Part shown: piece after piece, positions 1-64,000 of the stretch
Layout of the letters: every line of letters starts with the position of its first letter
How positions within the stretch are numbered: position 1 is the stretch's first letter
Assembly (NCBI RefSeq): GCF_001695855.1
Contig: NZ_MBSS01000012.1
Span: 1 to 64,000, forward strand
Source: Ensifer sp. LC163
GTDB lineage: Bacteria; Pseudomonadota; Alphaproteobacteria; Rhizobiales; Rhizobiaceae
Length of the DNA stretch: 64,000 bases
Direction of reading: 5' to 3'
Made by a program: the position numbers and the translations under genes
The notes under the pieces: generated by a model
Databases searched by the model: none
What the model saw: the letters and a program-made list of their open reading frames with translations, nothing else
What the model was told of the DNA's origin: nothing

Positions 1-119
1 TTGAACTCGCCGAAGTACTTCGTGATCGCTGCCGTCAGCGACGTCTTGCCATGGTCAACGTGGCCAATCGTGCCAATGTTAACGTGCGGCTTGTTGCGCT
101 CAAATTTGCTCTTTGCCAT
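1..119 (-). CDS. tuf: Elongation factor Tu, N-terminal part (cut by window edge)
   Basis: EF-Tu carries aminoacyl-tRNA to the ribosome as a GTP complex. Only the first 39 or so codons are inside the window. The translation begins [20 protein letters not shown] and continues into the P-loop region HVDHGKT, which is diagnostic of EF-Tu. An AGGAA stretch lies 8 bases before the ATG. The gene follows tRNA-Tyr and tRNA-Gly on the same strand after a 272-base leader. That leader holds a small stem (308-326) but nothing else I recognise. The C-terminal part is outside the window. Confidence 0.97.
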
Positions 120-391
120 GGGTACGTTTCCTGTGGTCAAGTATGATTGATCAGCCGGCGGGGCCGGTTTGTGGAGCCGTTTAAGGGTTTCAAGGGATTT
201 GCGCAAGACTTAATTGCGTACGCCCGGACCAGCCACGGCGGCCTCTTCCTACCATCATGTAAGAACGGCGCATCAGAGATGCAAGTTGGACGGATTCCCG
301 AATCATTTCGTCGAGCGACGAAAGAACAAACAACGGCTTACGAAGAGCAATTGAAGCGTAACGTTAAATAGCAGAAGAGGGTCGGCGCTGC

Positions 392-465
392 TGGAGCGGG
401 TAGCGGGAATCGAACCCGCGTATTCAGCTTGGAAGGCTGCTGCTCTACCATTGAGCTATACCCGC
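392..465 (-). tRNA. tRNA-Gly (anticodon TCC)
   Basis: The minus strand folds as a cloverleaf: acceptor GCGGGTA pairs with TACCCGC, the D arm is GCTC...GAGC, the anticodon loop is CTTCCAA with anticodon TCC, and the T loop is GGTTCGATTC. The 3' CCA is encoded. It reads GGA codons and possibly other Gly codons. It sits 23 bases after tRNA-Tyr and upstream of tuf. Confidence 0.97.
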
Positions 466-488
466 GGGCCTTCGATCCAGAAGCAGAA

Positions 489-573
489 TGGTGGAGGGAG
501 TTGGATTTGAACCAACGTAGGCGAAGCCAACGGATTTACAGTCCGTCCCCTTTAACCACTCGGGCATCCCTCC
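489..573 (-). tRNA. tRNA-Tyr (anticodon GTA)
   Basis: This is an 85-base class II tRNA with a long variable arm. Acceptor GGAGGGA pairs with TCCCTCC, the anticodon loop is CTGTAAA with anticodon GTA, and CCA is encoded. It is the first gene of a likely tRNA-Tyr, tRNA-Gly, tuf transcription unit. Confidence 0.97.
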
Positions 574-661
574 ATTATTCTGTCGGGATCAAGTCGACCA
601 AGCATTTGAGATCGTGAGACATCCAGCGATTTGTCGTTGCCGCCTCTCGATCTGCGCCGGG

Positions 662-690
662 TATATGACCGCCCGCCCTGCTCCTGTCAA
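662..690 (-). promoter_or_regulatory. Housekeeping sigma promoter for tRNA-Tyr/tRNA-Gly/tuf
   Basis: On the minus strand a perfect -35 TTGACA (685-690) is followed after exactly 17 bases by CATATA (662-667). Transcription would start near 655, about 80 bases before tRNA-Tyr. This is a strong match for a stable-RNA promoter; no start-site data are available. Confidence 0.65.
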
Positions 691-791
691 CACGCCAAAA
701 CCGAATTTTTGTGAAATTCTCCACAGGCCCGCTTTGTCCACTGCCATCGAATTCCGTTCCCAGGCCAAGCGAAGCGCTCTATAAGGCGGGC

Positions 792-1667
792 ATGAGCAAA
801 GATAACGCGGGCGACAAGAGCGCCAAGAACACCCATTACGCCACTCTCAGACGCGCGCATCGCGACGCCAAGCGCGAACGCGGGGAAATCCCGACGCCAA
901 AGCAGGAGCGTTGGCGCAAACAGCCAGGCGACTGGAAGCCGCCGGCGCTCGCGCCCGAGCAGGTGCTTCTCTACGGCCTGCACACCGTGCGGGCCGCCCT
1001 CGACAATCCGACGCGCCAGATCGTTCGCCTGTGCGTGACGCAGAACGCTGCGGCGCGGCTCGAACTCGGCGAACTCTCGGAACTCCCCTTCCCGGTCGAG
1101 ACCGTTGCGCCGCAGGATCTCGACAAGATTCTCGGTCCAGACGCGATCCACCAGGGCGTGATGCTCGAAACAAAGCCGCTGCCACTGCGCAAACTTGAAG
1201 CGCTCAGCGAATGCCGGCTGATCCTCGTGCTCGATCAGGTCACTGACCCGCATAATGTCGGCGCGATCATGCGATCGGCCGTGGCATTCGATGCGGGGGC
1301 GTTGATCACCACGATCCGCCATAGTCCGACCGAATCGGGCGTTCTTGCAAAATCGGCCTCCGGCGCTCTGGAAATGATCCCCTATATCCAGATCACCAAC
1401 CTCGCCGACACGATCGAGGAGTTGCATCGGCTTGGCTTCCACACGATCGGGCTCGATTCGGAGGGACCGGCCCCGCTTGAAGGCAGCTTCGCGGGCGACA
1501 AGGTCGCGCTGGTGCTCGGATCCGAGGGCAAGGGCCTCCGGCAGAAAACACGATCGACCGTCAAGGCGCTCGCCCGCCTCGACATGCCCGGCGCGATCAA
1601 ATCGCTCAATGTTTCGAATGCGGCTGCGATCGCCATGTATGCGGCGCGCCAGTTCCTGAACAAGTAA
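792..1667 (+). CDS. rlmB: TrmH/SpoU-family rRNA 2'-O-methyltransferase (RlmB-like)
   Basis: This is an AdoMet-dependent RNA ribose methyltransferase of the SPOUT class. The closest role is 23S rRNA G2251 methylation (RlmB), an assignment by family. An N-terminal basic region of about 60 residues precedes a substrate-binding domain (LLYGLHTVRAALDNP). The catalytic knot domain shows the SpoU motifs LVLDQVTDPHNVGAIMRSA, LVLGSEGKGLR and SLNVSNAAAIAMY. I chose the ATG at 792 (291 aa); an in-frame ATG at 711 would add 27 residues unlike the family. It diverges from the tRNA-Tyr promoter and is followed 13 bases later by a palindromic repeat. The exact rRNA target is not provable from sequence. Confidence 0.88.
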   Translation: MSKDNAGDKSAKNTHYATLRRAHRDAKRERGEIPTPKQERWRKQPGDWKPPALAPEQVLLYGLHTVRAALDNPTRQIVRLCVTQNAAARLELGELSELPFPVETVAPQDLDKILGPDAIHQGVMLETKPLPLRKLEALSECRLILVLDQVTDPHNVGAIMRSAVAFDAGALITTIRHSPTESGVLAKSASGALEMIPYIQITNLADTIEELHRLGFHTIGLDSEGPAPLEGSFAGDKVALVLGSEGKGLRQKTRSTVKALARLDMPGAIKSLNVSNAAAIAMYAARQFLNK

Positions 1668-1679
1668 GTCCCGGTCGTT

Positions 1680-1784
1680 ACAGCGCCGCGCGTCTATTTA
1701 GACGCGCAAAGGTCGCTGTAACACTTTGAGTTGATGCATAATTTTGTCCTTAAATCGATTCCGATTTAAGGAATTATGCAGTAA
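1680..1784 (+). repeat. Composite rhizobial palindromic repeat, copy 1
   Basis: There are two linked modules. The first, 1680-1721, begins ACAGCGCCGCGCGTC, contains the inverted repeat GCGCGTCTA-TT-TAGACGCGC and ends GCTGTAA. The second, about 1722-1784, centres on CCTTAAATCG..CGATTTAAGG and ends ATTATGCAGTAA. The same two modules occur at 44061-44160 in reverse, module two at 29161-29248, and module one at 25276-25313. This copy lies in the rlmB 3' region and could form hairpins in its mRNA. Confidence 0.8.
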
Positions 1785-1952
1785 GGCCGCCGAACACCTG
1801 CAAATCTCTCCGGCTGCGCGCAACCGGAGAGATTGGGGCATCTGTCGTAACGGTTGATTGGGTGTGTTCGACCGATTTACGGGTCTCTGCACCGATGCAG
1901 CACGACGCAATCCTCGCCTCGCAGCCGATTGTCGTGCAAGCCGTCGCTGTCG

Positions 1953-2249
1953 TCAGAAACGCATCGCTATATCTTTATCCACGCGAAGCCATAGGGTCTG
2001 GCTGTTCGCCGTGGGGCAGCCGTCGCGAAGTTTCTTCCATGTGGTGACGTTGAGGTTCATCTCGCAGCGGGCGAGATAAGAGATGCCGCCGACGCGAAGG
2101 CAGGCGATCTGGCCGAGCTCGTATTTGGCGCCGTCCCGGTTGCGGCAGGTGCAACGCGTGTCAGGTGGCGACGCATAACCGACGTCGGCAGCCACCAGTG
2201 CGACCACCGCAGCGATGACAGCCAAGGGCCTTCTCCGCCGGTCTCTCAT
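1953..2249 (-). CDS. Small cysteine-containing exported protein, unknown function
   Basis: I do not recognise this 98-residue protein. It begins MRDRRRRPLAVIAAVVALVA, a typical signal peptide with a basic n-region and hydrophobic core ending near VGYAS. The mature part is about 75 residues with four cysteines (CTC, CL, CEM, GC patterns) that could form two disulfides in the periplasm. I chose the ATG at 2249 because it puts the signal peptide at the N-terminus; an upstream ATG at 2309 would bury it. It lies alone between the rlmB-associated repeat and azoR. Confidence 0.6.
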   Translation of the reverse strand: MRDRRRRPLAVIAAVVALVAADVGYASPPDTRCTCRNRDGAKYELGQIACLRVGGISYLARCEMNLNVTTWKKLRDGCPTANSQTLWLRVDKDIAMRF

Positions 2250-2379
2250 GAGCGCATCATAATACAAATCAGCCCATGCGAAAACGGACAATGCCGGCTG
2301 CATGTGCAACCGGCACCGTCCGCAATGGGGGCCAACGCCCCTTCACCGGACCACTGACGTGATCCGCTGAACCCTTGTT

Positions 2380-3000
2380 TTAGCTTGCCAGGCGAAGGAC
2401 GGTGCCTTCGGCAATGGTCTTTTCGGCTTCGGCGATCGCGAACTGCTTGGAGTCGGCGCTGAGGTTCAGGCCTTCGGCGCGGACGAATTCAACATCGGTG
2501 ATACCGAAGAAGCCGAAGACCGTCTTCAGGTAGGCTTCCTGGTGATCCATTGCAGAGGCGGGGCCGGCGGAATAGTGGCCGCCACGCGTCGAAGCGACGA
2601 TTACCTTCTTGCCCTTGGCGAGGCCTTCCGGGCCGGATTCGGTATAACGGAAGGTCTTGCCGGAGACAGCCAGGCGATCGATCCAGGCCTTGAGCTGGCT
2701 CGGAATGGAGAAATTGTACATCGGTGCACCGACGACGACCGTATCGGCAGCAAGGAATTCTTCGAGCATCTCGCGGCCGATCTTGACTTCGGCAGCCAGG
2801 CCGGCGTCAACACCTGCGAGATCGGCAGGCGCCATGATCTGGGCGCCAGTCAGATGCGGGATCTGGCTGGTGGCGAGATCGCGATAGGTGACGTTGGCAT
2901 CCGGGCGGTCTGCCTTGATCTGGGCGGTGATCGCCGCGGTCAGGCGACGGGAAACGGAGTGATCACCCAGGATACCGGAGTCGATGTGAAGGACGTTCAT
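2380..3000 (-). CDS. azoR: FMN-dependent NADH-azoreductase / quinone reductase
   Basis: This is a 206-residue flavodoxin-fold oxidoreductase of the AzoR family, using FMN and NADH to reduce quinones or azo compounds in the cytosol. The start MNVLHIDSGILGDHSVSRRL is the family N-terminus. APMYNFSIPSQLKAWID (near residue 95) is the FMN-binding signature and STRGGHYSAGP is the second FMN loop. An AGGTG element lies just upstream of the ATG. Transcribed divergently from a LysR-type regulator over a 141-base gap with inverted repeats, it is probably that regulator's target. Confidence 0.93.
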   Translation of the reverse strand: MNVLHIDSGILGDHSVSRRLTAAITAQIKADRPDANVTYRDLATSQIPHLTGAQIMAPADLAGVDAGLAAEVKIGREMLEEFLAADTVVVGAPMYNFSIPSQLKAWIDRLAVSGKTFRYTESGPEGLAKGKKVIVASTRGGHYSAGPASAMDHQEAYLKTVFGFFGITDVEFVRAEGLNLSADSKQFAIAEAEKTIAEGTVLRLAS

Positions 3001-3083
3001 GTGGAGCACCTTTGTGTTGGCGTTGCGGTGCATCACATATGATTGGAAAACAATCGCGCGATAAGTCAGCGGTTGTTTGACAT

Positions 3084-3105
3084 ACTGTTTCCAAATGGAA
3101 ACAGT
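3084..3105. promoter_or_regulatory. Inverted repeat in azoR/lysR intergenic region, probable LysR operator
   Basis: ACTGTTTCCA-AA-TGGAAACAGT has two perfect 10-base arms with a 2-base centre. It overlaps the region just after a TTGACA (3077-3082), between the divergent genes. A second small dyad, GATTG-GAAAA-CAATC, is at 3040-3054. Symmetry and position suggest regulator binding; this is inference. Confidence 0.5.
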
Positions 3106-3141
3106 GAGACCGGCGATCCGGCGATGGGAGACGAAAAACAG

Positions 3142-4083
3142 ATGCAGGACCTGAACGACCTCGCCCTCTTCGCGGCTGTGGTGCGCAACAACGGCTTCAG
3201 TGCCGCCGCGCGCGATCTGAATATCCCTAAATCCAAGCTCAGCAAACACGTAGCACGCCTCGAAGAGCAGCTCGGCGTCCGGCTGCTGGAGCGCTCGACC
3301 CGCAAACTGCGCGTTACCGAGATCGGGCAGGTGTTCTACGAACATTGCCAGGGCCTGCTCGATGGCATCGCCATGGCGGAAGCCGAGATCGCCGCCGTCA
3401 AGGCCGAGCCGACCGGCACGGTCAGGCTCGCCTGCCCGCTCGGCTTCACGCCGATGCTTGCCGACATCCTGCCCGCCTTCCATCGCCGCTATCCCGGCGT
3501 CCGTCTGCTGATCACCGCCACCAACCGGCGGATTGATCTGATCGAGGAGCGGATCGACGTGGCGCTGCGCGCCCGCGATCAACTGGACACCGACAATCAG
3601 CTGATCATCCGCAGATTCGGAGAGGTGCGTCAGAGGCTGGCGGCAAGCCCCACCCTGCTCGCGCGCTTCGACGACGTCACGATCGACAATCTGAGCGAGA
3701 TGCCGACGCTGTCGATGAACGAGCAGCACGCCGCCGATGTCTGGCGCCTGGTCGATGGCGAAGGAAATGCCACCGAAATTTCGCACCGGCCGATCATCGG
3801 CTGCAGTGATTTCCTCATCCTCGAACGCGCAGCGATCGAGGGCATGGGCGTGGCGTTGCTGCCCGACCACATCTGCGAGCGCGCCTTCCGCGCCGGCGTG
3901 CTTGCGCCCGTGCTGCCGGAATGGAGTTCCGGCGACGTCGTCGTCCATCTCGTCTTTCCGTCGCGTCACGGCATGCTGCCGGCGACGCGTGCCCTGATCG
4001 ACTATCTCGCCGACAATCTTCTGAACGCTCTGCAAAAATGCCGGGAGATTACGCCGAGGAGCGCCGGATCGTTCGAGATCTGA
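3142..4083 (+). CDS. LysR-family transcriptional regulator
   Basis: This is a LysR-type activator or repressor of about 313 residues. Starting at MQDLNDLALFAAVVRNNGFS it has the winged helix-turn-helix (SAAARDLNIPKSKLSKHVAR), a linker helix, and a two-subdomain effector-binding region beginning near TGTVRLACPLGF. Start choice: GGAG lies 11 bases before 3142, and homologues I know begin with a similar LNDL stretch; ATG 3124 is the alternative. The gene is divergent from azoR, so it probably controls azoR and itself in response to quinones or electrophiles. The effector is unknown. Confidence 0.88.
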   Translation: MQDLNDLALFAAVVRNNGFSAAARDLNIPKSKLSKHVARLEEQLGVRLLERSTRKLRVTEIGQVFYEHCQGLLDGIAMAEAEIAAVKAEPTGTVRLACPLGFTPMLADILPAFHRRYPGVRLLITATNRRIDLIEERIDVALRARDQLDTDNQLIIRRFGEVRQRLAASPTLLARFDDVTIDNLSEMPTLSMNEQHAADVWRLVDGEGNATEISHRPIIGCSDFLILERAAIEGMGVALLPDHICERAFRAGVLAPVLPEWSSGDVVVHLVFPSRHGMLPATRALIDYLADNLLNALQKCREITPRSAGSFEI

Positions 4084-4266
4084 GCAGGCACGTGGCGCCG
4101 CAGGCAGGCGCCGCGAAGCGCGTCGCCCAAGGTCAGAGCATCTTTGGTCAAGGCGCGGTCAAGATACGGCAAACGTTCGGCCAACTTCGCCCTGCCGGCG
4201 TCCGCCAAACACCACCTATGCGCCGGATCGAGGCGGCGCAAAGACAAATACTATCTTGGAAAAAAG

Positions 4267-4342
4267 TGGTGCCCCCAGAGAGACTCGAACTCCCGACCCT
4301 CTGATTACAAATCAGATGCTCTACCAACTGAGCTATAAGGGC
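4267..4342 (-). tRNA. tRNA-Thr (anticodon TGT)
   Basis: The 76-base minus-strand cloverleaf has acceptor GCCCTTA pairing with TGGGGGC (with wobble), D arm GCTCAGTTGGTAGAGC, anticodon loop TTTGTAA (anticodon TGT), T loop GTTCGAGTC and an encoded CCA. It reads ACA codons. It lies about 3.7 kb upstream of tRNA-Tyr on the same strand. Confidence 0.97.
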
Positions 4343-4359
4343 ACTTTCAGCGGTGGGAG

Positions 4360-4388
4360 TTATCACAATCTCACGGCGTGTAAAGCAA
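4360..4388 (-). promoter_or_regulatory. Probable promoter of tRNA-Thr
   Basis: On the minus strand TTGCTT (4383-4388) and TGATAA (4360-4365) are separated by 17 bases. The predicted start, near 4353, is about 10 bases before the tRNA 5' end. Confidence 0.45.
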
Positions 4389-4501
4389 AATTGCGAATTC
4401 TCCCAATTTTTCAGATGCGTTTAGGGCCATGTCGTGCCAGAAACGAAGCCTAGGCTCGGCCACCGCGGCGATGCTCAACATGTTGAACGGACTGAAAATT
4501 C

Positions 4502-5275
4502 ATGGCCCGCACGTTCACTTCTCTCGCGTTCCTGGCTTCGCCCGCCGAAGAGGCGCAAAAGGCGGCGGCCGATCTGAAGGCGATCTACGGCGATCATGAT
4601 GTCGACAAGGCCGACGTCATCGTCGCGCTCGGCGGCGACGGCTTCATGTTGCAGACGCTGCACCAGACGATGAACTCGGGCAAACTAGTCTACGGCATGA
4701 ACCGGGGATCGGTCGGGTTCCTGATGAACCGCTACAGCAGCGAAAACCTGACGACGCGCATCTGCAATGCCGTCGAGAACGCCTTTCACCCGCTGGAGAT
4801 GCAGACCACCGACAGTGAAGGCTCGACATTCATGGCGCTTGCGATCAATGAAGTTTATCTTTTCCGGCAATCCTACCAGGCGGCCAAGCTGCGCGTCGTC
4901 ATCGACGGCAAGACCCGGCTCGAAGAACTGACCTGCGACGGTCTGCTGCTCGCCACGCCCGCGGGCTCCACCGCCTACAACCTCTCCGCCCATGGGCCGA
5001 TCCTGCCGCTGGAAGCGCCCCTTCTCGCGCTGACGCCCGTCAGCCCGTTCCGTCCGCGGCGGTGGCGCGGCGCCCTGCTGCCGAACCATGTCACCGTCGA
5101 GATCGAGATCCTCGAGGCCGACAAACGGCCGGTCAACGCCGTGGCCGACCACCAAGAGGTCAAGTCGGTGGCGAAGGTGCGCATCGCCGAATCGGAAAAC
5201 ATGACCGCCCGCATCCTCTCGGATCCCGATCATTCCTGGTCCGACCGCATCCTGGCCGAGCAATTTTCCAATTGA
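4502..5275 (+). CDS. nadK: NAD kinase
   Basis: NAD kinase phosphorylates NAD to NADP in the cytosol. The 257-residue length fits the short alphaproteobacterial form. Motif GGDG (residues 44-47) follows VIVAL and is the ATP-binding signature; AINEVYLFR contains the conserved NE pair, and LLLATPAGSTAYNLSAHGPI is the glycine-rich substrate motif. The ATG at 4502 gives the family N-terminus. It stands alone between tRNA-Thr and an exported protein gene, with no strong terminator seen after it. Confidence 0.95.
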   Translation: MARTFTSLAFLASPAEEAQKAAADLKAIYGDHDVDKADVIVALGGDGFMLQTLHQTMNSGKLVYGMNRGSVGFLMNRYSSENLTTRICNAVENAFHPLEMQTTDSEGSTFMALAINEVYLFRQSYQAAKLRVVIDGKTRLEELTCDGLLLATPAGSTAYNLSAHGPILPLEAPLLALTPVSPFRPRRWRGALLPNHVTVEIEILEADKRPVNAVADHQEVKSVAKVRIAESENMTARILSDPDHSWSDRILAEQFSN

Positions 5276-5387
5276 GCCGACGGTCTCAACGCGCGATATG
5301 GTATAATTTCTGCGATCGCCGGGCACTCGGCGAAGGATCAATCTTGGAACAAGCACCGCGTCGCGGTTCGAACAGGAAATCAAAGCG

Positions 5388-5897
5388 ATGCACAAGCCTC
5401 TCCTCCTTGCGCTTCTTCTCGCCCTGGTCGGCGTGAACGCCAATTCGGAGGATGCGAATGTGGTTTCGCCCGAAGTGACCTTCGTCACCAGCACCGGCTA
5501 TTGGGAAGAAAGCGGCGATCCACTTTCGGCACTGGACCCGAACGGCACGCAGGCGGAAACACCTGCCGAACCGGGGAGTGCCGAAGGTGCGCGGCGCGGC
5601 TACTACAAGCTGATCGCTGTTAGGCAACAGGACGGCACCGCACAGATCCATCTGCAGCAGATCGAGGCGACGCCCGCCGGACCGAAGGTCGTCTCCTCTG
5701 CGGAACTCGAGGAGTTCTCGTCGCTGAAGGCTTATGTCACGGACATACGGCCGGAAACGTCAACAGGTGTGACCGCACAACCCGGCATGTTCGCAACCGT
5801 CTATCTGAAGACCGACCCTGCCGCACGCGAGCCGGAGAGCTGGACCGTGCTGATCGACGATCTCGGCGACATCAAGGTCGAGCGGGCATCGAACTGA
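5388..5897 (+). CDS. Exported protein of unknown function
   Basis: I do not recognise this 169-residue protein. The N-terminus MHKPLLLALLLALVGVNANS is a clear signal peptide with likely cleavage near NANS/ED. The mature part is acidic, without cysteines, and contains an alternating-strand stretch (YYKLIAVRQQDGTAQIHLQQ) compatible with a small beta-rich periplasmic domain. No enzyme motif is visible. It converges with prfB, whose terminator lies between the two genes. Confidence 0.65.
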   Translation: MHKPLLLALLLALVGVNANSEDANVVSPEVTFVTSTGYWEESGDPLSALDPNGTQAETPAEPGSAEGARRGYYKLIAVRQQDGTAQIHLQQIEATPAGPKVVSSAELEEFSSLKAYVTDIRPETSTGVTAQPGMFATVYLKTDPAAREPESWTVLIDDLGDIKVERASN

Positions 5898-5902
5898 TGT
5901 CA

Positions 5903-5934
5903 CAAAAAAGGGCCGAATGAAAACACCCGGCCCT
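5903..5934 (-). terminator. Rho-independent terminator of prfB
   Basis: On the minus strand AGGGCCG...CGGCCCT forms a 7-base stem (5909-5934) followed by TTTTTT (5903-5908). It lies 53 bases past the prfB stop codon. The plus strand has no T run, so action for the convergent gene is less likely. Confidence 0.8.
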
Positions 5935-5986
5935 CTTCGTCTCGTACTCACTACGTCATGCCGGCGCGAACGCCGCCGCAGTGAGG

Positions 5987-7118
5987 TTAGTTTAGGTCAT
6001 CCACGGCGGCGTCAGCACCGCCGCTGACGCGGTGAGCAAGTGCGGCTTCCATGAACTCGTTCAACTCGCCGTCCAGCACATCGCCCGGCGCCGTGCTTTC
6101 GACACCGGTCCGCAGGTCCTTGACCAGCTGGTAGGGCTGCAGCACGTAGGAGCGAATCTGATGGCCCCAGCCGATATCGGTCTTCGATGCCGCCTCGGCG
6201 TTGGCCGCGTCTTCGCGCTTCTTCAGTTCGGACTCGTAAAGACGGGCGCGCAGCATGTCCCAGGCCTTGGCCCGGTTCTTGTGCTGCGAACGTTCCTGCT
6301 GGCACTGCACGACAATACCGGACGGCATGTGGGTGATGCGCACGGCGGAGTCGGTGGTGTTGACGTGCTGGCCACCGGCGCCCGACGAGCGATAAGTGTC
6401 GATACGGCAGTCGCTCTCGTTGATGTCGATCTGGATCGAGTCATCGACGACCGGGTAGACCCAGATCGAAGAGAACGACGTATGGCGACGCGCGTTGCTG
6501 TCATAGGGCGAGATGCGCACCAGGCGGTGAACACCGGATTCCGTCTTCAGCCAGCCATAGGCATTGTGGCCCTTGACCAGCAGGGTGGCCGATTTGATGC
6601 CCGCCTCTTCGCCGTCCTGAATTTCCATCAGCTCGACCTTGTATCCCTGGCGCTCGGACCAACGGGTATACATGCGCAACAGCATGTTTGCCCAGTCCTG
6701 GCTCTCGGTGCCCCCGGCACCGGAATGCACTTCGAGATAGGTGTCGTTCTGATCGGCTTCGCCGGACAGCATCGCCTCGACCTGCTTCTTGGCCGCTTCG
6801 TTGCACAGTTCGCGCAGCGCCTGTTCGGCGTCGGCAACGATGGCTGCGTCGCCCTCTTCTTCGCCGAGCTCGATCAGTTCGATGTTGTCGCTCAGCTGCT
6901 GCTCGAAACGGCGCAGGCCGTTGATGCCATCGTCGAGCTGCTGGCGCTCGCGCATCAGCTTCTGCGCCTCGGCAGCATCATTCCACAGCGACGGATCTTC
7001 CGCCTTGTTGTTCAACCAGTCCAGTCGTCTTACCGCCTGATCCCAGTCAAAGATGCCTCCTCAGCAGGCTTATGGCCTGCTTGATCTCGTCGACAATATT
7101 CTCGATTTCGCTGCGCAT
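5987..7118 (-). CDS. prfB: Peptide chain release factor 2, with programmed +1 frameshift
   Basis: RF2 recognises UGA and UAA and triggers peptide release. It is encoded in two overlapping frames: ATG at 7118 opens a 23-codon frame ([14 protein letters not shown]...LLRRHL) ending at TGA (7047-7049), and a +1 shift continues [19 protein letters not shown] to 5987, giving about 376 residues. GGQ ([14 protein letters not shown]) is the peptidyl-hydrolase motif. The stop-codon recognition tripeptide reads SPY ([14 protein letters not shown]) rather than the SPF of E. coli. It is transcribed after mrcA with a stem-loop between them, and a strong terminator follows. Confidence 0.96.
7046..7061 (-). 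promoter_or_regulatory. RF2 autoregulatory +1 frameshift site
   Basis: Minus-strand AGGAGG (7056-7061), an internal Shine-Dalgarno, is 3 bases before CTTTGAC (7046-7052). Slippage on CTT-T moves ribosomes past the in-frame TGA when RF2 is scarce. The arrangement matches the E. coli prfB site, with the SD even closer to consensus. Confidence 0.95.
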
Positions 7119-7161
7119 GATCCTGCTTCTTGTGAACCCGATTTAACGTGAGCGTCAAATA

Positions 7162-7199
7162 GCGATGCCCGCCGCTGATGTAAAGGCGGCGGGCATCGC
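7162..7199 (-). terminator. Stem-loop after mrcA, probable terminator
   Basis: A perfect 14-base stem GCGATGCCCGCCGC / GCGGCGGGCATCGC has a 10-base loop and lies 17 bases past the mrcA stop. The following minus-strand sequence has only a short T stretch (TATTTG), so termination may be partial. Confidence 0.6.
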
Positions 7200-7215
7200 A
7201 AGACGGAGGATAGGT

Positions 7216-9669
7216 CTAGAACAGGCCGTTGGAACCGGAGGTAACGGCCTGGTTAGCCTGCGGGGAATTCTTCAAGATTTCCTCCGGCGGCACATACTGG
7301 TCGAGGCCGCCGATGACCGAGAAGGTGTCGGCCGGTCCGGTGCCGGGCTTGAAGGCCTCGATGATCGTGTCCGGCTCGCCTTCGTAGGCGGCCATGCCTG
7401 TCTTGCGGTTGACGGCGATCATGTTCATGCCTTCCGGAACCACGAACTTGCCTGGGCGCGTGCCCTTGACGGCTTCCTGCATGAAATTGTTGAAGATCGG
7501 CACCGCAAGGCTGCCGCCGGTCGCGCCGCGGCCGAGCGGAGCGGGGTTGTCGAAGCCGAGGTAGAGGCCGGCAACGAGATCGGGCGTGTAACCCACGAAC
7601 CAGGCGTCCTTCTCGTCATTGGTGGTACCGGTCTTGCCTGCAACCGGACGATCGAGCGTGATCTTGCCGGCCGCCGTGCCCCTGAGAACCACGCCCTCCA
7701 TCATCGAAGTGATCTGATAGGAGGTCATCGGATCGAGAACCTGCTCGCGGTTGTCGGTGAGCACAGGCTCTTCCTGGTTACCCCAGTCAGCCGCGTTACA
7801 GTTGTCGCAGGTCCGGTCTTCATGACGGAAGATCGTCTTGCCGTAGCGGTCCTGGATCCGGTCGATCAGCGACGGCTTGATCTGCTTGCCGCCATTGGCA
7901 AGAACCGAATAGGCCGACACCATGCGCAGAACGGTCGTTTCGCCCGAGCCCAGCGACATCGCCAGCAACGGCGGCATCTTGTCGTAGATGCCGAAGCGCT
8001 CGGCATATTCGGCAACGATGTTCATGCCCATGTCGTTGGCGAGGCGAACCGTCATCAAGTTACGCGATTTTTCGATGCCGAGGCGCAGCGTCGACGGGCC
8101 GGCCGAGCCGCCGCCATAGTTCTCCGGCCGCCAGACCTGGCCACCGGCGACGATTTCGATCGGCGCATCGAGAATAACGGATGCCGGCGTGTAGCCGTTG
8201 TCGAGCGCCGCGGCGTAGACGAACGGCTTGAACGAGGAACCCGGCTGGCGCATCGCCTGGGTCGCGCGGTTGAATTCCGACTGACCATAGGAGAAGCCGC
8301 CGACCATGGCCAGCACGCGGCCGGTCTGAGGGTCCATCGCGACGAGGCCACCCTGAACCTTCGGCGGCTGACGCAGGCGATATTCGCCCTTGTCCGCCAA
8401 CGGCTCGACATACACGACGTCGCCCGGACCCAAGACACCTTCTGGCGACTTCGCCGATTTGCGTTCGCCGTTGGCCGAACGATAGGCCCACTGCATATTC
8501 TTTGCGGAGATATGGCCGGTCACGCGCTCGGCGATGATCTTGCCGGACGCTTCCTTGTCCGGCTGGATGCCGATCTCGACACCCCGGCCATCGGCCGAGA
8601 GGACGACGGCCAGCTTCCATTCCGGCACGTCGGCCAGGGCCACGACCTTGCCGAGCGGCTCGCCCCAGTCGCCGCCGATCTCGATCGACTTGACCGGACC
8701 GTGGAAACCGCGGCGCTCGTCATAGCTCAGCAGCCCTTCCTGCAGTGCCTTGCGCGCCGCGATCTGCATGCGCGGATCGAGCGAAGTGCGGACCGAAAGA
8801 CCGCCCTCATAAAGGGCGTTGTCGCCGTATTTCTGGATGATCTGCCGACGCACTTCCTCTGCGAAGAAATCGGAAGCGAAGAGGTGCGCGCCACCGCGGC
8901 GCGGATTGACCCCGAGCGGCTGCTTCTTCGCGTCTTCGCCGTCCGTCTTCGTGACGTAGCCGTTTTCGACCATGCGGTCGATGACCCAGTTGCGCCGCTC
9001 GATCGCAGCATCGGCCTTGCGGAACGGATGGTAGTTGGCCGGGCCCTTTGGCAGAGCCGCCAGATAGGCGGTTTCGGCGATGGTCAGTTCGGTGACCGAT
9101 TTGTCGAAATAGGTCAGCGCTGCGCCGGCGATGCCGTAGGAATTCAGGCCGAAGAAGATCTCGTTGAGGTAGAGCTCGAGAATACGGTCCTTGCTATAGG
9201 CCTGCTCAATGCGGAAGGAGAGGATCGCTTCCTTCACCTTACGATCAATCGTCTGGTCCGACGAGAGCAGGAAGTTCTTGGCGACCTGCTGGGTGATCGT
9301 CGATGCGCCGACGGGGCGGCGACCCGATCCGAAATTCTGAAGGTTGACGGTGATGGCGCGCGCGAGACCGGTGATGTCGACGCCCGGGTGCTGATAGAAG
9401 TTCTTGTCTTCAGCCGAAATGAACGCCGCCTTGACGCGGTCGGGGATCGCCTGGATCGGCAGATAGAGGCGCCGCTCGCGCGCGTACTCCGCCATCAGCG
9501 CGCCGTTACCGGCGTGGAAGCGCGTGGTGACCGGCGGTGAATACTTCGCCAATACCTCATAATCCGGCAAATCTTTGGTGACGCTGCCGAGATAGATGGC
9601 AACGGCCGCGGCGACACCGAGCAGCAAGAACGCACCAATGCCGAAGAAATATCCAATCAGTCTGATCAT
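7216..9669 (-). CDS. mrcA: Penicillin-binding protein 1A (bifunctional glycosyltransferase/transpeptidase)
   Basis: This class A PBP polymerises and crosslinks peptidoglycan at the inner membrane. Of 817 residues, an N-terminal TM helix (about 5-28) is followed by the GT51 domain with catalytic Glu87 in SAEDKNFYQHPGVD. An inserted OB-like region (about 320-430) precedes the transpeptidase domain with SSFK (Ser478), SRN, and KTGTT near residue 665. The size and insertion match rhizobial MrcA/PonA. It is followed by prfB on the same strand with a stem-loop between, and preceded by an amidase gene across a 357-base gap. Confidence 0.96.
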   Translation of the reverse strand: MIRLIGYFFGIGAFLLLGVAAAVAIYLGSVTKDLPDYEVLAKYSPPVTTRFHAGNGALMAEYARERRLYLPIQAIPDRVKAAFISAEDKNFYQHPGVDITGLARAITVNLQNFGSGRRPVGASTITQQVAKNFLLSSDQTIDRKVKEAILSFRIEQAYSKDRILELYLNEIFFGLNSYGIAGAALTYFDKSVTELTIAETAYLAALPKGPANYHPFRKADAAIERRNWVIDRMVENGYVTKTDGEDAKKQPLGVNPRRGGAHLFASDFFAEEVRRQIIQKYGDNALYEGGLSVRTSLDPRMQIAARKALQEGLLSYDERRGFHGPVKSIEIGGDWGEPLGKVVALADVPEWKLAVVLSADGRGVEIGIQPDKEASGKIIAERVTGHISAKNMQWAYRSANGERKSAKSPEGVLGPGDVVYVEPLADKGEYRLRQPPKVQGGLVAMDPQTGRVLAMVGGFSYGQSEFNRATQAMRQPGSSFKPFVYAAALDNGYTPASVILDAPIEIVAGGQVWRPENYGGGSAGPSTLRLGIEKSRNLMTVRLANDMGMNIVAEYAERFGIYDKMPPLLAMSLGSGETTVLRMVSAYSVLANGGKQIKPSLIDRIQDRYGKTIFRHEDRTCDNCNAADWGNQEEPVLTDNREQVLDPMTSYQITSMMEGVVLRGTAAGKITLDRPVAGKTGTTNDEKDAWFVGYTPDLVAGLYLGFDNPAPLGRGATGGSLAVPIFNNFMQEAVKGTRPGKFVVPEGMNMIAVNRKTGMAAYEGEPDTIIEAFKPGTGPADTFSVIGGLDQYVPPEEILKNSPQANQAVTSGSNGLF

Positions 9670-10026
9670 CAGTCAGATACCGGTACCTTATTATCGTCCA
9701 ATCGCCAGGCCACATAAACCGATCGAGACGCTTCCCGTCCCAACGGTCCGCATTTCGTCGGCCTGGCCAAACGCTTCTATCAGAAATCGTCTGGCATTGC
9801 GGCTACACGCGCCCACCCAGTTCCTCATATGGCGAGGGGCACCGGGCATCAACACTGTTTCCCAACAAATCCGGGCGCAATTCGGGTTAGGTCCCGGATT
9901 GTGCGTAAAATAGGGCTTGTTTCCGATTATCGAGTGCGCATCCTGTTGAAAAGCATATCGCTGTTACCGGAGCGACACAAATCACTTCCTTCGCCGCGCC
10001 GTCAAGCAGATCGTCGCGATCAGACG
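9670..10026. other. Intergenic region between the amidase gene and mrcA
   Basis: This 357-base gap must hold the mrcA promoter on the minus strand. A weak candidate is CTTTTC-N16-GATAAT near 9925-9955. I see no RNA gene, repeat or convincing small ORF. Confidence 0.4.
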
Positions 10027-11268
10027 TCAGCCGCCATTTGCGACCGCTTGTTCACGGTAGCGCTTGATGGCAACGGCAAGCAGACCGGACACTTTCTTGC
10101 GCCACTCCGGATCGAGCAACAGCTTCTCGTCGTCCTTGTTCGACATGAATCCGAGCTCGAGCAGGATCGACGGAACATCCGGCGCTTGTAGCACGCGGAA
10201 GCCCGCGTGACGGTGCGGATTGTTGATGAGATTGATCTGTCCCTCGAAAGACGACACCACGGTACGCGCCATGTTGACCGAGAAAGCCTGGGTCTCGCGA
10301 CGCGTCAGATCGATCAGGATATCGGCGACTTCTGCCGGCTCGCTCTGGAGCGGTACACCGGCTATCTCGTCGGAGAGGTTTTCACGCTGCGCCAGGTCGG
10401 CGGCCAGATGGTCGGACGCCTTGTCGGAGATCGTATAGACCGTCGCGCCGCGGATGTCCTTCTGCCTGAGCGTGTCGGCATGGATCGAAATGAACAGATT
10501 GGCGCCCTTGTTGCGGGCGATCTGCACCCGCTGCGGCAGCGACAGGAACACATCCTTGTCACGCGTTAGAAAGGCTTCGGCGCCGCTTTCGCGGTTGAGG
10601 GTGGCGACAAGCTCCTGCGCGAAGGCAAGCGTGACGTGTTTTTCCTCAGTTTTCGTGCCGCTGCCGATCGCGCCGGTGTCGATACCGCCATGGCCGGCAT
10701 CGATGGCGATCACGAAGGCGCCGGTCCTTTGCGCCGGGGCAATTGTCGGCCTGTCCGTCTTGGCGGCGACGACCGAGCCGGTCCACTGCTGGTCGCCGAG
10801 AAGCGCGTCGAACCGCGTCTGGTCCACCTTCTCAGCGTCGACGACGAGGCGATAACTTTTGCCGCCCTCCTCCTCGATGACTTCGGCACGGGTCACCGCG
10901 ACCGGCCCTTTAGCCGATAGCACGAGGCGCGAGCTGCCGGCGCCCATGCCGCCATATCGAATGGCTTCGAACAGCCCACGGGGTTCGAGGCTCTCGGGCT
11001 TCAGGCCGAAGGCGGTTTCCGGCAGATCGACGACGACACGCACCGGGTTTGCCACATAATGAATGGAAAAGTCGGGTTTCCGATCGAACTCGACGACGAC
11101 GCGCGTGCGTGCGTCGTCACCGGCAACCCGTGCACCGAATGCCAACAACGGCACGGGCTCGGCCGCGTATGCCATCGGCAAAGTCCCCAGCAAGGCGCCC
11201 GCAACGAACAGTGAAGCCACGACGCGCGCGCCGCCGCGCAGCAGTGCCGACAATAGTGAAGCGCGCAT
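10027..11268 (-). CDS. amiC: N-acetylmuramoyl-L-alanine amidase (AmiC type)
   Basis: This periplasmic zinc amidase cleaves the amide between muramic acid and the peptide stem, chiefly at the division septum. The ATG at 11268 gives 413 residues starting with a signal peptide (MRASLLSALLRGGARVVASL..., cleavage near AYAAEP). Next come an AMIN domain (about 45-150, RVVVDLPETAFGL), which targets septal peptidoglycan, and an Amidase_3 domain with IAIDAGHGGIDTGAIG, SIHAD and LELGFMSN zinc/catalytic motifs. A longer frame upstream lacks a signal peptide and was rejected. A CtrA-like TTAACCAT lies about 125 bases upstream. Confidence 0.9.
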   Translation of the reverse strand: MRASLLSALLRGGARVVASLFVAGALLGTLPMAYAAEPVPLLAFGARVAGDDARTRVVVEFDRKPDFSIHYVANPVRVVVDLPETAFGLKPESLEPRGLFEAIRYGGMGAGSSRLVLSAKGPVAVTRAEVIEEEGGKSYRLVVDAEKVDQTRFDALLGDQQWTGSVVAAKTDRPTIAPAQRTGAFVIAIDAGHGGIDTGAIGSGTKTEEKHVTLAFAQELVATLNRESGAEAFLTRDKDVFLSLPQRVQIARNKGANLFISIHADTLRQKDIRGATVYTISDKASDHLAADLAQRENLSDEIAGVPLQSEPAEVADILIDLTRRETQAFSVNMARTVVSSFEGQINLINNPHRHAGFRVLQAPDVPSILLELGFMSNKDDEKLLLDPEWRKKVSGLLAVAIKRYREQAVANGG

Positions 11269-12027
11269 ATGAATAGCCGAAGGCTTCACGCCGGTCTCTC
11301 CGTCAATCCACGAAATCCAAGCGGCAGATGCGTCGGGCGTCCGCCCGCGCACACCGCGACATCCCTTGATCAATGAACCCTTATGGTTAACCAAAGCTTG
11401 ACAGCGCTCCTTCAGCAACGCGGCCAAGGCATGCGATTCGCCGTCCCCCGACCTACTCTACCGGGGCAAGCGAATCGATCATTATTGTGGCGGCACAGGC
11501 TTTTCCCTTGCCAATGTGACATAGAAAACATAAAAGCATCACAAGGAGAAAGTGTTGACGGGATAGAATCGTCGGCCGGGCAGCCGGAGCTTTCCAGAGC
11601 TTGGCGCCAGGGAGTGATCGAGCCGGAATTGCCGGTTGCAACCGTATCATCTTTCCGCGGCCGCAAGGTGTTCATCCGCCGTCGCTGCATTTCCTCCCTG
11701 TACACTGGATCGTAAATTTCCGGCGGTGGCCGGAGTTCTTAGCGGTGATTTTCACCGGCAAGCCCGCAAGCGGGCGCATTCATCGGGTCTTTATGAGACC
11801 TTTGACATTGGCATTCTTGTTTGGTCATTGATGTTGACTCAGCGGTATCGGTCAGAAGTAGAGAGGCCCCGGAACGTAACCGTTCCGGCTGCCATCCGGC
11901 TGCTGCACCATCACCTGCACCAGACAGGACCTTTCACATCCGGTGCAACCTCTGACGCGAGTGGCAGTCTTCCCATGGAAGAACGTCTGCCGCCCGTTCC
12001 GTTGTCGCGCCGAGGAGCACAACTTAG
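11269..12027. other. Long divergent intergenic region and rne leader
   Basis: This 759-base gap separates the minus-strand amidase from rne. It holds an ATGGTTAA element (11393-11400) toward the amidase, a GCCCGC-AA-GCGGGC dyad (11762-11775), a putative rne promoter and a leader hairpin (entered separately). No protein-coding signature was seen on either strand. Confidence 0.5.
11802..11888 (+). promoter_or_regulatory. Putative rne promoter and 5' UTR hairpin
   Basis: A perfect TTGACA at 11802-11807 is followed 17 bases later by TCATTG, a weak -10. This would give an mRNA leader of about 190 bases. In the leader, CCGGAACG-TAAC-CGTTCCGG (11869-11888) is a perfect 8-base stem with a 4-base loop. 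Long structured rne leaders mediate autoregulation by RNase E in enterobacteria; a similar role here is inference. Confidence 0.4.
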
Positions 12028-14844
12028 ATGGCAGAGAAAATGCTTATCGATGCGTCTCACTCTGAAGAGACGCGCGTCGTTGTCGTTCGCGGGAACCGCA
12101 TAGAAGAATTCGACTTCGAATCGGAACACAAGAAGCAGATCCGCGGCAATATCTACCTGGCAAAAGTGACGCGAGTGGAGCCTTCGCTCCAGGCGGCCTT
12201 CGTCGACTACGGCGGCAACCGCCACGGGTTCCTGGCCTTTGCCGAAATCCACCCCGACTACTACCAGATCCCGCTCGCCGACCGTCAGGCGCTGTTGAAG
12301 GCGGAAGCCGAAGAAGCGCGCCGCGACGACGATGTCGAGCACGTCGAAACGGCAACGCCGACCCAGAGCGCGCTCAGCGTGCCGGTTGATCTGGAGATTG
12401 CGGCCGAAACGGAAGTCGTCACCGAAGTCACCGAGGCGACAGCTGAAGCTGTCGTCGAGGCCGAGGTGCCCGCCGAGAAGCCCAAGGCAAAGCCAAAGCG
12501 CCCGCGCCGCACGAAGGCGAAGATCGCTGAAGAGGCCGCCGCAGCTGCGGCAACCGAAGAGGCGGAAGCAGGTGAAGAAGGCAGTGGCGGCGAGATGGCC
12601 GCCATGGTCGACACCGATTCGATCTCCGAGGACGTCGATAGCCGTCGTCGCCGCGATGACGACGACGATGATGACGACAGCCACGACGGCGAGAAGGAAA
12701 TCATCGAATCCGTCGGCGCTGAAGACGCGATGGAAGAGGTTCCGGATCGTCAGGTTCGCAAGCCGCGCAAGCAGTACCGCATCCAGGAAGTCATCAAGCG
12801 CCGCCAGATCCTGCTCGTTCAGGTCGCCAAGGAAGAACGCGGCAACAAGGGCGCAGCGCTGACGACCTACCTGTCGCTTGCCGGTCGCTACTCGGTATTG
12901 ATGCCGAACACGGCACGTGGCGGCGGCATTTCCCGCAAGATCACCAACCTGCAGGACCGCAAGCGCCTGAAGGAAATTGCGCGTGGCCTCGAAGTGCCGC
13001 AGGGCATGGGTGTTATTCTGCGCACGGCCGGTGCCAACCGCACCAAGGTCGAGATCAAGCGCGACTTCGAATATCTGATGCGCCTTTGGGAGAACGTCCG
13101 CACGCTGACGCTCAACTCCACGGCCCCCTGCCTGGTTTACGAGGAAGGCAGCCTGATCAAGCGCTCGATCCGCGACCTCTACAACAAGGACATCAGCGAG
13201 ATCGTCGTTTCCGGCGAGGAAGGCTACAAGGAAGCCAAGGGCTTCATGAAGATGCTGATGCCGAGCCACGCCAAGGTGGTTCAGCCCTACCGTGACGTGC
13301 ACCCGATCTTCTCGCGCTCCGGCATCGAAGCGCAACTTGATCGCATGCTGCAGCCGCAGGTAACGCTGAAGTCGGGCGGCTACATCATCATCAACCAGAC
13401 GGAAGCTCTGGTTTCGATCGACGTCAACTCCGGTCGTTCGACCCGCGAGCATTCGATTGAGGACACGGCACTTCAGACCAACCTGGAAGCCGCGGAAGAA
13501 GTCGCCCGCCAGTTGCGGCTTCGCGACCTTGCCGGCCTCGTCGTCATCGACTTCATCGACATGGAAGAAAAGCGGAACAACCGCTCGGTCGAGAAGCGGC
13601 TGAAGGATTGCCTGAAGAACGATCGCGCCCGCATCCAGGTCGGCCGCATCTCGCATTTCGGTCTGCTCGAAATGTCGCGCCAGCGCATTCGCGCTTCGGT
13701 TCTCGAATCGACGATGCAGATCTGCCCGCATTGCAACGGCACGGGTCACGTCCGCTCGCAGTCTTCGGTTGCGTTGCATGTGCTGCGCGGTATCGAAGAG
13801 CATCTACTCAAGAACACCACCCACAACATCACCGTTCGCACGATCCCCGATATCGCGCTCTATCTGCTCAACCAGAAGCGCGGCACGATCATGGATTACG
13901 AACAACGCTTCGGCGTCTCGATCATCATCGAGGCTGACGCCCATGTCGGCGCGCAGCACTTTGCGATTGATCGCGGCGAGCCGGTCGAAAACCCCGTCAA
14001 GATCGAACAGATCCTGCACTTCGAGCCGGAGCCCGAAGACGACGACATCGTGATCGAAGAGGATCTCGATGAGGAAGAAGCAGAAGAAGTTGTCGCCGAA
14101 CAGCGCCAGGAGCAGCCGAAGGCCGCCGCCCAGGCCGACGACCAGAACGGCCGCAAGCGCAAGCGCCGCCGCCGTCGGCGTGGCAAGGGCAGCCAGCAGG
14201 CCGAAGGCGCCACCGCGCAGGAAGCTGATGCTGCGGATGACGCCGATGACGCCGCCGAGACCGATGGTGATGAGGACGAAACCGATACGGATGCGCTGAC
14301 CGCCGACGGCGAACAGAAGCGCAAGCGTCGCCGTCGCGGCAAGCGTGGCGGTCGCCGCAATCGCCCGGAACTGGGCGAAGGTGAAGTCGAGGGCGAAGAG
14401 CAGACTGCTGCATCCGGCGATGGCGAAGCCGGCGAGCAAGGCGACGTGGAAGCACCGGCGGCAGCCGAGGTTGAAGCAGTAGCCGTGGTTGCCGAAGCCG
14501 AGGTCATCGCGGAAACCGTAGAACCGGTCGTAGAGAAGGCCGCCAAGCCGAAGCGCACACGCAAGAAGGCCGTCAAGGCCGAGGAGGCTGTCATCAGTGT
14601 CGACGAGGCAGCGCAGACCGCGGTCGAAGCACAGCCGGAAGCGGCTGAGCCGGTGCCGGCAGCAATCGAAGACGCTGCCGCTGACCTCGAAGAAGGCAAG
14701 CCCGCCCGGGCAAACCGCGACCTTTCGACGATCGCATCGGAACCGGTGCTGACCTCGACGGTCACGAACAAGAACGAAGGCACCGAAGAAGACCAATCCA
14801 AGCCCAAGAAGGGCGGATGGTGGCAGCGCCGCGGCTTCTTCTAA
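12028..14844 (+). CDS. rne: Ribonuclease E
   Basis: This endoribonuclease governs mRNA decay and rRNA/tRNA processing and scaffolds a degradosome. It has 938 residues. The N-terminal catalytic part begins MAEKMLIDASHSEETRVVVV and has an S1 domain (about 35-120) interrupted by a long acidic insertion (about 100-245, including a run of aspartates), as in many alphaproteobacteria. After the RNase H-like and DNase I-like regions comes the Zn-link CPHCNGTG near residue 570. The C-terminal third is low-complexity, alternating acidic Glu/Ala-rich and arginine-rich (KRKRRRRRRGK) stretches, the RNA- and partner-binding scaffold. A strong terminator follows. Confidence 0.96.
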   Translation: MAEKMLIDASHSEETRVVVVRGNRIEEFDFESEHKKQIRGNIYLAKVTRVEPSLQAAFVDYGGNRHGFLAFAEIHPDYYQIPLADRQALLKAEAEEARRDDDVEHVETATPTQSALSVPVDLEIAAETEVVTEVTEATAEAVVEAEVPAEKPKAKPKRPRRTKAKIAEEAAAAAATEEAEAGEEGSGGEMAAMVDTDSISEDVDSRRRRDDDDDDDDSHDGEKEIIESVGAEDAMEEVPDRQVRKPRKQYRIQEVIKRRQILLVQVAKEERGNKGAALTTYLSLAGRYSVLMPNTARGGGISRKITNLQDRKRLKEIARGLEVPQGMGVILRTAGANRTKVEIKRDFEYLMRLWENVRTLTLNSTAPCLVYEEGSLIKRSIRDLYNKDISEIVVSGEEGYKEAKGFMKMLMPSHAKVVQPYRDVHPIFSRSGIEAQLDRMLQPQVTLKSGGYIIINQTEALVSIDVNSGRSTREHSIEDTALQTNLEAAEEVARQLRLRDLAGLVVIDFIDMEEKRNNRSVEKRLKDCLKNDRARIQVGRISHFGLLEMSRQRIRASVLESTMQICPHCNGTGHVRSQSSVALHVLRGIEEHLLKNTTHNITVRTIPDIALYLLNQKRGTIMDYEQRFGVSIIIEADAHVGAQHFAIDRGEPVENPVKIEQILHFEPEPEDDDIVIEEDLDEEEAEEVVAEQRQEQPKAAAQADDQNGRKRKRRRRRRGKGSQQAEGATAQEADAADDADDAAETDGDEDETDTDALTADGEQKRKRRRRGKRGGRRNRPELGEGEVEGEEQTAASGDGEAGEQGDVEAPAAAEVEAVAVVAEAEVIAETVEPVVEKAAKPKRTRKKAVKAEEAVISVDEAAQTAVEAQPEAAEPVPAAIEDAAADLEEGKPARANRDLSTIASEPVLTSTVTNKNEGTEEDQSKPKKGGWWQRRGFF

Positions 14845-14870
14845 GCCACGCCTGAACTTCGGACGAACAG

Positions 14871-14899
14871 AAAAGCCCGGACCTCGGTCCGGGCTTTTT
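14871..14899 (+). terminator. Rho-independent terminator of rne
   Basis: AAAAGCCCGGACC-TCG-GTCCGGGCTTTTT is a perfect 13-base stem with a triloop and a T run, 26 bases after the rne stop. Confidence 0.92.
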
Positions 14900-15007
14900 C
14901 GTTTCCGTTTGGCGACAACCGCAAGCGCCCATTCAGCTGCGAGTTTGAATCAAGGGCTTCTCAAAAAGAGTCCGGCAACGGCCGCAAGTTCCTGAAACTG
15001 CAGAAGA

Positions 15008-16165
15008 TCAGGCGATCCAGCGGGCGATCCTGTCCATCGCTTCGCTCATGTCGGCCATCGACCCGGCATAGGAGAAACGCATCGTGCGATGCCCTTCAAG
15101 CGGATCGAAATCGAAGCCGGGCGTCGCCGCGACGTTGATTTCCGCCAGCATCCGGCGGGCAAAGACCATGCTGTCGTTGGTGAAGCGACTGACATCCGCA
15201 TAGGCGTAGAAAGCGCCATCCATCGGTGACGCGATCGAAAAGCCGATCTCCGGCAGGCGCTTCAGCAGCATGTCGCGATTGGCCGCGTAGGCCGCCTTGT
15301 AGCCGTCGAGTTCGATCGTTGCACCGAGCGCAGCCTCCGCCGCAATCTGCGACAATTCCGGCGGCGAGATGTAGAGGCTCTGGGCGATGCGCTCGAAGCC
15401 GCGAACCTGCGTCTCCGGCAGTACCATCCAGCCGATCCGCCAACCCGTCATGCAATAATATTTGGAGAAGGAGTTGATGACGAAGACGTCGTCGGTCACC
15501 TCCAGAGCGCTTGCCTCTTCGCCGGCGAAGGTCAACCCATGATAGATTTCGTCGGAGATGAAGGCGATGTTTTCGGCGCGACAATAGTCGGCCAGCGCCT
15601 TGAGACCCGCCCTGCCGGTGACCGTTCCCGTCGGGTTGGCCGGGCTTGCCAGAAGAACCCCCTTCAGCGGCCGCCCTGCCTTCGCGGCTGCACGCGCCAG
15701 ATTTTCCGGCGTCAGCGTGAAGCCGCTCTCGGCATTGGCTTCCACCTCGACGACCGTCAGGCCGAGCGCTGCGAGGATATTGCGGTAGGCGGGATAGCCG
15801 GGCCGGGCGATCGCCACGCAATCGCCGGGATCGAAGAGCGCGAGGAAGGCAAGATTGAACCCGGCCGACGATCCGGTGGTCACGGCAATGCGCTGTGGGT
15901 CGAGCGCGATACCATGGCGCTTCTGATAGTGGTGGGCGATCGCGGTTCGCAGCGACAATGTGCCAAGCGCATCGGTGTAGCCGAGCCGACCATGCTCGAG
16001 CGCCTTGCGCGCCGCATCCAATGCGGCCTTCGGCGCAGGGTGCGCTGGTTGCCCGACCGCCATTGAGATCACCGGGTGCCCGGCGTCGCGTCGACGCGTC
16101 GCCTCTGCCAGTACGTCCATGGCATGAAAGGGTTCGACGGCGCTGCGGTTCGACAATTCTACCAA
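15008..16165 (-). CDS. Pyridoxal-phosphate aminotransferase, class I/II
   Basis: This 385-residue fold-type I aminotransferase acts in the cytosol and would swap an amino group between an amino acid and a 2-oxo acid. Visible motifs: substrate loop MAVGQPAHPAP, PLP-phosphate contact TTGSSAGFNLAFLAL, ASPANPTGT (binding Asn), SDEIYHGL (Asp/Tyr contacting the cofactor) and NSFSKYYCMTGWRIGW with the Schiff-base lysine. The substrate cannot be told from the sequence; homologues are called aspartate/aromatic aminotransferase-like. It converges with rne and is divergent from the DsbA-family gene. Confidence 0.88.
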   Translation of the reverse strand: MVELSNRSAVEPFHAMDVLAEATRRRDAGHPVISMAVGQPAHPAPKAALDAARKALEHGRLGYTDALGTLSLRTAIAHHYQKRHGIALDPQRIAVTTGSSAGFNLAFLALFDPGDCVAIARPGYPAYRNILAALGLTVVEVEANAESGFTLTPENLARAAAKAGRPLKGVLLASPANPTGTVTGRAGLKALADYCRAENIAFISDEIYHGLTFAGEEASALEVTDDVFVINSFSKYYCMTGWRIGWMVLPETQVRGFERIAQSLYISPPELSQIAAEAALGATIELDGYKAAYAANRDMLLKRLPEIGFSIASPMDGAFYAYADVSRFTNDSMVFARRMLAEINVAATPGFDFDPLEGHRTMRFSYAGSMADMSEAMDRIARWIA

Positions 16166-16399
16166 GGCAATATCCTCAAGAAGCGGCTCACATGTCGCCC
16201 CTTTGCCCGATCGCTTAGAGCTTCACAAGTGCGCGAGCACCGTATTTCCGCCGATTTTGCCGTTTCGTTTCACCGGGGCCCACCCTATGCTGCCCGCGTG
16301 TTGCGGTGTTGGAGATTCCTGTTGTCTTTTACAAGCGCGCATTGACGCCGTATCGCGACATGGACGACAGACAGGGCAGGCAGAGACAACGAGGTAAAA

Positions 16400-17167
16400 A
16401 TGAATTTCAGCACGAAAATGATTGCCGCCGGAACGCTTGCCGCGTTCATGGCAGGGGTGAGCTTGCCGCAAAGCGCACTCGCGCTCGACCAGAAACAGAA
16501 GGAAGAGTTTGGCGCCTTCATCAAGGAGTACCTGCTCGCCAATCCGGAAATCATGCTTGATGTCCAGGAGGCGCTGGCCACAAAGCAGCGTGCCAAGCAG
16601 CAGGAAGCGGCTGAAGGTGCGATCACCGAAAACAAGAAGGCGATCTTCAACTCAGACTACGACATGGTGCTTGGCAATCCGGACGGCGACGTCACGGTCG
16701 TTGAGTTCTACGACTACAACTGCGGCTACTGCAAACGGGCACTGACGGACATGGACGAAATCCTGTCCAAGGACAAGAATGTCCGCTTTGTGCTGAAGGA
16801 ACTGCCGATCCTCGGCCCGGATTCGCTCGCCGCCCACAAGGTCAGTGCCGCGTTCCGGCTGGTTGCACCCGAGAAGTACGGCGAGTTCCACCGCGCCCTG
16901 CTCGGCGGCGAGGACCGCGCAACCGAGGAAACGGCGATCGCCGTTGCGGGCAAGCTGGGCGTCACTGAAAAGCAGCTGCGTGCCAAGATGGAGAAGGAGC
17001 CGCATGACGCGGCCGTGCGCGAGGCCTACACCCTTGCCAACGATCTCGGCATCACCGGCACGCCGTCCTACGTGATCGGCAACGAGGCCGTGTTCGGCGC
17101 AGTCGGCGCCGAGGAAATCAGCACCAAGGTGTCCAATATGCGCAGCTGCGGCAAGACCGCCTGCTGA
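16400..17167 (+). CDS. Periplasmic DsbA-family thiol-disulfide oxidoreductase
   Basis: This periplasmic oxidoreductase or isomerase has 255 residues with a signal peptide (MNFSTKMIAAGTLAAFMAGV..., cleavage near ALA/LD). An N-terminal helical segment (about 30-80) resembles the oligomerisation region of ScsC-type proteins. It is followed by a thioredoxin fold with CGYC (Cys108/Cys111), a helical insertion and the cis-Pro loop GITGTPSYVIG. The C-terminal CGKTAC adds two cysteines whose role is unclear. The ScsC-like N-terminus hints at isomerase rather than oxidase activity; this is inference. It is followed by a stem-loop and aroQ. Confidence 0.87.
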   Translation: MNFSTKMIAAGTLAAFMAGVSLPQSALALDQKQKEEFGAFIKEYLLANPEIMLDVQEALATKQRAKQQEAAEGAITENKKAIFNSDYDMVLGNPDGDVTVVEFYDYNCGYCKRALTDMDEILSKDKNVRFVLKELPILGPDSLAAHKVSAAFRLVAPEKYGEFHRALLGGEDRATEETAIAVAGKLGVTEKQLRAKMEKEPHDAAVREAYTLANDLGITGTPSYVIGNEAVFGAVGAEEISTKVSNMRSCGKTAC

Positions 17168-17205
17168 CCGCCTGCATTGGACGACCAGTCCCAACTGTGG
17201 ACAAA

Positions 17206-17240
17206 TCCCGCGAGGACCCAAAGGGCTTTTCCTCGCGGGA
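17206..17240 (+). terminator. Stem-loop between the DsbA-family gene and aroQ
   Basis: TCCCGCGAGG and CCTCGCGGGA form a perfect 10-base stem around a 15-base loop, 39 bases past the upstream stop. There is no T run after it, so it may stabilise or attenuate rather than terminate. Confidence 0.45.
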
Positions 17241-17285
17241 CCATCAGTCTATAGGTAACCCTCTATCACTGGACCGGAATCCCGC

Positions 17286-17732
17286 ATGCCCACCAAAATT
17301 TTCGTGCTGAACGGCCCCAACCTGAATGCGCTCGGCAAGCGCGAACCGGGGATCTATGGCGGCCAGACGCTCGCCGACATCGAGGCGATGTGCACCGCGG
17401 AAGGCAAGGCATTGGGACTGGAAGTCGATTTCCGGCAATCCAACCATGAAGGCACGCTCGTGGACTGGCTGCATGAGGCCGGCGAAAAGGCGGCAGGCGT
17501 CGCGATCAATCCGGCTGCCTACGGCCATACGTCGATCGCGCTGCACGATGCCATCCGCGCGATCGGCATCCCGGTGGTCGAACTGCATCTTTCCAACATC
17601 CACGCGCGTGAAGAATTCCGCCACAAGTCGATGATCGCCCCGGCGGTCAAAGGCGTCATCTGCGGTTTCGGCGCGCAGAGTTACATTCTGGCGCTGCATG
17701 CGCTAAAGAACCTGACAGAAACGTCGAAATAA
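17286..17732 (+). CDS. aroQ: 3-dehydroquinate dehydratase, type II
   Basis: AroQ catalyses the third step of the shikimate pathway, 3-dehydroquinate to 3-dehydroshikimate. The 148-residue flavodoxin-like protein assembles as a dodecamer in this family. Visible are the N-terminal VLNGPNLNALGKREPGIYGG with active-site Tyr24 and its arginine, INPAAYGHTSIALHDA, the base histidine in VVELHLSNIHAREEFRHKS, and GFGAQSYILAL. It is 23 bases before accB and probably cotranscribed with accB, accC and aat. Confidence 0.96.
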   Translation: MPTKIFVLNGPNLNALGKREPGIYGGQTLADIEAMCTAEGKALGLEVDFRQSNHEGTLVDWLHEAGEKAAGVAINPAAYGHTSIALHDAIRAIGIPVVELHLSNIHAREEFRHKSMIAPAVKGVICGFGAQSYILALHALKNLTETSK

Positions 17733-17755
17733 AAAGAACACGAGGCTCATATCCC

Positions 17756-18220
17756 ATGGCTGACAAGAAACCCGGTATCGACCAGGCGCTGATCCGCGAT
17801 CTCGCCAATATCCTGAATGACACCGACCTCACCGAGATCGAAGTGGAGCAGGAAGACCTTCGCATTCGCGTATCGCGCGCCGGCACGCCCGTCGCCGTCT
17901 CGATGCCGACCTACCAGGCCCAGCCGGCGGTCAACGCTGCGCATCCCGTCGCGGCTGCCGCTCCGGCCGAGACCAGCCGCAACTCCAAGAACGCCGTCAC
18001 GGCCCCGATGGTCGGCACTGCCTACCTCGCACCGGCTCCAGGCGCCCGCCCGTTCATCGAGGTCGGTACCGTGGTCAAGGAAGGCCAGACAGTCCTGATC
18101 ATCGAAGCGATGAAGACCATGAACCAGATCCCTGCCCCGCGTTCGGGCAAGGTGACAGAAATCTTCGTCCAGGACGCAGCCCCCGTCGAATATGGCGAGC
18201 CGCTGATCGTAATCGAATAA
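17756..18220 (+). CDS. accB: Biotin carboxyl carrier protein of acetyl-CoA carboxylase
   Basis: AccB carries carboxybiotin between the carboxylase and transferase subunits for malonyl-CoA synthesis. It is 154 residues: an N-terminal assembly region, an Ala/Pro-rich linker (about 48-80), and a biotinyl domain with EAMKTMNQI, biotin being attached at Lys120. The thumb region (AYLAPAPGARPFIEVG) is typical. accC follows after 12 bases. The ligase that would biotinylate Lys120, BirA, is at 62244-63011. Confidence 0.97.
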   Translation: MADKKPGIDQALIRDLANILNDTDLTEIEVEQEDLRIRVSRAGTPVAVSMPTYQAQPAVNAAHPVAAAAPAETSRNSKNAVTAPMVGTAYLAPAPGARPFIEVGTVVKEGQTVLIIEAMKTMNQIPAPRSGKVTEIFVQDAAPVEYGEPLIVIE

Positions 18221-18232
18221 GGCGCCGCTGCG

Positions 18233-19576
18233 ATGATCTCGAAAATTCTCATTGCCAATCGCGGCGAAATCGCCCTTCGCGTGCTGCGCGCCTGTAAAGA
18301 GCTCGGCATCGCGACGGTGGCCGTCCACTCCACGGCCGACAGCGACGCCATGCACGTGCGCCTCGCCGACGAAAGCGTCTGCATCGGTCCTCCGCCGTCG
18401 CGCGATAGCTATCTGAACATTCACCAGATCGTCGCCGCCTGCGAAATCACCGGCGCTGATGCCGTGCACCCGGGCTATGGCTTCCTGTCGGAAAACGCCA
18501 AGTTCGCCGAAATCCTCGACGCGCACGACATCACCTTCATCGGGCCGACGGCGGAACATATCCGCATCATGGGCGACAAGATCACCGCCAAGAAGACGGC
18601 GCAGGAACTTGGCATCCCCGTGGTTCCGGGCTCGGACGGCGAAGTGAGGCCGGAAAATGCGCTCGAAGTCGCGCGCAAGATCGGCTTCCCGGTTCTGATC
18701 AAGGCGACTGCTGGCGGCGGCGGCCGCGGCATGAAGGTCGCAAAGACCGAGGCTGACCTCGACGAGGCTGTGTCAACCGCTCGTTCCGAAGCGCTTGCCG
18801 CCTTCGGCAATGACGCGGTCTACATGGAGAAGTATCTCGGCAGGCCGCGCCACATCGAAATCCAGATCGTCGGCGACGGCGAAGGCAATGCCATCCATCT
18901 CGGCGAGCGTGACTGCTCCTTGCAGCGACGCCACCAGAAGGTCTGGGAAGAGGCAAACTCACCTGCCCTTAACGTCGAACAGCGCATGAAGATCGGCCAG
19001 GTTTGCGCCGATGCCATGAAGAAGCTGAAGTACCGCGGTGCAGGCACGATCGAGTTCCTCTACGAGAACGGCGAGTTCTATTTCATCGAAATGAACACCC
19101 GCCTTCAGGTAGAGCATCCCATCACCGAAGCAATCACCGGCATTGACCTTGTGCACGAACAGATCCGTGTCGCATCGGGCGGCGGGCTTTCGGTCAAGCA
19201 GGAAGACATCGTGTTTTCCGGCCACGCGATCGAGTGCCGCATCAATGCCGAAGATCCGCGTACCTTCGTCCCCTCGCCGGGCACGATCACGCATTTCCAC
19301 GCACCGGGCGGTCTCGGCGTTCGTGTCGATTCGGGCGCCTATCAGGGCTACCGGATCCCGCCCTATTACGATAGCTTGATCGGCAAGCTTATCGTGCATG
19401 GCCGCACACGTGTCGAATGCATGATGCGCCTTCGTCGCGTTCTTGACGAGTTCGTCATCGACGGCATCAAGACGACGCTGCCGCTATTCCAGGACCTGAT
19501 CAACAATCAGGATATCGCAAACGGCGAATATGACATCCATTGGCTGGAGCACCATCTGGCCATGTCGTCCGAATAG
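18233..19576 (+). CDS. accC: Acetyl-CoA carboxylase, biotin carboxylase subunit
   Basis: AccC carboxylates the biotin on AccB using ATP and bicarbonate. Its 447 residues match the family. The N-terminal biotin-carboxylase domain starts [20 protein letters not shown]. The ATP-grasp domain has the glycine-rich loop [26 protein letters not shown] and [11 protein letters not shown]. Catalytic [16 protein letters not shown] is intact, as is the C-terminal domain. It sits 12 bases after accB and 9 bases before aat, a tight operon. Confidence 0.97.
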
Positions 19577-19585
19577 GACCGTGCA

Positions 19586-20200
19586 TTGAAAGGGACGCGC
19601 AGCAAGCAACCCGACGTAACACCGGACATGCTGCTGCGCGCCTATTCCATAGGCCTGTTTCCAATGGCCGATTCGGCCGACGATCCGGAGCTTTTCTGGG
19701 TCGAGCCGGAAATTCGCGGCGTCATTCCGCTTGATGGCTTTCACGTCTCGCGCAGTCTCGCAAAGACAATCCGCAAGAGCCACTTCGACATCCGCTTCAA
19801 CACGGCCTTCGAGGCCGTCATGGAAGGCTGCGCCGCGCCGGCGCCCGATCGTCCGACCACCTGGATCAACAACAAGATCCGCAGCCTCTACGCCACGCTT
19901 CACTCGATGGGCTACGCACACAGTGTCGAAGCCTGGGAGGACGACGTGCTGGTCGGCGGCCTCTACGGCGTCTCTCTGGGCTCGGCATTCTTCGGCGAAA
20001 GCATGTTTTCCCGGCGCACGAATGCCTCCAAGATTTGTCTCGTGCATCTGGTGGAACGCCTGCGCGCCAGGGGCTTTGAACTGCTGGACACCCAGTTCAC
20101 CACAGAGCATCTCAAATCCTTCGGCGCGATCGATGTGCCAAAGGCCGAGTACGAGATCATGCTCGCCAACGCGATGAACTCGCCTGATCTATCGTTTTGA
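19586..20200 (+). CDS. aat: Leucyl/phenylalanyl-tRNA--protein transferase
   Basis: Aat adds Leu or Phe to proteins with N-terminal Lys or Arg, making them N-degrons for ClpAP. The 204-residue protein shows the core [27 protein letters not shown] and the GNAT-like acceptor region [20 protein letters not shown], then [14 protein letters not shown]. It starts with TTG at 19586, 9 bases after accC; the first ATG (19628) would cut the conserved N-terminus, so TTG is preferred. The 214 bases after it hold no recognisable gene or terminator. Confidence 0.92.
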
Positions 20201-20414
20201 GCGCATAGCCGATATTGGACATCCCAACGGATAAGTCGTTTCGATTGCGAGCGCGCCCTATTCAGACATCCAGCAAGGAGATGCACGCCTCAGTGAACGC
20301 GCTCCTTGCTGCACGCACGAGCCCGCGTGCCGCAGGCGTTTCAGGACAGAGCGAGTGCAGGAAAATCGATGGAGGATATCGGTGCCGCTTTCGATCGCGG
20401 CGGGCAAGACAACG

Positions 20415-20867
20415 CTATTTCTTGGAGGCAGTGTCTGGTGGCGGCAGGTCCGACGTTGCCTTGCAGGACTGCAGCCAGACGTCATAGACCGGGTGCTCGA
20501 CGGCGTTAAGGCCGGGGCTGTCGGCAAACATCCAGCCGGTGAAGATCCGCCTGATCTTGCGGTCGAGCGTGATCTCGTCGACTTCGACGAAGGTCGTGAT
20601 CTTCTGGGCTTCGGTGTCGTCCCGGTTATAGCAGACGCGTGGCGTTACCTGCAGGGCGCCGAACTGGACGGTCTCGCCGATATAGACGTCAAACGTCGTG
20701 ATGCGGCCGGTGATCTTGTCGATGCCGGAAAACACGGCGACGGCGTTGTTTATCCGCGCGGCCTCGGCCGTACCGGTCGCGGAAACCAACGGCAGCGCGG
20801 CAAGCGCGGCGACACAGAGCCGGCTCGACATCTGGCCGATTGTTTTCCGCAGATAAGAACCCGCCAT
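20415..20867 (-). CDS. DUF2155 family exported protein
   Basis: This small periplasmic protein of unknown function has up to 150 residues. A signal peptide spans about residues 1-36, ending SATGTAEA/AR. The mature part carries the DUF2155 pattern: ITGRITTFDVYIGETVQFGA, PRVCYNRDDTEAQ, RRIFTGWMFADSPGLNAVEH and YDVWLQSC. The paired cysteines could form a disulfide. It follows the NDUFA12-like gene on the same strand after a 127-base gap, an order I associate with rhizobial genomes. Its role is unknown; the start could also be the internal Met of MSSRLCV. Confidence 0.85.
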   Translation of the reverse strand: MAGSYLRKTIGQMSSRLCVAALAALPLVSATGTAEAARINNAVAVFSGIDKITGRITTFDVYIGETVQFGALQVTPRVCYNRDDTEAQKITTFVEVDEITLDRKIRRIFTGWMFADSPGLNAVEHPVYDVWLQSCKATSDLPPPDTASKK

Positions 20868-20994
20868 TCCCGCCTGTCTCCCGCGCGCTTTTCATTCACC
20901 GTTGATGGATATCAGGCGCTAAACATGAAATGTGGCCGCCCCGTGGTCACTGGACCTTTTCACGGGCGGCGCACCTTCTCCGACGACAAGCGTC

Positions 20995-21390
20995 TCAGGA
21001 ACCCGGCGTCCAGGCGTCGTAGTCGCCCGTCACGCGCGGGCGTGCTCCAGCACCTGCAATCGAGCCCTGCGGCCGGTAGGCGTTGGCCGTACCGGTCGGG
21101 TTCGGGCGATGCGGCTTCTGCCACTCGCGAGCGACGTATTTTTCGTCTGCAGGCGAAATGTCGGTGCGGTGATGCATCCAGCCGTGCCAGCCGGCCGGAA
21201 TGGCAGAGGCTTCGGCATAACCGTTGTAAATCACCCAGCGGCGCGTACGGCCCTCGGAGTCCTTGCCGCCCTGATAATAGACGTTGCCGAGCTCGTCTTC
21301 GCCGACACGTTGACCGTTACGCCAGGTATGAAACCGCGTTCCGATCGTCTGTTGGTTCCACCAGGTGAAAATCTGCAGCAGGAGCTTCAT
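20995..21390 (-). CDS. NDUFA12-family NADH:ubiquinone oxidoreductase accessory subunit
   Basis: This is a 131-residue homologue of the mitochondrial complex I accessory subunit NDUFA12 (B17.2), which in alphaproteobacteria associates with NDH-1. Starting at MKLLLQIFTWWNQQTIGTRF, it shows GEDELGNVYYQGG, RRWVIYNGYAEASAIPAGWHGW and the C-terminal EWQKPHRPNPTGT, all family hallmarks. I chose ATG 21390; an upstream ATG at 21492 adds an unrelated stretch. It fits functionally with nuoN at the far end of the window. Confidence 0.92.
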   Translation of the reverse strand: MKLLLQIFTWWNQQTIGTRFHTWRNGQRVGEDELGNVYYQGGKDSEGRTRRWVIYNGYAEASAIPAGWHGWMHHRTDISPADEKYVAREWQKPHRPNPTGTANAYRPQGSIAGAGARPRVTGDYDAWTPGS

Positions 21391-21498
21391 GGATGCCGTC
21401 CTCAACCGACCGTTGGGAAGGCGGCCGGATACCAAAACTATGTCCCCGCTTATGCCCCGCCACTCCAGGCTTGTCCAGTGATTCCGAGGCAACCGCGG

Positions 21499-21969
21499 TC
21501 ATTTCAACGGCATGTGAAAGCCGAAATGGCTGCGCACAAAACCGAGACGCTCGTAGAAGCGATGCGCAGCCGTTCGCGTCGCATTCGAGGAGAGTTGCAC
21601 CTTTCCTGCCCCCTCCTCACGTGCACGCTCGATCGCGTGGCGCATCATGCACGCGCCAATGCCGCGGCCGCGCATGTCTTCTCGGGTTTGCACCGCCTCG
21701 ATCACCAGTCTTGGCTGGCCGCGCCCAGGAAGAGACGTCAACAATGCCGTCTGGAAAGTACCGACCACTTCTTCGCCGAGGCGGGCAACATAAAGCGTCT
21801 GAAGCGGCGATGCTTCGATCCGCGCGAAAGCGGCGAGATAGTCAGCGAAAGCCTCAAGCTCGGTCGTATCTCCGTGTCCACCAACCTCGTCGGCGGCAAA
21901 GAGCGAGATGATGGCAGGAAGATCCGCTAGTTCGGCCTTGCGGATCTCGAAGTCGGTTGTCGCGTCCAT
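21499..21969 (-). CDS. GNAT-family N-acetyltransferase
   Basis: This 156-residue acetyltransferase of the Gcn5 fold would transfer acetyl from acetyl-CoA to an unknown amine. Conserved motif A is REDMRGRGIGACMMRHAIE (acetyl-CoA pyrophosphate loop), and the C-terminal AAHRFYERLGFVRSHFGF is motif B. ATG at 21969 gives MDATTDFEIRKAELADLPAI, the usual first strand and helix. It lies 149 bases from the next GNAT gene and is not clearly in an operon. Substrate unknown. Confidence 0.85.
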   Translation of the reverse strand: MDATTDFEIRKAELADLPAIISLFAADEVGGHGDTTELEAFADYLAAFARIEASPLQTLYVARLGEEVVGTFQTALLTSLPGRGQPRLVIEAVQTREDMRGRGIGACMMRHAIERAREEGAGKVQLSSNATRTAAHRFYERLGFVRSHFGFHMPLK

Positions 21970-22118
21970 GTGTCCTCTCGAGGCTTGGCAATGAGCGCCA
22001 AGCGTCAATCATCACAAGGCTACAGGTTCGTGACAGCGACATTGTTCCGCGCTTTTTTTTTCCACAGAACAAGGCCACGGCCGTAAATCTGCAGCCCAGA
22101 GTCAGAAGGAATGGCGCG

Positions 22119-22616
22119 TCAGACCAGCGGCTTTTCGAGAATGAGTGCCGGAAGTCCCGACTGATCGTCACCGCAATTGCTCGTTTGACCAACTTCAGAG
22201 AAGCCGTGCGCCCGATAGAATGCGAGCGCATGGAGGTTCTGCGGCTCGACTTCGACCCGCATGCGTTCGGCATCGGGGAAGCAGGTTTCGAGTTCGGCGA
22301 AAATGTCGCGTCCGATGCCCTGCCTCTGGAGTTTCGGCAGAACGTAAAGCTGGTGGAGTACAATGGTCTTCTTCAACGTATCGGACATGGACGCATAGCC
22401 CATGCCACCGATGCTTCGACCATTGTCGGCGACGAGGAACTCCGCGTTCTTGCGCTCCAGGCGAGCCTTCAGCGCCGGCAGAGAATGCCAGCGCCCTGTC
22501 AGTTCGTTGACCTTCTCGACACCATAGAAGGTGTCATAGGTCGCGTGCCACGTTTCGACCAGCAGCGCGCGAACCTTTTCCAGATCGCGCTCGCTCGCTG
22601 TGCGGACGAAGAACAT
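22119..22616 (-). CDS. GNAT-family N-acetyltransferase
   Basis: A second, 165-residue Gcn5-type acetyltransferase, not closely similar to its neighbour. MFFVRTASERDLEKVRALLV is the first strand-helix, LHQLYVLPKLQRQGIGRDIF is motif A, and NLHALAFYRAHGFSEVGQ is motif B. It starts 3 bases after gatB ends on the same strand, so it is probably translated from the gatB message. A link to tRNA amidation is not implied by the fold. Substrate unknown. Confidence 0.87.
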   Translation of the reverse strand: MFFVRTASERDLEKVRALLVETWHATYDTFYGVEKVNELTGRWHSLPALKARLERKNAEFLVADNGRSIGGMGYASMSDTLKKTIVLHQLYVLPKLQRQGIGRDIFAELETCFPDAERMRVEVEPQNLHALAFYRAHGFSEVGQTSNCGDDQSGLPALILEKPLV

Positions 22617-22619
22617 CGC

Positions 22620-24122
22620 TTATTCCTCGATGCCGAGCTTGGCCTTGACCAGAGCCTGGACGGCCTGCGGATTGGCCTTGCCACCGGTCGACTTCATCAC
22701 CTGACCGACGAACCAGCCGGCCAGCGACGGCTTTGCCTGCACCTTTGCGACCTGATCCGGGTTGGCGGCGATGATCTCGTCGACTGCCTTCTCGATGGCG
22801 CCGGTGTCCGTCACCTGCTTCATGCCGCGCGCTTCGACGATCTCCGCGGGATTTCCGCCTTCGTTCCAGACGATTTCGAAGAGATCCTTGGCGATTTTGC
22901 CGGAAATCGTCTCTGCCTTGATGAGATCGATGATGCCGCCGAGCTGAGCGGGGGAAACCGGAGTCTCTTCAATGGCTTTGCCGGCTTTGTTCAAGGCACC
23001 GAGCAGGTCGTTGATGACCCAGTTTGCGGCAATCTTGCCGTCACGGCCTTCGGCCACGGCCTCGAAATAATCGGCAATCGACTTTTCGGATACGAGTACC
23101 GAGGCGTCATAGACCGACAGGCCCATGTCGCTGACAAAGCGTTCCTTCTTGTCGTCAGGCAGTTCCGGCAGGTCGGCCTTTAGCGCATCGACGAAGGCCT
23201 GGTCGAACTCGAGCGGCAGCAGATCCGGATCCGGGAAGTAGCGGTAGTCGTGCGCATCTTCCTTGGAGCGCATCGAGCGCGTCTCGCCCTTGTTCGGGTC
23301 AAACAGGCGCGTTTCCTGGTCGATGGAACCACCATCTTCGAGAATGCCGATCTGGCGACGCGCTTCGTACTCGATCGCCTGACCGATGAAGCGGATAGAG
23401 TTGACGTTCTTGATTTCGCAGCGCGTGCCGAAGCCTTCACCGGGGCGGCGGACCGAGACGTTGACGTCGGCGCGCATCGAGCCTTCGTCCATGTTGCCGT
23501 CGCAGGTGCCGAGATAGCGCACGATCGAACGCAGCTTGGTCATATAGGCCTTGGCCTCGTCGGACGACCGCATGTCGGGCTTGGAGACGATTTCCATCAG
23601 CGCGACGCCAGAGCGGTTGAGGTCGACATAGGACATCGACGGATGCTGGTCGTGCATGGACTTGCCCGCGTCCTGCTCGAGATGCAGGCGCTCGATGCCG
23701 ATCTCGACGTCTTCGAACTGCCCCTGGCGATCGGGCCCGACGGAAATGATGATCTTGCCTTCGCCGACGATCGGATCCTTAAACTGCGAGATCTGATAGC
23801 CCTGCGGCAGGTCGGGGTAGAAATAGTTCTTCCGGTCGAAGATCGAGCGGTTGTTGATTGCGGCCTTGAGGCCGAGGCCGGTGCGCACCGCCTGCTTGAC
23901 GCATTCCTCGTTGATGACGGGCAACATGCCAGGCATGGCCGCATCGACCAGCGACACGTTGGCGTTCGCCGGCTTGCCGAATTCGGTCGACGCACCCGAG
24001 AAGAGCTTCGAATTGGAAAGCACCTGGGCATGGACCTCCATGCCGATGATGACTTCCCAGTCGCCGGTGGCGCCAGGAATGAAGCGTTTGGAATCGGGAG
24101 TGCGGACGTCGACAATGCTCAT
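22620..24122 (-). CDS. gatB: Aspartyl/glutamyl-tRNA amidotransferase subunit B
   Basis: GatB is the kinase and tRNA-binding subunit of GatCAB, which converts Glu-tRNA(Gln) and Asp-tRNA(Asn) to the amides. The 500-residue protein starts [12 protein letters not shown] after a short lead and has the cradle domain with [11 protein letters not shown] and [14 protein letters not shown]. The helical and YqeY tail domains (about 390-500) include NWVINDLLG and [21 protein letters not shown] chose ATG 24122 over an upstream frame opening at 24179. gatA and gatC lie 1.2 kb upstream on the same strand, separated by two plus-strand genes. Confidence 0.97.
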
Positions 24123-24271
24123 ATCATGCTCTTCTTTGAAGCCTGAATTCTTGGTTTCTCGGTAGAGCAATTGCCGCAATGGTGCAAGTTGTTAGGCGCG
24201 ATCAGCCATCCCACGATGACAGGGCGCACGGTTTAACCGCCGCTTAGCGCCTCCCATGGTAAAAGGCGAAT

Positions 24272-24583
24272 ATGCCCGTCACCACGGCCACGCTCGTGTG
24301 CTTCCTTGTCGCGATCAACGCCACAACCTTCTGTCTCTTTTGGTACGACAAGCATGCGGCGCGATCAGGCTGGCGCCGCATCCGTGAGCGGACATTGCTG
24401 TCGTCGGCATTTTTCGGCGGCAGCATAGGTGCGATGGCCGGCCGCCAGATCTTCAGGCACAAGACGCGCAAGGAGCCGTTTCGAACACGGCTCATTCTGA
24501 TCGGCCTGTTTCAGACGATCGCGGTCATCGCCTGCACATTCGCTGCCGGCGGATATCTTGACGCCTTCGCCGGTCTCTTCTAG
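24272..24583 (+). CDS. DUF1294 small membrane protein
   Basis: The 103-residue inner-membrane protein has two or three TM segments (about 3-20, 42-58 and 73-95). The cytosolic loop WYDKHAARSGWRRIRERTLL, followed by FFGGSIGAMAGRQIFRHKTRKEPF, is the DUF1294 signature. Function unknown. It lies on the opposite strand between gatB and gatA; 175 bases without a recognised gene separate it from the YjhX-family gene. Confidence 0.85.
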   Translation: MPVTTATLVCFLVAINATTFCLFWYDKHAARSGWRRIRERTLLSSAFFGGSIGAMAGRQIFRHKTRKEPFRTRLILIGLFQTIAVIACTFAAGGYLDAFAGLF

Positions 24584-24758
24584 GAAGCGTTCGTTCGAAT
24601 GGAGTTTTGATGTTCTCTTCTTCTGAGTCCCGGTAAGGGCCCTTGCCCGCTTTCTCCCAGAGATTGCGCGCACGGGCCGGAAACGTAACCCCGCTTTTCC
24701 CAAGATTTGCGGAACGTTTTTTTGCGTTCTCACGAACGCTATTCCGGAACATTCAGAA

Positions 24759-25013
24759 ATGGATATCTCACGCGCTGAGCAGCGCATTCTTCATCATTTG
24801 GCCCAAGGCGGCCGTATCGAAATCATCCGTGACGGCAAGGCGATCAGCGAAATCCGATGCTTCACACGCGACGGATGGGTCTATCCAGGCTTCGACCTCG
24901 AGCTCTTCCGCAAACTGAAGCGCAAGAAAGCCATCTCATCATCGGCCGGCAAGCCCTATCGCATCACCGAGCGGGGCCTGCATCTGGTCCGATCGGAACT
25001 CAACAATCGCTGA
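24759..25013 (+). CDS. YjhX-family (UPF0386) protein, toxin-family name
   Basis: This 84-residue protein matches UPF0386/YjhX: MDISRAEQRILHHLAQGGRI, a winged-helix-like body with EIRCFTRDGWVYPGFD and a C-terminal YRITERGLHLVRSELN. In E. coli YjhX is described as the toxin of a pair whose antitoxin YjhQ is a GNAT protein. Here no intact GNAT gene is adjacent in the same direction; a degraded GNAT-like frame is convergent at its 3' end. Toxicity in this organism is unproven, and the family may be a DNA-binding regulator. No clear Shine-Dalgarno sequence is visible. Confidence 0.75.
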   Translation: MDISRAEQRILHHLAQGGRIEIIRDGKAISEIRCFTRDGWVYPGFDLELFRKLKRKKAISSSAGKPYRITERGLHLVRSELNNR

Positions 25014-25019
25014 TCGGGG

Positions 25020-25250
25020 AAGCCCATGGAGATGCCGGGCGCATGCTCGGCATCTCGTCCGAGACCTCCAGTGAATTTCGAGAATGTTCGCGGTTCCATC
25101 ACAAAGAGAAAATCGACAAAGGCATTCTCCGCCAGGCGCCTTCATCCGGCCGACATCGGCAGCGCCGACGATCGCCCCTTCCCTGGCGCAAAGACCTATG
25201 CCGGCAAGCACACCCACCTCATCCAGACGAGCATGACGGATCAAAGGCAA
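25020..25250 (-). pseudogene. Degraded GNAT acetyltransferase remnant (tentative)
   Basis: From TTG 25250 the minus strand encodes PLIRHARLDEVGVLAGIGL, resembling the start of rhizobial GNAT proteins. Similarity then moves between frames: one frame gives RLAENAFVDFL, the first gives DGTANIL, and another gives AEHAPGISMGFPDQ, each resembling consecutive GNAT segments. There is no room for the acetyl-CoA motif because yjhX ends at 25013. This suggests a truncated, frameshifted relic. The resemblance is by eye only. Confidence 0.4.
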
Positions 25251-25275
25251 AGGACGGCTCTCGTCTCCGCATCAC

Positions 25276-25313
25276 TACAGCGCCGCGCGTCATGCGTGAC
25301 GCTCGGCGCTGTA
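25276..25313. repeat. Palindromic repeat, half copy (module one)
   Basis: TACAGCGCCG...CGGCGCTGTA forms 10-base perfect arms, with an inner GCGTCA-TGCG-TGACGC. This equals the first module of the composite repeat at 1680-1784 and the reversed one at 44061-44160. It lies between the GNAT remnant and the gatA 3' end. Confidence 0.75.
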
Positions 25314-25325
25314 ACGCTTCAAGGC

Positions 25326-25352
25326 GGCGTAGCACGCGTGTAGTGCTACGCC
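25326..25352 (-). terminator. Stem-loop after gatA, probable terminator
   Basis: GGCGTAGCAC and GTGCTACGCC form a perfect 10-base stem with a 7-base loop, 9 bases beyond the gatA stop. There is no T run, so it is probably an mRNA-end or Rho-assisted terminator. Confidence 0.5.
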
Positions 25353-25361
25353 CTCAGTGCT

Positions 25362-26843
25362 TTACCACCACTTGGTGGGCGTGAAACGACCAGCCGCCTG
25401 TTCGATCACATGGGCGGTCTTGAAGAGGGTTTCTTCCTCGAACGGCTTGCCGATCAGTTGCAGACCAAGCGGCAGGCCCTTGTGGTCGACGCCGCCGGGA
25501 ACGGCGATGCCCGGCAGGCCGGCCATGTTGACCGTCACCGTGAAGATGTCGTTCAGGTACATCTTGACCGGATCGGATGCGAGATCCTCGTCGGCGATAC
25601 CGAAGGCGGAGGACGGCGTGGCGGGCGTCAGGATCGCGTCGACACCGGCGTGGAAGGCCAGTTCAAAGTCGCGCTTGATCAGCGTGCGAACCTTCTGGGC
25701 GCGCAGGTAGTAGGCGTCGTAGTAGCCGGCCGAAAGCACATAAGTGCCGATCATGATGCGGCGCTTGACCTCCTGGCCGAAGCCGGCGGCACGGGTCTTT
25801 TCGTACATATCAACGATATCCTTACCGTCGACACGCAGGCCGTAGCGGACGCCATCGTAGCGGGCAAGGTTCGAAGACGCTTCGGCCGGAGCGACGATGT
25901 AATAGGCCGGCAGCGCATATTTGGTGTGCGGAAGCGTGATGTCGACGATTTCGGCACCGGCGTCCTTGAGCCAGGCGATGCCCTGCTGCCACAGGGCTTC
26001 GATCTCTTCCGGCATGCCGTCGACCCGGTACTCCCGGGGAATGCCGATCTTCATGCCCTTGATCGACTGGCCGATCGAGGCTTCGTAGTTCGGCACCGGC
26101 AGATCGACGGAGGTCGTGTCCCTGGCATCGACGCTTGCCATCGACTTCAAAAGGATCGCGGCGTCGCGCACATCGCGGGCAATCGGCCCGGCCTGGTCCA
26201 GCGACGAAGCGAAGGCGACGACGCCCCAGCGCGAGCAGCGGCCATAGGTCGGCTTGATGCCGACGGTGCCAGTGAATGCAGCCGGCTGACGGATGGAGCC
26301 ACCGGTGTCGGTTGCTGTCGCGCCGGCGCACAGATGCGCGGCCACCGCAGCGGCCGAACCGCCCGACGATCCGCCCGGGACCAGATCGAGGTTGGAGCCC
26401 TTGGCCCGCCAGGGGTTCTTCACGACGCCATAGTAGGACGTCTCGTTGGAGGAGCCCATGGCGAACTCGTCCATGTTGAGCTTGCCGAGCATCACGGCAC
26501 CGTCGTTCCACAGGTTCTGGGTCACGGTCGATTCGTAACGCGGGGCGAAACCATCGAGAATGTGGCTGCAGGCCTGCGTGTGCACGCCTTCGGTGCCGAA
26601 GAGATCCTTGATGCCGAGCGGGATGCCTTCGAGCGCGCCGGCCTTGCCTGCTGCGATGCGCGCATCCGATGCCTTGGCCATTTCGCGCGCCTTGTCGGGC
26701 GTGACGGCGATATAGGCATTGATCGCTTCGTTGGCGGAATCGATCGCCGCGATATAGGCGTCGGTCAGTTCAACGGCGGTGATCTCCTTGGCGGCAAGCT
26801 TGGTGCGGGCTTCGGCGATCGTAAGGCTGGTGAGTTCGGTCAT
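25362..26843 (-). CDS. gatA: Aspartyl/glutamyl-tRNA amidotransferase subunit A
   Basis: GatA is the glutaminase/amidase subunit supplying ammonia to GatB. The 493-residue protein has the amidase signature with the Ser-cisSer-Lys triad: Lys in [35 protein letters not shown], and [13 protein letters not shown] with the nucleophilic serine. The C-terminus [19 protein letters not shown] is conserved. The start [20 protein letters not shown] at 26843 was chosen. gatC is 51 bases upstream, forming a gatC-gatA operon; gatB lies further downstream. Confidence 0.97.
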
Positions 26844-26894
26844 GATGAAATCGGACTTTCGCAATCAGGGACGTCGGGGCGGCAGGCGGTCGGA

Positions 26895-27182
26895 TTATTC
26901 GACGACCTTCGGGACGAGGAAGAAGTTGCGATCGGTATTGGGCGCGTTGGCGACGATATCGTCGGCCTTGCTGCCGTCTGACACGACGTCCAGGCGCTTC
27001 TTCATCTCCATCGGCGTCACCGACGTCATGGGCTCGACGCCATCGACATTCACTTCGGAGAGCTGCTCGACAAAACCAAGGATGCCGTTGATTTCGCCCA
27101 CCATCCGCGTGGCTTCATCTTCACTGACGGCGATGCGGGCGAGGCGCGCAACGCGCTTCACGGTGGCAAGGTCTACGGACAT
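26895..27182 (-). CDS. gatC: Aspartyl/glutamyl-tRNA amidotransferase subunit C
   Basis: GatC is the small subunit that wraps GatA and joins it to GatB. The 95-residue protein shows [43 protein letters not shown] and the C-terminal [18 protein letters not shown], all typical. A GGAGACGACC stretch lies just before the ATG. It is first in the gatC-gatA operon, with a plausible promoter 32-59 bases upstream. Confidence 0.96.
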
Positions 27183-27213
27183 GGTCGTCTCCGGTATCTG
27201 GAACTTTCCCCCG

Positions 27214-27241
27214 CTATAATGGTGCGCGGCGAGGCGCGCAA
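27214..27241 (-). promoter_or_regulatory. Probable gatCA promoter
   Basis: On the minus strand TTGCGC (27236-27241) and TTATAG (27214-27219) are 16 bases apart. The start would lie near 27207, giving a 25-base leader before gatC. The -10 stands out in GC-rich surroundings. Confidence 0.4.
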
Positions 27242-27276
27242 CGGGGGAATCACCCGATCGCTCGCCTGCCGCGGTG

Positions 27277-27296
27277 CTGACGGCCTTCGCCGTCAG
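27277..27296 (-). terminator. Stem-loop at the 3' end of the UPF0173 gene
   Basis: CTGACGGC-CTTC-GCCGTCAG is an 8-base perfect stem with a tetraloop that overlaps the stop codon at 27293-27295. There is no T run. It may end the upstream message or block exonucleases. Confidence 0.35.
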
Positions 27297-27997
27297 ACGC
27301 TTACGACGCCGCCGACGGCCGGTGTCGCGACCTTGGTCGAGGCGCTATCCATGCCCACAACGAAGTTTTCCGGCGTCTGGTCGATGATCGGGAAGGATCC
27401 GTAGTGGCAGGGAATGGCGGTCGAGAACTTGAAGTAGCGCTGGCAGGCGAGCGCGGCCACGGCGCCCCCCATGGTGAAGCGGTCGCCGATCGGAATAAGG
27501 CCGATCTCGGGCTGGTGCAGCTCTTCGATCAGAGCCATGTCCGAGAAGATGTCCGTGTCGCCCATATGGTAGAGCGTCGGTTCGTCCTCGAAATGCAGGA
27601 CCAGGCCGTTGGCATTGCCGAGCGAATGCGAAACGCCGTCTTCGGTAATCTGCGCCGAAGAATGCAGCGCGTTGACGAAGGTGGCGGAAAAGCCGGAGAG
27701 GTGGATGGTGCCGCCGGTATTGCCCGGCTCCATCGCCGAAACGCCCTGGCGACCGAGCCACATGCAGAGATCGAAGTTGGCAACGACCACCGCTCCCGTT
27801 TCCTTGGCGATGGCGACGGTGTCGCCAACATGGTCACCATGACCGTGCGTCAGGAGAATATGGGTAAGCCCGGCAGTCACCTCCTTGCGTTCGCTGTCAA
27901 GGAAGGCCGGGTTGCCGGTAAAGAAGGGATCGATCAGGATCTTCGACGTTGCCGTTTCGATGTGAAAGGCGGAATGGCCGAGCCATTTGATCTTCAT
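27293..27997 (-). CDS. UPF0173 metal-dependent hydrolase (metallo-beta-lactamase fold)
   Basis: This 234-residue cytosolic protein has the metallo-beta-lactamase fold. The metal motif [10 protein letters not shown] is near residue 50; other ligands lie in MGDTDIFSD and the C-terminal [12 protein letters not shown]. It begins [20 protein letters not shown], typical for UPF0173. The substrate is unknown for the family. The gene is divergent from ruvX, about 82 bases apart, and on the same strand upstream of gatC. Confidence 0.9.
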
Positions 27998-28079
27998 GAC
28001 GTTCTCCCAGATGATTTGTGCCTTGGAGCAGCTATATGGAACGAGACGAACACCTGCAAAGATCGAATCGGCAAATCAA

Positions 28080-28568
28080 ATGACAATTCTGACCATCGAA
28101 GAGCTCGCGAGCCAGCTTCAGCCCAATCAGGCCATCGCTGGCCTCGATCTTGGCACCAAGACGATCGGCCTCTCGGTATCCGACCTTGGACGCCGGATCG
28201 CGACACCGCGCGAAGTGATCCGACGCGTCAAGTTCGGCATCGATGCGGTGGCGCTTCTGGCGGCAGCCGAGAAGGAAAGGGTCGCCGCCTTCGTCATCGG
28301 CCTGCCGGTTAACATGGACGGCACCGAGGGACCGCGGTGTCAGGCGACCCGTGCTTTCGTGCGAAACATGGTCGAGAAGACGCCCCTGCCCTTCGTTTAC
28401 TGGGATGAACGGCTTTCGACGGTCGCGGCCGAGCGGGTGTTGATCGAGATGGACGTGTCACGCAAGAAGCGGGCCGAGCGCATCGACTCGGCCGCCGCAT
28501 CCTTCATTCTTCAAGGCGCGCTCGACAGGCTGGCGTCTCTTGCCAGGGACGGCGCACCAGCCGACTGA
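28080..28568 (+). CDS. ruvX: Putative pre-16S rRNA nuclease / Holliday-junction resolvase-like protein
   Basis: RuvX/YqgF is an RNase H-fold nuclease implicated in 16S rRNA 5'-end maturation. The 162-residue protein shows catalytic Asp in [18 protein letters not shown], the second acidic site region in [29 protein letters not shown], and a terminal Asp in [16 protein letters not shown]. The ATG at 28080 was chosen; the open frame extends upstream without family similarity. Its last 58 bases overlap the convergent DUF6105-like gene. Confidence 0.92.
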
Positions 28569-28855
28569 ACGGCGCCTGCACCGAAACGGCGGCGATACCA
28601 GGCAGCAAGCTCGCGACGCTTGCGGAAGGCGACGATGCCGAGAACGATGAAGCTGTCGACAATGATGGCCCGCGCGACGAGCGGTGGAATGCTTTCCGGC
28701 GGAATGCCGAGCACGTTGCCATAGATCTGGAAGACCAGGTCATGGGTCTCGCGCGTCAGCATGAAGAAGCCGAAGCTCATGTCGTAATAGGAAAGGCCGT
28801 ACCAGGCGGCCAAAAGCATGACGGGGCATGCCCACAGGATCAGAAACCACTTCAT
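28511..28855 (-). CDS. Small inner-membrane protein, DUF6105-like
   Basis: This 114-residue protein has two predicted TM helices (about 1-20 and 62-80) separated by [20 protein letters not shown] and followed by a basic cytosolic tail ([16 protein letters not shown]). From memory it resembles DUF6105 of rhizobia; function unknown. Its ATG overlaps the stop of the upstream small membrane protein as ATGA, indicating translational coupling. It overlaps the ruvX 3' end by 58 bases in convergent orientation, which constrains both C-termini. Confidence 0.72.
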
Positions 28856-29007
28856 GCGGCCCCCCTTTCCGATATGCGTCGATAGAACAATGGATAGATC
28901 GCGCGATCTGCCAATACCAAGGCAAGCAGCACGATCGCGGGGACCACGATATCGAGCGCCAGTCCGGCGAAAAACATCATCATGATGATCAAAAGACCAG
29001 TTCTCAC
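28852..29007 (-). CDS. Small membrane protein, unknown
   Basis: A 51-residue protein from GTG 29007 (VRTGLLIIMMMFFAGLALDI), with one or two TM segments and a basic end ([11 protein letters not shown]). The start is set by GGAG seven bases before the GTG; a longer frame from ATG 29085 has a charged lead without such support. It overlaps the downstream DUF6105-like gene by four bases (ATGA), so the two are probably a coupled pair. I do not recognise a family. Confidence 0.55.
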   Translation of the reverse strand: MRTGLLIIMMMFFAGLALDIVVPAIVLLALVLADRAIYPLFYRRISERGAA

Positions 29008-29160
29008 CGAACCGCTCCGTTCCGGATTTCTTTGCGTTGCCCAGCCACTGTCCACGCTCGCCGGCGACCGCGCAATGTAAACCATTCGTTAAGGTTAATT
29101 TTCACAGGCTCCTGCCCGGCTGCGGTCAGCGCGGCCTCCCTCCAATGCGCCGTCCGTCAA

Positions 29161-29248
29161 ACCTGATGGGCGAAGGACGCTGCAAAGCTTGAAACTCGCG
29201 GCATGATTTCGTCTTAAATCGATTCCGGTTTGACGGATTATGCAGTAA
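29161..29248 (+). repeat. Composite rhizobial palindromic repeat, copy 3 (partial)
   Basis: The stretch resembles copy 1 from GAAGGACGCTGCAAAGC through GTCTTAAATCGATTCCGG to GGATTATGCAGTAA. Module one is largely missing. It ends 31 bases before the ATG of the AEC transporter gene, so it is probably inside that gene's promoter or leader. Confidence 0.7.
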
Positions 29249-29279
29249 CGGTGGGCCCTCTTCCCGCGCAGGCCCTGCC

Positions 29280-30215
29280 ATGATCATCGTCTTTGAAAGT
29301 ATCCTTCCCATCTTTCTTCTGGTGCTGCTCGGCGCATGGCTGAAACGCACGACGCTCGTCGATCAGAAGCTCTGGTTGGGCTTCGAACAGTTCGGCTATT
29401 ACATCCTCTTCCCCGCCCTCTTGTTTTCGACGCTGGCCCAGGCCGATTTTTCCGGCATGAAGGCGGACGCCACGGCGATCGCCACGATCGGCAGCGTCAG
29501 CCTGATGTCGATCTTCGTCCTTTTCCTCTGGCCGCTGTTTCGCAACAGAGAGGTTTCGGGCGCCTCCTTCACCTCCGTCTTCCAGACGGCGACACGGTGG
29601 AACGGATTCATGGCACTGGCGATCGCCCAAAAGCTCTACGGACCGATCGGACTGACGCTGACGGCACTGGTGATGACGCTCGTGATCATCCCGATCAATC
29701 TCTACAACGTCGGCGTGCTGGTTTGGTTCGGAGGCGGTAACCGCGATTTCCGGCGTTTCTTTGCCAAGATCGTCACCAATCCGTTAATCGTCGCATCAGT
29801 GCTGGGCATACTGTTCAACCTGACCGGCATAACCGTCTACGGGCCGGTGATGACGACCATCGACATGCTTGCGAGCGCCTCGCTCAGCCTCGGGCTGGTG
29901 ATGGTCGGAGCAGGACTGCGGGTGTCCGACGCGTTGAAGCCGAGCGGGTCGGCGCTGCTGGCCGTCTTCCTGAAGCTGATCGTCATGCCGGTGTTCATGG
30001 TGGGCGCCAGCTTCCTGCTCGGCATCCGCGGCGACGCGCTGTGCGTCATCGCGCTCGGCGCGGCCGTGCCCACCGCGATGAACGGCTATCTGCTGGCCAA
30101 ACAGATGGGCGGCGACGCCGAGCTTTATGCGGCGGTGGCGACGGTCCAGACCGTCGTCTCCTTCTTCACGATACCGCTGGTGCTATCGGTGACCGCTTAC
30201 GTGGCAGCCGGGTAG
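29280..30215 (+). CDS. AEC (auxin efflux carrier) family transporter
   Basis: This 311-residue inner-membrane permease of the AEC family (bile/arsenite/riboflavin superfamily) has about ten hydrophobic segments in two five-helix halves. Conserved elements: the N-terminal ILPIFLLVLLGAWLKR, FGYYILFPALLF, and in the second half SLGLVMVGAGLR and ALGAAVPTAMNGYLLAKQMG. Substrates of this family are small organic acids; the one here is unknown. Its last 19 bases overlap the convergent aidB-like gene. A palindromic repeat occupies its upstream region. Confidence 0.88.
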   Translation: MIIVFESILPIFLLVLLGAWLKRTTLVDQKLWLGFEQFGYYILFPALLFSTLAQADFSGMKADATAIATIGSVSLMSIFVLFLWPLFRNREVSGASFTSVFQTATRWNGFMALAIAQKLYGPIGLTLTALVMTLVIIPINLYNVGVLVWFGGGNRDFRRFFAKIVTNPLIVASVLGILFNLTGITVYGPVMTTIDMLASASLSLGLVMVGAGLRVSDALKPSGSALLAVFLKLIVMPVFMVGASFLLGIRGDALCVIALGAAVPTAMNGYLLAKQMGGDAELYAAVATVQTVVSFFTIPLVLSVTAYVAAG

Positions 30216-31849
30216 AGCAGATCGAGGATGTAGGCCGAATCGAAGCGCGAATCGAGCATGCCGTAAGTCGACCGCCATCCGGCGGCAAGGCGCGATTCGA
30301 GAAAGGCATCGGCGATGCGGCCGGCGCCAAGGCGATAGAGTTCGGCGGCAGCGGCAGCCAGCGCCAGTTGCTCGACGAGCATGCGGGCGGCCCCCTCGTC
30401 GCGCTCGCAGAGCGACATCGCCGCGCGCAGCACGTCGATGGTCTTGCGCCCCGCAGGCCCGAGATCGCGGCTGAGGACGGCAAACAGTTGCTCGAAAAGA
30501 TCCTTGCGCTTGAGCAGCACACGCAAGACATCCAGCGCCATGACGTTGCCGGAGCCTTCCCAGATGGCATTGACCGGCGCCTCGCGATAGTGCCGGGCCA
30601 GCGCCCGCTCTTCGACATAGCCGTTGCCGCCGAGGCATTCCATCGCTTCATAGATCAGTGCCGGGGCGATCTTGCAGCACCAGTATTTCGCAACCGGCGT
30701 CATGATGCGGGCATAGGCGGCCTCTTCGGCACTGCCGTGGGCCTTGTCGAAGGCATCGGCGAGGCGGAACGACAAGGCACTGGCAGCAGCAACGTCGAGC
30801 GCCATGTCGGCGAGAACCCGGGTCATCATCGGCTGGCCGACGAGCGGCTTGCCGAAGACCTTGCGGCCACGCGTATGGTGGACGGCCTCGGCGAGCGAGG
30901 CCCGCATGATGCCGGCGGACGCCAGCGCGCAATCGAGACGGGTCAGCGTCACCATGTCGAGAATGGTGCGGATGCCGGCATCAGGCGCGCCGAGCACGAA
31001 ACCGAACGTGTCGGAAAACTCGACTTCGGAGGATGCATTGGAGCGGTTGCCGAGCTTGTCCTTCAGACGTTGGAAGCGCAGGCCGTTGGCGGCACCGTCT
31101 TCCAGAAGCCGCGGCACGAGGAAGCAGCCGAGCCCGTCGCGGGTCTGCGCCAGCATGACGAAAGCATCGCTCATCGGCGCCGACATGAACCACTTGTGGC
31201 CGTTCAGACGGTAGATGCCCTCGCCCACCCGCTCGGCGGTCGAGGTGTTGGCGCGCACATCGGTACCGCCCTGCTTTTCCGTCATGCCCATGCCGACGGT
31301 GACCGCAGACTTCTGCATCCACGGCTTGTTCGACGAATCATATTTACGCGAGAGGATCTTCGGCGCCCATTCCTTCTGTACGGCTGGCGAAGCAGTGATC
31401 GCGGCCAGCGAGGCGCTGGTCATCGTCAGCGGGCAAAGATGGCCGCATTCCAGCTGAGCCGTCAGGTAGAAACGGATCGCTCTTGTCTTGTGCGACTGAT
31501 TGCGTTCGTCAGGCAGGTTTTCCCAGGCGGATGCATGCAGGCCCGAGGTCATGGAGCGGCGCATCAGGGCATGCCAGGCCGGATGGAACTCGACGACATC
31601 GAGGCGCTCGCCGCGCGGTCCATGCGTCTTCAGCTTCGGCACGCCTTCGTTGGCCATGCGCGCCAGTTCCTGCGCCTCCGGCGAGGTCACATAACGCCCG
31701 AGCGTATCGAACTCGTCGCGCAGGGCCTTCGTCATGCCCGACGTGATGTCCACGATCAGCGGATCGGAACGATAGGCATTGATGCCGGACCAGGGCTTGG
31801 GCTGGTTCAGCTCGGCGAGTTTCTGTTCGGTCCGGTTCATCTGATTCAT
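30197..31849 (-). CDS. aidB: AidB-like acyl-CoA dehydrogenase family protein
   Basis: This 550-residue flavoprotein of the acyl-CoA dehydrogenase superfamily is close in layout to AidB, the DNA-binding member of the E. coli adaptive response to alkylation. Motifs: MGMTEKQGGTDVRANTSTAE (flavin contact), YRLNGHKWFMSAPMSDAF, LDCALASAGIMRASLAEAVH and ECLGGNGYVEERALARHYRE, plus a basic C-terminal region. The catalytic base cannot be confirmed by eye. Isovaleryl-CoA dehydrogenase-like activity is an alternative. No ada or alkB gene is adjacent. The 3' end overlaps the AEC gene. Confidence 0.82.
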   Translation of the reverse strand: MNQMNRTEQKLAELNQPKPWSGINAYRSDPLIVDITSGMTKALRDEFDTLGRYVTSPEAQELARMANEGVPKLKTHGPRGERLDVVEFHPAWHALMRRSMTSGLHASAWENLPDERNQSHKTRAIRFYLTAQLECGHLCPLTMTSASLAAITASPAVQKEWAPKILSRKYDSSNKPWMQKSAVTVGMGMTEKQGGTDVRANTSTAERVGEGIYRLNGHKWFMSAPMSDAFVMLAQTRDGLGCFLVPRLLEDGAANGLRFQRLKDKLGNRSNASSEVEFSDTFGFVLGAPDAGIRTILDMVTLTRLDCALASAGIMRASLAEAVHHTRGRKVFGKPLVGQPMMTRVLADMALDVAAASALSFRLADAFDKAHGSAEEAAYARIMTPVAKYWCCKIAPALIYEAMECLGGNGYVEERALARHYREAPVNAIWEGSGNVMALDVLRVLLKRKDLFEQLFAVLSRDLGPAGRKTIDVLRAAMSLCERDEGAARMLVEQLALAAAAAELYRLGAGRIADAFLESRLAAGWRSTYGMLDSRFDSAYILDLLYPAAT

Positions 31850-32006
31850 GGGCCGGTTCTAGCGCAAGTTTGCCGACCACGAAACGGGGCCAGGGAAAGA
31901 TAGGATGCCGCACCCAAGTTTTCCGCGGAAGGGCTCGCGCACCGCTTGCCGTACCGGGGGGCAAGTCTTATAGAGCGAGCCACATTCCAGAGCGCAAGGG
32001 CGGCCC

Positions 32007-32948
32007 ATGACCACTTTCCCGCATCGCCACCTGCTCGGCATCAAAGGTCTCACGGAGCAGGACATCACCTACCTGCTCGATCGCGCCGATGAAGCCGTCA
32101 AGATCTCCCGTCAGAGGGAGAAGAAGACGTCCACCCTTCGAGGGCTGACGCAGATCAATCTCTTCTTTGAAGCGTCCACGAGGACACAATCCTCCTTCGA
32201 ACTTGCCGGCAAACGGCTTGGCGCCGACGTGATGAACATGTCGGTCGGCAACTCGTCGGTGAAGAAGGGCGAAACGCTGATCGATACGGCAATGACGCTG
32301 AACGCCATGCACCCCGACGTGCTGGTCGTGCGCCATTCCTCGGCGGGTGCCGCCGCACTTCTGGCGCAGAAGGTTTCCTGCTCGGTGGTCAATGCCGGCG
32401 ATGGCCAGCACGAGCATCCGACCCAGGCCCTGCTCGACGCGCTGACGATCCGCCGCATCAAGGGCAAGCTCTCGCGCATCATCGTGGCGATCTGTGGCGA
32501 CGTGCTGCATTCGCGCGTCGCGCGGTCCAACATCCTCCTGCTCAACCAGATGGGCGCACGGGTGCGCGTCGTCGCACCGGCGACGTTGCTTCCCTCAGGG
32601 ATCGCCGACATGGGCGTCGAGGTCTACCACTCGATGGCCGAGGGACTGAAGGATGCTGACGTGGTGATGATGCTGCGCCTGCAGCGCGAGCGCATGGCCG
32701 GCTCCTTCGTGCCGTCGGTGCGCGAGTACTTCCACTACTACGGCCTTGATGCCGAAAAACTGAAAGCCGCCAAGGACGACGCGCTCGTCATGCATCCGGG
32801 ACCGATGAACCGCGGCGTCGAAATCGCGTCCGAAATCGCCGACGGGCCTCAGAGCGTGATCGAGCAGCAGGTCGAGATGGGTGTCGCCGTGCGGATGGCG
32901 GTAATGGAAACGCTTCTTCTTTCCCAGAACCAGGGGCCGCGCGTATGA
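32007..32948 (+). CDS. pyrB: Aspartate carbamoyltransferase catalytic chain
   Basis: PyrB condenses carbamoyl phosphate with aspartate, the first committed step of pyrimidine synthesis. Its 313 residues match the family. The carbamoyl-phosphate site [20 protein letters not shown] is near residue 55. [34 protein letters not shown] and [17 protein letters not shown] follow, and the aspartate-domain loop [11 protein letters not shown] is near the end. Its stop overlaps the pyrC' start by four bases, and no pyrI is present, consistent with a PyrB-PyrC' complex. Confidence 0.97.
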
Positions 32949-34237
32949 CCAGACCGCTCGTTCTTAGAAACCTTCGCATCGTCGATCCGTCCCGCAACCT
33001 CGACGAAACAGGCACGATCATCGTCGGCGACGATGGCCGCATCCTGGCAGCAGGCAAGGATGCGCTCAATCAGGGCACGCCGGATGGCGCCTTCGTCAAG
33101 GACTGCGATGGGCTGACAGCCGTCCCGGGCCTCGTCGACGCGCGTGTGTTTGTCGGCGAGCCAGGTGCCGAGCACCGCGAAACGATCGAATCGGCATCGC
33201 GCGCAGCAGCCGTCGGCGGCGTCACCTCCTTCATTTCGATGCCGGACACGGATCCTGTGATCGACGACATCGCGCTTGTCGAGTTCATGCAGAAGACCGC
33301 ACGCGACAAGGCACTCGTCAACGTCTATCCGGCAGCGGCGATGACCAAGGGTCTTGCCGGCGAAGAGATGACCGAGTTCGGCCTGCTGCGCGAGGCTGGC
33401 GCCGTCTGCTTTACCAACGGTCGCAAGGCGATCCACGATACGCTGATGCTGCGCCGCGCCATGACCTATGCCCGCGAGTTCGGCGCGGTGATCGCGCTTG
33501 AAACGCGTGACAAATATCTCGGCGCCAACGGCGTGATGAACGAGGGGCTGCTTGCAAGCTGGCTCGGCCTTGCCGGTGTGCCGCGCGAAGCGGAAATCGT
33601 CCCGCTCGAGCGCGACCTGCGTATCGCCGGCCTGACCAAGGCTGCCTACCACGCTGCCAACATCTCGGTTCCCGAATCCGCCGAGGCCGTTCAGACCGCC
33701 CGCGACCGCGGCGCCAACGTCACCTGCGGCATCTCGATCAATCATCTGACGCTCAACGAGAACGACATCGGCGAGTACCGGACCTTCTTCAAGCTCTCGC
33801 CGCCGCTGCGCCGCGAGGACGACCGCGTCGCGATGGCGGAAGCTCTAGCCAACGGCACCATCGACATCATCGTTTCCTCGCATGATCCGCAGGACGTCGA
33901 CACCAAGCGCCTGCCCTTCTCAGATGCGGAGAACGGCGCGATCGGGCTCGAGACAATGCTTGCCGCAGCGCTTCGCTTGCATAACAGCGGCCAGGTTCCG
34001 CTGATGCGACTTATCGATGCGATGTCGACGCGCCCGGCGACGATCTTCGGCCTGGATGCGGGCACCTTGAAGCCCGGCGCCAAGGCCGACATCACGGTCA
34101 TCGATCTCGAAGAGCCCTGGGTCCTCTACAAGGAAGCGATCGTTTCGCGGTCGAAGAACACGCCATTCGAAAATGCGCGCTTTACCGGACGGGTTGTGCA
34201 AACCTATGTTGCCGGCGAGCTTGTGCATTCGGCATAG
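32945..34237 (+). CDS. pyrC: Dihydroorotase-like protein lacking metal ligands (PyrC')
   Basis: A 430-residue amidohydrolase-fold protein at the dihydroorotase position. The diagnostic DxHxHxREPG reads [10 protein letters not shown] (residues 65-74), so both histidines are replaced (Arg67, Phe69). The usual HAED is LETR, and the DHAPH near the end is SSHDPQ. Zinc binding and catalysis are therefore unlikely. In Pseudomonas a similar inactive PyrC' is a required structural partner of PyrB. The overlap with pyrB (ATGA, 32945-32948) fits that role. An active dihydroorotase must be encoded elsewhere. Confidence 0.9.
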
Positions 34238-34264
34238 GCGACAGCGGTCGCGCGGGAGGAATCG

Positions 34265-34876
34265 GTGGATCTTTTTTCCTGGCAGCTCGGACTGCCCTCA
34301 ACAGTCTTGAGCCTTGCTTTCGGCTACCTGCTCGGCTCGATCCCCTTTGGGCTGATCCTCACGCGCATGGCCGGCCTCGGTGACGTCCGCAAGATCGGCT
34401 CGGGCAACATCGGCGCCACCAACGTTCTGCGGACCGGCAACAAGAAGCTTGCCGCCGCCACCCTGCTGCTTGACGCCTTGAAGGGCACGGCCGCAGCCGC
34501 GATCGCCTCTCTCTGGGGTATCGAAGCGGGCATCGCCGCGGGCCTTGCCGCCTTCCTCGGCCACCTCTTCCCCGTCTGGCTCGGTTTCAAGGGCGGCAAG
34601 GGCGTCGCCACCTATATCGGCGTGCTGCTCGGCCTCGTGCCGCTGATGGTTCTCGCCTTTGGGGCGATCTGGCTGGCGATGGCGAAAATCAGCCGCTACT
34701 CCTCGCTGTCGGCACTGGTTGCAACCGCAGTCATTCCGGTTGTACTCTATGTCACGGGACACGAGAAAGTCGCCCTGCTGTTTGCGGTCATGACCCTGAT
34801 CACGTGGGTGAAACATCGCGCCAACATCCAGCGGCTGCTTGCAGGCACCGAAAGCAAGATCGGAGACAAGCGATAA
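34265..34876 (+). CDS. plsY: Acyl-phosphate:glycerol-3-phosphate acyltransferase
   Basis: PlsY makes lysophosphatidic acid from acyl-phosphate and glycerol-3-phosphate, the first step of phospholipid synthesis. The 203-residue inner-membrane protein has about seven hydrophobic segments and the three PlsY motifs: [14 protein letters not shown], the [20 protein letters not shown] block, and the later loop [11 protein letters not shown]. It starts with GTG 34265 after GGAGGAATC, a strong ribosome binding site. The stop shares bases with the dprA start (TAATG). Confidence 0.95.
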
Positions 34877-36027
34877 TGTTGGACGTCAGTGCACGACGAA
34901 CCGGAGTTGCGCTGACCGAACGACAGAAGATTTCCTGGCTGCGACTGATCCGCAGCGACAATGTCGGCCCCGCCACGTTCCGCGACCTCATCAATCACTT
35001 CGGCACCGCCGAGGCAGCGCTCGACGCTTTGCCCGAACTGTCCCGGCGCGGCGCTGGAGCGCGGACGTTCCGCGTCGCCACCATGGCGGAGGCGGAGCGA
35101 GAACTCGAAATCGCTCATCGTCTTGGCGCGACCTTCGTCGGCATCGGCGAACCAAACTACCCTTTCGCCCTTCGTCAGATCGATGGTGCTCCTCCTCTTC
35201 TCGCCGTCAAAGGCAACCTTAACGCCCCGACGCGATCCTCCCTCGGCATCGTCGGCTCGCGCAACGCCTCGGTCAGTGGCGCCAAGTTCGCAGCGATGAT
35301 CGCGCGCGATGCCGGGCGAGCCGGCTATGTGATCACTTCAGGACTTGCGCGCGGCATCGACACCGCCGCCCACAGGGCAAGCCTGGAGAGCGGAACGATC
35401 GCGGTGCTTGCCGGCGGTATCGACCGGCCATATCCGCCGGAGAATGTCGGACTGCTCAACGATATCATGGCGGGCCAAGGCCTGGCGGTCAGCGAGATGC
35501 CGTTCGGCTGGGAGCCGCGCGCTCGCGATTTTCCCAGGCGCAACCGACTGATTGCCGGCATCAGTCTCGGCGTGACGATCGTCGAGGCGGCCACCCGGTC
35601 CGGTTCCTTGATCACGGCCCGCTATGCCGCCGATTTCGGTCGCCTGGTGTTTGCCGTTCCCGGCTCTCCACTCGATCCGCGCTGTCATGGAACCAACGAC
35701 CTGCTCAAACAGGGCGCCATCGTCACGACGACATCGGACGACGTAATCGACGCGCTTGCGCCTCTCAGCCAATACAAGCTGCCGTTGTCGGCAGGAGCCG
35801 AGGAGCCGGGCTTTGAAACCCCGTCGAGACAGGCGGTGCCGCTCGGTGACGGCGACCGCGCGGCGATCATCGACGCACTCGGCCCGACACCGGCCGAGGT
35901 CGACGATGTCATTCGCCACACCGGATTGCCTGCAGCTGAAGTCTATCTCGTGCTGCTTGAACTTGACCTTGGCGGACGCCTTAGCCGCCACGCAGGCGGA
36001 CTCGTGTCGCTCAATACGGACCAATAA
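34876..36027 (+). CDS. dprA: DNA-processing protein DprA/Smf
   Basis: DprA binds incoming single-stranded DNA and loads RecA during transformation; its role in rhizobia, which lack known competence, is unclear. The 383-residue protein has an N-terminal SAM-like helical region (about 15-80) and a Rossmann-like domain with LGIVGSRNASVSGAKFAA, SGLARGIDTAAHRASL, VLAGGIDRPYPPEN and FPRRNRLIAGIS. A C-terminal winged helix (about 310-375) follows. It begins at ATG 34876, overlapping the plsY stop by one base, so translation is coupled. Confidence 0.94.
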   Translation: MLDVSARRTGVALTERQKISWLRLIRSDNVGPATFRDLINHFGTAEAALDALPELSRRGAGARTFRVATMAEAERELEIAHRLGATFVGIGEPNYPFALRQIDGAPPLLAVKGNLNAPTRSSLGIVGSRNASVSGAKFAAMIARDAGRAGYVITSGLARGIDTAAHRASLESGTIAVLAGGIDRPYPPENVGLLNDIMAGQGLAVSEMPFGWEPRARDFPRRNRLIAGISLGVTIVEAATRSGSLITARYAADFGRLVFAVPGSPLDPRCHGTNDLLKQGAIVTTTSDDVIDALAPLSQYKLPLSAGAEEPGFETPSRQAVPLGDGDRAAIIDALGPTPAEVDDVIRHTGLPAAEVYLVLLELDLGGRLSRHAGGLVSLNTDQ

Positions 36028-36287
36028 AACTTCTTGTTTGTGCGCTGTCGAGTCAGCAACCGACGACACAAAAGCACATTCGCAGATACGAAGGAAACAC
36101 GGCCGACTCAATCGGAAAGCGACATAATTATCTATTCTCGCAATGGCTGCATAACGCAGCGCTGTCGCTATTTTGAATGAAACCCCTTGACCCCGCTCGA
36201 ATCCCTGTCCATTTCGGGGCATCGATATTCGGCGACGCTCGGTGCGAACAGCGCTGACGCAAGACCAAACCCGGTTGTCTCAGAAAA

Positions 36288-38969
36288 ATGACGATGAATG
36301 TTGTAGTGGTGGAATCGCCTTCGAAGGCAAAGACGATCAACAAGTACCTCGGCCCCGGCTACAAGGTTCTTGCCTCGTTCGGCCATGTGCGGGATCTGCC
36401 TGCCAAGGACGGCTCGGTCCGTCCTGACGAAGATTTTGAGATGTCCTGGGAGGTCGACGCCGCGTCGGCCAAACGCATGAAGGATATTGCCGATGCCGTG
36501 AAGGCATCGGATGGCCTCATCCTCGCGACCGACCCGGATCGCGAAGGCGAAGCGATCTCGTGGCATGTGCTCGATCTTCTCAGGAAGAAGAAAGTGCTGG
36601 GCGACAAGCCGGTCAAGCGTGTGGCCTTCAACGCCATCACCAAGAAGGCTGTGCTTGACGCAATCGCCCATCCGCGCGACCTCGACATTCCCCTGGTCGA
36701 TGCCTATCTCGCCCGCCGCGCACTCGACTATCTCGTCGGCTTCAACCTGTCGCCGGTGCTTTGGCGCAAGCTGCCCGGCGCCCGCTCCGCCGGCCGCGTC
36801 CAGTCGGTCACGCTGCGGCTCGTCTGCGACCGCGAAGCAGAAATCGAACGCTTCATCTCCGAAGAATACTGGAACCTGTCTGCGCTTTTGAAGACGCCCC
36901 GCGGCGATGAATTCGAGGCGCGCCTTGTTTCGGCGGATGGAAAACGGCTGGCACCGCGCGCCGTCGGCAACGGCGAAGAAGCCAACCGGCTGAAGACCCT
37001 GCTCGACGGCGCCACCTATGTCGTCGACAGCATCGAAGCAAAGCCGGTCAAGCGGAACCCTTCGCCGCCGTTCACGACATCGACGCTGCAGCAGGCTGCG
37101 TCGTCGAAGCTCGGCTTCTCTGCTTCGCGCACCATGCAGGTCGCACAGAAGCTCTATGAAGGTGTCGACATCGGCGGCGAAACCGTCGGTCTCATCACCT
37201 ATATGCGTACCGACGGCGTGCAGATGGCGCCGGAATCGATCGAAGCCGCACGTTCGGCGATCGGCAGCCAGTTCGGCGACCGCTACCTGCCGGAAAAGCC
37301 GCGCTTCTATTCCACCAAGGCGAAAAACGCCCAGGAAGCGCACGAAGCCATTCGCCCGACTGATTTCAACCGCACGCCGGACCAGGTCCGCCGTTTCCTC
37401 GACGGCGACATGCTGAAGCTTTATGACCTTGTCTGGAAGCGCGGCATCGCCAGCCAGATGGCCTCCGCCGAGATCAAGCGCACGACTGCCGAGATTACCG
37501 CCGACAATGCTGGTAACAAGGCCGGCCTGCGCGCCACTGGTTCCGTCATTCGTTTCGATGGCTTCATTGCAGCCTATACCGACGCCAAGGAAGACGGCGA
37601 ACAGACCGACGACGGCGACGAAGATGGCCGCCTGCCGGAGATCAATGCGCGCGAAAGCCTGGCGAAGCAGAAGATCAATGCCTCGCAGCATTTCACCGAG
37701 CCGCCGCCGCGCTACTCGGAAGCAACATTGATCAAGAAGATGGAAGAGCTCGGCATCGGCCGGCCTTCCACCTATGCCGCTACGGTAACGACGCTGCTCG
37801 ACCGCGACTACATCACCAACGACAAGCGCAAGCTCGTGCCCCAGGCCAAGGGGCGGCTCGTCACGGCGTTTCTGGAAAGCTTCTTCACCCGTTATGTCGG
37901 CTACGACTTCACGGCATCGCTCGAAGAAAAGCTCGACCAGGTCTCGGCGGGCGAGGTCAACTGGAAGGACGTTCTTCGCGACTTCTGGAAGGATTTCTTC
38001 GCACAGATCGAGGAAACCAAGGAGCTGCGCGTTACCAACGTGCTCGACGCGCTGAACGAGGAACTGGCACCGCTGGTCTTCCCCAAGCGCGAAGACGGCA
38101 GCGATCCCCGCATCTGCCAAGTCTGCGGCACCGGCAAGCTGTCACTGAAACTCGGCAAGTACGGCGCCTTTGTCGGCTGCTCGAACTACCCCGAATGCAA
38201 CTTCACCCGCCAGCTTTCCTCTGACGGCAATAACGACGCCGAAGCTTCGGTCTCGAACGAACCTCAGGCACTGGGCAAGGATCCGCATACCGGCGAAGAA
38301 ATCACGCTGCGCAGCGGCCGCTTCGGCCCCTATGTCCAGCGCGGCGACGGCAAGGAAGCCAAGCGCTCGAGCCTGCCCAAGGGCTGGACGCCATCGTCGA
38401 TCGACCACGAGAAGGCTGTCGCCCTGCTCTCGCTGCCGCGCGATATCGGCGCGCATCCCGAATCAGGCAAAATGATCTCGTCCGGTCTTGGCCGGTACGG
38501 CCCCTTCGTGCTGCATGACGGCACCTATGCGAACCTCGAATCGATCGAGGACGTCTTCTCGATCGGCCTGAACCGTGCCGTTTCGGTGATTGCCGACAAG
38601 CAATCCAAGGCCGGTGCCGGCCGTGGCCGCGCCGCGGCGGTTGCGCTGAAGGAGCTGGGCGATCACCCCGAAGGTGGCGCAATTACCGTTCGCGACGGAC
38701 GCTACGGCCCCTATGTCAACTGGGGCAAGGTCAACGCGACCTTGCCGCAGGGCAAGGATCCGCAGTCCGTCACAGTCGAAGAGGCGCTCGCACTCGTTGC
38801 CGAGCGCGCCGCCAAGAGCGGCACGGGCAAGGGCAAGGCGACGAAGGCAAAGGTGACGAAGTCGTCCAAGGCTGCCGCCGACGGTGCGGCCAAGGCCAAG
38901 AAGACGACAAAGGCAAAGGCGCCCGCCAAACCAAAACCAAAGACGGCCGCGAAGGCCAAGAAGGACTGA
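36288..38969 (+). CDS. topA: DNA topoisomerase I
   Basis: This type IA topoisomerase relaxes negative supercoils. Of 893 residues, the Toprim domain begins MTMNVVVVESPSKAKTINKY, with ATDPDREGEAISWH as the metal site. Catalytic Tyr305 is in LITYMRTDG. The GIGRPSTYAATVTTLLDR block lies in the core. One C-terminal zinc-finger module (CQVCGTGKLSLKLGKYGAFVGC, from about residue 610) is followed by three TopA C-terminal repeats marked by RFGPYVQ, RYGPFVL and RYGPYVN, and a lysine/alanine-rich tail. A 260-base upstream gap holds no other gene. rnr starts 2 bases later. Confidence 0.97.
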   Translation: MTMNVVVVESPSKAKTINKYLGPGYKVLASFGHVRDLPAKDGSVRPDEDFEMSWEVDAASAKRMKDIADAVKASDGLILATDPDREGEAISWHVLDLLRKKKVLGDKPVKRVAFNAITKKAVLDAIAHPRDLDIPLVDAYLARRALDYLVGFNLSPVLWRKLPGARSAGRVQSVTLRLVCDREAEIERFISEEYWNLSALLKTPRGDEFEARLVSADGKRLAPRAVGNGEEANRLKTLLDGATYVVDSIEAKPVKRNPSPPFTTSTLQQAASSKLGFSASRTMQVAQKLYEGVDIGGETVGLITYMRTDGVQMAPESIEAARSAIGSQFGDRYLPEKPRFYSTKAKNAQEAHEAIRPTDFNRTPDQVRRFLDGDMLKLYDLVWKRGIASQMASAEIKRTTAEITADNAGNKAGLRATGSVIRFDGFIAAYTDAKEDGEQTDDGDEDGRLPEINARESLAKQKINASQHFTEPPPRYSEATLIKKMEELGIGRPSTYAATVTTLLDRDYITNDKRKLVPQAKGRLVTAFLESFFTRYVGYDFTASLEEKLDQVSAGEVNWKDVLRDFWKDFFAQIEETKELRVTNVLDALNEELAPLVFPKREDGSDPRICQVCGTGKLSLKLGKYGAFVGCSNYPECNFTRQLSSDGNNDAEASVSNEPQALGKDPHTGEEITLRSGRFGPYVQRGDGKEAKRSSLPKGWTPSSIDHEKAVALLSLPRDIGAHPESGKMISSGLGRYGPFVLHDGTYANLESIEDVFSIGLNRAVSVIADKQSKAGAGRGRAAAVALKELGDHPEGGAITVRDGRYGPYVNWGKVNATLPQGKDPQSVTVEEALALVAERAAKSGTGKGKATKAKVTKSSKAAADGAAKAKKTTKAKAPAKPKPKTAAKAKKD

Positions 38970-38971
38970 CC

Positions 38972-41341
38972 TTGACCAGAATACCGCGCGACCCGACCGA
39001 ACGATCCGGAAAAGGTTCCGGCAGGAAAGAGGGCCGCGCGGCAAGGGTCGCGCCGGCACCGGAGAAAACCTCGATCATCCACGGCGCGGTTCCCCCGCGC
39101 GACGTGCTGATGCGCTTCATCGCCGAGAACCCGGACCGCGCCTCCAAGCGTGAAATTGCCAAGGCCTTCGGCCTCAAGGGCGACACGCGCGTGGAACTCA
39201 AAGCCTTGCTGCGTTCGCTGGAAGCAGACGGTCTGGTCGAGAAGAAGCGCAAGTCACTCGTGCGTCCGGGCGCCCTTCCCCCGGTTACCGTGCTCGATAT
39301 CACCGTGCGCGACGTCGACGGCGAACTGATCGGCCGCCCGGCCGAGTGGCTCGACGATGACGGCGTCGCACCGGCGGTGCTGATCAAGCAGTCGTCTGTC
39401 GGCAAGGACAAGGGCAAGGTGCCGGTCGGCGGCCTCGGCGACCGTGTGCTTGCCAAGATCTTCCCGGCCAAGGACCGTGGCGGTCCGGCCTATACCGCAC
39501 GCATCATCAAGGTTCTCGACAAGCGCAGGGACGCCGTCCTCGGCGTCTTCCGCGCCACGCCGGGCGGTGGCGGGCGCCTGATGCCGATCGAAAAGCGCGG
39601 CGAGGAAATTCTGGTCGATCCGGACTTCGTCGGCGACGCCAAGGATGGAGATCTCATCGAGGTCCAACTGACGCGCCTTGGCCGCTACGGCCTGCCGCGC
39701 GCTCAGGTTCAAAACGTCGTCGGTTCGGTCGCCTCGGAAAAGGCGATCTCGATGATCGCCATCTATGCCCACGGCATACCGCACGTCTTTCCGGAACGCG
39801 TGCTGAAGGAAGCGGAAGACGCCGGCCCGGCTACCATGGCGCACAGGGAAGACTGGCGCTCGCTGCCGCTGATCACCATCGATCCGGCCGATGCGAAGGA
39901 CCACGACGACGCGGTCCACGCTGAGCCGGACCCAGCGGAAGACAACCCCGGCGGCGTGATCGTCACCGTCGCGATTGCCGACGTCTCCTGGTATGTCCGG
40001 CCGAAGTCGGCCCTCGATCTTGAAGCGTTGAAGCGCGGCAACTCGGTCTATTTCCCGGATCGTGTCGTGCCGATGCTGCCGGAACGGATCTCCAACGACC
40101 TCTGCTCTCTCAAGGAAGGGGTCGATCGGCCGGCACTCGCCGTGCGCATGCGCTTTTCCAAAGAGGGCCGCAAGGCGGGCCATACCTTCCATCGCATCAT
40201 GATGAAGAGCGCGGCCAAGCTTTCCTACCAGCAGGCACAGGCGGCCATCGACGGCAATCCGGATGACAAGACCGGCCCGATCCTCGACACGATCCTGAAG
40301 CCGCTATGGGAGGGATATCGCATCTTGACGCGCGGCCGTGACCGCCGCCAGCCGCTAGAGCTGAACATGCCCGAGCGCAAGATCATCCTGAAGCCCGACG
40401 GCACGGTCGATCGCGTCTTCGTTCCGGACCGTCTCGACGCACACAAGCTGATCGAAGAAATGATGATCCAGGCGAACGTCGCGGCCGCCGAGACGCTCGA
40501 GCAGAAGCGCCAGGTGCTGATCTACCGCGTCCACGACCAACCGTCTCTGGCCAAGCAGGAGAGCCTGCGCGAATTCCTCGCCACACTCGACCTCTCGCTG
40601 GTCAAGGGCGGCAGCATGCGCTCGAACCACTTCAACGGCATCCTGGCCAAGGCCGAAGGCAAGCCCTTCGAAACGATGGTCAACGAGATGGTGCTGCGCT
40701 CCCAGAGCCAGGCGATCTACAGCCCCGAGAATATCGGCCATTTCGGCCTCAACCTCATGAAATACGCGCACTTCACCTCGCCGATCCGGCGTTACGCCGA
40801 CTTGATCGTCCACCGGGCGCTGGTCGGCTCGCTCGGGTTTGGCGAAGGCGGGCTCACGCCGCAGGAAGAAGGCGTGCTCGACGATATCGCCGCGGAAATC
40901 TCGACCTTCGAGCGCCGGGCGATGGCCGCCGAGCGCGATACCGTCGACCGGCTGATCGCCCATCACCTGAACGGCCGCATCGGCGAAGAATTCGAAGGCC
41001 GCGTTGCCGGCGTCACCAAGGCGGGACTTTTTGTCACCCTGCCGGCCTATGGCGCCAACGGCTTCGTGCCTATATCTACGCTCGGACGAGACTACTTCAT
41101 CTTTGATGAGGCGCATCAGGCCCTTTCCGGCGAAAAGACTGGCCTCGGCTTTCGTCTCGGCGATTCGGTGCAGGTCAAATTGGTCGAAGCCGTGCCGCTT
41201 GCCGGCGCGCTTCGCTTCGAGATGATCAGCGACGGGCGTAAGATGCCGACCGCTACGCGCTCCTTCCACAAGTCGGGGCGTCGTGATCGCTCGGGCCCGC
41301 GCAAGAAGCCGGGAACACGACCGCCGCGCGGAAAGCGCTAG
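38972..41341 (+). CDS. rnr: Ribonuclease R
   Basis: RNase R is a 3'-5' exoribonuclease that degrades structured RNA, including faulty tmRNA targets. It has 789 residues: a basic N-terminal lead with winged helix (about 30-110), cold-shock domains, an RNB catalytic domain with ITIDPADAKDHDDAVHAEPD (Mg-binding aspartates), YFPDRVVPMLPERISNDLCS and HFTSPIRRYADLIVHRAL, a C-terminal S1 domain and an arginine-rich tail. It starts with TTG at 38972; AAGGA six bases before it supports this start. It is two bases after topA and cotranscribed. Confidence 0.95.
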   Translation: MTRIPRDPTERSGKGSGRKEGRAARVAPAPEKTSIIHGAVPPRDVLMRFIAENPDRASKREIAKAFGLKGDTRVELKALLRSLEADGLVEKKRKSLVRPGALPPVTVLDITVRDVDGELIGRPAEWLDDDGVAPAVLIKQSSVGKDKGKVPVGGLGDRVLAKIFPAKDRGGPAYTARIIKVLDKRRDAVLGVFRATPGGGGRLMPIEKRGEEILVDPDFVGDAKDGDLIEVQLTRLGRYGLPRAQVQNVVGSVASEKAISMIAIYAHGIPHVFPERVLKEAEDAGPATMAHREDWRSLPLITIDPADAKDHDDAVHAEPDPAEDNPGGVIVTVAIADVSWYVRPKSALDLEALKRGNSVYFPDRVVPMLPERISNDLCSLKEGVDRPALAVRMRFSKEGRKAGHTFHRIMMKSAAKLSYQQAQAAIDGNPDDKTGPILDTILKPLWEGYRILTRGRDRRQPLELNMPERKIILKPDGTVDRVFVPDRLDAHKLIEEMMIQANVAAAETLEQKRQVLIYRVHDQPSLAKQESLREFLATLDLSLVKGGSMRSNHFNGILAKAEGKPFETMVNEMVLRSQSQAIYSPENIGHFGLNLMKYAHFTSPIRRYADLIVHRALVGSLGFGEGGLTPQEEGVLDDIAAEISTFERRAMAAERDTVDRLIAHHLNGRIGEEFEGRVAGVTKAGLFVTLPAYGANGFVPISTLGRDYFIFDEAHQALSGEKTGLGFRLGDSVQVKLVEAVPLAGALRFEMISDGRKMPTATRSFHKSGRRDRSGPRKKPGTRPPRGKR

Positions 41342-41384
41342 GCCACAAGCAGCGGCCGGCGGCTTCGACAAGGAGAGAATGCAC

Positions 41385-41840
41385 ATGACGGCAACGGACA
41401 AGGAAACGCTTCACCTCGGTGGTCATGCCGCCGACGAACGTCCGGTCGGTCGGTCCATGCGCCGCGGCTTTCTCGGCACCTGCCCGGCCTGCGGCAGCGG
41501 CAAGCTGTTCCGCAGCTACGTCAAATCCGTCGATGCCTGCGCGGCCTGCGGCGAGCGCATGGACCATCAGCGTGCCGATGACTTCCCGCCCTATATCGTC
41601 GTCACCATCGTCGGCCATTTGGTGCTCGGCGGCTACATGATGACCGATATGATCCTGCCCTTGACGACCTGGCAGCACCTCGCCGTCTGGACGCCGATCA
41701 CGCTGGTGAGCTCGCTCGGCTTGCTGCAGCCAATCAAGGGTGCGGTCATCGGCCTGCAATGGGCGCTGAAGATGCACGGTTTCGGCGGCCATGAGGACAC
41801 GCCCGAGGACGTTCTGCCTGCGCGAGACCCCTCCGCATGA
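41385..41840 (+). CDS. DUF983 family membrane protein
   Basis: The 151-residue protein has an N-terminal zinc-ribbon-like region, GFLGTCPACGSGKLFRSYVK then ACAACGERMDHQRADDFPPY, followed by two TM helices (about 70-90 and 100-122). This is the DUF983 layout; function unknown, though members neighbour respiratory or stress genes. AAGGAG (41370-41375) favours ATG 41385 over ATG 41379, which would leave only three bases of spacing. Its stop overlaps the next gene (ATGA). Confidence 0.88.
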   Translation: MTATDKETLHLGGHAADERPVGRSMRRGFLGTCPACGSGKLFRSYVKSVDACAACGERMDHQRADDFPPYIVVTIVGHLVLGGYMMTDMILPLTTWQHLAVWTPITLVSSLGLLQPIKGAVIGLQWALKMHGFGGHEDTPEDVLPARDPSA

Positions 41841-42541
41841 CGTCAGGGCGCGAGAGCGTCGCCCGGGCCTCCGGCATCCCCGTAGGACGTACTAGACCGC
41901 GTGACGCAGCGTCGATCATGCTGCTTGACCGTTCCGGAGGCCACGTGCGCGTGCTGATGGGCCGGCGCAGCAGCGCGCATATCTTCATGCCCGATCTCTA
42001 CGTCTTTCCCGGTGGGCGCCGGGATCCGACGGACCATCGCCTCGCCTTCTCCAGCGACCTCAACCCCGCCGTTCTCCAGGCGCTGAAGAGCGTCGATGGC
42101 CAACCCGTCAGCGATGCTCGCGCCAGGGCGCTGGCCCTGGCGGCACTGAGGGAGCTCTATGAGGAAGCGGGCGTTCTGCTGGGCACGCCCCGCGCCGAGA
42201 CGGAAGCGCCGCTACCCTTTCTTCCAGATCTCGCAAACTTGCGCTATATGGCTCGGGCCATTACTCCTCCGGGACACTCGAGGCGGTTCGATACGCGCTT
42301 CTTCGCGATCTTCGCGGACGAAGCCGAAGTCGATACATCGCGGGTTCTGGAAAGCCGGGAGCTCCAGGATTTGCAGTGGATCGATGTCAACGACCTCCCC
42401 TCGCTCCGGATACCGGAGATAACCGCCATCATCCTTTCGGATCTGAGAAGCGGCCTTAACGCGGACCCATCGCTCCCCTACGAGCGCTCCGTGCCTTTCT
42501 ATTTCACGCGCCGTGGGCGGTTCATCCGCACGCTTCTCTAA
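41837..42541 (+). CDS. Nudix hydrolase
   Basis: This 234-residue Nudix-fold protein would hydrolyse a nucleoside diphosphate derivative linked to X. The Nudix box is spread out: GGRRDP near residue 58, then about 35 residues before RELYEEAGVLLG (REXXEEXG motif, near residue 105). The insertion resembles the NUDT19-like/CoA-pyrophosphatase-like branch, so the substrate may be an acyl-CoA or NAD derivative; this is uncertain. The start overlaps the DUF983 stop by four bases, so translation is coupled. Confidence 0.85.
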   Translation: MTSGRESVARASGIPVGRTRPRDAASIMLLDRSGGHVRVLMGRRSSAHIFMPDLYVFPGGRRDPTDHRLAFSSDLNPAVLQALKSVDGQPVSDARARALALAALRELYEEAGVLLGTPRAETEAPLPFLPDLANLRYMARAITPPGHSRRFDTRFFAIFADEAEVDTSRVLESRELQDLQWIDVNDLPSLRIPEITAIILSDLRSGLNADPSLPYERSVPFYFTRRGRFIRTLL

Positions 42542-42554
42542 GGACCACAGTCGC

Positions 42555-43739
42555 ATGTCACAGCCGACGCCCGAGTGCCCCGCACCGGTTGAGGAAATTC
42601 ACTGGCCGTCGTTGATCGCGGCGGTCTCCGCCATCAGCGCCGTCGGCATCGCGATCGGCCTCGGCCTGCCGCTGCTTTCGAGCATCATGGAGAAGCGCGG
42701 CATCTCGTCGACGCTGATTGGTCTCAATTCGGCCATGGCCGGCGTGGCCTCCATGGTCGCAGCTTCCTTCACGACCAAGTTCGCACATCGCCACGGTGTA
42801 GCGCCGACGATGCTCTGGGCCGTCCTGCTCGCCGCAATCAGCGCTTTCGGCTTCTACTACATTACCAACTTCTGGCTCTGGTTTCCGCTGCGCGTGGTCT
42901 TCCATGGTGCCATTACCGTACTCTTCATCCTCTCCGAGTTCTGGATCAATGCCACCGCGCCGCCAGCGAAACGGGGCTTCGTGCTCGGCATCTACGGCAC
43001 GGTTCTATCCCTCGGCTTCCTGAGCGGGCCGCTGCTCTTCTCGATCCTCGGCAGTGAGGGCGTCTTGCCCTTCGTGGTCGGTGCCGGCGTCATTCTGCTC
43101 GCCGCCGTGCCGATCTTCATCGCACGGGACGAGAGCCCGGTGATCGACGAAAAGCCCGACCGCCACTTCGTGCGCTATATCTTCCTGGTGCCGACGGCGA
43201 CGGCCGCCGTCTTCATCTTCGGCGCGGTCGAATCGGGCGGGTTGTCGCTCTTTACCGTCTACGGGACACGATCGGGCTTCACCGAATCACAGGCGGCGCT
43301 GCTGCTGACCGTGATGGGTGTCGGCAATTTCATCTTCCAGATTCCGCTCGGCATGTTGTCAGACCAGATCAAGGACAAGCGCACATTGCTGTCCGCCATG
43401 ACCGTCATCGGCCTTATCGGTGCCCTTTGTCTGCCGATGCTGGTGGAAAGCTGGTTCCTGATGGCGATCGTGCTGTTGTTCTGGGGCGGCTGCGTCTCCG
43501 GCCTCTATACCGTCGGCCTCAGTCATCTCGGCTCGCGCCTTCAAGGCTCCGATCTTGCCGCCGCCAATGCCGCGTTCGTCTTCTCCTATGCGGTCGGCAC
43601 TGTCGCCGGGCCACAGGTGATCGGCGCATCGATGGATGTGGCCGGCAACAACGGTTTTGCCTGGGCGATTGCCGGGTTTTTCGGTCTATACGTCGCGCTT
43701 TCGGTTGTAAGGATCGTTTTGAATCCAAAACGGCCTTGA
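42555..43739 (+). CDS. Major facilitator superfamily transporter
   Basis: A 394-residue inner-membrane permease with about twelve TM helices in two six-helix halves. The MFS loop between helices 2 and 3 is degenerate (AASFTTKFAHRHGVAPTMLW), while GMLSDQIKDKRTLL marks the equivalent loop of the second half. ENREMENT of substrate is not possible by eye; homologues are YcaD-like exporters. It starts at ATG 42555, 13 bases after the Nudix gene, and probably ends the rnr-DUF983-Nudix unit. The rpmG promoter overlaps its stop. Confidence 0.88.
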   Translation: MSQPTPECPAPVEEIHWPSLIAAVSAISAVGIAIGLGLPLLSSIMEKRGISSTLIGLNSAMAGVASMVAASFTTKFAHRHGVAPTMLWAVLLAAISAFGFYYITNFWLWFPLRVVFHGAITVLFILSEFWINATAPPAKRGFVLGIYGTVLSLGFLSGPLLFSILGSEGVLPFVVGAGVILLAAVPIFIARDESPVIDEKPDRHFVRYIFLVPTATAAVFIFGAVESGGLSLFTVYGTRSGFTESQAALLLTVMGVGNFIFQIPLGMLSDQIKDKRTLLSAMTVIGLIGALCLPMLVESWFLMAIVLLFWGGCVSGLYTVGLSHLGSRLQGSDLAAANAAFVFSYAVGTVAGPQVIGASMDVAGNNGFAWAIAGFFGLYVALSVVRIVLNPKRP

Positions 43740-43763
43740 CTTTTCGGCCGCGATTTGTAGTTT
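43736..43763 (+). promoter_or_regulatory. Putative rpmG promoter
   Basis: TTGACT (43736-43741, overlapping the MFS stop) and TAGTTT (43758-43763) are 16 bases apart. Transcription would begin near 43770, about 63 bases before rpmG. Confidence 0.4.
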
Positions 43764-43832
43764 CGCGCCAACCTTGCCCGTGGCCCGCAACCGGTTGTCC
43801 ACGGCTTTCAATTTCATAAAGGCAGGACGACC

Positions 43833-44000
43833 ATGGCAAAAGCCACCACCATCAAGATCAAGTTGCTGTCGACAGCCGACACGGGTTTCTTCTACGTCAC
43901 GACCAAGAACAGCCGCACGATGACGGACAAGATGACCAAGACCAAGTACGATCCGGTCGCTAAGAAGCACGTCGAGTTCAAGGAAACCAAGATCAAGTAA
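43833..44000 (+). CDS. rpmG: 50S ribosomal protein L33
   Basis: This small basic protein of the large ribosomal subunit binds near the E site. The 55-residue sequence [20 protein letters not shown], then [20 protein letters not shown] and [13 protein letters not shown] end ([13 protein letters not shown]), is clearly L33. It has none of the four zinc-binding cysteines, so it is the cysteine-free C-minus form. AAGGCAGGA precedes the ATG. A strong terminator follows 22 bases after the stop, making it a monocistronic gene. Confidence 0.98.
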
Positions 44001-44021
44001 GATCTGACGTTTCTCGGGATC

Positions 44022-44055
44022 AAGGGGCGCCAACCGCAAGGTTTGGCGCCCCTTT
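44022..44055 (+). terminator. Rho-independent terminator of rpmG
   Basis: AAGGGGCGCCAA and TTGGCGCCCCTT form a perfect 12-base stem with a 9-base loop, followed by a short TT. Confidence 0.85.
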
Positions 44056-44060
44056 CCGTT

Positions 44061-44160
44061 ACTGCATGTTTCCTTAAATCGCATGCGATTTAAGGAAACA
44101 TGCAGCAGCTTAAAGCGCTATGGTGACCTTTGCGCGCCTGATAAGACGCGCGGCGCTGTA
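44061..44160 (-). repeat. Composite rhizobial palindromic repeat, copy 4 (reversed)
   Basis: Read on the minus strand this has the same order as copy 1: CTACAGCGCCGCGCGTC..., GCGCGCAAAGGTC, then TTAAATCG...CGATTTAAGG and ATGCAGT. Bases 44062-44105 form a perfect 44-base palindrome centred on GCATGC. It directly follows the rpmG terminator. Confidence 0.8.
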
Positions 44161-44245
44161 GTGCGCCGTGAAGCGGGCCGAAGACAGGTCGGCGACCCGC
44201 CCCTTTTCATGCCTCCCGCGACTGTGCATGCGCACAGGCACGAAT

Positions 44246-44420
44246 CAAAAAGCGCCGCCCCTTCCGGAACAGCGCTTTGAATGGGGGTCGGCTGGCTTCT
44301 AACCGCGGCACGAGGATTCCGCAGGTGTCAAAAGCCAACCGACCGACCCCACGACCCAGGAGATGCGGCGGACCTGAGCATCATGGGGTAACCGAAACTG
44401 GTGGAGGCTATCTCCCCGTG
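44246..44420 (-). ncRNA. Candidate structured small RNA (minus strand)
   Basis: This stretch has no coding signature but ends on the minus strand in a terminator-like hairpin: AAAGCGC (44249-44255) pairs with GCGCTTT (44272-44278) and is followed by TTTTT. Upstream, GGGGTCGG (44284-44291) pairs with CCGACCCC (44343-44350), extended by TGGCTT/AAGCCA, a stable internal stem. A TTTTTC-N16-TGATAA promoter-like pair lies near 44425-44455. No known RNA family was recognised. The rest of the 44161-44658 gap shows nothing else. Confidence 0.3.
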
Positions 44421-44658
44421 TTTATCAGCATCACCTGAAAATAGAAAAAAATCAACGAATTCTTAATGCGCGAAGCGGTGTTGCTCGGCACATGGTTAAT
44501 TCTGTATCGTCCTAGGACATGGAAATACATGGCCATCGCGGCCACCAACCCCCTCGGTAGCATCGACGCGACGAAGAATACAACTTTAAAGGCATGCCGC
44601 AAGAGGGGCCTGGATTTTCGTCAAGCCGCCAGCGGATGACGTGGCTCAGATCCCCCCG

Positions 44659-46026
44659 TCAGGCAGCAGCCGCCACCACTCTGTTACGACCTTCGTTCTT
44701 AGCCTGGTAGAGCGCCATATCTGCGCGCTTCAACAGAGCTTCCGCCATGTCGCCTTCCAGCTTCATGCCGGCAATACCCATCGACGCGGTGATGACCAGC
44801 GCGCCGTCCGCATGCGGTATGGAAAACGGCTGACTCTCGATGATGTGGCGCAACCGCTCCGCAACGGCAGCCGCCATCTCCGGCGGCGTGTCGGGCATGA
44901 CCACGACGAACTCTTCACCGCCGAAGCGGCAGGCAAGATCGGCGCCGCGCACGGTCGAGCGGATGCGGCTGGCAAACTCGCGCAGCACCTCATCGCCGAC
45001 GTCATGGCCGTAGGTATCGTTAACCTGCTTGAACCGGTCGATGTCGGTCATGCAGATCGACAACGGGCGTCCGCGCGCTGCGGCGCGATCCATCAGCAGC
45101 TTCAGGTGATTGTCGAGGTAGCGGCGATTGTGCAGGCCTGTGAGGCCATCTGTGACCGCCAACTCGATCGTCTGCTGCACGCTCTTCCTCAGCATGTCGT
45201 TGCAGTGCTTACGCCTGATCTGCGTCAACGAGCGGGCAACAAGCTCATTAGGATCGACCGGCCGGATGATATAGTCGGTAACGCCCAGATCGAGGGCGCG
45301 CACGATCATCTCGTCATTGCCCTGCTCGGTGATCAGCAGGATCGGAATGAAGCGCGTGCGCTCCAGCGACCGCAGCTGCGAGCAAAGCCGCAACGGATCG
45401 TAGTCGTCGAAATTGGCGTTGACGATGACGAGATCGAAATTGTTCTCGGCCGCTTCGAACAGCGCCGCCTGCGGGTCGGAGATAACAGAGACATCGGCAA
45501 TCGGCTTGAGCGTGCGCTGCAGCCGCTCCTGGGAGGAGCCGCGGCCATCGACCAAGAGGACGTTGCCCGGCTCGTCCGGACGATCCTGGCGGGCCAGTTC
45601 CTGAAGGCCGATGGTCTGCGCCGTCTGGGCACGCAGCCGCAACTCGTCGCTGACATTCTTCAAGCGCACGAGGCTTTTCACCCGCGACATCAACTGCAGA
45701 TCGTTGACCGGTTTTGTCAGGAAATCGTCGGCACCGGCCTTCAATCCGCGGACCCGGTCGGAAGGCTGGTCAAGTGCGGTCACCATGACCACGGGAATAT
45801 GTGCGGTGCGGGGATTGGCCTTCAGCCGCTCGCAGACCTCGAAGCCGTCGATGCCGGGCATCATGATGTCGAGAAGCACCAGGTCGACCGGCGTCGTCTC
45901 ACAGAGCGACAGGGCCGTATGGCCATCGCCCGCAGTCAGCACATCGAAATACTCGGCGAGCAGACGCGCTTCGAGAAGCTTAACGTTGGCAGGCACGTCA
46001 TCGACAACAAGAATGCGCGCAGTCAT
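44659..46026 (-). CDS. pleD: Response regulator diguanylate cyclase PleD
   Basis: PleD makes cyclic di-GMP at the cell pole and controls the motile-to-sessile transition. The 455-residue protein has receiver 1 with phospho-acceptor Asp53 (LVLLDIMMPGIDGFE), a second adaptor receiver (about 155-275) and a GGDEF domain. The active site is GGEEF (residues 369-373), and RGAD five residues before it fits the allosteric inhibition site RxxD. ELAVTDGLTGLHNRRYLD starts the cyclase domain. It follows divK by 17 bases, the conserved alphaproteobacterial divK-pleD operon. Confidence 0.97.
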   Translation of the reverse strand: MTARILVVDDVPANVKLLEARLLAEYFDVLTAGDGHTALSLCETTPVDLVLLDIMMPGIDGFEVCERLKANPRTAHIPVVMVTALDQPSDRVRGLKAGADDFLTKPVNDLQLMSRVKSLVRLKNVSDELRLRAQTAQTIGLQELARQDRPDEPGNVLLVDGRGSSQERLQRTLKPIADVSVISDPQAALFEAAENNFDLVIVNANFDDYDPLRLCSQLRSLERTRFIPILLITEQGNDEMIVRALDLGVTDYIIRPVDPNELVARSLTQIRRKHCNDMLRKSVQQTIELAVTDGLTGLHNRRYLDNHLKLLMDRAAARGRPLSICMTDIDRFKQVNDTYGHDVGDEVLREFASRIRSTVRGADLACRFGGEEFVVVMPDTPPEMAAAVAERLRHIIESQPFSIPHADGALVITASMGIAGMKLEGDMAEALLKRADMALYQAKNEGRNRVVAAAA

Positions 46027-46043
46027 ATCAATTTTCCCGCCGT

Positions 46044-46415
46044 TCAGGCATCGCCAAGGTAGGTTTTGATCGTCTCAATGAACTTTGGCACAGAAATCGG
46101 TTTTGAAACATAGGCTTCGCATCCACCCTGGCGGATGCGTTCCTCGTCGCCCTTCATCGCGAAAGCGGTCACCGCAATGACCGGGATGACGTGTAATTCA
46201 TCGTCTTCCTTCAGCCACTTCGTGACCTCGAGCCCGGAAACCTCCGGCAGCTGAATGTCCATCAAAATGAGATCGGGACGATACTTGCGCGCCAGCTCCA
46301 GCGCCTCCATACCGTTGCGCGTCTGGATCGTCGCGTAGCCGGAAGCCTCAATCAGGTCTCGGAAGAGCTTCATGTTCAGCTCGTTATCCTCAACAATCAT
46401 TACCTGTTTGGGCAT
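46044..46415 (-). CDS. divK: Single-domain response regulator DivK
   Basis: DivK is the essential polar phospho-switch that, through DivJ, PleC and DivL, controls CtrA activity in alphaproteobacteria. The 123-residue single receiver starts [20 protein letters not shown], with acidic pocket residues ED, phospho-acceptor Asp53 in [27 protein letters not shown] and the lysine in YVSKPISVP. No output domain is present. I chose ATG 46415 over an upstream Met. It is first in the divK-pleD operon and divergent from the DUF3572 gene. Confidence 0.97.
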
Positions 46416-46571
46416 GTCGATCCCTTGCTGTCCGTCGTCTTCTTGCAAGTCTTCTCAAGACATCTAAGTTGCAAAGCCAACGACTCGACCCATTTCCTCG
46501 AGTTCAACGATAATCCTATTTGGTTGAAAAATAGGTAATTCCGGGCGTAAAAACAGTAGGAGGCCAAGACA

Positions 46572-46844
46572 TTGAAGAGCGCCGACGAAATCGCCATCGA
46601 CATTCTTTCCTGGCTTGCCGGCGAGCCGGACCTGCTGTCCCGATTTCTGGCGCTGACGGGGACGGATCCGTCCTCCCTGCGCAATGCGATCGGCGAGCCG
46701 GGCTTCATGGGCGGGCTCGTCGCCTTTCTCATGGACCACGAACCGACGCTGATAGCTTTCTGCGAGGCGACCGGGACGCCCCCCCAGGATGTCGTGCGCG
46801 CGCACGAGAAGCTTTCCGGCGCCGCCGACCTGCAGGACAGCTGA
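46572..46844 (+). CDS. DUF3572 family protein
   Basis: This 90-residue, predominantly helical cytosolic protein has the DUF3572 pattern SADEIAIDILSWLAGEPDLL...FLALTGTDPSSLR and ends with GFMGGLVAFLMDHEPTLIAF. Function unknown. It starts with TTG 46572, with GGAGG nine bases or so upstream; no in-frame ATG gives the conserved start. It is divergent from divK, with a CCTATTT/AAATAGG dyad (46515-46535) in the gap, and two bases before the HAD-like gene. Confidence 0.82.
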   Translation: MKSADEIAIDILSWLAGEPDLLSRFLALTGTDPSSLRNAIGEPGFMGGLVAFLMDHEPTLIAFCEATGTPPQDVVRAHEKLSGAADLQDS

Positions 46845-46846
46845 AC

Positions 46847-47488
46847 TTGAACAATACTGTCCGCGACGATGAAATCCGCCTCAGCAACCGTCCGCTGATC
46901 GTCAGCGACGTCGACGAAGTCGTGCTCGAATTCCTGGGCCCCTTCCGGGCCTTTCTCGAAAGCCGCGACCATGTCCTCCTGCCGCGCTCCTTCCGGCTGA
47001 CCGGCAACATCATCCATCGCGCAACGGAACAGCCGGCGACCGAGGCCGACGTCAAAGACATGCTCGACGCTTTCTACGCCGCGCAGGATCGCTGGCAAAC
47101 GCCGGCTGTCGGCGTTGTCGAGGCTCTTCACGAACTGTCCGCTCTGGCAGACATCGTCTTCCTGACGGCCATGCCGCCACGGCATGCGGCCGCGCGTCGC
47201 GCTCTGCTCGACCGGCTCGATCTTCCCTATCCGCTGCTCGCTTCCGAGGACCCCAAAGGGCCTATCGTTCAACGCCTGCATGCCGGACGGGCACTTCCCG
47301 TTGTTTTCATCGACGACATCGCGCGCAACCTGCAATCGGTGCAGGCGCACGCGCCGTCCTGCCTGCTGATCAATCTGATGGCGAACGCCGAGTTTCGCGC
47401 GCTCGCGCCTGCGCCGGATGGGTGTGTTCACATTGCCGCCGACTGGACCGATGCCGCCAGCGCCATTCGCGCGCATTTCCAACGGTAG
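46847..47488 (+). CDS. HAD-superfamily-like protein, unknown substrate
   Basis: The 213-residue protein carries HAD-type motifs: VSDVDEVV with Asp21/Asp23 (motif I, nucleophile and acid), VFLTAMP near residue 104 (motif II Thr), a basic loop, and VFIDDIARNL near 150 (motif IV). It is therefore probably a phosphatase or related hydrolase, but I cannot name it. It starts with TTG 46847, two bases after the DUF3572 stop, so both genes are coupled and both use TTG. It is followed by a 160-base gap containing the dinB SOS box. Confidence 0.7.
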   Translation: MNNTVRDDEIRLSNRPLIVSDVDEVVLEFLGPFRAFLESRDHVLLPRSFRLTGNIIHRATEQPATEADVKDMLDAFYAAQDRWQTPAVGVVEALHELSALADIVFLTAMPPRHAAARRALLDRLDLPYPLLASEDPKGPIVQRLHAGRALPVVFIDDIARNLQSVQAHAPSCLLINLMANAEFRALAPAPDGCVHIAADWTDAASAIRAHFQR

Positions 47489-47630
47489 CACCGCCCGATC
47501 CGACGGGGCGAGAGCCGCGCGGAGTAGCTCAAAATCCGACCTGCGGTTTGGCGTCGGCAATCTGACGTGCAAGGCAATTTCCAACGCAGCCTCCCTTGAG
47601 ACTCGCTAGCGTAGAGCGTAAAGTCGCGAT

Positions 47631-47645
47631 GTTCAACATTTGTTC
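47631..47645 (+). promoter_or_regulatory. SOS (LexA) box of dinB
   Basis: GTTC-AACATTT-GTTC is a perfect match to the alphaproteobacterial LexA operator GTTC-N7-GTTC. It ends 5 bases before the dinB ATG at 47651. A TAGCGT/GTAAAG-like promoter region lies just upstream. Confidence 0.85.
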
Positions 47646-47650
47646 CAGAT

Positions 47651-48943
47651 ATGCTCGACAGTGGTTCCCAAACTCCAAGCTTCTGCCGTGATTGCCTTAG
47701 GGAACAGACCGCGACGGCGCGACGCTGCCTTGGCTGCGGCAGTCCGCGCCTCCTGCGTCATGCCGAGCTTTACGATCTGACCCTCGCCCATATCGATTGC
47801 GACGCGTTTTATGCTTCCGTCGAGAAGCGGGACAATCCGGAGCTTGCCGACAAGCCGGTGATTATCGGCGGCGGCAAGCGCGGCGTCGTTTCGACAGCAT
47901 GCTACATCGCCCGCATCCACGGCGTACGCTCGGCCATGCCGATGTTCAAGGCGCTCGAAGCCTGCCCGCAAGCGGTCGTCATCAAGCCCAATATGGAAAA
48001 ATACGTGCACGTCGGCCGCGAAGTTCGCGCGCTGATGCAGGAGTTGACACCGCTGGTGCAACCTCTCTCGATCGACGAAGCCTTCCTGGAACTGAACGGT
48101 ACCCAGCGGCTGCACCACGATCCCCCTGCCCGCACGCTCGCCCGCTTTGCCCGCCGCGTCGAACAGGAGATCGGCATCACGGTCTCCGTCGGGCTTTCCT
48201 ACTGCAAGTTCCTGGCCAAGGTCGCATCAGACCTGCAGAAGCCTCGCGGCTTCTCGGTGATCGGCCAGGCCGAGGCGCTCGAATTCCTAAGAGAAAGGCC
48301 GGTGACCTTGATCTGGGGCGTCGGCAAGGCGTTCGCGGCCACGCTGGAGCGCGACGGCATTCGCACGATCGGCCAGCTTCAGACGATGGAGGAAGCCGAC
48401 CTCATGCGCCGCTACGGCACCATGGGCCAGAGGCTCTACCGCCTGTCGCGTGGCCTCGACGAGAGAACCGTCGAAATCGACGGCGAGGCGAAGAGCGTGT
48501 CGTCCGAGACGACGTTCAACGACGATCTCGCCCGCTACGACGATCTCGTCACACATCTGCGCCGGCTGAGCGAACAGGTCGCGCACCGCCTGCGCAAATC
48601 CGAACTCGCCGGCCAGACGGTGGTTTTGAAGCTGAAGACTGCCGACTTCAAGATCAGGACCCGCAACCGCCGCCTCGACAGCCCAACGCGGCTCGCCGAC
48701 CGGATCTTCCGCGCAGGACTGCAGCTGCTTGAGAAGGAAGTCGACGGCACGAAATATCGACTGATCGGCATCGGCGTCAGCGATCTTTCCAGCCCCGATC
48801 TCGCCGATCCCCCTGATCTTGTCGACCCAGCAGCGACCCGTCGCGCTGCTGCCGAAGATGCCATCAACAAGCTGCGCGACAAGTTCGGCAAGGCAAGCGT
48901 CGAAACCGGCTACACTTTCGGCAGCCGCAAGCGCGATCACTAA
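47651..48943 (+). CDS. dinB: DNA polymerase IV (translesion) with N-terminal Cys4 motif
   Basis: This Y-family polymerase copies past DNA lesions. Of 430 residues, the first 40 carry CRDC (Cys12/Cys15) and CLGC (Cys26/Cys29), a probable zinc ribbon absent from E. coli DinB. The catalytic core follows: [63 protein letters not shown], a helix-hairpin-helix ([17 protein letters not shown]) and the little-finger domain. ATG 47651 is the only good start, although it nearly abuts the SOS box. LexA control is predicted from that box. Confidence 0.95.
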
Positions 48944-49048
48944 AGCGCGTCGCGATCTTTCAGATTCGCTCGCTGCGCTTTTAAGCTCTTGTCTTTGCGC
49001 ATGTCGTCATCGCAAAACCGTTAACCACTTTTGCGCGACATGCTTTGG
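48943..49048. repeat. RIME-like rhizobial intergenic element
   Basis: The stretch begins at the dinB stop with AAGCGCGTCGCGATCTTT and contains GCATGTCG-TCAT-CGCAAAA opposite TTTTGCG-CGACATGC (48999-49043), a long hairpin with one bulge. From memory this matches the RIME1 family scattered between genes in rhizobia. It separates dinB from the transpeptidase gene and may act as the dinB mRNA 3' end. Confidence 0.7.
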
Positions 49049-49152
49049 CGCGTTATCGGCAGCGGCTTGACGTTTCCTCGGTCCGATCCGGACGAATTCT
49101 TTAAAGATTACAGTCTAGTCTCGTCGGCCAGTTTACGTGTTGGGATGAGTGT

Positions 49153-50391
49153 ATGGTATCGCGTTTCGCTCTCACGGCCAGCGTCGTCGTCTTGCTGTTT
49201 TCGCCCTCAGCCGGTTTTGCCGGCAGCAGCGCACCGCTGCAGATCATCGTCTCAAAGGACCAGCAATCCCTCGTCGTCTATGACGGCGACGCGGTGATCG
49301 CAACGTCGGCGGTCTCCACCGGCAAGGCCGGTCATTCGACACCGACGGGCATCTTCTCGATCCTCGAAAAGCGGCGTCATCACAAATCCAACATCTATTC
49401 GAATGCGCCGATGCCGTTCATGCAGCGGCTGACCTGGTCCGGCATCGCGCTGCACGGGTCCAATCATGTGCCGGCCTACCCCGCCTCGCACGGATGTGTG
49501 CGCCTGCCGAGCAAGTTCGCCGCCAGTCTCTTCAAGATGACGTCGCGCGGCATGCATGTCCTGATAACGGACCGGCAGGTCAGCCCCACCGAAGTGTCGA
49601 GCGCCATGCTCTTTCAGCGCGAGCCGGCGCCAGGCGAGAACCCCGCGCCACTGTCGGATGTTCCGCTTCGTCCGGCGATCAGCCAGGCCGAGAACGTGCC
49701 GGTCGAAGTGGCGATGACAGAGGCCTCGACCGCGACGGCCGCCATCGTCGCAGAAGACCGCGAGCCGATCCGCATGCTGATCACCAGACGCGGCGAACGT
49801 GATATCAGGCGTGAAGTACAGTCCGCGCTGAACCAACTCGGCTATGTCGCCGGCGTGCCGGACGGCCACATCGGCCCGGACACAATCGCCGCCATCAACG
49901 CGTTCCAGACCGCCGAGGGATCGACCGTCGACGGCAAGCTGACGCCGGAACTAACCGACGCCATTTTCAAGAAGGCGGGCCGCGACACTCTCACCAATGG
50001 GGTGATCCTTGTCCGCCAGGGTTTCAAGGCGATTTTCGAGGCAGGCATCACAATCGACAGGCCGGAGCAGGCGCTCGGTACCCATTTCCTGCAATTTCAG
50101 GAGATTGACAGCGAAAAGACGGAAGGAAAATGGTTCGGCGTTTCGCTCGAAAACCATTTGCCGTCATCGGCGAAAAAGCGCCTCAGCATCACCACCGACG
50201 CCGACCCATCCGCCTTCAACGCCGTGCAGCGCACGCTTGGCCGCCTGACGGTCCCCGACGATGTCCGCAAGCGGATTGGCGGCCTGCTTGCCGACGGCTC
50301 GTCGCTGTCGATTTCCGATATGGAAAGCGGACTTGAAACCGGCGACGGTACCGATTTCATCACCATCACCCGCGCATCACCACGGGGCTGA
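49153..50391 (+). CDS. L,D-transpeptidase with peptidoglycan-binding domain
   Basis: This periplasmic YkuD-type enzyme would form 3-3 peptidoglycan crosslinks or attach proteins to the wall. The 412-residue protein starts with a signal peptide (MVSRFALTASVVVLLFSPSA..., cleavage near GFAG). The catalytic domain (about 30-140) has ALHGSNHVPAYPASHGCVRL with the nucleophilic Cys. A linker follows, then a peptidoglycan-binding repeat (about 218-275: VQSALNQLGYVAGVPDGHIG) and a C-terminal region I do not recognise. It is transcribed alone, convergent with dnaE. Confidence 0.92.
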   Translation: MVSRFALTASVVVLLFSPSAGFAGSSAPLQIIVSKDQQSLVVYDGDAVIATSAVSTGKAGHSTPTGIFSILEKRRHHKSNIYSNAPMPFMQRLTWSGIALHGSNHVPAYPASHGCVRLPSKFAASLFKMTSRGMHVLITDRQVSPTEVSSAMLFQREPAPGENPAPLSDVPLRPAISQAENVPVEVAMTEASTATAAIVAEDREPIRMLITRRGERDIRREVQSALNQLGYVAGVPDGHIGPDTIAAINAFQTAEGSTVDGKLTPELTDAIFKKAGRDTLTNGVILVRQGFKAIFEAGITIDRPEQALGTHFLQFQEIDSEKTEGKWFGVSLENHLPSSAKKRLSITTDADPSAFNAVQRTLGRLTVPDDVRKRIGGLLADGSSLSISDMESGLETGDGTDFITITRASPRG

Positions 50392-50419
50392 CGCCAGTTC
50401 AAGCAATCATGCGGCGCGG

Positions 50420-53400
50420 TCAGACGAGTTCGACGTCGACCACACCCGGGGCCGAACGAAGTGCTGCGGCGATCTCCGGCGAAATCCGGAACTTCTCGCT
50501 GAGCTCGACCTCGATCTCGCGCTGACCGTTGTCCTTGATGACGATGAAGGAGACGAGGCCCTCACCCCGCGCATTCAAATGTGCGGCGATGGACTTCAGC
50601 GGCCCGGCATCGCGCACATAGACGCGCAGCGCCTTCTGCATCTGCAGCGATTCTTCCTCAAGCGAGCGCAGGGTCTGGATGCGAAGGCCGATACCTTCCG
50701 GGCGTTCCTCCGCCTGCACGGTCATCACCAGCGATTTGCCGGGCTCGAGCAGGTCACGATACTGGTGCAGCATCTCAGAAAACAGCACGGCCTCGAACTG
50801 GCCGGATGAATCGGAGAAGGCGATGATGCCCATCTTGTTGCCGGTTCGGGTCTTGCGCTCCTGCTTGGAGGTAACGGTGCCGGCGAGGCGGCCCGCCGTT
50901 GCCCCCTTCTTCACCGCACCGGCGAAATCGCCGAAGGTCTGGACGCGCATCTTGGCGAGCAGCGGATTGTAGGTATCGAGTGGGTGGGCCGAGAGATAGA
51001 AGCCCAGCACCTGGAATTCGCGGTGCAGCTTTTCCGAGGCGAGCCAAGGCGTGTAGGTGGGAAGCGCGATCCGTTCCGGTCCGGTCGCTGCCCCTGCCCC
51101 GAACATATCGCTCTGTCCGCTTGTCTTGTTTTCCTGCGCGCGCTGGGCAAAGCCGAGGATGCGATCGAGACCGCCGACCAGTTCGGCCCGATCGTAGCCG
51201 AAGCAATCGAAGGCGCCGGCGGCGATCAAGCTTTCGAACACACGCCGGTTGAGCAGCTTCGGATCGATCCTCAGGCAGAAATCCTCAAGGCTTGCAAACT
51301 CGCGGTCGCCGCGAACGGCAACGATGTGCTCGACCGCCGATTCGCCGACGCCCTTGATGGCCGCCAATGAATAATAGATGCGCTTGTCGCCGGTCTGGAA
51401 GTGCCGGAAGGACGACTGGACCGATGGCGCGATCACCTGGATCCTCAAGCGCCCAGCATCCTGACGGAAGTCGTTGACCTTTTCCGTGTTGGCCATGTCG
51501 AGCGTCATCGACGCCGCCAGGAACTCGACCGGATAGTGCGCCTTCATATAGGCCGTCTGGTAGGAGACGATGGCGTAGGCAGCAGCGTGCGACTTGTTGA
51601 AGCCGTAGTTGGCGAACTTGGCAAGAAGATCGAAGATCAGGTCCGCCTGCGGCTTCGACACCTCGTTCTTGACCGCGCCGTCGACGAAACGGGCGCGCTG
51701 CTTGTCCATCTCCTCCTTGATCTTCTTACCCATGGCGCGACGCAGAAGGTCGGCTTCGCCGAGCGAGTAGCCCGAAAGAACCTGGGCGATCTGCATCACC
51801 TGTTCCTGGTAGACGATAACACCCTGGGTTTCCTTGAGCAGATGGTCGATCTTGGGATGGATCGATTCGATCTCTTCTTCGCCGTGCTTGCGGGCGTTGT
51901 AGACCGGGATGTTTTCCATCGGGCCCGGGCGATAAAGCGCCACCAGCGCGATGATGTCCTCGATGCAGTCGGGCCGCATGCCGATCAGTGCCTTGCGCAT
52001 GCCGGCACTTTCCACCTGGAACACGCCGACCGTTTCGCCCCGCGACAGCATCTCGTAGGTCTTCTCGTCGTCGAGCGGAATGCTGGCGAGATCGACCTCG
52101 ATGCCGCGCGTCTTGACGAAATCGACGGCCACCTTCAGCACCGTCAACGTCTTCAGGCCGAGGAAGTCGAACTTCACCAGGCCAGCCTGCTCGACCCACT
52201 TCATGTTGAACTGGGTCACCGGCATGTCGGAGCGCGGGTCTCGGTACATCGGCACCAGCTTCGACAGCGGCCGATCGCCGATCACGATACCGGCGGCGTG
52301 GGTCGAGGCGTGGCGATAGAGGCCTTCGATCTTCTGCGCGATATCAAGAAGACGGGCGACGACCGGCTCCTTTTCCGCCTCCTCCTGCAGGCGCGGTTCT
52401 TCCTCGATCGCCTTCGACAGTGGCGTCGGGTTGGCCGGGTTGTTGGGTACGAGTTTGCAGATCTTGTCGACCTGGCCGTAGGGCATCTCAAGCACGCGGC
52501 CGACGTCGCGCAGCGCCGCGCGCGCCTGCAGCGAACCGAAGGTGATGATCTGGGCGACCTGCTCGCGGCCGTATTTCGCCTGGACGTAACGAATGACTTC
52601 TTCGCGCCGGTCCTGGCAGAAGTCGATATCGAAGTCGGGCATCGACACGCGTTCAGGATTGAGGAAGCGTTCGAACAGCAGCGAGAACCGCATCGGATCG
52701 ACGTCGGTGATCGTCAGCGCATAGGCGACGAGCGAACCTGCGCCGGAACCGCGGCCCGGGCCGACGGGAATGTCGTGCTGCTTGGCCCATTTGATGAAGT
52801 CGGCAACGATCAGGAAGTAGCCGGGGAACTTCATGCGCTCGATGACACTGAGTTCGAACGCCAACCGTTCGCGGTACTCTTCCTCGGTATAGCCGGGGGC
52901 CATGCCAAGCTTGCGCAAACGATCGTCGAGCCCCTCTTCCGCCTGTCGGCGCAGTTCGCTGGACTCGGCGCGCTCGGCCTCCTCCGGATCGTCGGAGGCG
53001 CCGGTGAAGCGCGGCAGAATGGGCCCGCGCGTCTTCAGCATGAACGAGCAGCGCCGCGCGATCTCGATGGTGTTTTCAAGCGCTTCGGGCAGATCGGCGA
53101 AAAGCGCCGCCATCTCCTTCCGGCTCTTGAGGTAATGATCCGGCGTCAAGCGGAAGCGGCTGTCGTCGGAAACCATGGCGTTATGGGCAACAGCCATCAA
53201 CGCGTCGTGCGCTTCGTAGTCGGATGGCGAGGGAAAGAACGCCTCGTTCGTCGCCACCAGCGGCACATCGAACTTGTACGCCAGGTCGATCATCCGGCTT
53301 TCATGCCGGCGGTCGAAGTTGCCATGCCGCTGCAGCTCGATATAGAGCCGATCGCCGAAGAGATCCTTCAAGGCCTCAAGACGCGCCTCGGCCAGGGCCG

Positions 53401-53917
53401 TCGAGCCGGACTTCACCGCCATGTCGATCGGGCCGCCGCCGGCACCTGAAAGCGCGATCAACCCATCGGTACCAGCCTCTGCAAGCCACGACCGCGTGAT
53501 CCTCGTGACCTGACTGCCTTCCCCGCCGAGATAGGCGCGGCTCACCAGATCGACCAATCGCGTGTAGCCGTCGTCGGTCGCTGCGATCAGGACGATGGCC
53601 GGCAGCTTGGCAAGCTGCTGGGCGTGGCCGCGACGATCACTGTCGACCTCGTCTTCCATGTCGATCGACAGTTGACAACCGGTAAGAGGCTGCAAGCCGT
53701 CTTCGGCCGCCTTCTGGGAGAATTCGAGAGCCGCGAAAAGATTGTTGGTGTCGGCGATGCCGATCGCCGGCTGGGCGTCAGCTACAGCCTTGCCGATCAC
53801 CTTCTTCAGAGGCAGTGCCCCTTCGAGCAACGAAAAAGCCGAGTGAACACGCAGATGCACGAACTGCGGATCCGCAGCCGTCTGATCGTTCCGTTCCACG
53901 CTGCCTTGATCCGCCAT
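50420..53917 (-). CDS. dnaE: DNA polymerase III alpha subunit
   Basis: This is the catalytic subunit of the replicative polymerase. Its 1165 residues match replicative DnaE. An N-terminal PHP domain (FVHLRVHSAFSLLEGA, residues 19-34) precedes the palm domain with GPGRGSGAGSLVAYAL and catalytic aspartates in PDFDIDF (427-433) plus a later aspartate in the VKFDFLGLKTL region. Fingers, a helix-hairpin-helix (AIKGVGESAVEHI), a beta-clamp-binding stretch near QSDMFG and an OB fold (about 1000-1080) follow. It is the long replicative form, not the mutagenic DnaE2. The SOS-controlled small gene lies just upstream. Confidence 0.97.
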   Translation of the reverse strand: MADQGSVERNDQTAADPQFVHLRVHSAFSLLEGALPLKKVIGKAVADAQPAIGIADTNNLFAALEFSQKAAEDGLQPLTGCQLSIDMEDEVDSDRRGHAQQLAKLPAIVLIAATDDGYTRLVDLVSRAYLGGEGSQVTRITRSWLAEAGTDGLIALSGAGGGPIDMAVKSGSTALAEARLEALKDLFGDRLYIELQRHGNFDRRHESRMIDLAYKFDVPLVATNEAFFPSPSDYEAHDALMAVAHNAMVSDDSRFRLTPDHYLKSRKEMAALFADLPEALENTIEIARRCSFMLKTRGPILPRFTGASDDPEEAERAESSELRRQAEEGLDDRLRKLGMAPGYTEEEYRERLAFELSVIERMKFPGYFLIVADFIKWAKQHDIPVGPGRGSGAGSLVAYALTITDVDPMRFSLLFERFLNPERVSMPDFDIDFCQDRREEVIRYVQAKYGREQVAQIITFGSLQARAALRDVGRVLEMPYGQVDKICKLVPNNPANPTPLSKAIEEEPRLQEEAEKEPVVARLLDIAQKIEGLYRHASTHAAGIVIGDRPLSKLVPMYRDPRSDMPVTQFNMKWVEQAGLVKFDFLGLKTLTVLKVAVDFVKTRGIEVDLASIPLDDEKTYEMLSRGETVGVFQVESAGMRKALIGMRPDCIEDIIALVALYRPGPMENIPVYNARKHGEEEIESIHPKIDHLLKETQGVIVYQEQVMQIAQVLSGYSLGEADLLRRAMGKKIKEEMDKQRARFVDGAVKNEVSKPQADLIFDLLAKFANYGFNKSHAAAYAIVSYQTAYMKAHYPVEFLAASMTLDMANTEKVNDFRQDAGRLRIQVIAPSVQSSFRHFQTGDKRIYYSLAAIKGVGESAVEHIVAVRGDREFASLEDFCLRIDPKLLNRRVFESLIAAGAFDCFGYDRAELVGGLDRILGFAQRAQENKTSGQSDMFGAGAATGPERIALPTYTPWLASEKLHREFQVLGFYLSAHPLDTYNPLLAKMRVQTFGDFAGAVKKGATAGRLAGTVTSKQERKTRTGNKMGIIAFSDSSGQFEAVLFSEMLHQYRDLLEPGKSLVMTVQAEERPEGIGLRIQTLRSLEEESLQMQKALRVYVRDAGPLKSIAAHLNARGEGLVSFIVIKDNGQREIEVELSEKFRISPEIAAALRSAPGVVDVELV

Positions 53918-54079
53918 TTCGACACCCTGATTCCTGCCAGTGTGTCAGGATATCCCGCTTATCACCCGCCATGTCCAGTTTTGCATCGTGGGCCGGCGTT
54001 CTTTTCAACGGTGCGCTGCCGGGATGGTATCGAGCGACCCCGAATCGGGATCGCGCCGCTTCGAAAATAGGCCCTCAGA

Positions 54080-54166
54080 TCAAAGCCCGAGAGCGATGAA
54101 GGCAACGCTGGCGACGAACAGGCCCATCGATGTGAAGGCGGCGAGGTCACGAACAAAATCAGTCAT
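54080..54166 (-). CDS. 28-residue single-pass membrane protein under an SOS box
   Basis: The open frame from ATG 54166 to TGA 54080 encodes MTDFVRDLAAFTSMGLFVAS followed by VAFIALGL. Residues 9-28 are a continuous hydrophobic helix, with a short charged N-terminus. AAGGAG is seven bases before the ATG, an almost ideal ribosome binding site. A perfect GTTC-N7-GTTC lies 34-48 bases upstream in the promoter. Size, topology and LexA control recall Caulobacter SidA, a 29-residue SOS-induced division inhibitor, but I cannot show homology. A TisB-like membrane peptide is an alternative. It lies between dnaE and a divergent exported-protein gene. Confidence 0.7.
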   Translation of the reverse strand: MTDFVRDLAAFTSMGLFVASVAFIALGL

Positions 54167-54199
54167 AACATGGCTCCTTTTCCGTTATGTTTTTACTTT

Positions 54200-54223
54200 G
54201 TTCTATTTTTGTTCTCTCGTCAA
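54200..54223 (-). promoter_or_regulatory. SOS box inside the small-protein promoter
   Basis: GTTC-TATTTTT-GTTC (54200-54214, plus-strand reading) is a perfect alphaproteobacterial LexA site. On the minus strand TTGACG (54218-54223) is a good -35, and the site fills the following 17-18 base spacer up to a weak -10 (CAAAGT/AAAGTA, 54194-54200). LexA bound here would block RNA polymerase. Confidence 0.75.
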
Positions 54224-54363
54224 CCGCCGTCGGGCACAGCGCCCGCTTTCCACCGCGCATGGTTAACTGCGTCGGCCATGACCGCTCGAGACCATTAACC
54301 GAAACCTTGAGTGCTCCGTGCATTGCGCCTATGACGAGAGCAACCACACGGAGCACCAGCGAC

Positions 54364-54936
54364 ATGAATGCACGCCTGACCCTGCCCCTCGTTTTCCTGC
54401 TTCCTTCGCTGGCCATTGCCGCCGAGGCGATCGACCCCGGCCGCATCGTTTCGGCGGCGACCGGCGACTGGGACAAAGACGGTGCAAGCGACCTGGCGCT
54501 GCTGGTGAAACCTGGCGACGGGACTGACGAGGACAACGCCGTCTATATCTATCTCGCCGGGGAAGACGGCCCGCTGGCTCTCAAGTCAGCCATTCCGAAC
54601 AAGGTCTGGGGTCAATACGGCCTTGTCGGCCAGGCCCCGTCCATCACCGCGCTCCCGAATGGCTCTCTGCTGATTACCACGCACAACGATTCGGTCAGCC
54701 GCGACCGCTGGGAGCAGAAGCTGACGGTCGCCTACCGTAATTTCGACTTCGTCGTCGCCGGTTACACCTATTCGTCCTACGACACGCTCGATCCCAACAA
54801 CACCTCGCAATGCGATCTGAATGTCCTGACCGGCAAGGGCAAATCGAATGACAAGCCCGTCAGCGTCAAAGGCGAACTTGTGCTTCTCAAGGATTGGACC
54901 GACAACCGCGGGCAACACGCCTGCGGCATCTACTGA
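54364..54936 (+). CDS. Exported protein of unknown function
   Basis: The 190-residue protein from ATG 54364 has a signal peptide (MNARLTLPLVFLLPSLAIAA/EA). The mature part begins DPGRIVSAATGDWDKDGASD, an FG-GAP/VCBS-like calcium-loop pattern (DWDKDGASDLALLV), followed by beta-rich sequence and two cysteines near the end (QCDLNV, HACGIY). The frame continues upstream to 54187 but has no signal peptide there. No catalytic motif. It is divergent from the SOS small gene across about 200 bases; its own promoter may share the region. Confidence 0.72.
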   Translation: MNARLTLPLVFLLPSLAIAAEAIDPGRIVSAATGDWDKDGASDLALLVKPGDGTDEDNAVYIYLAGEDGPLALKSAIPNKVWGQYGLVGQAPSITALPNGSLLITTHNDSVSRDRWEQKLTVAYRNFDFVVAGYTYSSYDTLDPNNTSQCDLNVLTGKGKSNDKPVSVKGELVLLKDWTDNRGQHACGIY

Positions 54937-54947
54937 TCGAGCCGTAT

Positions 54948-54962
54948 GTTCCCTTTTTGTTC
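54948..54962 (+). promoter_or_regulatory. SOS (LexA) box upstream of the DUF5680 gene
   Basis: GTTC-CCTTTTT-GTTC is a perfect GTTC-N7-GTTC. It begins 12 bases after the preceding stop codon and ends 54 bases before the DUF5680 ATG, with TTTACATCG just downstream as a possible -10 area. Confidence 0.65.
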
Positions 54963-55016
54963 TTTACATCGATGCGATGTCGCGCCATGCTGCCACCGAA
55001 CAAACAGGGTGTTCTC

Positions 55017-55484
55017 ATGGCCAGCATCGAGCAGCTCAAAGACTTCATCGTGGAAGCCAAATCGAAGACATATGTCGGCGGTGGCATAGCGCGTGCTCCG
55101 TCGCGCGCGGGATCCCGCGATATCGGCTATCAGCGCGATCAGTGGCGGTATCTCGACAGTTACTTCGGTGGAACCGACTTTGCCGGACAGGAGACGGTGT
55201 GGCTCGAGGACGATACCCGTTGGGCCATGAATTACTTCGGCCGCGTCATCCGGCCCGACCTGATCGATGCGGAAAGAGCTGGCATCGTCATCAAGGCCGC
55301 GCTCGAAACCATGTATCGTGAGAAGCAGCACTTCCTCGGCGGAATGGAATATCGGCACGCCTATGGCTATTACATCGACAGCAGCCGTGGCGACACAGGG
55401 CACTTTTCCGGACGCGAGGTCATTTTTGTCGACGGCGACGAAGCCTACGAGCTCGACTATCGCGGCGGCCTCATCGTGCCGTAA
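55017..55484 (+). CDS. DUF5680 domain protein, possibly SOS-regulated
   Basis: The 155-residue cytosolic protein consists of one DUF5680 domain: FIVEAKSKTYVGGGIARAPS, RDQWRYLDSYFGGTDFAGQE, the aromatic RWAMNYFGRVIRPDLIDAER and a C-terminal YELDYRGGLIVP. In other bacteria this domain occurs at the C-terminus of XRE-type regulators; here it stands alone without a DNA-binding domain. Function unknown. I chose ATG 55017, with AGGGTG before it. A perfect LexA-type box 54 bases upstream suggests damage induction. Confidence 0.78.
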   Translation: MASIEQLKDFIVEAKSKTYVGGGIARAPSRAGSRDIGYQRDQWRYLDSYFGGTDFAGQETVWLEDDTRWAMNYFGRVIRPDLIDAERAGIVIKAALETMYREKQHFLGGMEYRHAYGYYIDSSRGDTGHFSGREVIFVDGDEAYELDYRGGLIVP

Positions 55485-55541
55485 GCCAAGGGACCGAGCG
55501 TGATGGCGCCGTTTCGTCGAAACTGGGCGTTGCCGCGAGCG

Positions 55542-56228
55542 TTACTTCAGCTCGACAACCTTGCCATCTTCGATCGTCACCCGTCGGTCCATCAGCGACG
55601 CCAGTTCGTGATTGTGCGTAGCGATCAGCGCTGCGAGGCCTGACTGGCGAGCCAATGCCTCGAGCGCCTCGAAGACGTAGCCGGCGGTTTCCGGATCAAG
55701 ATTGCCGGTCGGCTCGTCGGCCAGCAACACCAGCGGGGCATTGGCAACCGCACGGGCGATCGCCACGCGCTGCTGCTCGCCGCCCGATAGCTCCGACGGG
55801 CGGTGGTCGGCTCGGTGGCCGATGCGCATATAGTCGAGCAGCGCCCTCGCCCGTTCAGCGGCCTCGGCCTTGCCGAGACCGGCGATCAGCTGCGGCATCA
55901 TGATGTTTTCGAGAGCGGTGAACTCCGGAAGCAGATGATGGAACTGGTAGACGAAGCCGATCTCGTTGCGACGGATCGCGGTGCGCCTGTCGTCGTTGAG
56001 ACCGTCGCAGGTCACGCCGTTGACCACGACCTTTCCGCCATCAGGGCGCTCGAGCAGGCCGGCGACGTGCAGCAGCGTCGACTTGCCGGTGCCCGACGGC
56101 GCCACAAGCGCAACGGTCTCGCCGCTTTTCAGCGTGAAGTCCGCCCCCTTGAGGATCGAGAGAAAAGTGTCCCCCTGCCCGTAATTACGCTCGATGCCCG
56201 AAAGCTGCAGTGCCACGCGCGCATTCAT
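55542..56228 (-). CDS. lolD: Lipoprotein-releasing ABC transporter ATP-binding protein
   Basis: LolD powers extraction of outer-membrane lipoproteins from the inner membrane to LolA. The 228-residue ATPase has Walker A (APSGTGKST, near residue 44), Q-loop, signature [17 protein letters not shown], Walker [13 protein letters not shown] and the switch histidine in [11 protein letters not shown]. The start [20 protein letters not shown] fits. It follows lolC/E by 16 bases, one operon. Confidence 0.94.
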
Positions 56229-56244
56229 TCAGATGATGTCCTTG

Positions 56245-57555
56245 TCATTCGTACCGCAGGGCCTGCACGGGATCGAGACGCGAGGCGCGCCATGCCGGAA
56301 AGATCGTGGCGAGGAACGACAGGCTGAGGGCCATGACGACGACGAGGATCGTCTCGTCGGCGTTCATGTCTGCCGGCAGCTGGCTCAGGAAATAGAGCTC
56401 GGGGCTGAACAGCGTCGTACCTGATATCCAGGAGAAGAACTGGCGAATGGACTCGATGTTCAGGCAAACGACGACACCAAGCAGTACGCCGGCAACGGTT
56501 CCGGCCACGCCGATCGCGGCCCCGGTCATGAAGAAGATGCGCATGACCGATCCGGAGGTCGCGCCCATGGTGCGGAGGATGGCGATATCGCTGCCCTTGT
56601 CCTTCACCAGCATGATCAGCCCGGAGATGATGTTCAGCGCCGCGACCAGAACGATCAGCGTCAGGATCATGAACATCACGTTGCGCTCGACTTCGAGTGC
56701 GGAAAAGAACGTCTTGTTGCGGTCGCGCCAGTCGGTGATGAAGATCTGCCGTTCCGCAACGTCCTCGACCGGCTTGCGCAGCTCGTCGACCATATCAGGG
56801 TGCTCGACGAAGATCTCGATCTGCTGCGCCAAACCTTCCGCATTGAAGAAAAGCTGGGATTCCTCGAGCGGCATGAAGATGATCGACGCGTCGTATTCCG
56901 ACATGCCGATCTCGAAGATTGCCGAGACCGTATAGGCCTTGACCCGCGGGTTCATGCCCATGGGCGTCACGTCGCCGTTCGGCGATGTCAGCGTGATGAT
57001 GCCGCCCACCTGGATACCGAGCTGCTCGGCCATGCGTGAGCCGATCGCCACGCCGCTGCCGGAGGCGAAGCCGACGAGATCGCCGGATTGAATATGGTCG
57101 GAGACCGACTTCATCTTGCCGAGGTCGTCGGCGCGAATGCCGCGCACGAGCGCGCCGGTCGAGGCATCGCCAACGCCCTGGGCCAGAACCTGACCCTCGA
57201 CAAGCGGGATCGCCATGGTCACGCCCTTCACGCCGGAAAAACGCGTGGCGAGATCGGCGTAGTTGTTGAGCGGACCGTCGATCGGTTGCACGATCATATG
57301 GCCGTTGATGCCGAGAATGCGCGAGATGAGTTCGGTGCGAAAGCCGTTCATCACCGCCATGACGATGATCAGCGTCGCGACGCCGAGCATGATGCCGATG
57401 AAGGAGAAGCCGGCGATCACCGAAATGAAGGCTTCCTTGCGCCGCGAACGCAGATAGCGCCAGGCGACCATGCGCTCAAAGGCGGAAAAGGGGCGGCTGG
57501 CGGACTTTGCAGACTGGCCAGCAGCCTGCACCTGATCTTCCGTCACGGCGGTCAT
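56245..57555 (-). CDS. lolC: Lipoprotein-releasing ABC transporter permease (LolC/E type)
   Basis: This inner-membrane permease partners LolD. The 436-residue protein has one N-terminal TM helix (RSRRKEAFISVIAGFSFIGI, about 35-65), a large periplasmic domain (about 70-275) and three C-terminal TM helices (about 285-430). Key features are the VRGIRADD region and the end NADETILVVVMALSLSFLAT...PAWRASRLDPVQALRYE, the FtsX/LolC family ending. A single permease gene is present, so it probably forms a homodimer replacing the LolC/LolE pair of E. coli. It starts 20 bases after proS. Confidence 0.92.
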   Translation of the reverse strand: MTAVTEDQVQAAGQSAKSASRPFSAFERMVAWRYLRSRRKEAFISVIAGFSFIGIMLGVATLIIVMAVMNGFRTELISRILGINGHMIVQPIDGPLNNYADLATRFSGVKGVTMAIPLVEGQVLAQGVGDASTGALVRGIRADDLGKMKSVSDHIQSGDLVGFASGSGVAIGSRMAEQLGIQVGGIITLTSPNGDVTPMGMNPRVKAYTVSAIFEIGMSEYDASIIFMPLEESQLFFNAEGLAQQIEIFVEHPDMVDELRKPVEDVAERQIFITDWRDRNKTFFSALEVERNVMFMILTLIVLVAALNIISGLIMLVKDKGSDIAILRTMGATSGSVMRIFFMTGAAIGVAGTVAGVLLGVVVCLNIESIRQFFSWISGTTLFSPELYFLSQLPADMNADETILVVVMALSLSFLATIFPAWRASRLDPVQALRYE

Positions 57556-57575
57556 CCTGCCTCCCCTTGCCTCAC

Positions 57576-58904
57576 TTACTTCGTCGCGATCAGCTTGTTA
57601 AGGGCCGCCTCGACAGTCATGGTCTCGCGCTCACCGGTCTTGCGATCCTTGAGCTCGACTTCGCCGTTGGCGATCGAACGTGGCCCGACGATGATCTGGA
57701 CCGGCACACCGATGAGATCGGCGGACGCGAACTTGGCGCCAGCGCGGTCGTCCGTATCGTCGAGCAGCGCGTCGAATCCCGCCGCGCCGAGCTTCGAATA
57801 GAGCGTCTCGCAAGCTGCGTCGCAAGCTGCGTCACCCGTTTTCATGTTGATGATCACGCCATCGAACGGCGAGATCGACTTCGGCCAGATGATGCCGTTG
57901 TCGTCATGCGACGCCTCGATGATCGCCGGGACCAGCCGCGTCGGGCCGATGCCGTAGGAGCCCATATGGACCGTGTGTTCCTTGCCGTCTGGGCCAAGAA
58001 CCTTCGCGCCCATTGCCTCGGAATACTTGGTACCGAAGTAGAAGATGTGGCCGACTTCGATGCCACGCGCCGACAGACGATCGCCCTCGGCGACTTCGTT
58101 GAAGGCAGCCTCGTCGTGCATTTCGGAGGTGGCAGCGTAGCGCGACGTCCACTTGTCGAAGATCGTCTTCAAACCCGCGACATCGTCGAAATTGGTGTCT
58201 TCGCCGGGAATGTCGAAACCGAGGAAGTCCTTGTGGCAGAACACTTCGGATTCGCCGGTTTCGGCAAGAATGATGAATTCATGGCTGAGATTGCCGCCGA
58301 TCGGGCCGGTGTCGGCGCGCATCGGAATCGCGCGCAGCCCCATGCGGGAGAAGGTGCGCAGGTAGGCGGCGAACATCTTGTTGTAGGCGTGCTCGGCGCC
58401 TTCGCGGTCGAGATCGAACGAGTAGGCATCCTTCATCAGGAACTCGCGCGAGCGCATGGTGCCGAAGCGCGGACGGATCTCGTCGCGGAACTTCAGCTGG
58501 ATATGATAGAGATTGAGCGGCAGATCACGATAAGACTTCACGTAGGAACGGAAGACGTCCGTGATCATTTCCTCATTGGTCGGACCGTAAAGCATCGGCC
58601 GATCCTGGCGATCCTTGATGCGCAGCATTTCCTTGCCGTAGGCATCATAACGACCGCTTTCCTGCCAGAGTTCCGCGGATTGCAGCGTCGGCATCAGCAG
58701 CTCGATTGCGCCGGAGCGGTTCTGCTCTTCGCGAACGATCGCATTGACCTTGTCGAGAACCCGCTTTCCGAGCGGCAGCCAGGTATAGATACCCGAGGAC
58801 TGCTGCCGGATCATGCCCGTCCGGAGCATAAGGCGGTGGGAAACGATTTCCGCTTCCTTCGGATTTTCCTTCAAGATGGGCATGAAAAAGCGGGACAGGC
58901 GCAT
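57576..58904 (-). CDS. proS: Prolyl-tRNA synthetase, short form
   Basis: ProRS charges tRNA-Pro. The 442-residue class II synthetase is shorter than the 572-residue E. coli enzyme: between motif 2 ([21 protein letters not shown]) and motif 3 ([18 protein letters not shown]) the cis-editing INS domain is largely missing. Motif 1 lies near [20 protein letters not shown]. Alphaproteobacterial ProRS typically lacks this domain and relies on free-standing editing proteins. It is upstream of lolC/E on the same strand. The upstream 517-base gap has its own entry. Confidence 0.95.
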
Positions 58905-59421
58905 GACGGGTTCCAGAACTTGATGAACGTCGCACTATCGACGGATTCGGGCGAAATGACGTTGAGCTCAGGCACGCCGGTCTCACCGAAAACTGGCAAA
59001 GGCGACCATTGCTTCTTGGGGTCGGCTCTCAAATTTCCGTCACCGACAAATCGGCGGGAACCTTTCCGAGCCCTGCGTTCATAGCCGCTTCGCGCCCGGA
59101 TGAAAACCCTGCTTGCGGCGGGAACAGCACGGAGCGGATCGAGAGATTCAGGGGAGAAGCCGCGGGCTGAGACCTGCGTCAAAAGAGCACGCTAGTAACA
59201 GGATTGCGACGATGCTTGTCAACGGGGAAATTTTATCCAACTGTAGCAAAAATGCAAAAAAACAGAGTGACATCGCCCAATGTTTGGGCTAATTTCGGCT
59301 CACAAAACAGGCAAGAAGTCTAAATTCTTGCCGACTTTCGCGGTCAAGTCTTGGGAGGATAAGATCTTAGGCGCGCTTCGTCGCTGCCGCCGGAAACGGA
59401 TTAAAGATCACGCGATACTTG
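58905..59421 (+). other. Long intergenic region ending in a strong terminator; possible small RNA
   Basis: The 517-base gap upstream of proS must contain the proS promoter on the minus strand. On the plus strand the AT-richer part from about 59215 contains a GGCAAGAA/TTCTTGCC dyad (59311-59333) and runs into the strong hairpin at 59422-59451. No plus-strand gene of credible length precedes that terminator; only a 23-codon frame at about 59250 without a ribosome binding site is open. A short transcript is plausible but unproven. Confidence 0.3.
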
Positions 59422-59451
59422 AAAAACAAGGCTTTTAGCCTTGTTTTTTTT
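59422..59451 (+). terminator. Strong intrinsic terminator, possibly bidirectional
   Basis: AAAAACAAGGCT-TTT-AGCCTTGTTTTT is a 12-base stem with a triloop followed by more Ts. On the minus strand it also ends in a T run, so it could serve the DUF1467 transcript coming from 59685 as well. Confidence 0.85.
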
Positions 59452-59684
59452 TGCCTTTCGCCAAGCGAAATCTTCGCGAAGCACCCGCGCACTCTTCAAC
59501 TATGTCAATTTCTGGGCGGTCAATCGTAGGATTGCCCTGGTTTCTGGCGTACTGCCTTCCGGTAGCCCGTGCACGGAGCTCCGCACCAAAAATCGGGAAT
59601 ACTTAACTGGGGATTTGTCGGTCGGCGAACGTCTTCGCCCGATATCCGTCGGCGCACGGCGTCCACGTACGCCCGGTGACCGTC

Positions 59685-59954
59685 TCAGTAAAACTTCGGA
59701 TAGAAGCGCGGAATGCTGTCGATGCCGTAGCCGAGCCGCACAGACACAATATACCAGGCGAGTTGGATGACCGCCGCGATCGCCGTCGTCAGCAGAATGA
59801 CACGCTTGGCACGGAACCGCGCCGGCGCACTTTCGACTGTGCCGGGCACGACCTCGTTTTCCTCCGCCTGCGTGCGCACGCCGAGCGGCAGAACGGCAAA
59901 CAGCGTCAGCCACCAGATAATGAAGTAGATGGCAAAGGTGGAAAAAAGCGGCAT
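59685..59954 (-). CDS. DUF1467 family small membrane protein
   Basis: The 89-residue inner-membrane protein has two TM helices (about 4-25 and 55-75) with the cytosolic loop LGVRTQAEENEVVPGTVESA followed by APARFRAKRV, diagnostic of DUF1467. Function unknown. I chose ATG 59954 (MPLFSTFAIYFIIWWLTLFA) over an upstream frame that adds a non-hydrophobic lead. It follows mce on the same strand by about 130 bases. The 233 bases after it, to the terminator at 59451, hold no recognised gene. Confidence 0.85.
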   Translation of the reverse strand: MPLFSTFAIYFIIWWLTLFAVLPLGVRTQAEENEVVPGTVESAPARFRAKRVILLTTAIAAVIQLAWYIVSVRLGYGIDSIPRFYPKFY

Positions 59955-60082
59955 TTCAGGCTCCCGATGAAGACCTGCCCCGACATGGCCTCCGGCCATC
60001 GACGGAACGATCCTCGCGACATTCTGGCCCGCTTATAACGCCACGGGCGCGATCACACAAATCCGCATCGCGCGATCAACTG

Positions 60083-60487
60083 TCACACCTGTTCAAGCTC
60101 GATCAAAGTCCCTTGAAAATCCTTCGGGTGCAGAAAGAGCACCGGCTTGCCGTGAGCGCCGATCTTCGGCTCGCCGTCCCCGAGAACACGCGCGCCGGAT
60201 GCCTTCAAGGTGTCACGGGCTGCGATGATGTCCTCGACCTCGTAGCAGATGTGATGCATGCCGCCGGATGGATTCTTGGCAAGAAACGCTGCGATCGGCG
60301 AGGTGTCGCCGAGCGGCTCCAGCAGTTCGACCTTGGTGTTGGGAAGCGTAACGAAGACGACGGTAACACCGTGCTCGGGCAAGACCTGCGGCTCGGTAAC
60401 GGACGCGCCGAGCGTCGCCCGGTAACTCTGCGCCGCGGATGCCAGGTCCGGTACGGCAATTGCCACATGGTTCACACGTCCGAGCAT
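60083..60487 (-). CDS. mce: Methylmalonyl-CoA/ethylmalonyl-CoA epimerase
   Basis: Mce epimerises (2R)- and (2S)-methylmalonyl-CoA in propionyl-CoA breakdown or ethylmalonyl-CoA metabolism. The 134-residue protein has the vicinal-oxygen-chelate fold: LGRVNHVAIAVPDLASAAQS (metal His), KVELLEPLGDTSPIAAFLAK, GGMHHICYEVEDI (second His) and the terminal GTLIELEQV (Glu ligand). ATG 60487 gives the family N-terminus. It follows rnj with a stem-loop between. Confidence 0.94.
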   Translation of the reverse strand: MLGRVNHVAIAVPDLASAAQSYRATLGASVTEPQVLPEHGVTVVFVTLPNTKVELLEPLGDTSPIAAFLAKNPSGGMHHICYEVEDIIAARDTLKASGARVLGDGEPKIGAHGKPVLFLHPKDFQGTLIELEQV

Positions 60488-60511
60488 CGCGATCCTCCAA
60501 CTTCCTGATTT

Positions 60512-60545
60512 CATGCCCCCGGACATCTACAACGCCGGGGGCATG
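60512..60545 (-). terminator. Stem-loop between rnj and mce
   Basis: CATGCCCCCGG and CCGGGGGCATG form a perfect 11-base stem with a 12-base loop, 7 bases past the rnj stop and before mce. It has no T run, so partial termination or mRNA-end protection is more likely than full termination. Confidence 0.45.
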
Positions 60546-60552
60546 AAGAAAA

Positions 60553-62220
60553 TCAGACTTTGGTGACGAACACGGTCACCACGGGCTTCTTGCCCCAGAT
60601 CTGGTTTACGGTGCTGCGCACAGCGCGGCGCACTGCCTCCTGCAGCATGGCCAGATCCTTGCGCTTGGCGCGCGGAATGCTTTCCACAGCGCCGAGCACG
60701 GCGTCATAGAGCGTGTCCTCCATGTCCTCGCCCTCGTCGTCGAACTCGGGCAGGCCGATGGCAACGAGGTCCGGATCACCGAGGAAGTCGTAGCGATTGT
60801 CGAGCACGACATTGACGGAGACATGTCCAGCAAAGGAGAGCTTGCGCCGCTCGCCGATACCCATCTCCTCGAAGTCGCCGATCAGCGAGCCATCCTTGTA
60901 GATGCGGCCATGCGGCGCCGTGTCGATGACCTCGGCCGGCCCCGGTGCCAGCCGCAGCATCTCGCCGTTGCGAAGACGCGGGACGCTGGCGATACCCGAC
61001 TGCAGGCCGAGTTCTGCATGTGCCGTCAGGTGCGCCGCTTCACCATGCACCGGAACGAGGATCTGCGGACGGACCCATTGGTACATCTGCTGCAGTTCGC
61101 TGCGCCGCGGGTGCCCCGACACATGTACCAGCGCTTCACTGTCGGTGATGATGTGAATGCCCTGTTCGATCAGGCCGTTCTTGATGTCGTTGATCGCCTT
61201 CTCGTTGCCGGGAATGGTGCGCGACGAAAAGACGACCGTGTCGCCGGCGGAGAAGGCGACGTTGCGCATCTCGTCGCGCGCGATCTTGGCAAGCGCTGCG
61301 CGCGGCTCGCCCTGGCTGCCGGTGAGGATCACGACGACCTTGTCGCGCGGCACGTAGCCGAATTCGTCTTCGGCGAGGAAAGGTTTGATGCCTTCCATCA
61401 GGCCGAGGTCGCGGGCGACGGCCACGACGCGCTTCATCGAACTGCCGAGAAGCAGCACGTCCCTGCCCGCCTCCTCCGCAGCTTCGGCGATCGAGCGGAT
61501 ACGCCCGACATTCGAGGAGAAGGTGGTGATCGCCACGCGACCTTCAGCCTTGGAGATGATCTCAGTCAGGCTGGCGGAAACCTCCTGTTCCGACGGTGAG
61601 ACACCGTCGCGCAGGGCATTGGTCGAATCGCAGACAAGCGCCAGCACGCCTTCGTCGCCGATCTTGCGGAAGCGCTGCTCGTCGGTGAGCGGCCCGAGCG
61701 ACGGCTGAAGGTCGATTTTCCAGTCACCGGTATGCACGACCGCGCCAAGCGGCGTGCGGATGATCAGCGACATCGGCTCGGGGATCGAGTGGTTGACGCC
61801 GACCGCTTCGATTTCGAACGGGCCGACATTGATGCGATCACCCTGTTTGAAGATCGTCACCGGAATTTCGCCGCGGCTCTTTTCGAAGTCGCGCTTGGCT
61901 TCCAGCATGCCCGCGGTAAACGGCGAGGCATAGACCGGGACATTCAGGCCCGGCCAGAGATCGTTGAGGCCACCATAGTGATCCTCATGGGCATGGGTAA
62001 TGATGATGCCCTTGAGATTGCGGCGCTCTTCTGCCAGGAAGCCGATATCGGGCAGAACCAAATCCACCCCCGGAAGCTCCGGGCCTGGGAAAGTGACGCC
62101 GCAATCGACCATTATCCACTGTCGCTGACCGGGTTTGCCGTAGCCATAGAGGCCAAGGTTCATCCCGATTTCGCCGACGCCGCCGAGCGGCAAGAACACC
62201 AGTTCTTCTTCTTGCGCCAT
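60553..62220 (-). CDS. rnj: Ribonuclease J
   Basis: RNase J is a 5'-3' exo- and endoribonuclease for mRNA decay and rRNA 5'-end maturation. The 555-residue metallo-beta-lactamase/beta-CASP protein has the zinc motif HAHEDH (His76-His81), further ligands in VHTGDWKIDLQP and CDSTNALRDG, beta-CASP motifs (TTFSSNVGRI, LTGSQGEPRAAL, HVSGHPRRSELQQ), VPVHGEAAHL, and a C-terminal domain ending in VVTVFVTKV. It follows birA by 23 bases. It occurs alongside RNase E (12028-14844). Confidence 0.95.
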   Translation of the reverse strand: MAQEEELVFLPLGGVGEIGMNLGLYGYGKPGQRQWIMVDCGVTFPGPELPGVDLVLPDIGFLAEERRNLKGIIITHAHEDHYGGLNDLWPGLNVPVYASPFTAGMLEAKRDFEKSRGEIPVTIFKQGDRINVGPFEIEAVGVNHSIPEPMSLIIRTPLGAVVHTGDWKIDLQPSLGPLTDEQRFRKIGDEGVLALVCDSTNALRDGVSPSEQEVSASLTEIISKAEGRVAITTFSSNVGRIRSIAEAAEEAGRDVLLLGSSMKRVVAVARDLGLMEGIKPFLAEDEFGYVPRDKVVVILTGSQGEPRAALAKIARDEMRNVAFSAGDTVVFSSRTIPGNEKAINDIKNGLIEQGIHIITDSEALVHVSGHPRRSELQQMYQWVRPQILVPVHGEAAHLTAHAELGLQSGIASVPRLRNGEMLRLAPGPAEVIDTAPHGRIYKDGSLIGDFEEMGIGERRKLSFAGHVSVNVVLDNRYDFLGDPDLVAIGLPEFDDEGEDMEDTLYDAVLGAVESIPRAKRKDLAMLQEAVRRAVRSTVNQIWGKKPVVTVFVTKV

Positions 62221-62243
62221 GTTTTGATGCGCCCTTGTTTTGA

Positions 62244-63011
62244 TTATCCAAAAAATACGTCGCCGGCGGCGATCGTCTGCATCGTGTGCGAGCCCGTGTC
62301 GAGCATCAACCGGCCGTCCTGATCAATACCGGCAAAGCGGCCGGAAAGCGACCGATCCGGCAGGTTCACCGTAATGGTCTCGCCGATGCCGCGCGCTGCC
62401 GCCCGCCATTGGTCTATGATGTGTGCCACACCCCTGCCCCGGTCCCAAACGGCAAGCGTTTCGGCCATGGTCAGGAACAGATGGGCAAACAGTTCGTCCG
62501 GCGATACCGACGCCCCTTCGTTGCGAAGCGAAGTCACCGGGTAGAGCGCCTCGTCGGGCTGGACGGCAATGTTGATGCCGCAGCCGATGACCAGTGCGCG
62601 ACGGCCGTCCGCGAGACTCTCGCCTTCAAGCAGGATGCCGCAGGTCTTCTTGCCGTCGATGAGGATATCGTTCGGCCATTTGATCTCGACCGGAGCGCCG
62701 GCAGGCGGCATCACCTTCCGAATGGCCCTGTGAACCGCCACGGCCACGGCCAGCGGCAGAGAATGCAGCAGCTCGATCGGGGCCGGCTCGATCAGCAGGA
62801 GCGAAGCATAGAGATTGCCGGGCTCTGAAAACCAGGCCCGGCCGCGTCGGCCGCGTCCGCCCGTCTGGCGGGCGGCGGTGATCCAGAGATTTCCCCTGTC
62901 TCCCTCGCGCGCCCGCACCAGGCATTCGCTGTTGGTGGAACCGACCTCATTGAGCGCGACGTGCCGGAAATCGTCGAGCGAAACCCGGCCGCCGCCTTCA
63001 AGGCCGATCAA
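62244..63011 (-). CDS. birA: Biotin--[acetyl-CoA-carboxylase] ligase
   Basis: BirA activates biotin as biotinyl-AMP and attaches it to AccB (17756-18220). The 255-residue protein is the monofunctional form: it starts directly in the catalytic domain, without the N-terminal DNA-binding domain of E. coli BirA, so it is not the biotin operon repressor. Motifs: [38 protein letters not shown] (biotinyl-AMP loop), [20 protein letters not shown] (catalytic Lys) and IGCGINIAV. Its start overlaps the nuoN stop by four bases (ATGA). Confidence 0.95.
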
Positions 63012-64000
63012 AAGAAGGTCCGCGCCGCGACTTCAGCAGCGTTGCCGAGCGGACCGCCGATCAGGACATATCCGGCCACGAACAGGCCCGAGAGACCGAA
63101 GACCAGGCGAAGCTCGCCGGCGGTGCGGGCAAACTCACCCTTGGCATCGTCGAACCACATCACCTTGATGACGCGCAGGTAATAGTAGGCGCCAACGACC
63201 GATGCGAGCACGCCGATGATGGCGAGCGCGTAGAGATGCGCTTCGATCGCCGCCATGAACACGAAGTACTTCCCGAAGAAGCCTGCCATCGGCGGAATAC
63301 CGGCGAGCGAGAACATCAGGATGGTGAGGACCGTGGCCATGAAGGGGTTGGTCTGCGACAGGCCCGCGAGGTCGTCGATGCTTTCGACGTTCTCGCCGTC
63401 CTTGCGACGCATGGCGAGGATGCAGGCGAAGGTGCCGAGCGTCATGACCATGTAGATGAGCATGTAGAGCAGAACGCCGCGAACGCCCGCCATCGACCCG
63501 GCAGCAAGACCGACAAGCGCGTAGCCCATGTGGCCGATCGAGGAATAGGCCATCAGCCGCTTGATGTTCTTCTGACCGATCGCAGCAAAGGCGCCGAGCA
63601 GCATCGAAGCGATCGAGATGAAGACGACGATCTGCTGCCACTGGACAACGACGGGCTCGAACGCGTTGATGACGATGCGAACGAAAATGGCCATGGCGGC
63701 AACCTTCGGAGCAGCAGCAAAGAACGCCGTCACCGGCGTCGGCGCGCCTTCATAGACATCGGGCGTCCACATGTGGAACGGCACGGCGGAAATCTTGAAA
63801 GCGAGACCGGCAAGAATGAAGACCAGGCCGAAGATGAGGCCGAGCGACGGCGTGCCCGTCGTTGTCAGTGCAGTGGCAATCTCGTCAAAGCCGGTGTGGC
63901 CGGTGAAGCCATAGACCAGCGACATGCCATAGAGCAGCATGCCCGAAGACAGCGCGCCGAGGACGAAGTACTTCAGGCCGGCTTCGGTCGAGCGGATGCT
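63008..64000 (-). CDS. nuoN: NADH-quinone oxidoreductase subunit N, C-terminal part
   Basis: NuoN is one of the three antiporter-like proton-pumping subunits of complex I. About 330 residues are inside the window; the frame is open to the edge, where it reads [20 protein letters not shown], a NuoN hallmark. Further motifs: [20 protein letters not shown] (the antiporter lysine), [20 protein letters not shown] and [18 protein letters not shown], with about nine TM helices visible. It is probably the last nuo gene of the cluster beyond 64000 and is coupled to birA. Confidence 0.96.

Follow-up and report, generated by a model that had tools for sequence, protein, structure and literature searches.

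The window (the whole 64-kb stretch of DNA that was analysed) carries, next to dnaE and behind a predicted LexA operator, a conserved frame for a 28-residue peptide that is predicted to form a single membrane helix. We regard this peptide as the likely product of a LexA-repressed, SidA-like SOS checkpoint gene, a division inhibitor that probably acts on FtsW. The frame, the selection acting on it, the operator, the promoter geometry, the conservation across lineages and the profile homology to SidA were computed directly; that LexA binds, that damage induces the gene, that the peptide enters the membrane and that FtsW is its target is our inference.

A conserved 28-codon frame upstream of dnaE

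The peptide frame occupies positions 54080..54166 of the minus strand, with the ATG at 54166-54164 and the stop codon at 54082-54080, and its translation is MTDFVRDLAAFTSMGLFVASVAFIALGL (28 aa). The ribosome-binding site AAGGAG (54174..54179, minus strand) is located 7 nt 5' of the ATG; in the loci whose LexA box starts at -48, its GGAG columns are conserved in 13-15 of 15. Hydropathy reaches 2.37 over the best 15 residues of the peptide, for which an inner-membrane location is predicted. The gene of the replicative DNA polymerase III alpha subunit, dnaE (50420..53917, minus strand; NF004226/PRK05673, 1502.8 bits against a cut-off of 1002), begins ~160 nt past the peptide stop on the same strand. 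An earlier note on this DNA was thus right about the ATG with its well-spaced AAGGAG, about the 28-codon frame of a hydrophobic helix and about the location next to dnaE.

The frame is kept in all of the 30 closest loci, where it always starts with ATG and always encodes 28 aa. Pairwise differences per site among related loci amounted to 0.265, 0.061 and 0.494 at codon positions 1, 2 and 3, respectively, and the dN/dS ratio was 0.136 among five genomes of the window's genus. Because of this codon-position pattern we conclude that the frame is under purifying selection, and the pattern together with the conservation rules out a chance ORF. A structured RNA was also rejected (z-score -1.0), and no Rfam family matched positions 53800-55600 at E <= 1. 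The weak terminator-like hairpin at 54071..54094 (minus strand), which spans the peptide stop codon, is not evidence of termination (one hairpin found against 0.6 expected in shuffled sequences). As to the start region, ATGTTATGA (54163-54171, minus strand) holds a two-codon frame, ATG TTA TGA, that overlaps the start codon of the peptide; the letters CCATGTT before the peptide ATG are common to eight loci (L001-L008) and absent from the other 22 of the 30 closest ones.

As a single query, the window peptide had matches at E <= 1 in 150 of the family's 297 genomes. The corresponding profile search found it in 196 of the 297 genomes, from 77 of 109 genera, at E <= 0.01, so that the conservation in related genera, on which the earlier note had made its proposal depend, was borne out.

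LexA-type operator and promoter

The sequence GTTCTATTTTTGTTC on the plus strand at 54200-54214 reads GAACAAAAATAGAAC on the strand of the peptide gene and is a predicted LexA operator of the form GAAC-N7-GAAC. The exact box was present 46-52 nt upstream of the ATG in 29 of the 30 closest loci, the one exception being L027, where it is degenerate. The -35 element TTGACG is located at 54218..54223 (minus strand); TTGAC is found in 15 of 15 loci in the aligned columns, and it begins 9 or 10 nt 5' of the box in 28 of the 29 loci that have the box. A degenerate third half-site, AAAC (54189..54192, minus strand), lies 11 nt beyond the operator and is a full GAAC in some relatives (GAAC in 9, AAAC in 18 and other sequences in 2 of the 29 loci with the box). 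A scan for sigma-70 promoters found none, and the promoter assignment therefore rests on the conserved TTGAC. Both the perfect box following TTGACG and its persistence in relatives, for which a tBLASTn-type check had been suggested, were confirmed by these comparisons.

Taken alone, the LexA box is weak evidence. GTTC-N7-GTTC occurs six times in the 64-kb window, where 2.4 occurrences are expected, and a count of six is reached by 5 of 100 shuffled sequences; genome-wide, the narrower pattern GAACAWAANNNGAAC occurs seven times and the reversed pattern four times. It is the conservation across related loci that makes the box more than a chance match. The exact box was also present in 19 of 20 weaker family matches, picked across the range of E-values, and with one mismatch in the remaining one. 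In the same genome, the lexA promoter carries the box GAACACATATGGAAC, and a frame near a second dnaE-type gene, which we take to be ImuA-like, carries GAACATAACGGGAAC.

Two neighbouring genes are of separate interest. A DUF5680 gene (PF18931; 55017-55484, plus strand) has its own GTTC-N7-GTTC at 54948-54962, ~54 nt upstream, and an exact box ~52-55 nt before the gene was found in six of six near full-length matches (L001-L006); the partial matches in L007 and L008 have no box at that place. The DUF5680 gene may be an SOS gene. A conserved gene at 54364-54936 (plus strand), divergent from the nearby peptide gene, encodes a protein that begins like a signal peptide and contains the stretch DWDKDGASDLALL; it was found by tblastn in 20 of the 30 loci.

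Relation to Caulobacter SidA

NCBIfam provides a model named 'cell division inhibitor SidA' (NF033228, div_inhib_SidA). We scanned with it four peptides encoded upstream of dnaE in family f104, which is of the Caulobacteraceae type, as indicated by its PopZ-like genes and by the DnaE of one genome, which matches records titled Caulobacter. All four, e.g. MAKIARETLALASVVSFVWMMCSLAYVAA, matched, with scores of 50-60 bits (cut-off 35), so that SidA itself precedes dnaE behind a LexA box. The peptide was found before dnaE in 29 of the 30 f104 loci and also in the Caulobacter-titled loci L156-L158. The window peptide gave no match to NF033228 at the 35-bit cut-off. In an alignment (A1) of 30 peptides, seven from Caulobacteraceae and 23 from elsewhere, seven matched the model; these are presumably the seven of Caulobacteraceae, as was seen directly for two of them. 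None of the 23 peptides from outside Caulobacteraceae, the window peptide included, was recognised.

The two groups of peptides are connected by a bridge profile, built from 34 peptides of other lineages that had been picked by box and hydrophobicity, not by likeness to SidA. This profile scored all 27 distinct Rhizobiaceae and all 25 distinct Caulobacteraceae peptides above every one of 196 controls (hydrophobic frames from the opposite strand). With the profile made from Caulobacteraceae only, all 27 Rhizobiaceae peptides scored above the 99th percentile of these controls and 17 above their maximum, the window peptide obtaining 6.7 bits, a score reached by 1 of the 196 controls. With the Rhizobiaceae profile, 12 of the 25 Caulobacteraceae peptides scored above the 99th percentile and eight above the control maximum. 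In a comparison of the two profiles with hhalign, residues 1-20 were aligned to residues 1-20 with a score of 22.4 and a probability of 81.3%, the maximum among 200 column-permuted control profiles being 14.4. The direct comparison between Rhizobiaceae and Caulobacteraceae gives a weak signal, though one that goes beyond its controls, and the bridge profile is the stronger evidence. An initial set of 582 control frames separated poorly: none of the 27 Rhizobiaceae peptides scored above its 99th percentile, and 22 controls scored as high as the window peptide. Scores of up to 64.7 bits with the Caulobacteraceae profile mean that real SidA frames without an exact box must have been among these controls, and the set was replaced by the opposite-strand frames.

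The motif [RKQ][DE]xx[AT][LFA] was present in 27 of 27 Rhizobiaceae, 20 of 25 Caulobacteraceae and 18 of 34 other-lineage peptides, against 0 of 196 controls and about 0.5% of shuffled sequences. The common core can be summarized, with exceptions, as M-x-x-[FL]-x-R-[DE]-x-x-[AS]-[LF]-x-[SA]-x(3)-F, in which F17 is identical in all 30 aligned peptides. SidA and the window peptide are alike in length (29 and 28 aa), in consisting of one helix, in the core from R-[DE] to the final F (R-[DE]-x-x-[AS]-[LF]-x-[SA]-x(3)-F), and in having a LexA box shortly upstream of a gene placed before dnaE. They differ in the C-terminal half, and the curated model NF033228 misses the window peptide; Rhizobiaceae also lack the stretch FVWM that most Caulobacteraceae peptides have. 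The SidA-like checkpoint proposed in the earlier note draws good support from the locus, the operator, the length and the profile homology to those Caulobacteraceae peptides that NF033228 recognises.

Occurrence in the order and the class

Sixty regions upstream of dnaE were read in the order (one from each of 51 other families and nine more, two of these from g73, a genus in the same family as the window), dnaE having been located in 147 of 150 genomes. Also read were 29 class-level loci (one of which, L102, is from the order), the 30 f104 loci and 80 named loci. An exact box followed by a hydrophobic frame of 20-46 aa starting within 140 nt was found in 27 of 60 order, 4 of 29 class, 21 of 30 f104 and 14 of 80 named loci. 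The reversed control, CAAG-N7-CAAG, was present in 4 of 199 loci and accompanied by such a frame in none; the opposite orientation, GTTC-N7-GTTC, was present in 7 of 199. By profile score, with a threshold of 8 bits, 30 of 60 order, 6 of 29 class, 29 of 30 f104 and 18 of 80 named loci were positive, the opposite-strand maximum being 6.1 bits for the other-lineages-only profile and 5.5 bits for the all-peptide profile. The latter includes the boxed peptides themselves; it added 17 loci outside it, 16 of which have an exact or one-mismatch box within 90 nt upstream.

The 18 positive named loci are L156-L169, L171, L199, L202 and L209. Those from L156 to L171 are titled Caulobacter, Phenylobacterium, Brevundimonas or Caulobacteraceae, one of them only Proteobacteria, and the last three are titled Parvibaculum or Rhodobiaceae. 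The 62 negative named loci are mostly titled Rhodobacteraceae or genera of that group. Half of the 60 order regions and 23 of the 29 class loci showed no such peptide upstream of dnaE, so the gene is widespread at this place, not universal.

We also searched the aligned peptides against the 150 whole genomes of the order and took the best match of each. Among genomes that had not contributed to training, some of which share a genus with a training genome, the best match was located on the dnaE strand, 0-2 kb upstream of the gene, in 18 of 18 cases at E < 1e-6, in 12 of 15 at 1e-6 to 1e-3 and in 8 of 9 at 1e-3 to 0.011 (38 of 42 in total at E < 0.011), compared with only 2 of 14 at 0.011 to 0.1. 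The training genomes gave 13 of 13.

The locus L035, from a 1.3-Mb genome that belongs to a different family within the order, keeps a perfect GAACAAAAATAGAAC and a 34-aa hydrophobic peptide before dnaE. Nine Caulobacteraceae-type promoters (L132, L133, L137, L146, L149, L153, L162, L163 and L165) contain two LexA-like boxes 18 nt apart, most with a mismatch, a layout that differs from that of Sinorhizobium, where 11-nt repeats overlap.

Second copies and prophage-type neighbours

Eleven genomes of the family contain at least two peptide matches. Twenty loci from nine of the multi-copy genomes were read: seven precede dnaE and have an exact box, and 13 have neither feature (for G016 the copy linked to dnaE is L273, which is outside these 20). 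The neighbours of eight of the 13 box-less copies were inspected, and six neighbouring proteins from five loci were scanned. L292 lies beside genes for an exonuclease and for an Erf-like annealing protein of phage type, L294 by an exonuclease VIII and L310 by a member of a phage exonuclease family; the two proteins scanned from L298 and L305 had no PHROGs match. At least L292, L294 and L310 are therefore probably prophage copies. Searches of phage records gave matches that we do not count as evidence. For the window peptide the only ones were full-length matches with 36% identity at E 10 in the Rhizobium phages B1VFA and V1VFA-S. Two box-less copies were also searched, with no result or with a match to Pseudomonas phage Lu11 at E 3.

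Linkage to dnaE and alternative explanations

In all of the 30 closest loci dnaE is found downstream on the strand of the peptide, at an estimated 106-402 nt from its stop codon. Among the 20 weaker family matches 14 precede dnaE, and the 1.3 kb read downstream of the other six contains no dnaE. In three of three genomes of genus g73, from the same family, the frame has another location, where TTGAC and a pair of overlapping boxes precede it at unchanged spacing, and in G357 it also lies away from dnaE, resembling the g73 copies but with one box. Peptide and operator thus remain paired when parted from dnaE. Detached matches in G383, G389 and G341, which have no suitably placed promoter, were set aside as chance or unclear.

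The constant position before dnaE in the closest loci could suggest a leader peptide or upstream ORF, the translation of which controls dnaE, and a Ribo-seq study of S. meliloti names sORF25 among the 5'-UTR sORFs that are possible upstream ORFs (PMC10117765). A leader peptide would be expected to be linked obligately to dnaE, whereas frame and operator occur without it in the six sampled loci, the three g73 genomes and G357, and these detached copies argue against such a role. The variable distance to dnaE and the strong selection on the amino acids speak against it as well, and we consider a leader peptide very improbable. The operator could alternatively serve chiefly to render dnaE SOS-inducible, with the peptide as a by-product; no convincing terminator was found between peptide and dnaE in the window, so read-through into dnaE is possible. 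The peptide is, however, under selection, and the detached copies keep the operator away from dnaE, which leaves this explanation highly unlikely too.

A third alternative accepts an SOS-induced single-helix peptide but assigns to it a role other than inhibition of FtsW, either as a membrane effector that slows growth or as an inhibitor of another envelope protein. TisB of Escherichia coli is a short hydrophobic SOS-controlled peptide with such a role, and E. coli DinQ is described in similar terms. Both resemble the window peptide in being small, SOS-controlled and single-helix, but they belong to another lineage, and no described RNA family was found near the window gene: Rfam gave no match at E <= 1 across 53800-55600, and thus no antisense regulator of a described kind. 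The TisB-like toxin that the earlier note had offered as a second option found no positive evidence here, the Rfam comparison covering described families. Given the profile homology and the locus shared with SidA, we judge an effector of this kind unlikely, if less so than the two explanations centred on dnaE, and favour a SidA-like division inhibitor.

Discussion

Caulobacter SidA is reported to be a 29-aa SOS-induced inner-membrane inhibitor that interacts with FtsW and is suppressed by changes in FtsW, and the role proposed for SidA and DidA is to hold FtsW/FtsI/FtsN in an inactive state (PMC4211646). Other papers state that lexA mutants of Caulobacter filament owing to sidA (PMC12700426) and, in a 2026 study of YneA, present low-confidence AlphaFold 3 models of SidA against helix TM7 of FtsW (PMC13396833). 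DidA of Caulobacter crescentus is likewise a DNA-damage-induced small membrane division inhibitor directed at the same complex, but, as described there, it is induced by DriD independently of LexA and interacts with FtsN, not FtsW (PMC4211646).

By analogy with Caulobacter SidA, the window gene would be kept off in undamaged cells by LexA bound to GAAC-N7-GAAC between the -35 element and the start codon. Upon DNA damage LexA would be removed and the 28-residue inner-membrane peptide made, a short charged N-terminus followed by one helix, which may hold the FtsW/FtsI/FtsN septal machinery inactive and so delay division until repair. FtsW was found in the same genome (G000:C1:386500-387537). A close relative may already provide evidence of translation: Ribo-seq of Sinorhizobium meliloti 2011 detected sORF25, a translated small frame in the dnaE1 5'-UTR (PMC10117765), which by its position would be the same peptide frame; the passages on sORF25 draw no link to LexA or SidA (PMC10117765).

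The survey and the second copies can be combined in one reading, which we put forward tentatively and would not call probable. SidA would be one branch of an old family of LexA-controlled division brakes, mostly unannotated and usually placed before dnaE, that ranges over Rhizobiaceae, much of their order, Caulobacteraceae and Parvibaculum-like lineages. Temperate phages of Rhizobiaceae would have acquired copies that lack the operator and now lie within phage clusters of recombination genes, where they might serve to stop division of the host.

In the literature searched by title and opening of the abstract we found no description of SidA outside Caulobacter, and an earlier mention is possible; the string 'sida' in papers on other alphaproteobacteria turned out to be the Sidak test. 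How rhizobia and their relatives halt division during the SOS response was likewise not found in the literature searched. The locus offers a specific and easily deleted candidate gene for an SOS division brake, testable across a large part of the class, and the peptide sequences are now available for extending NF033228. A checkpoint peptide can stay hidden in very many genomes by its small size, and rhizobia and many related bacteria may share a SidA-type division brake.
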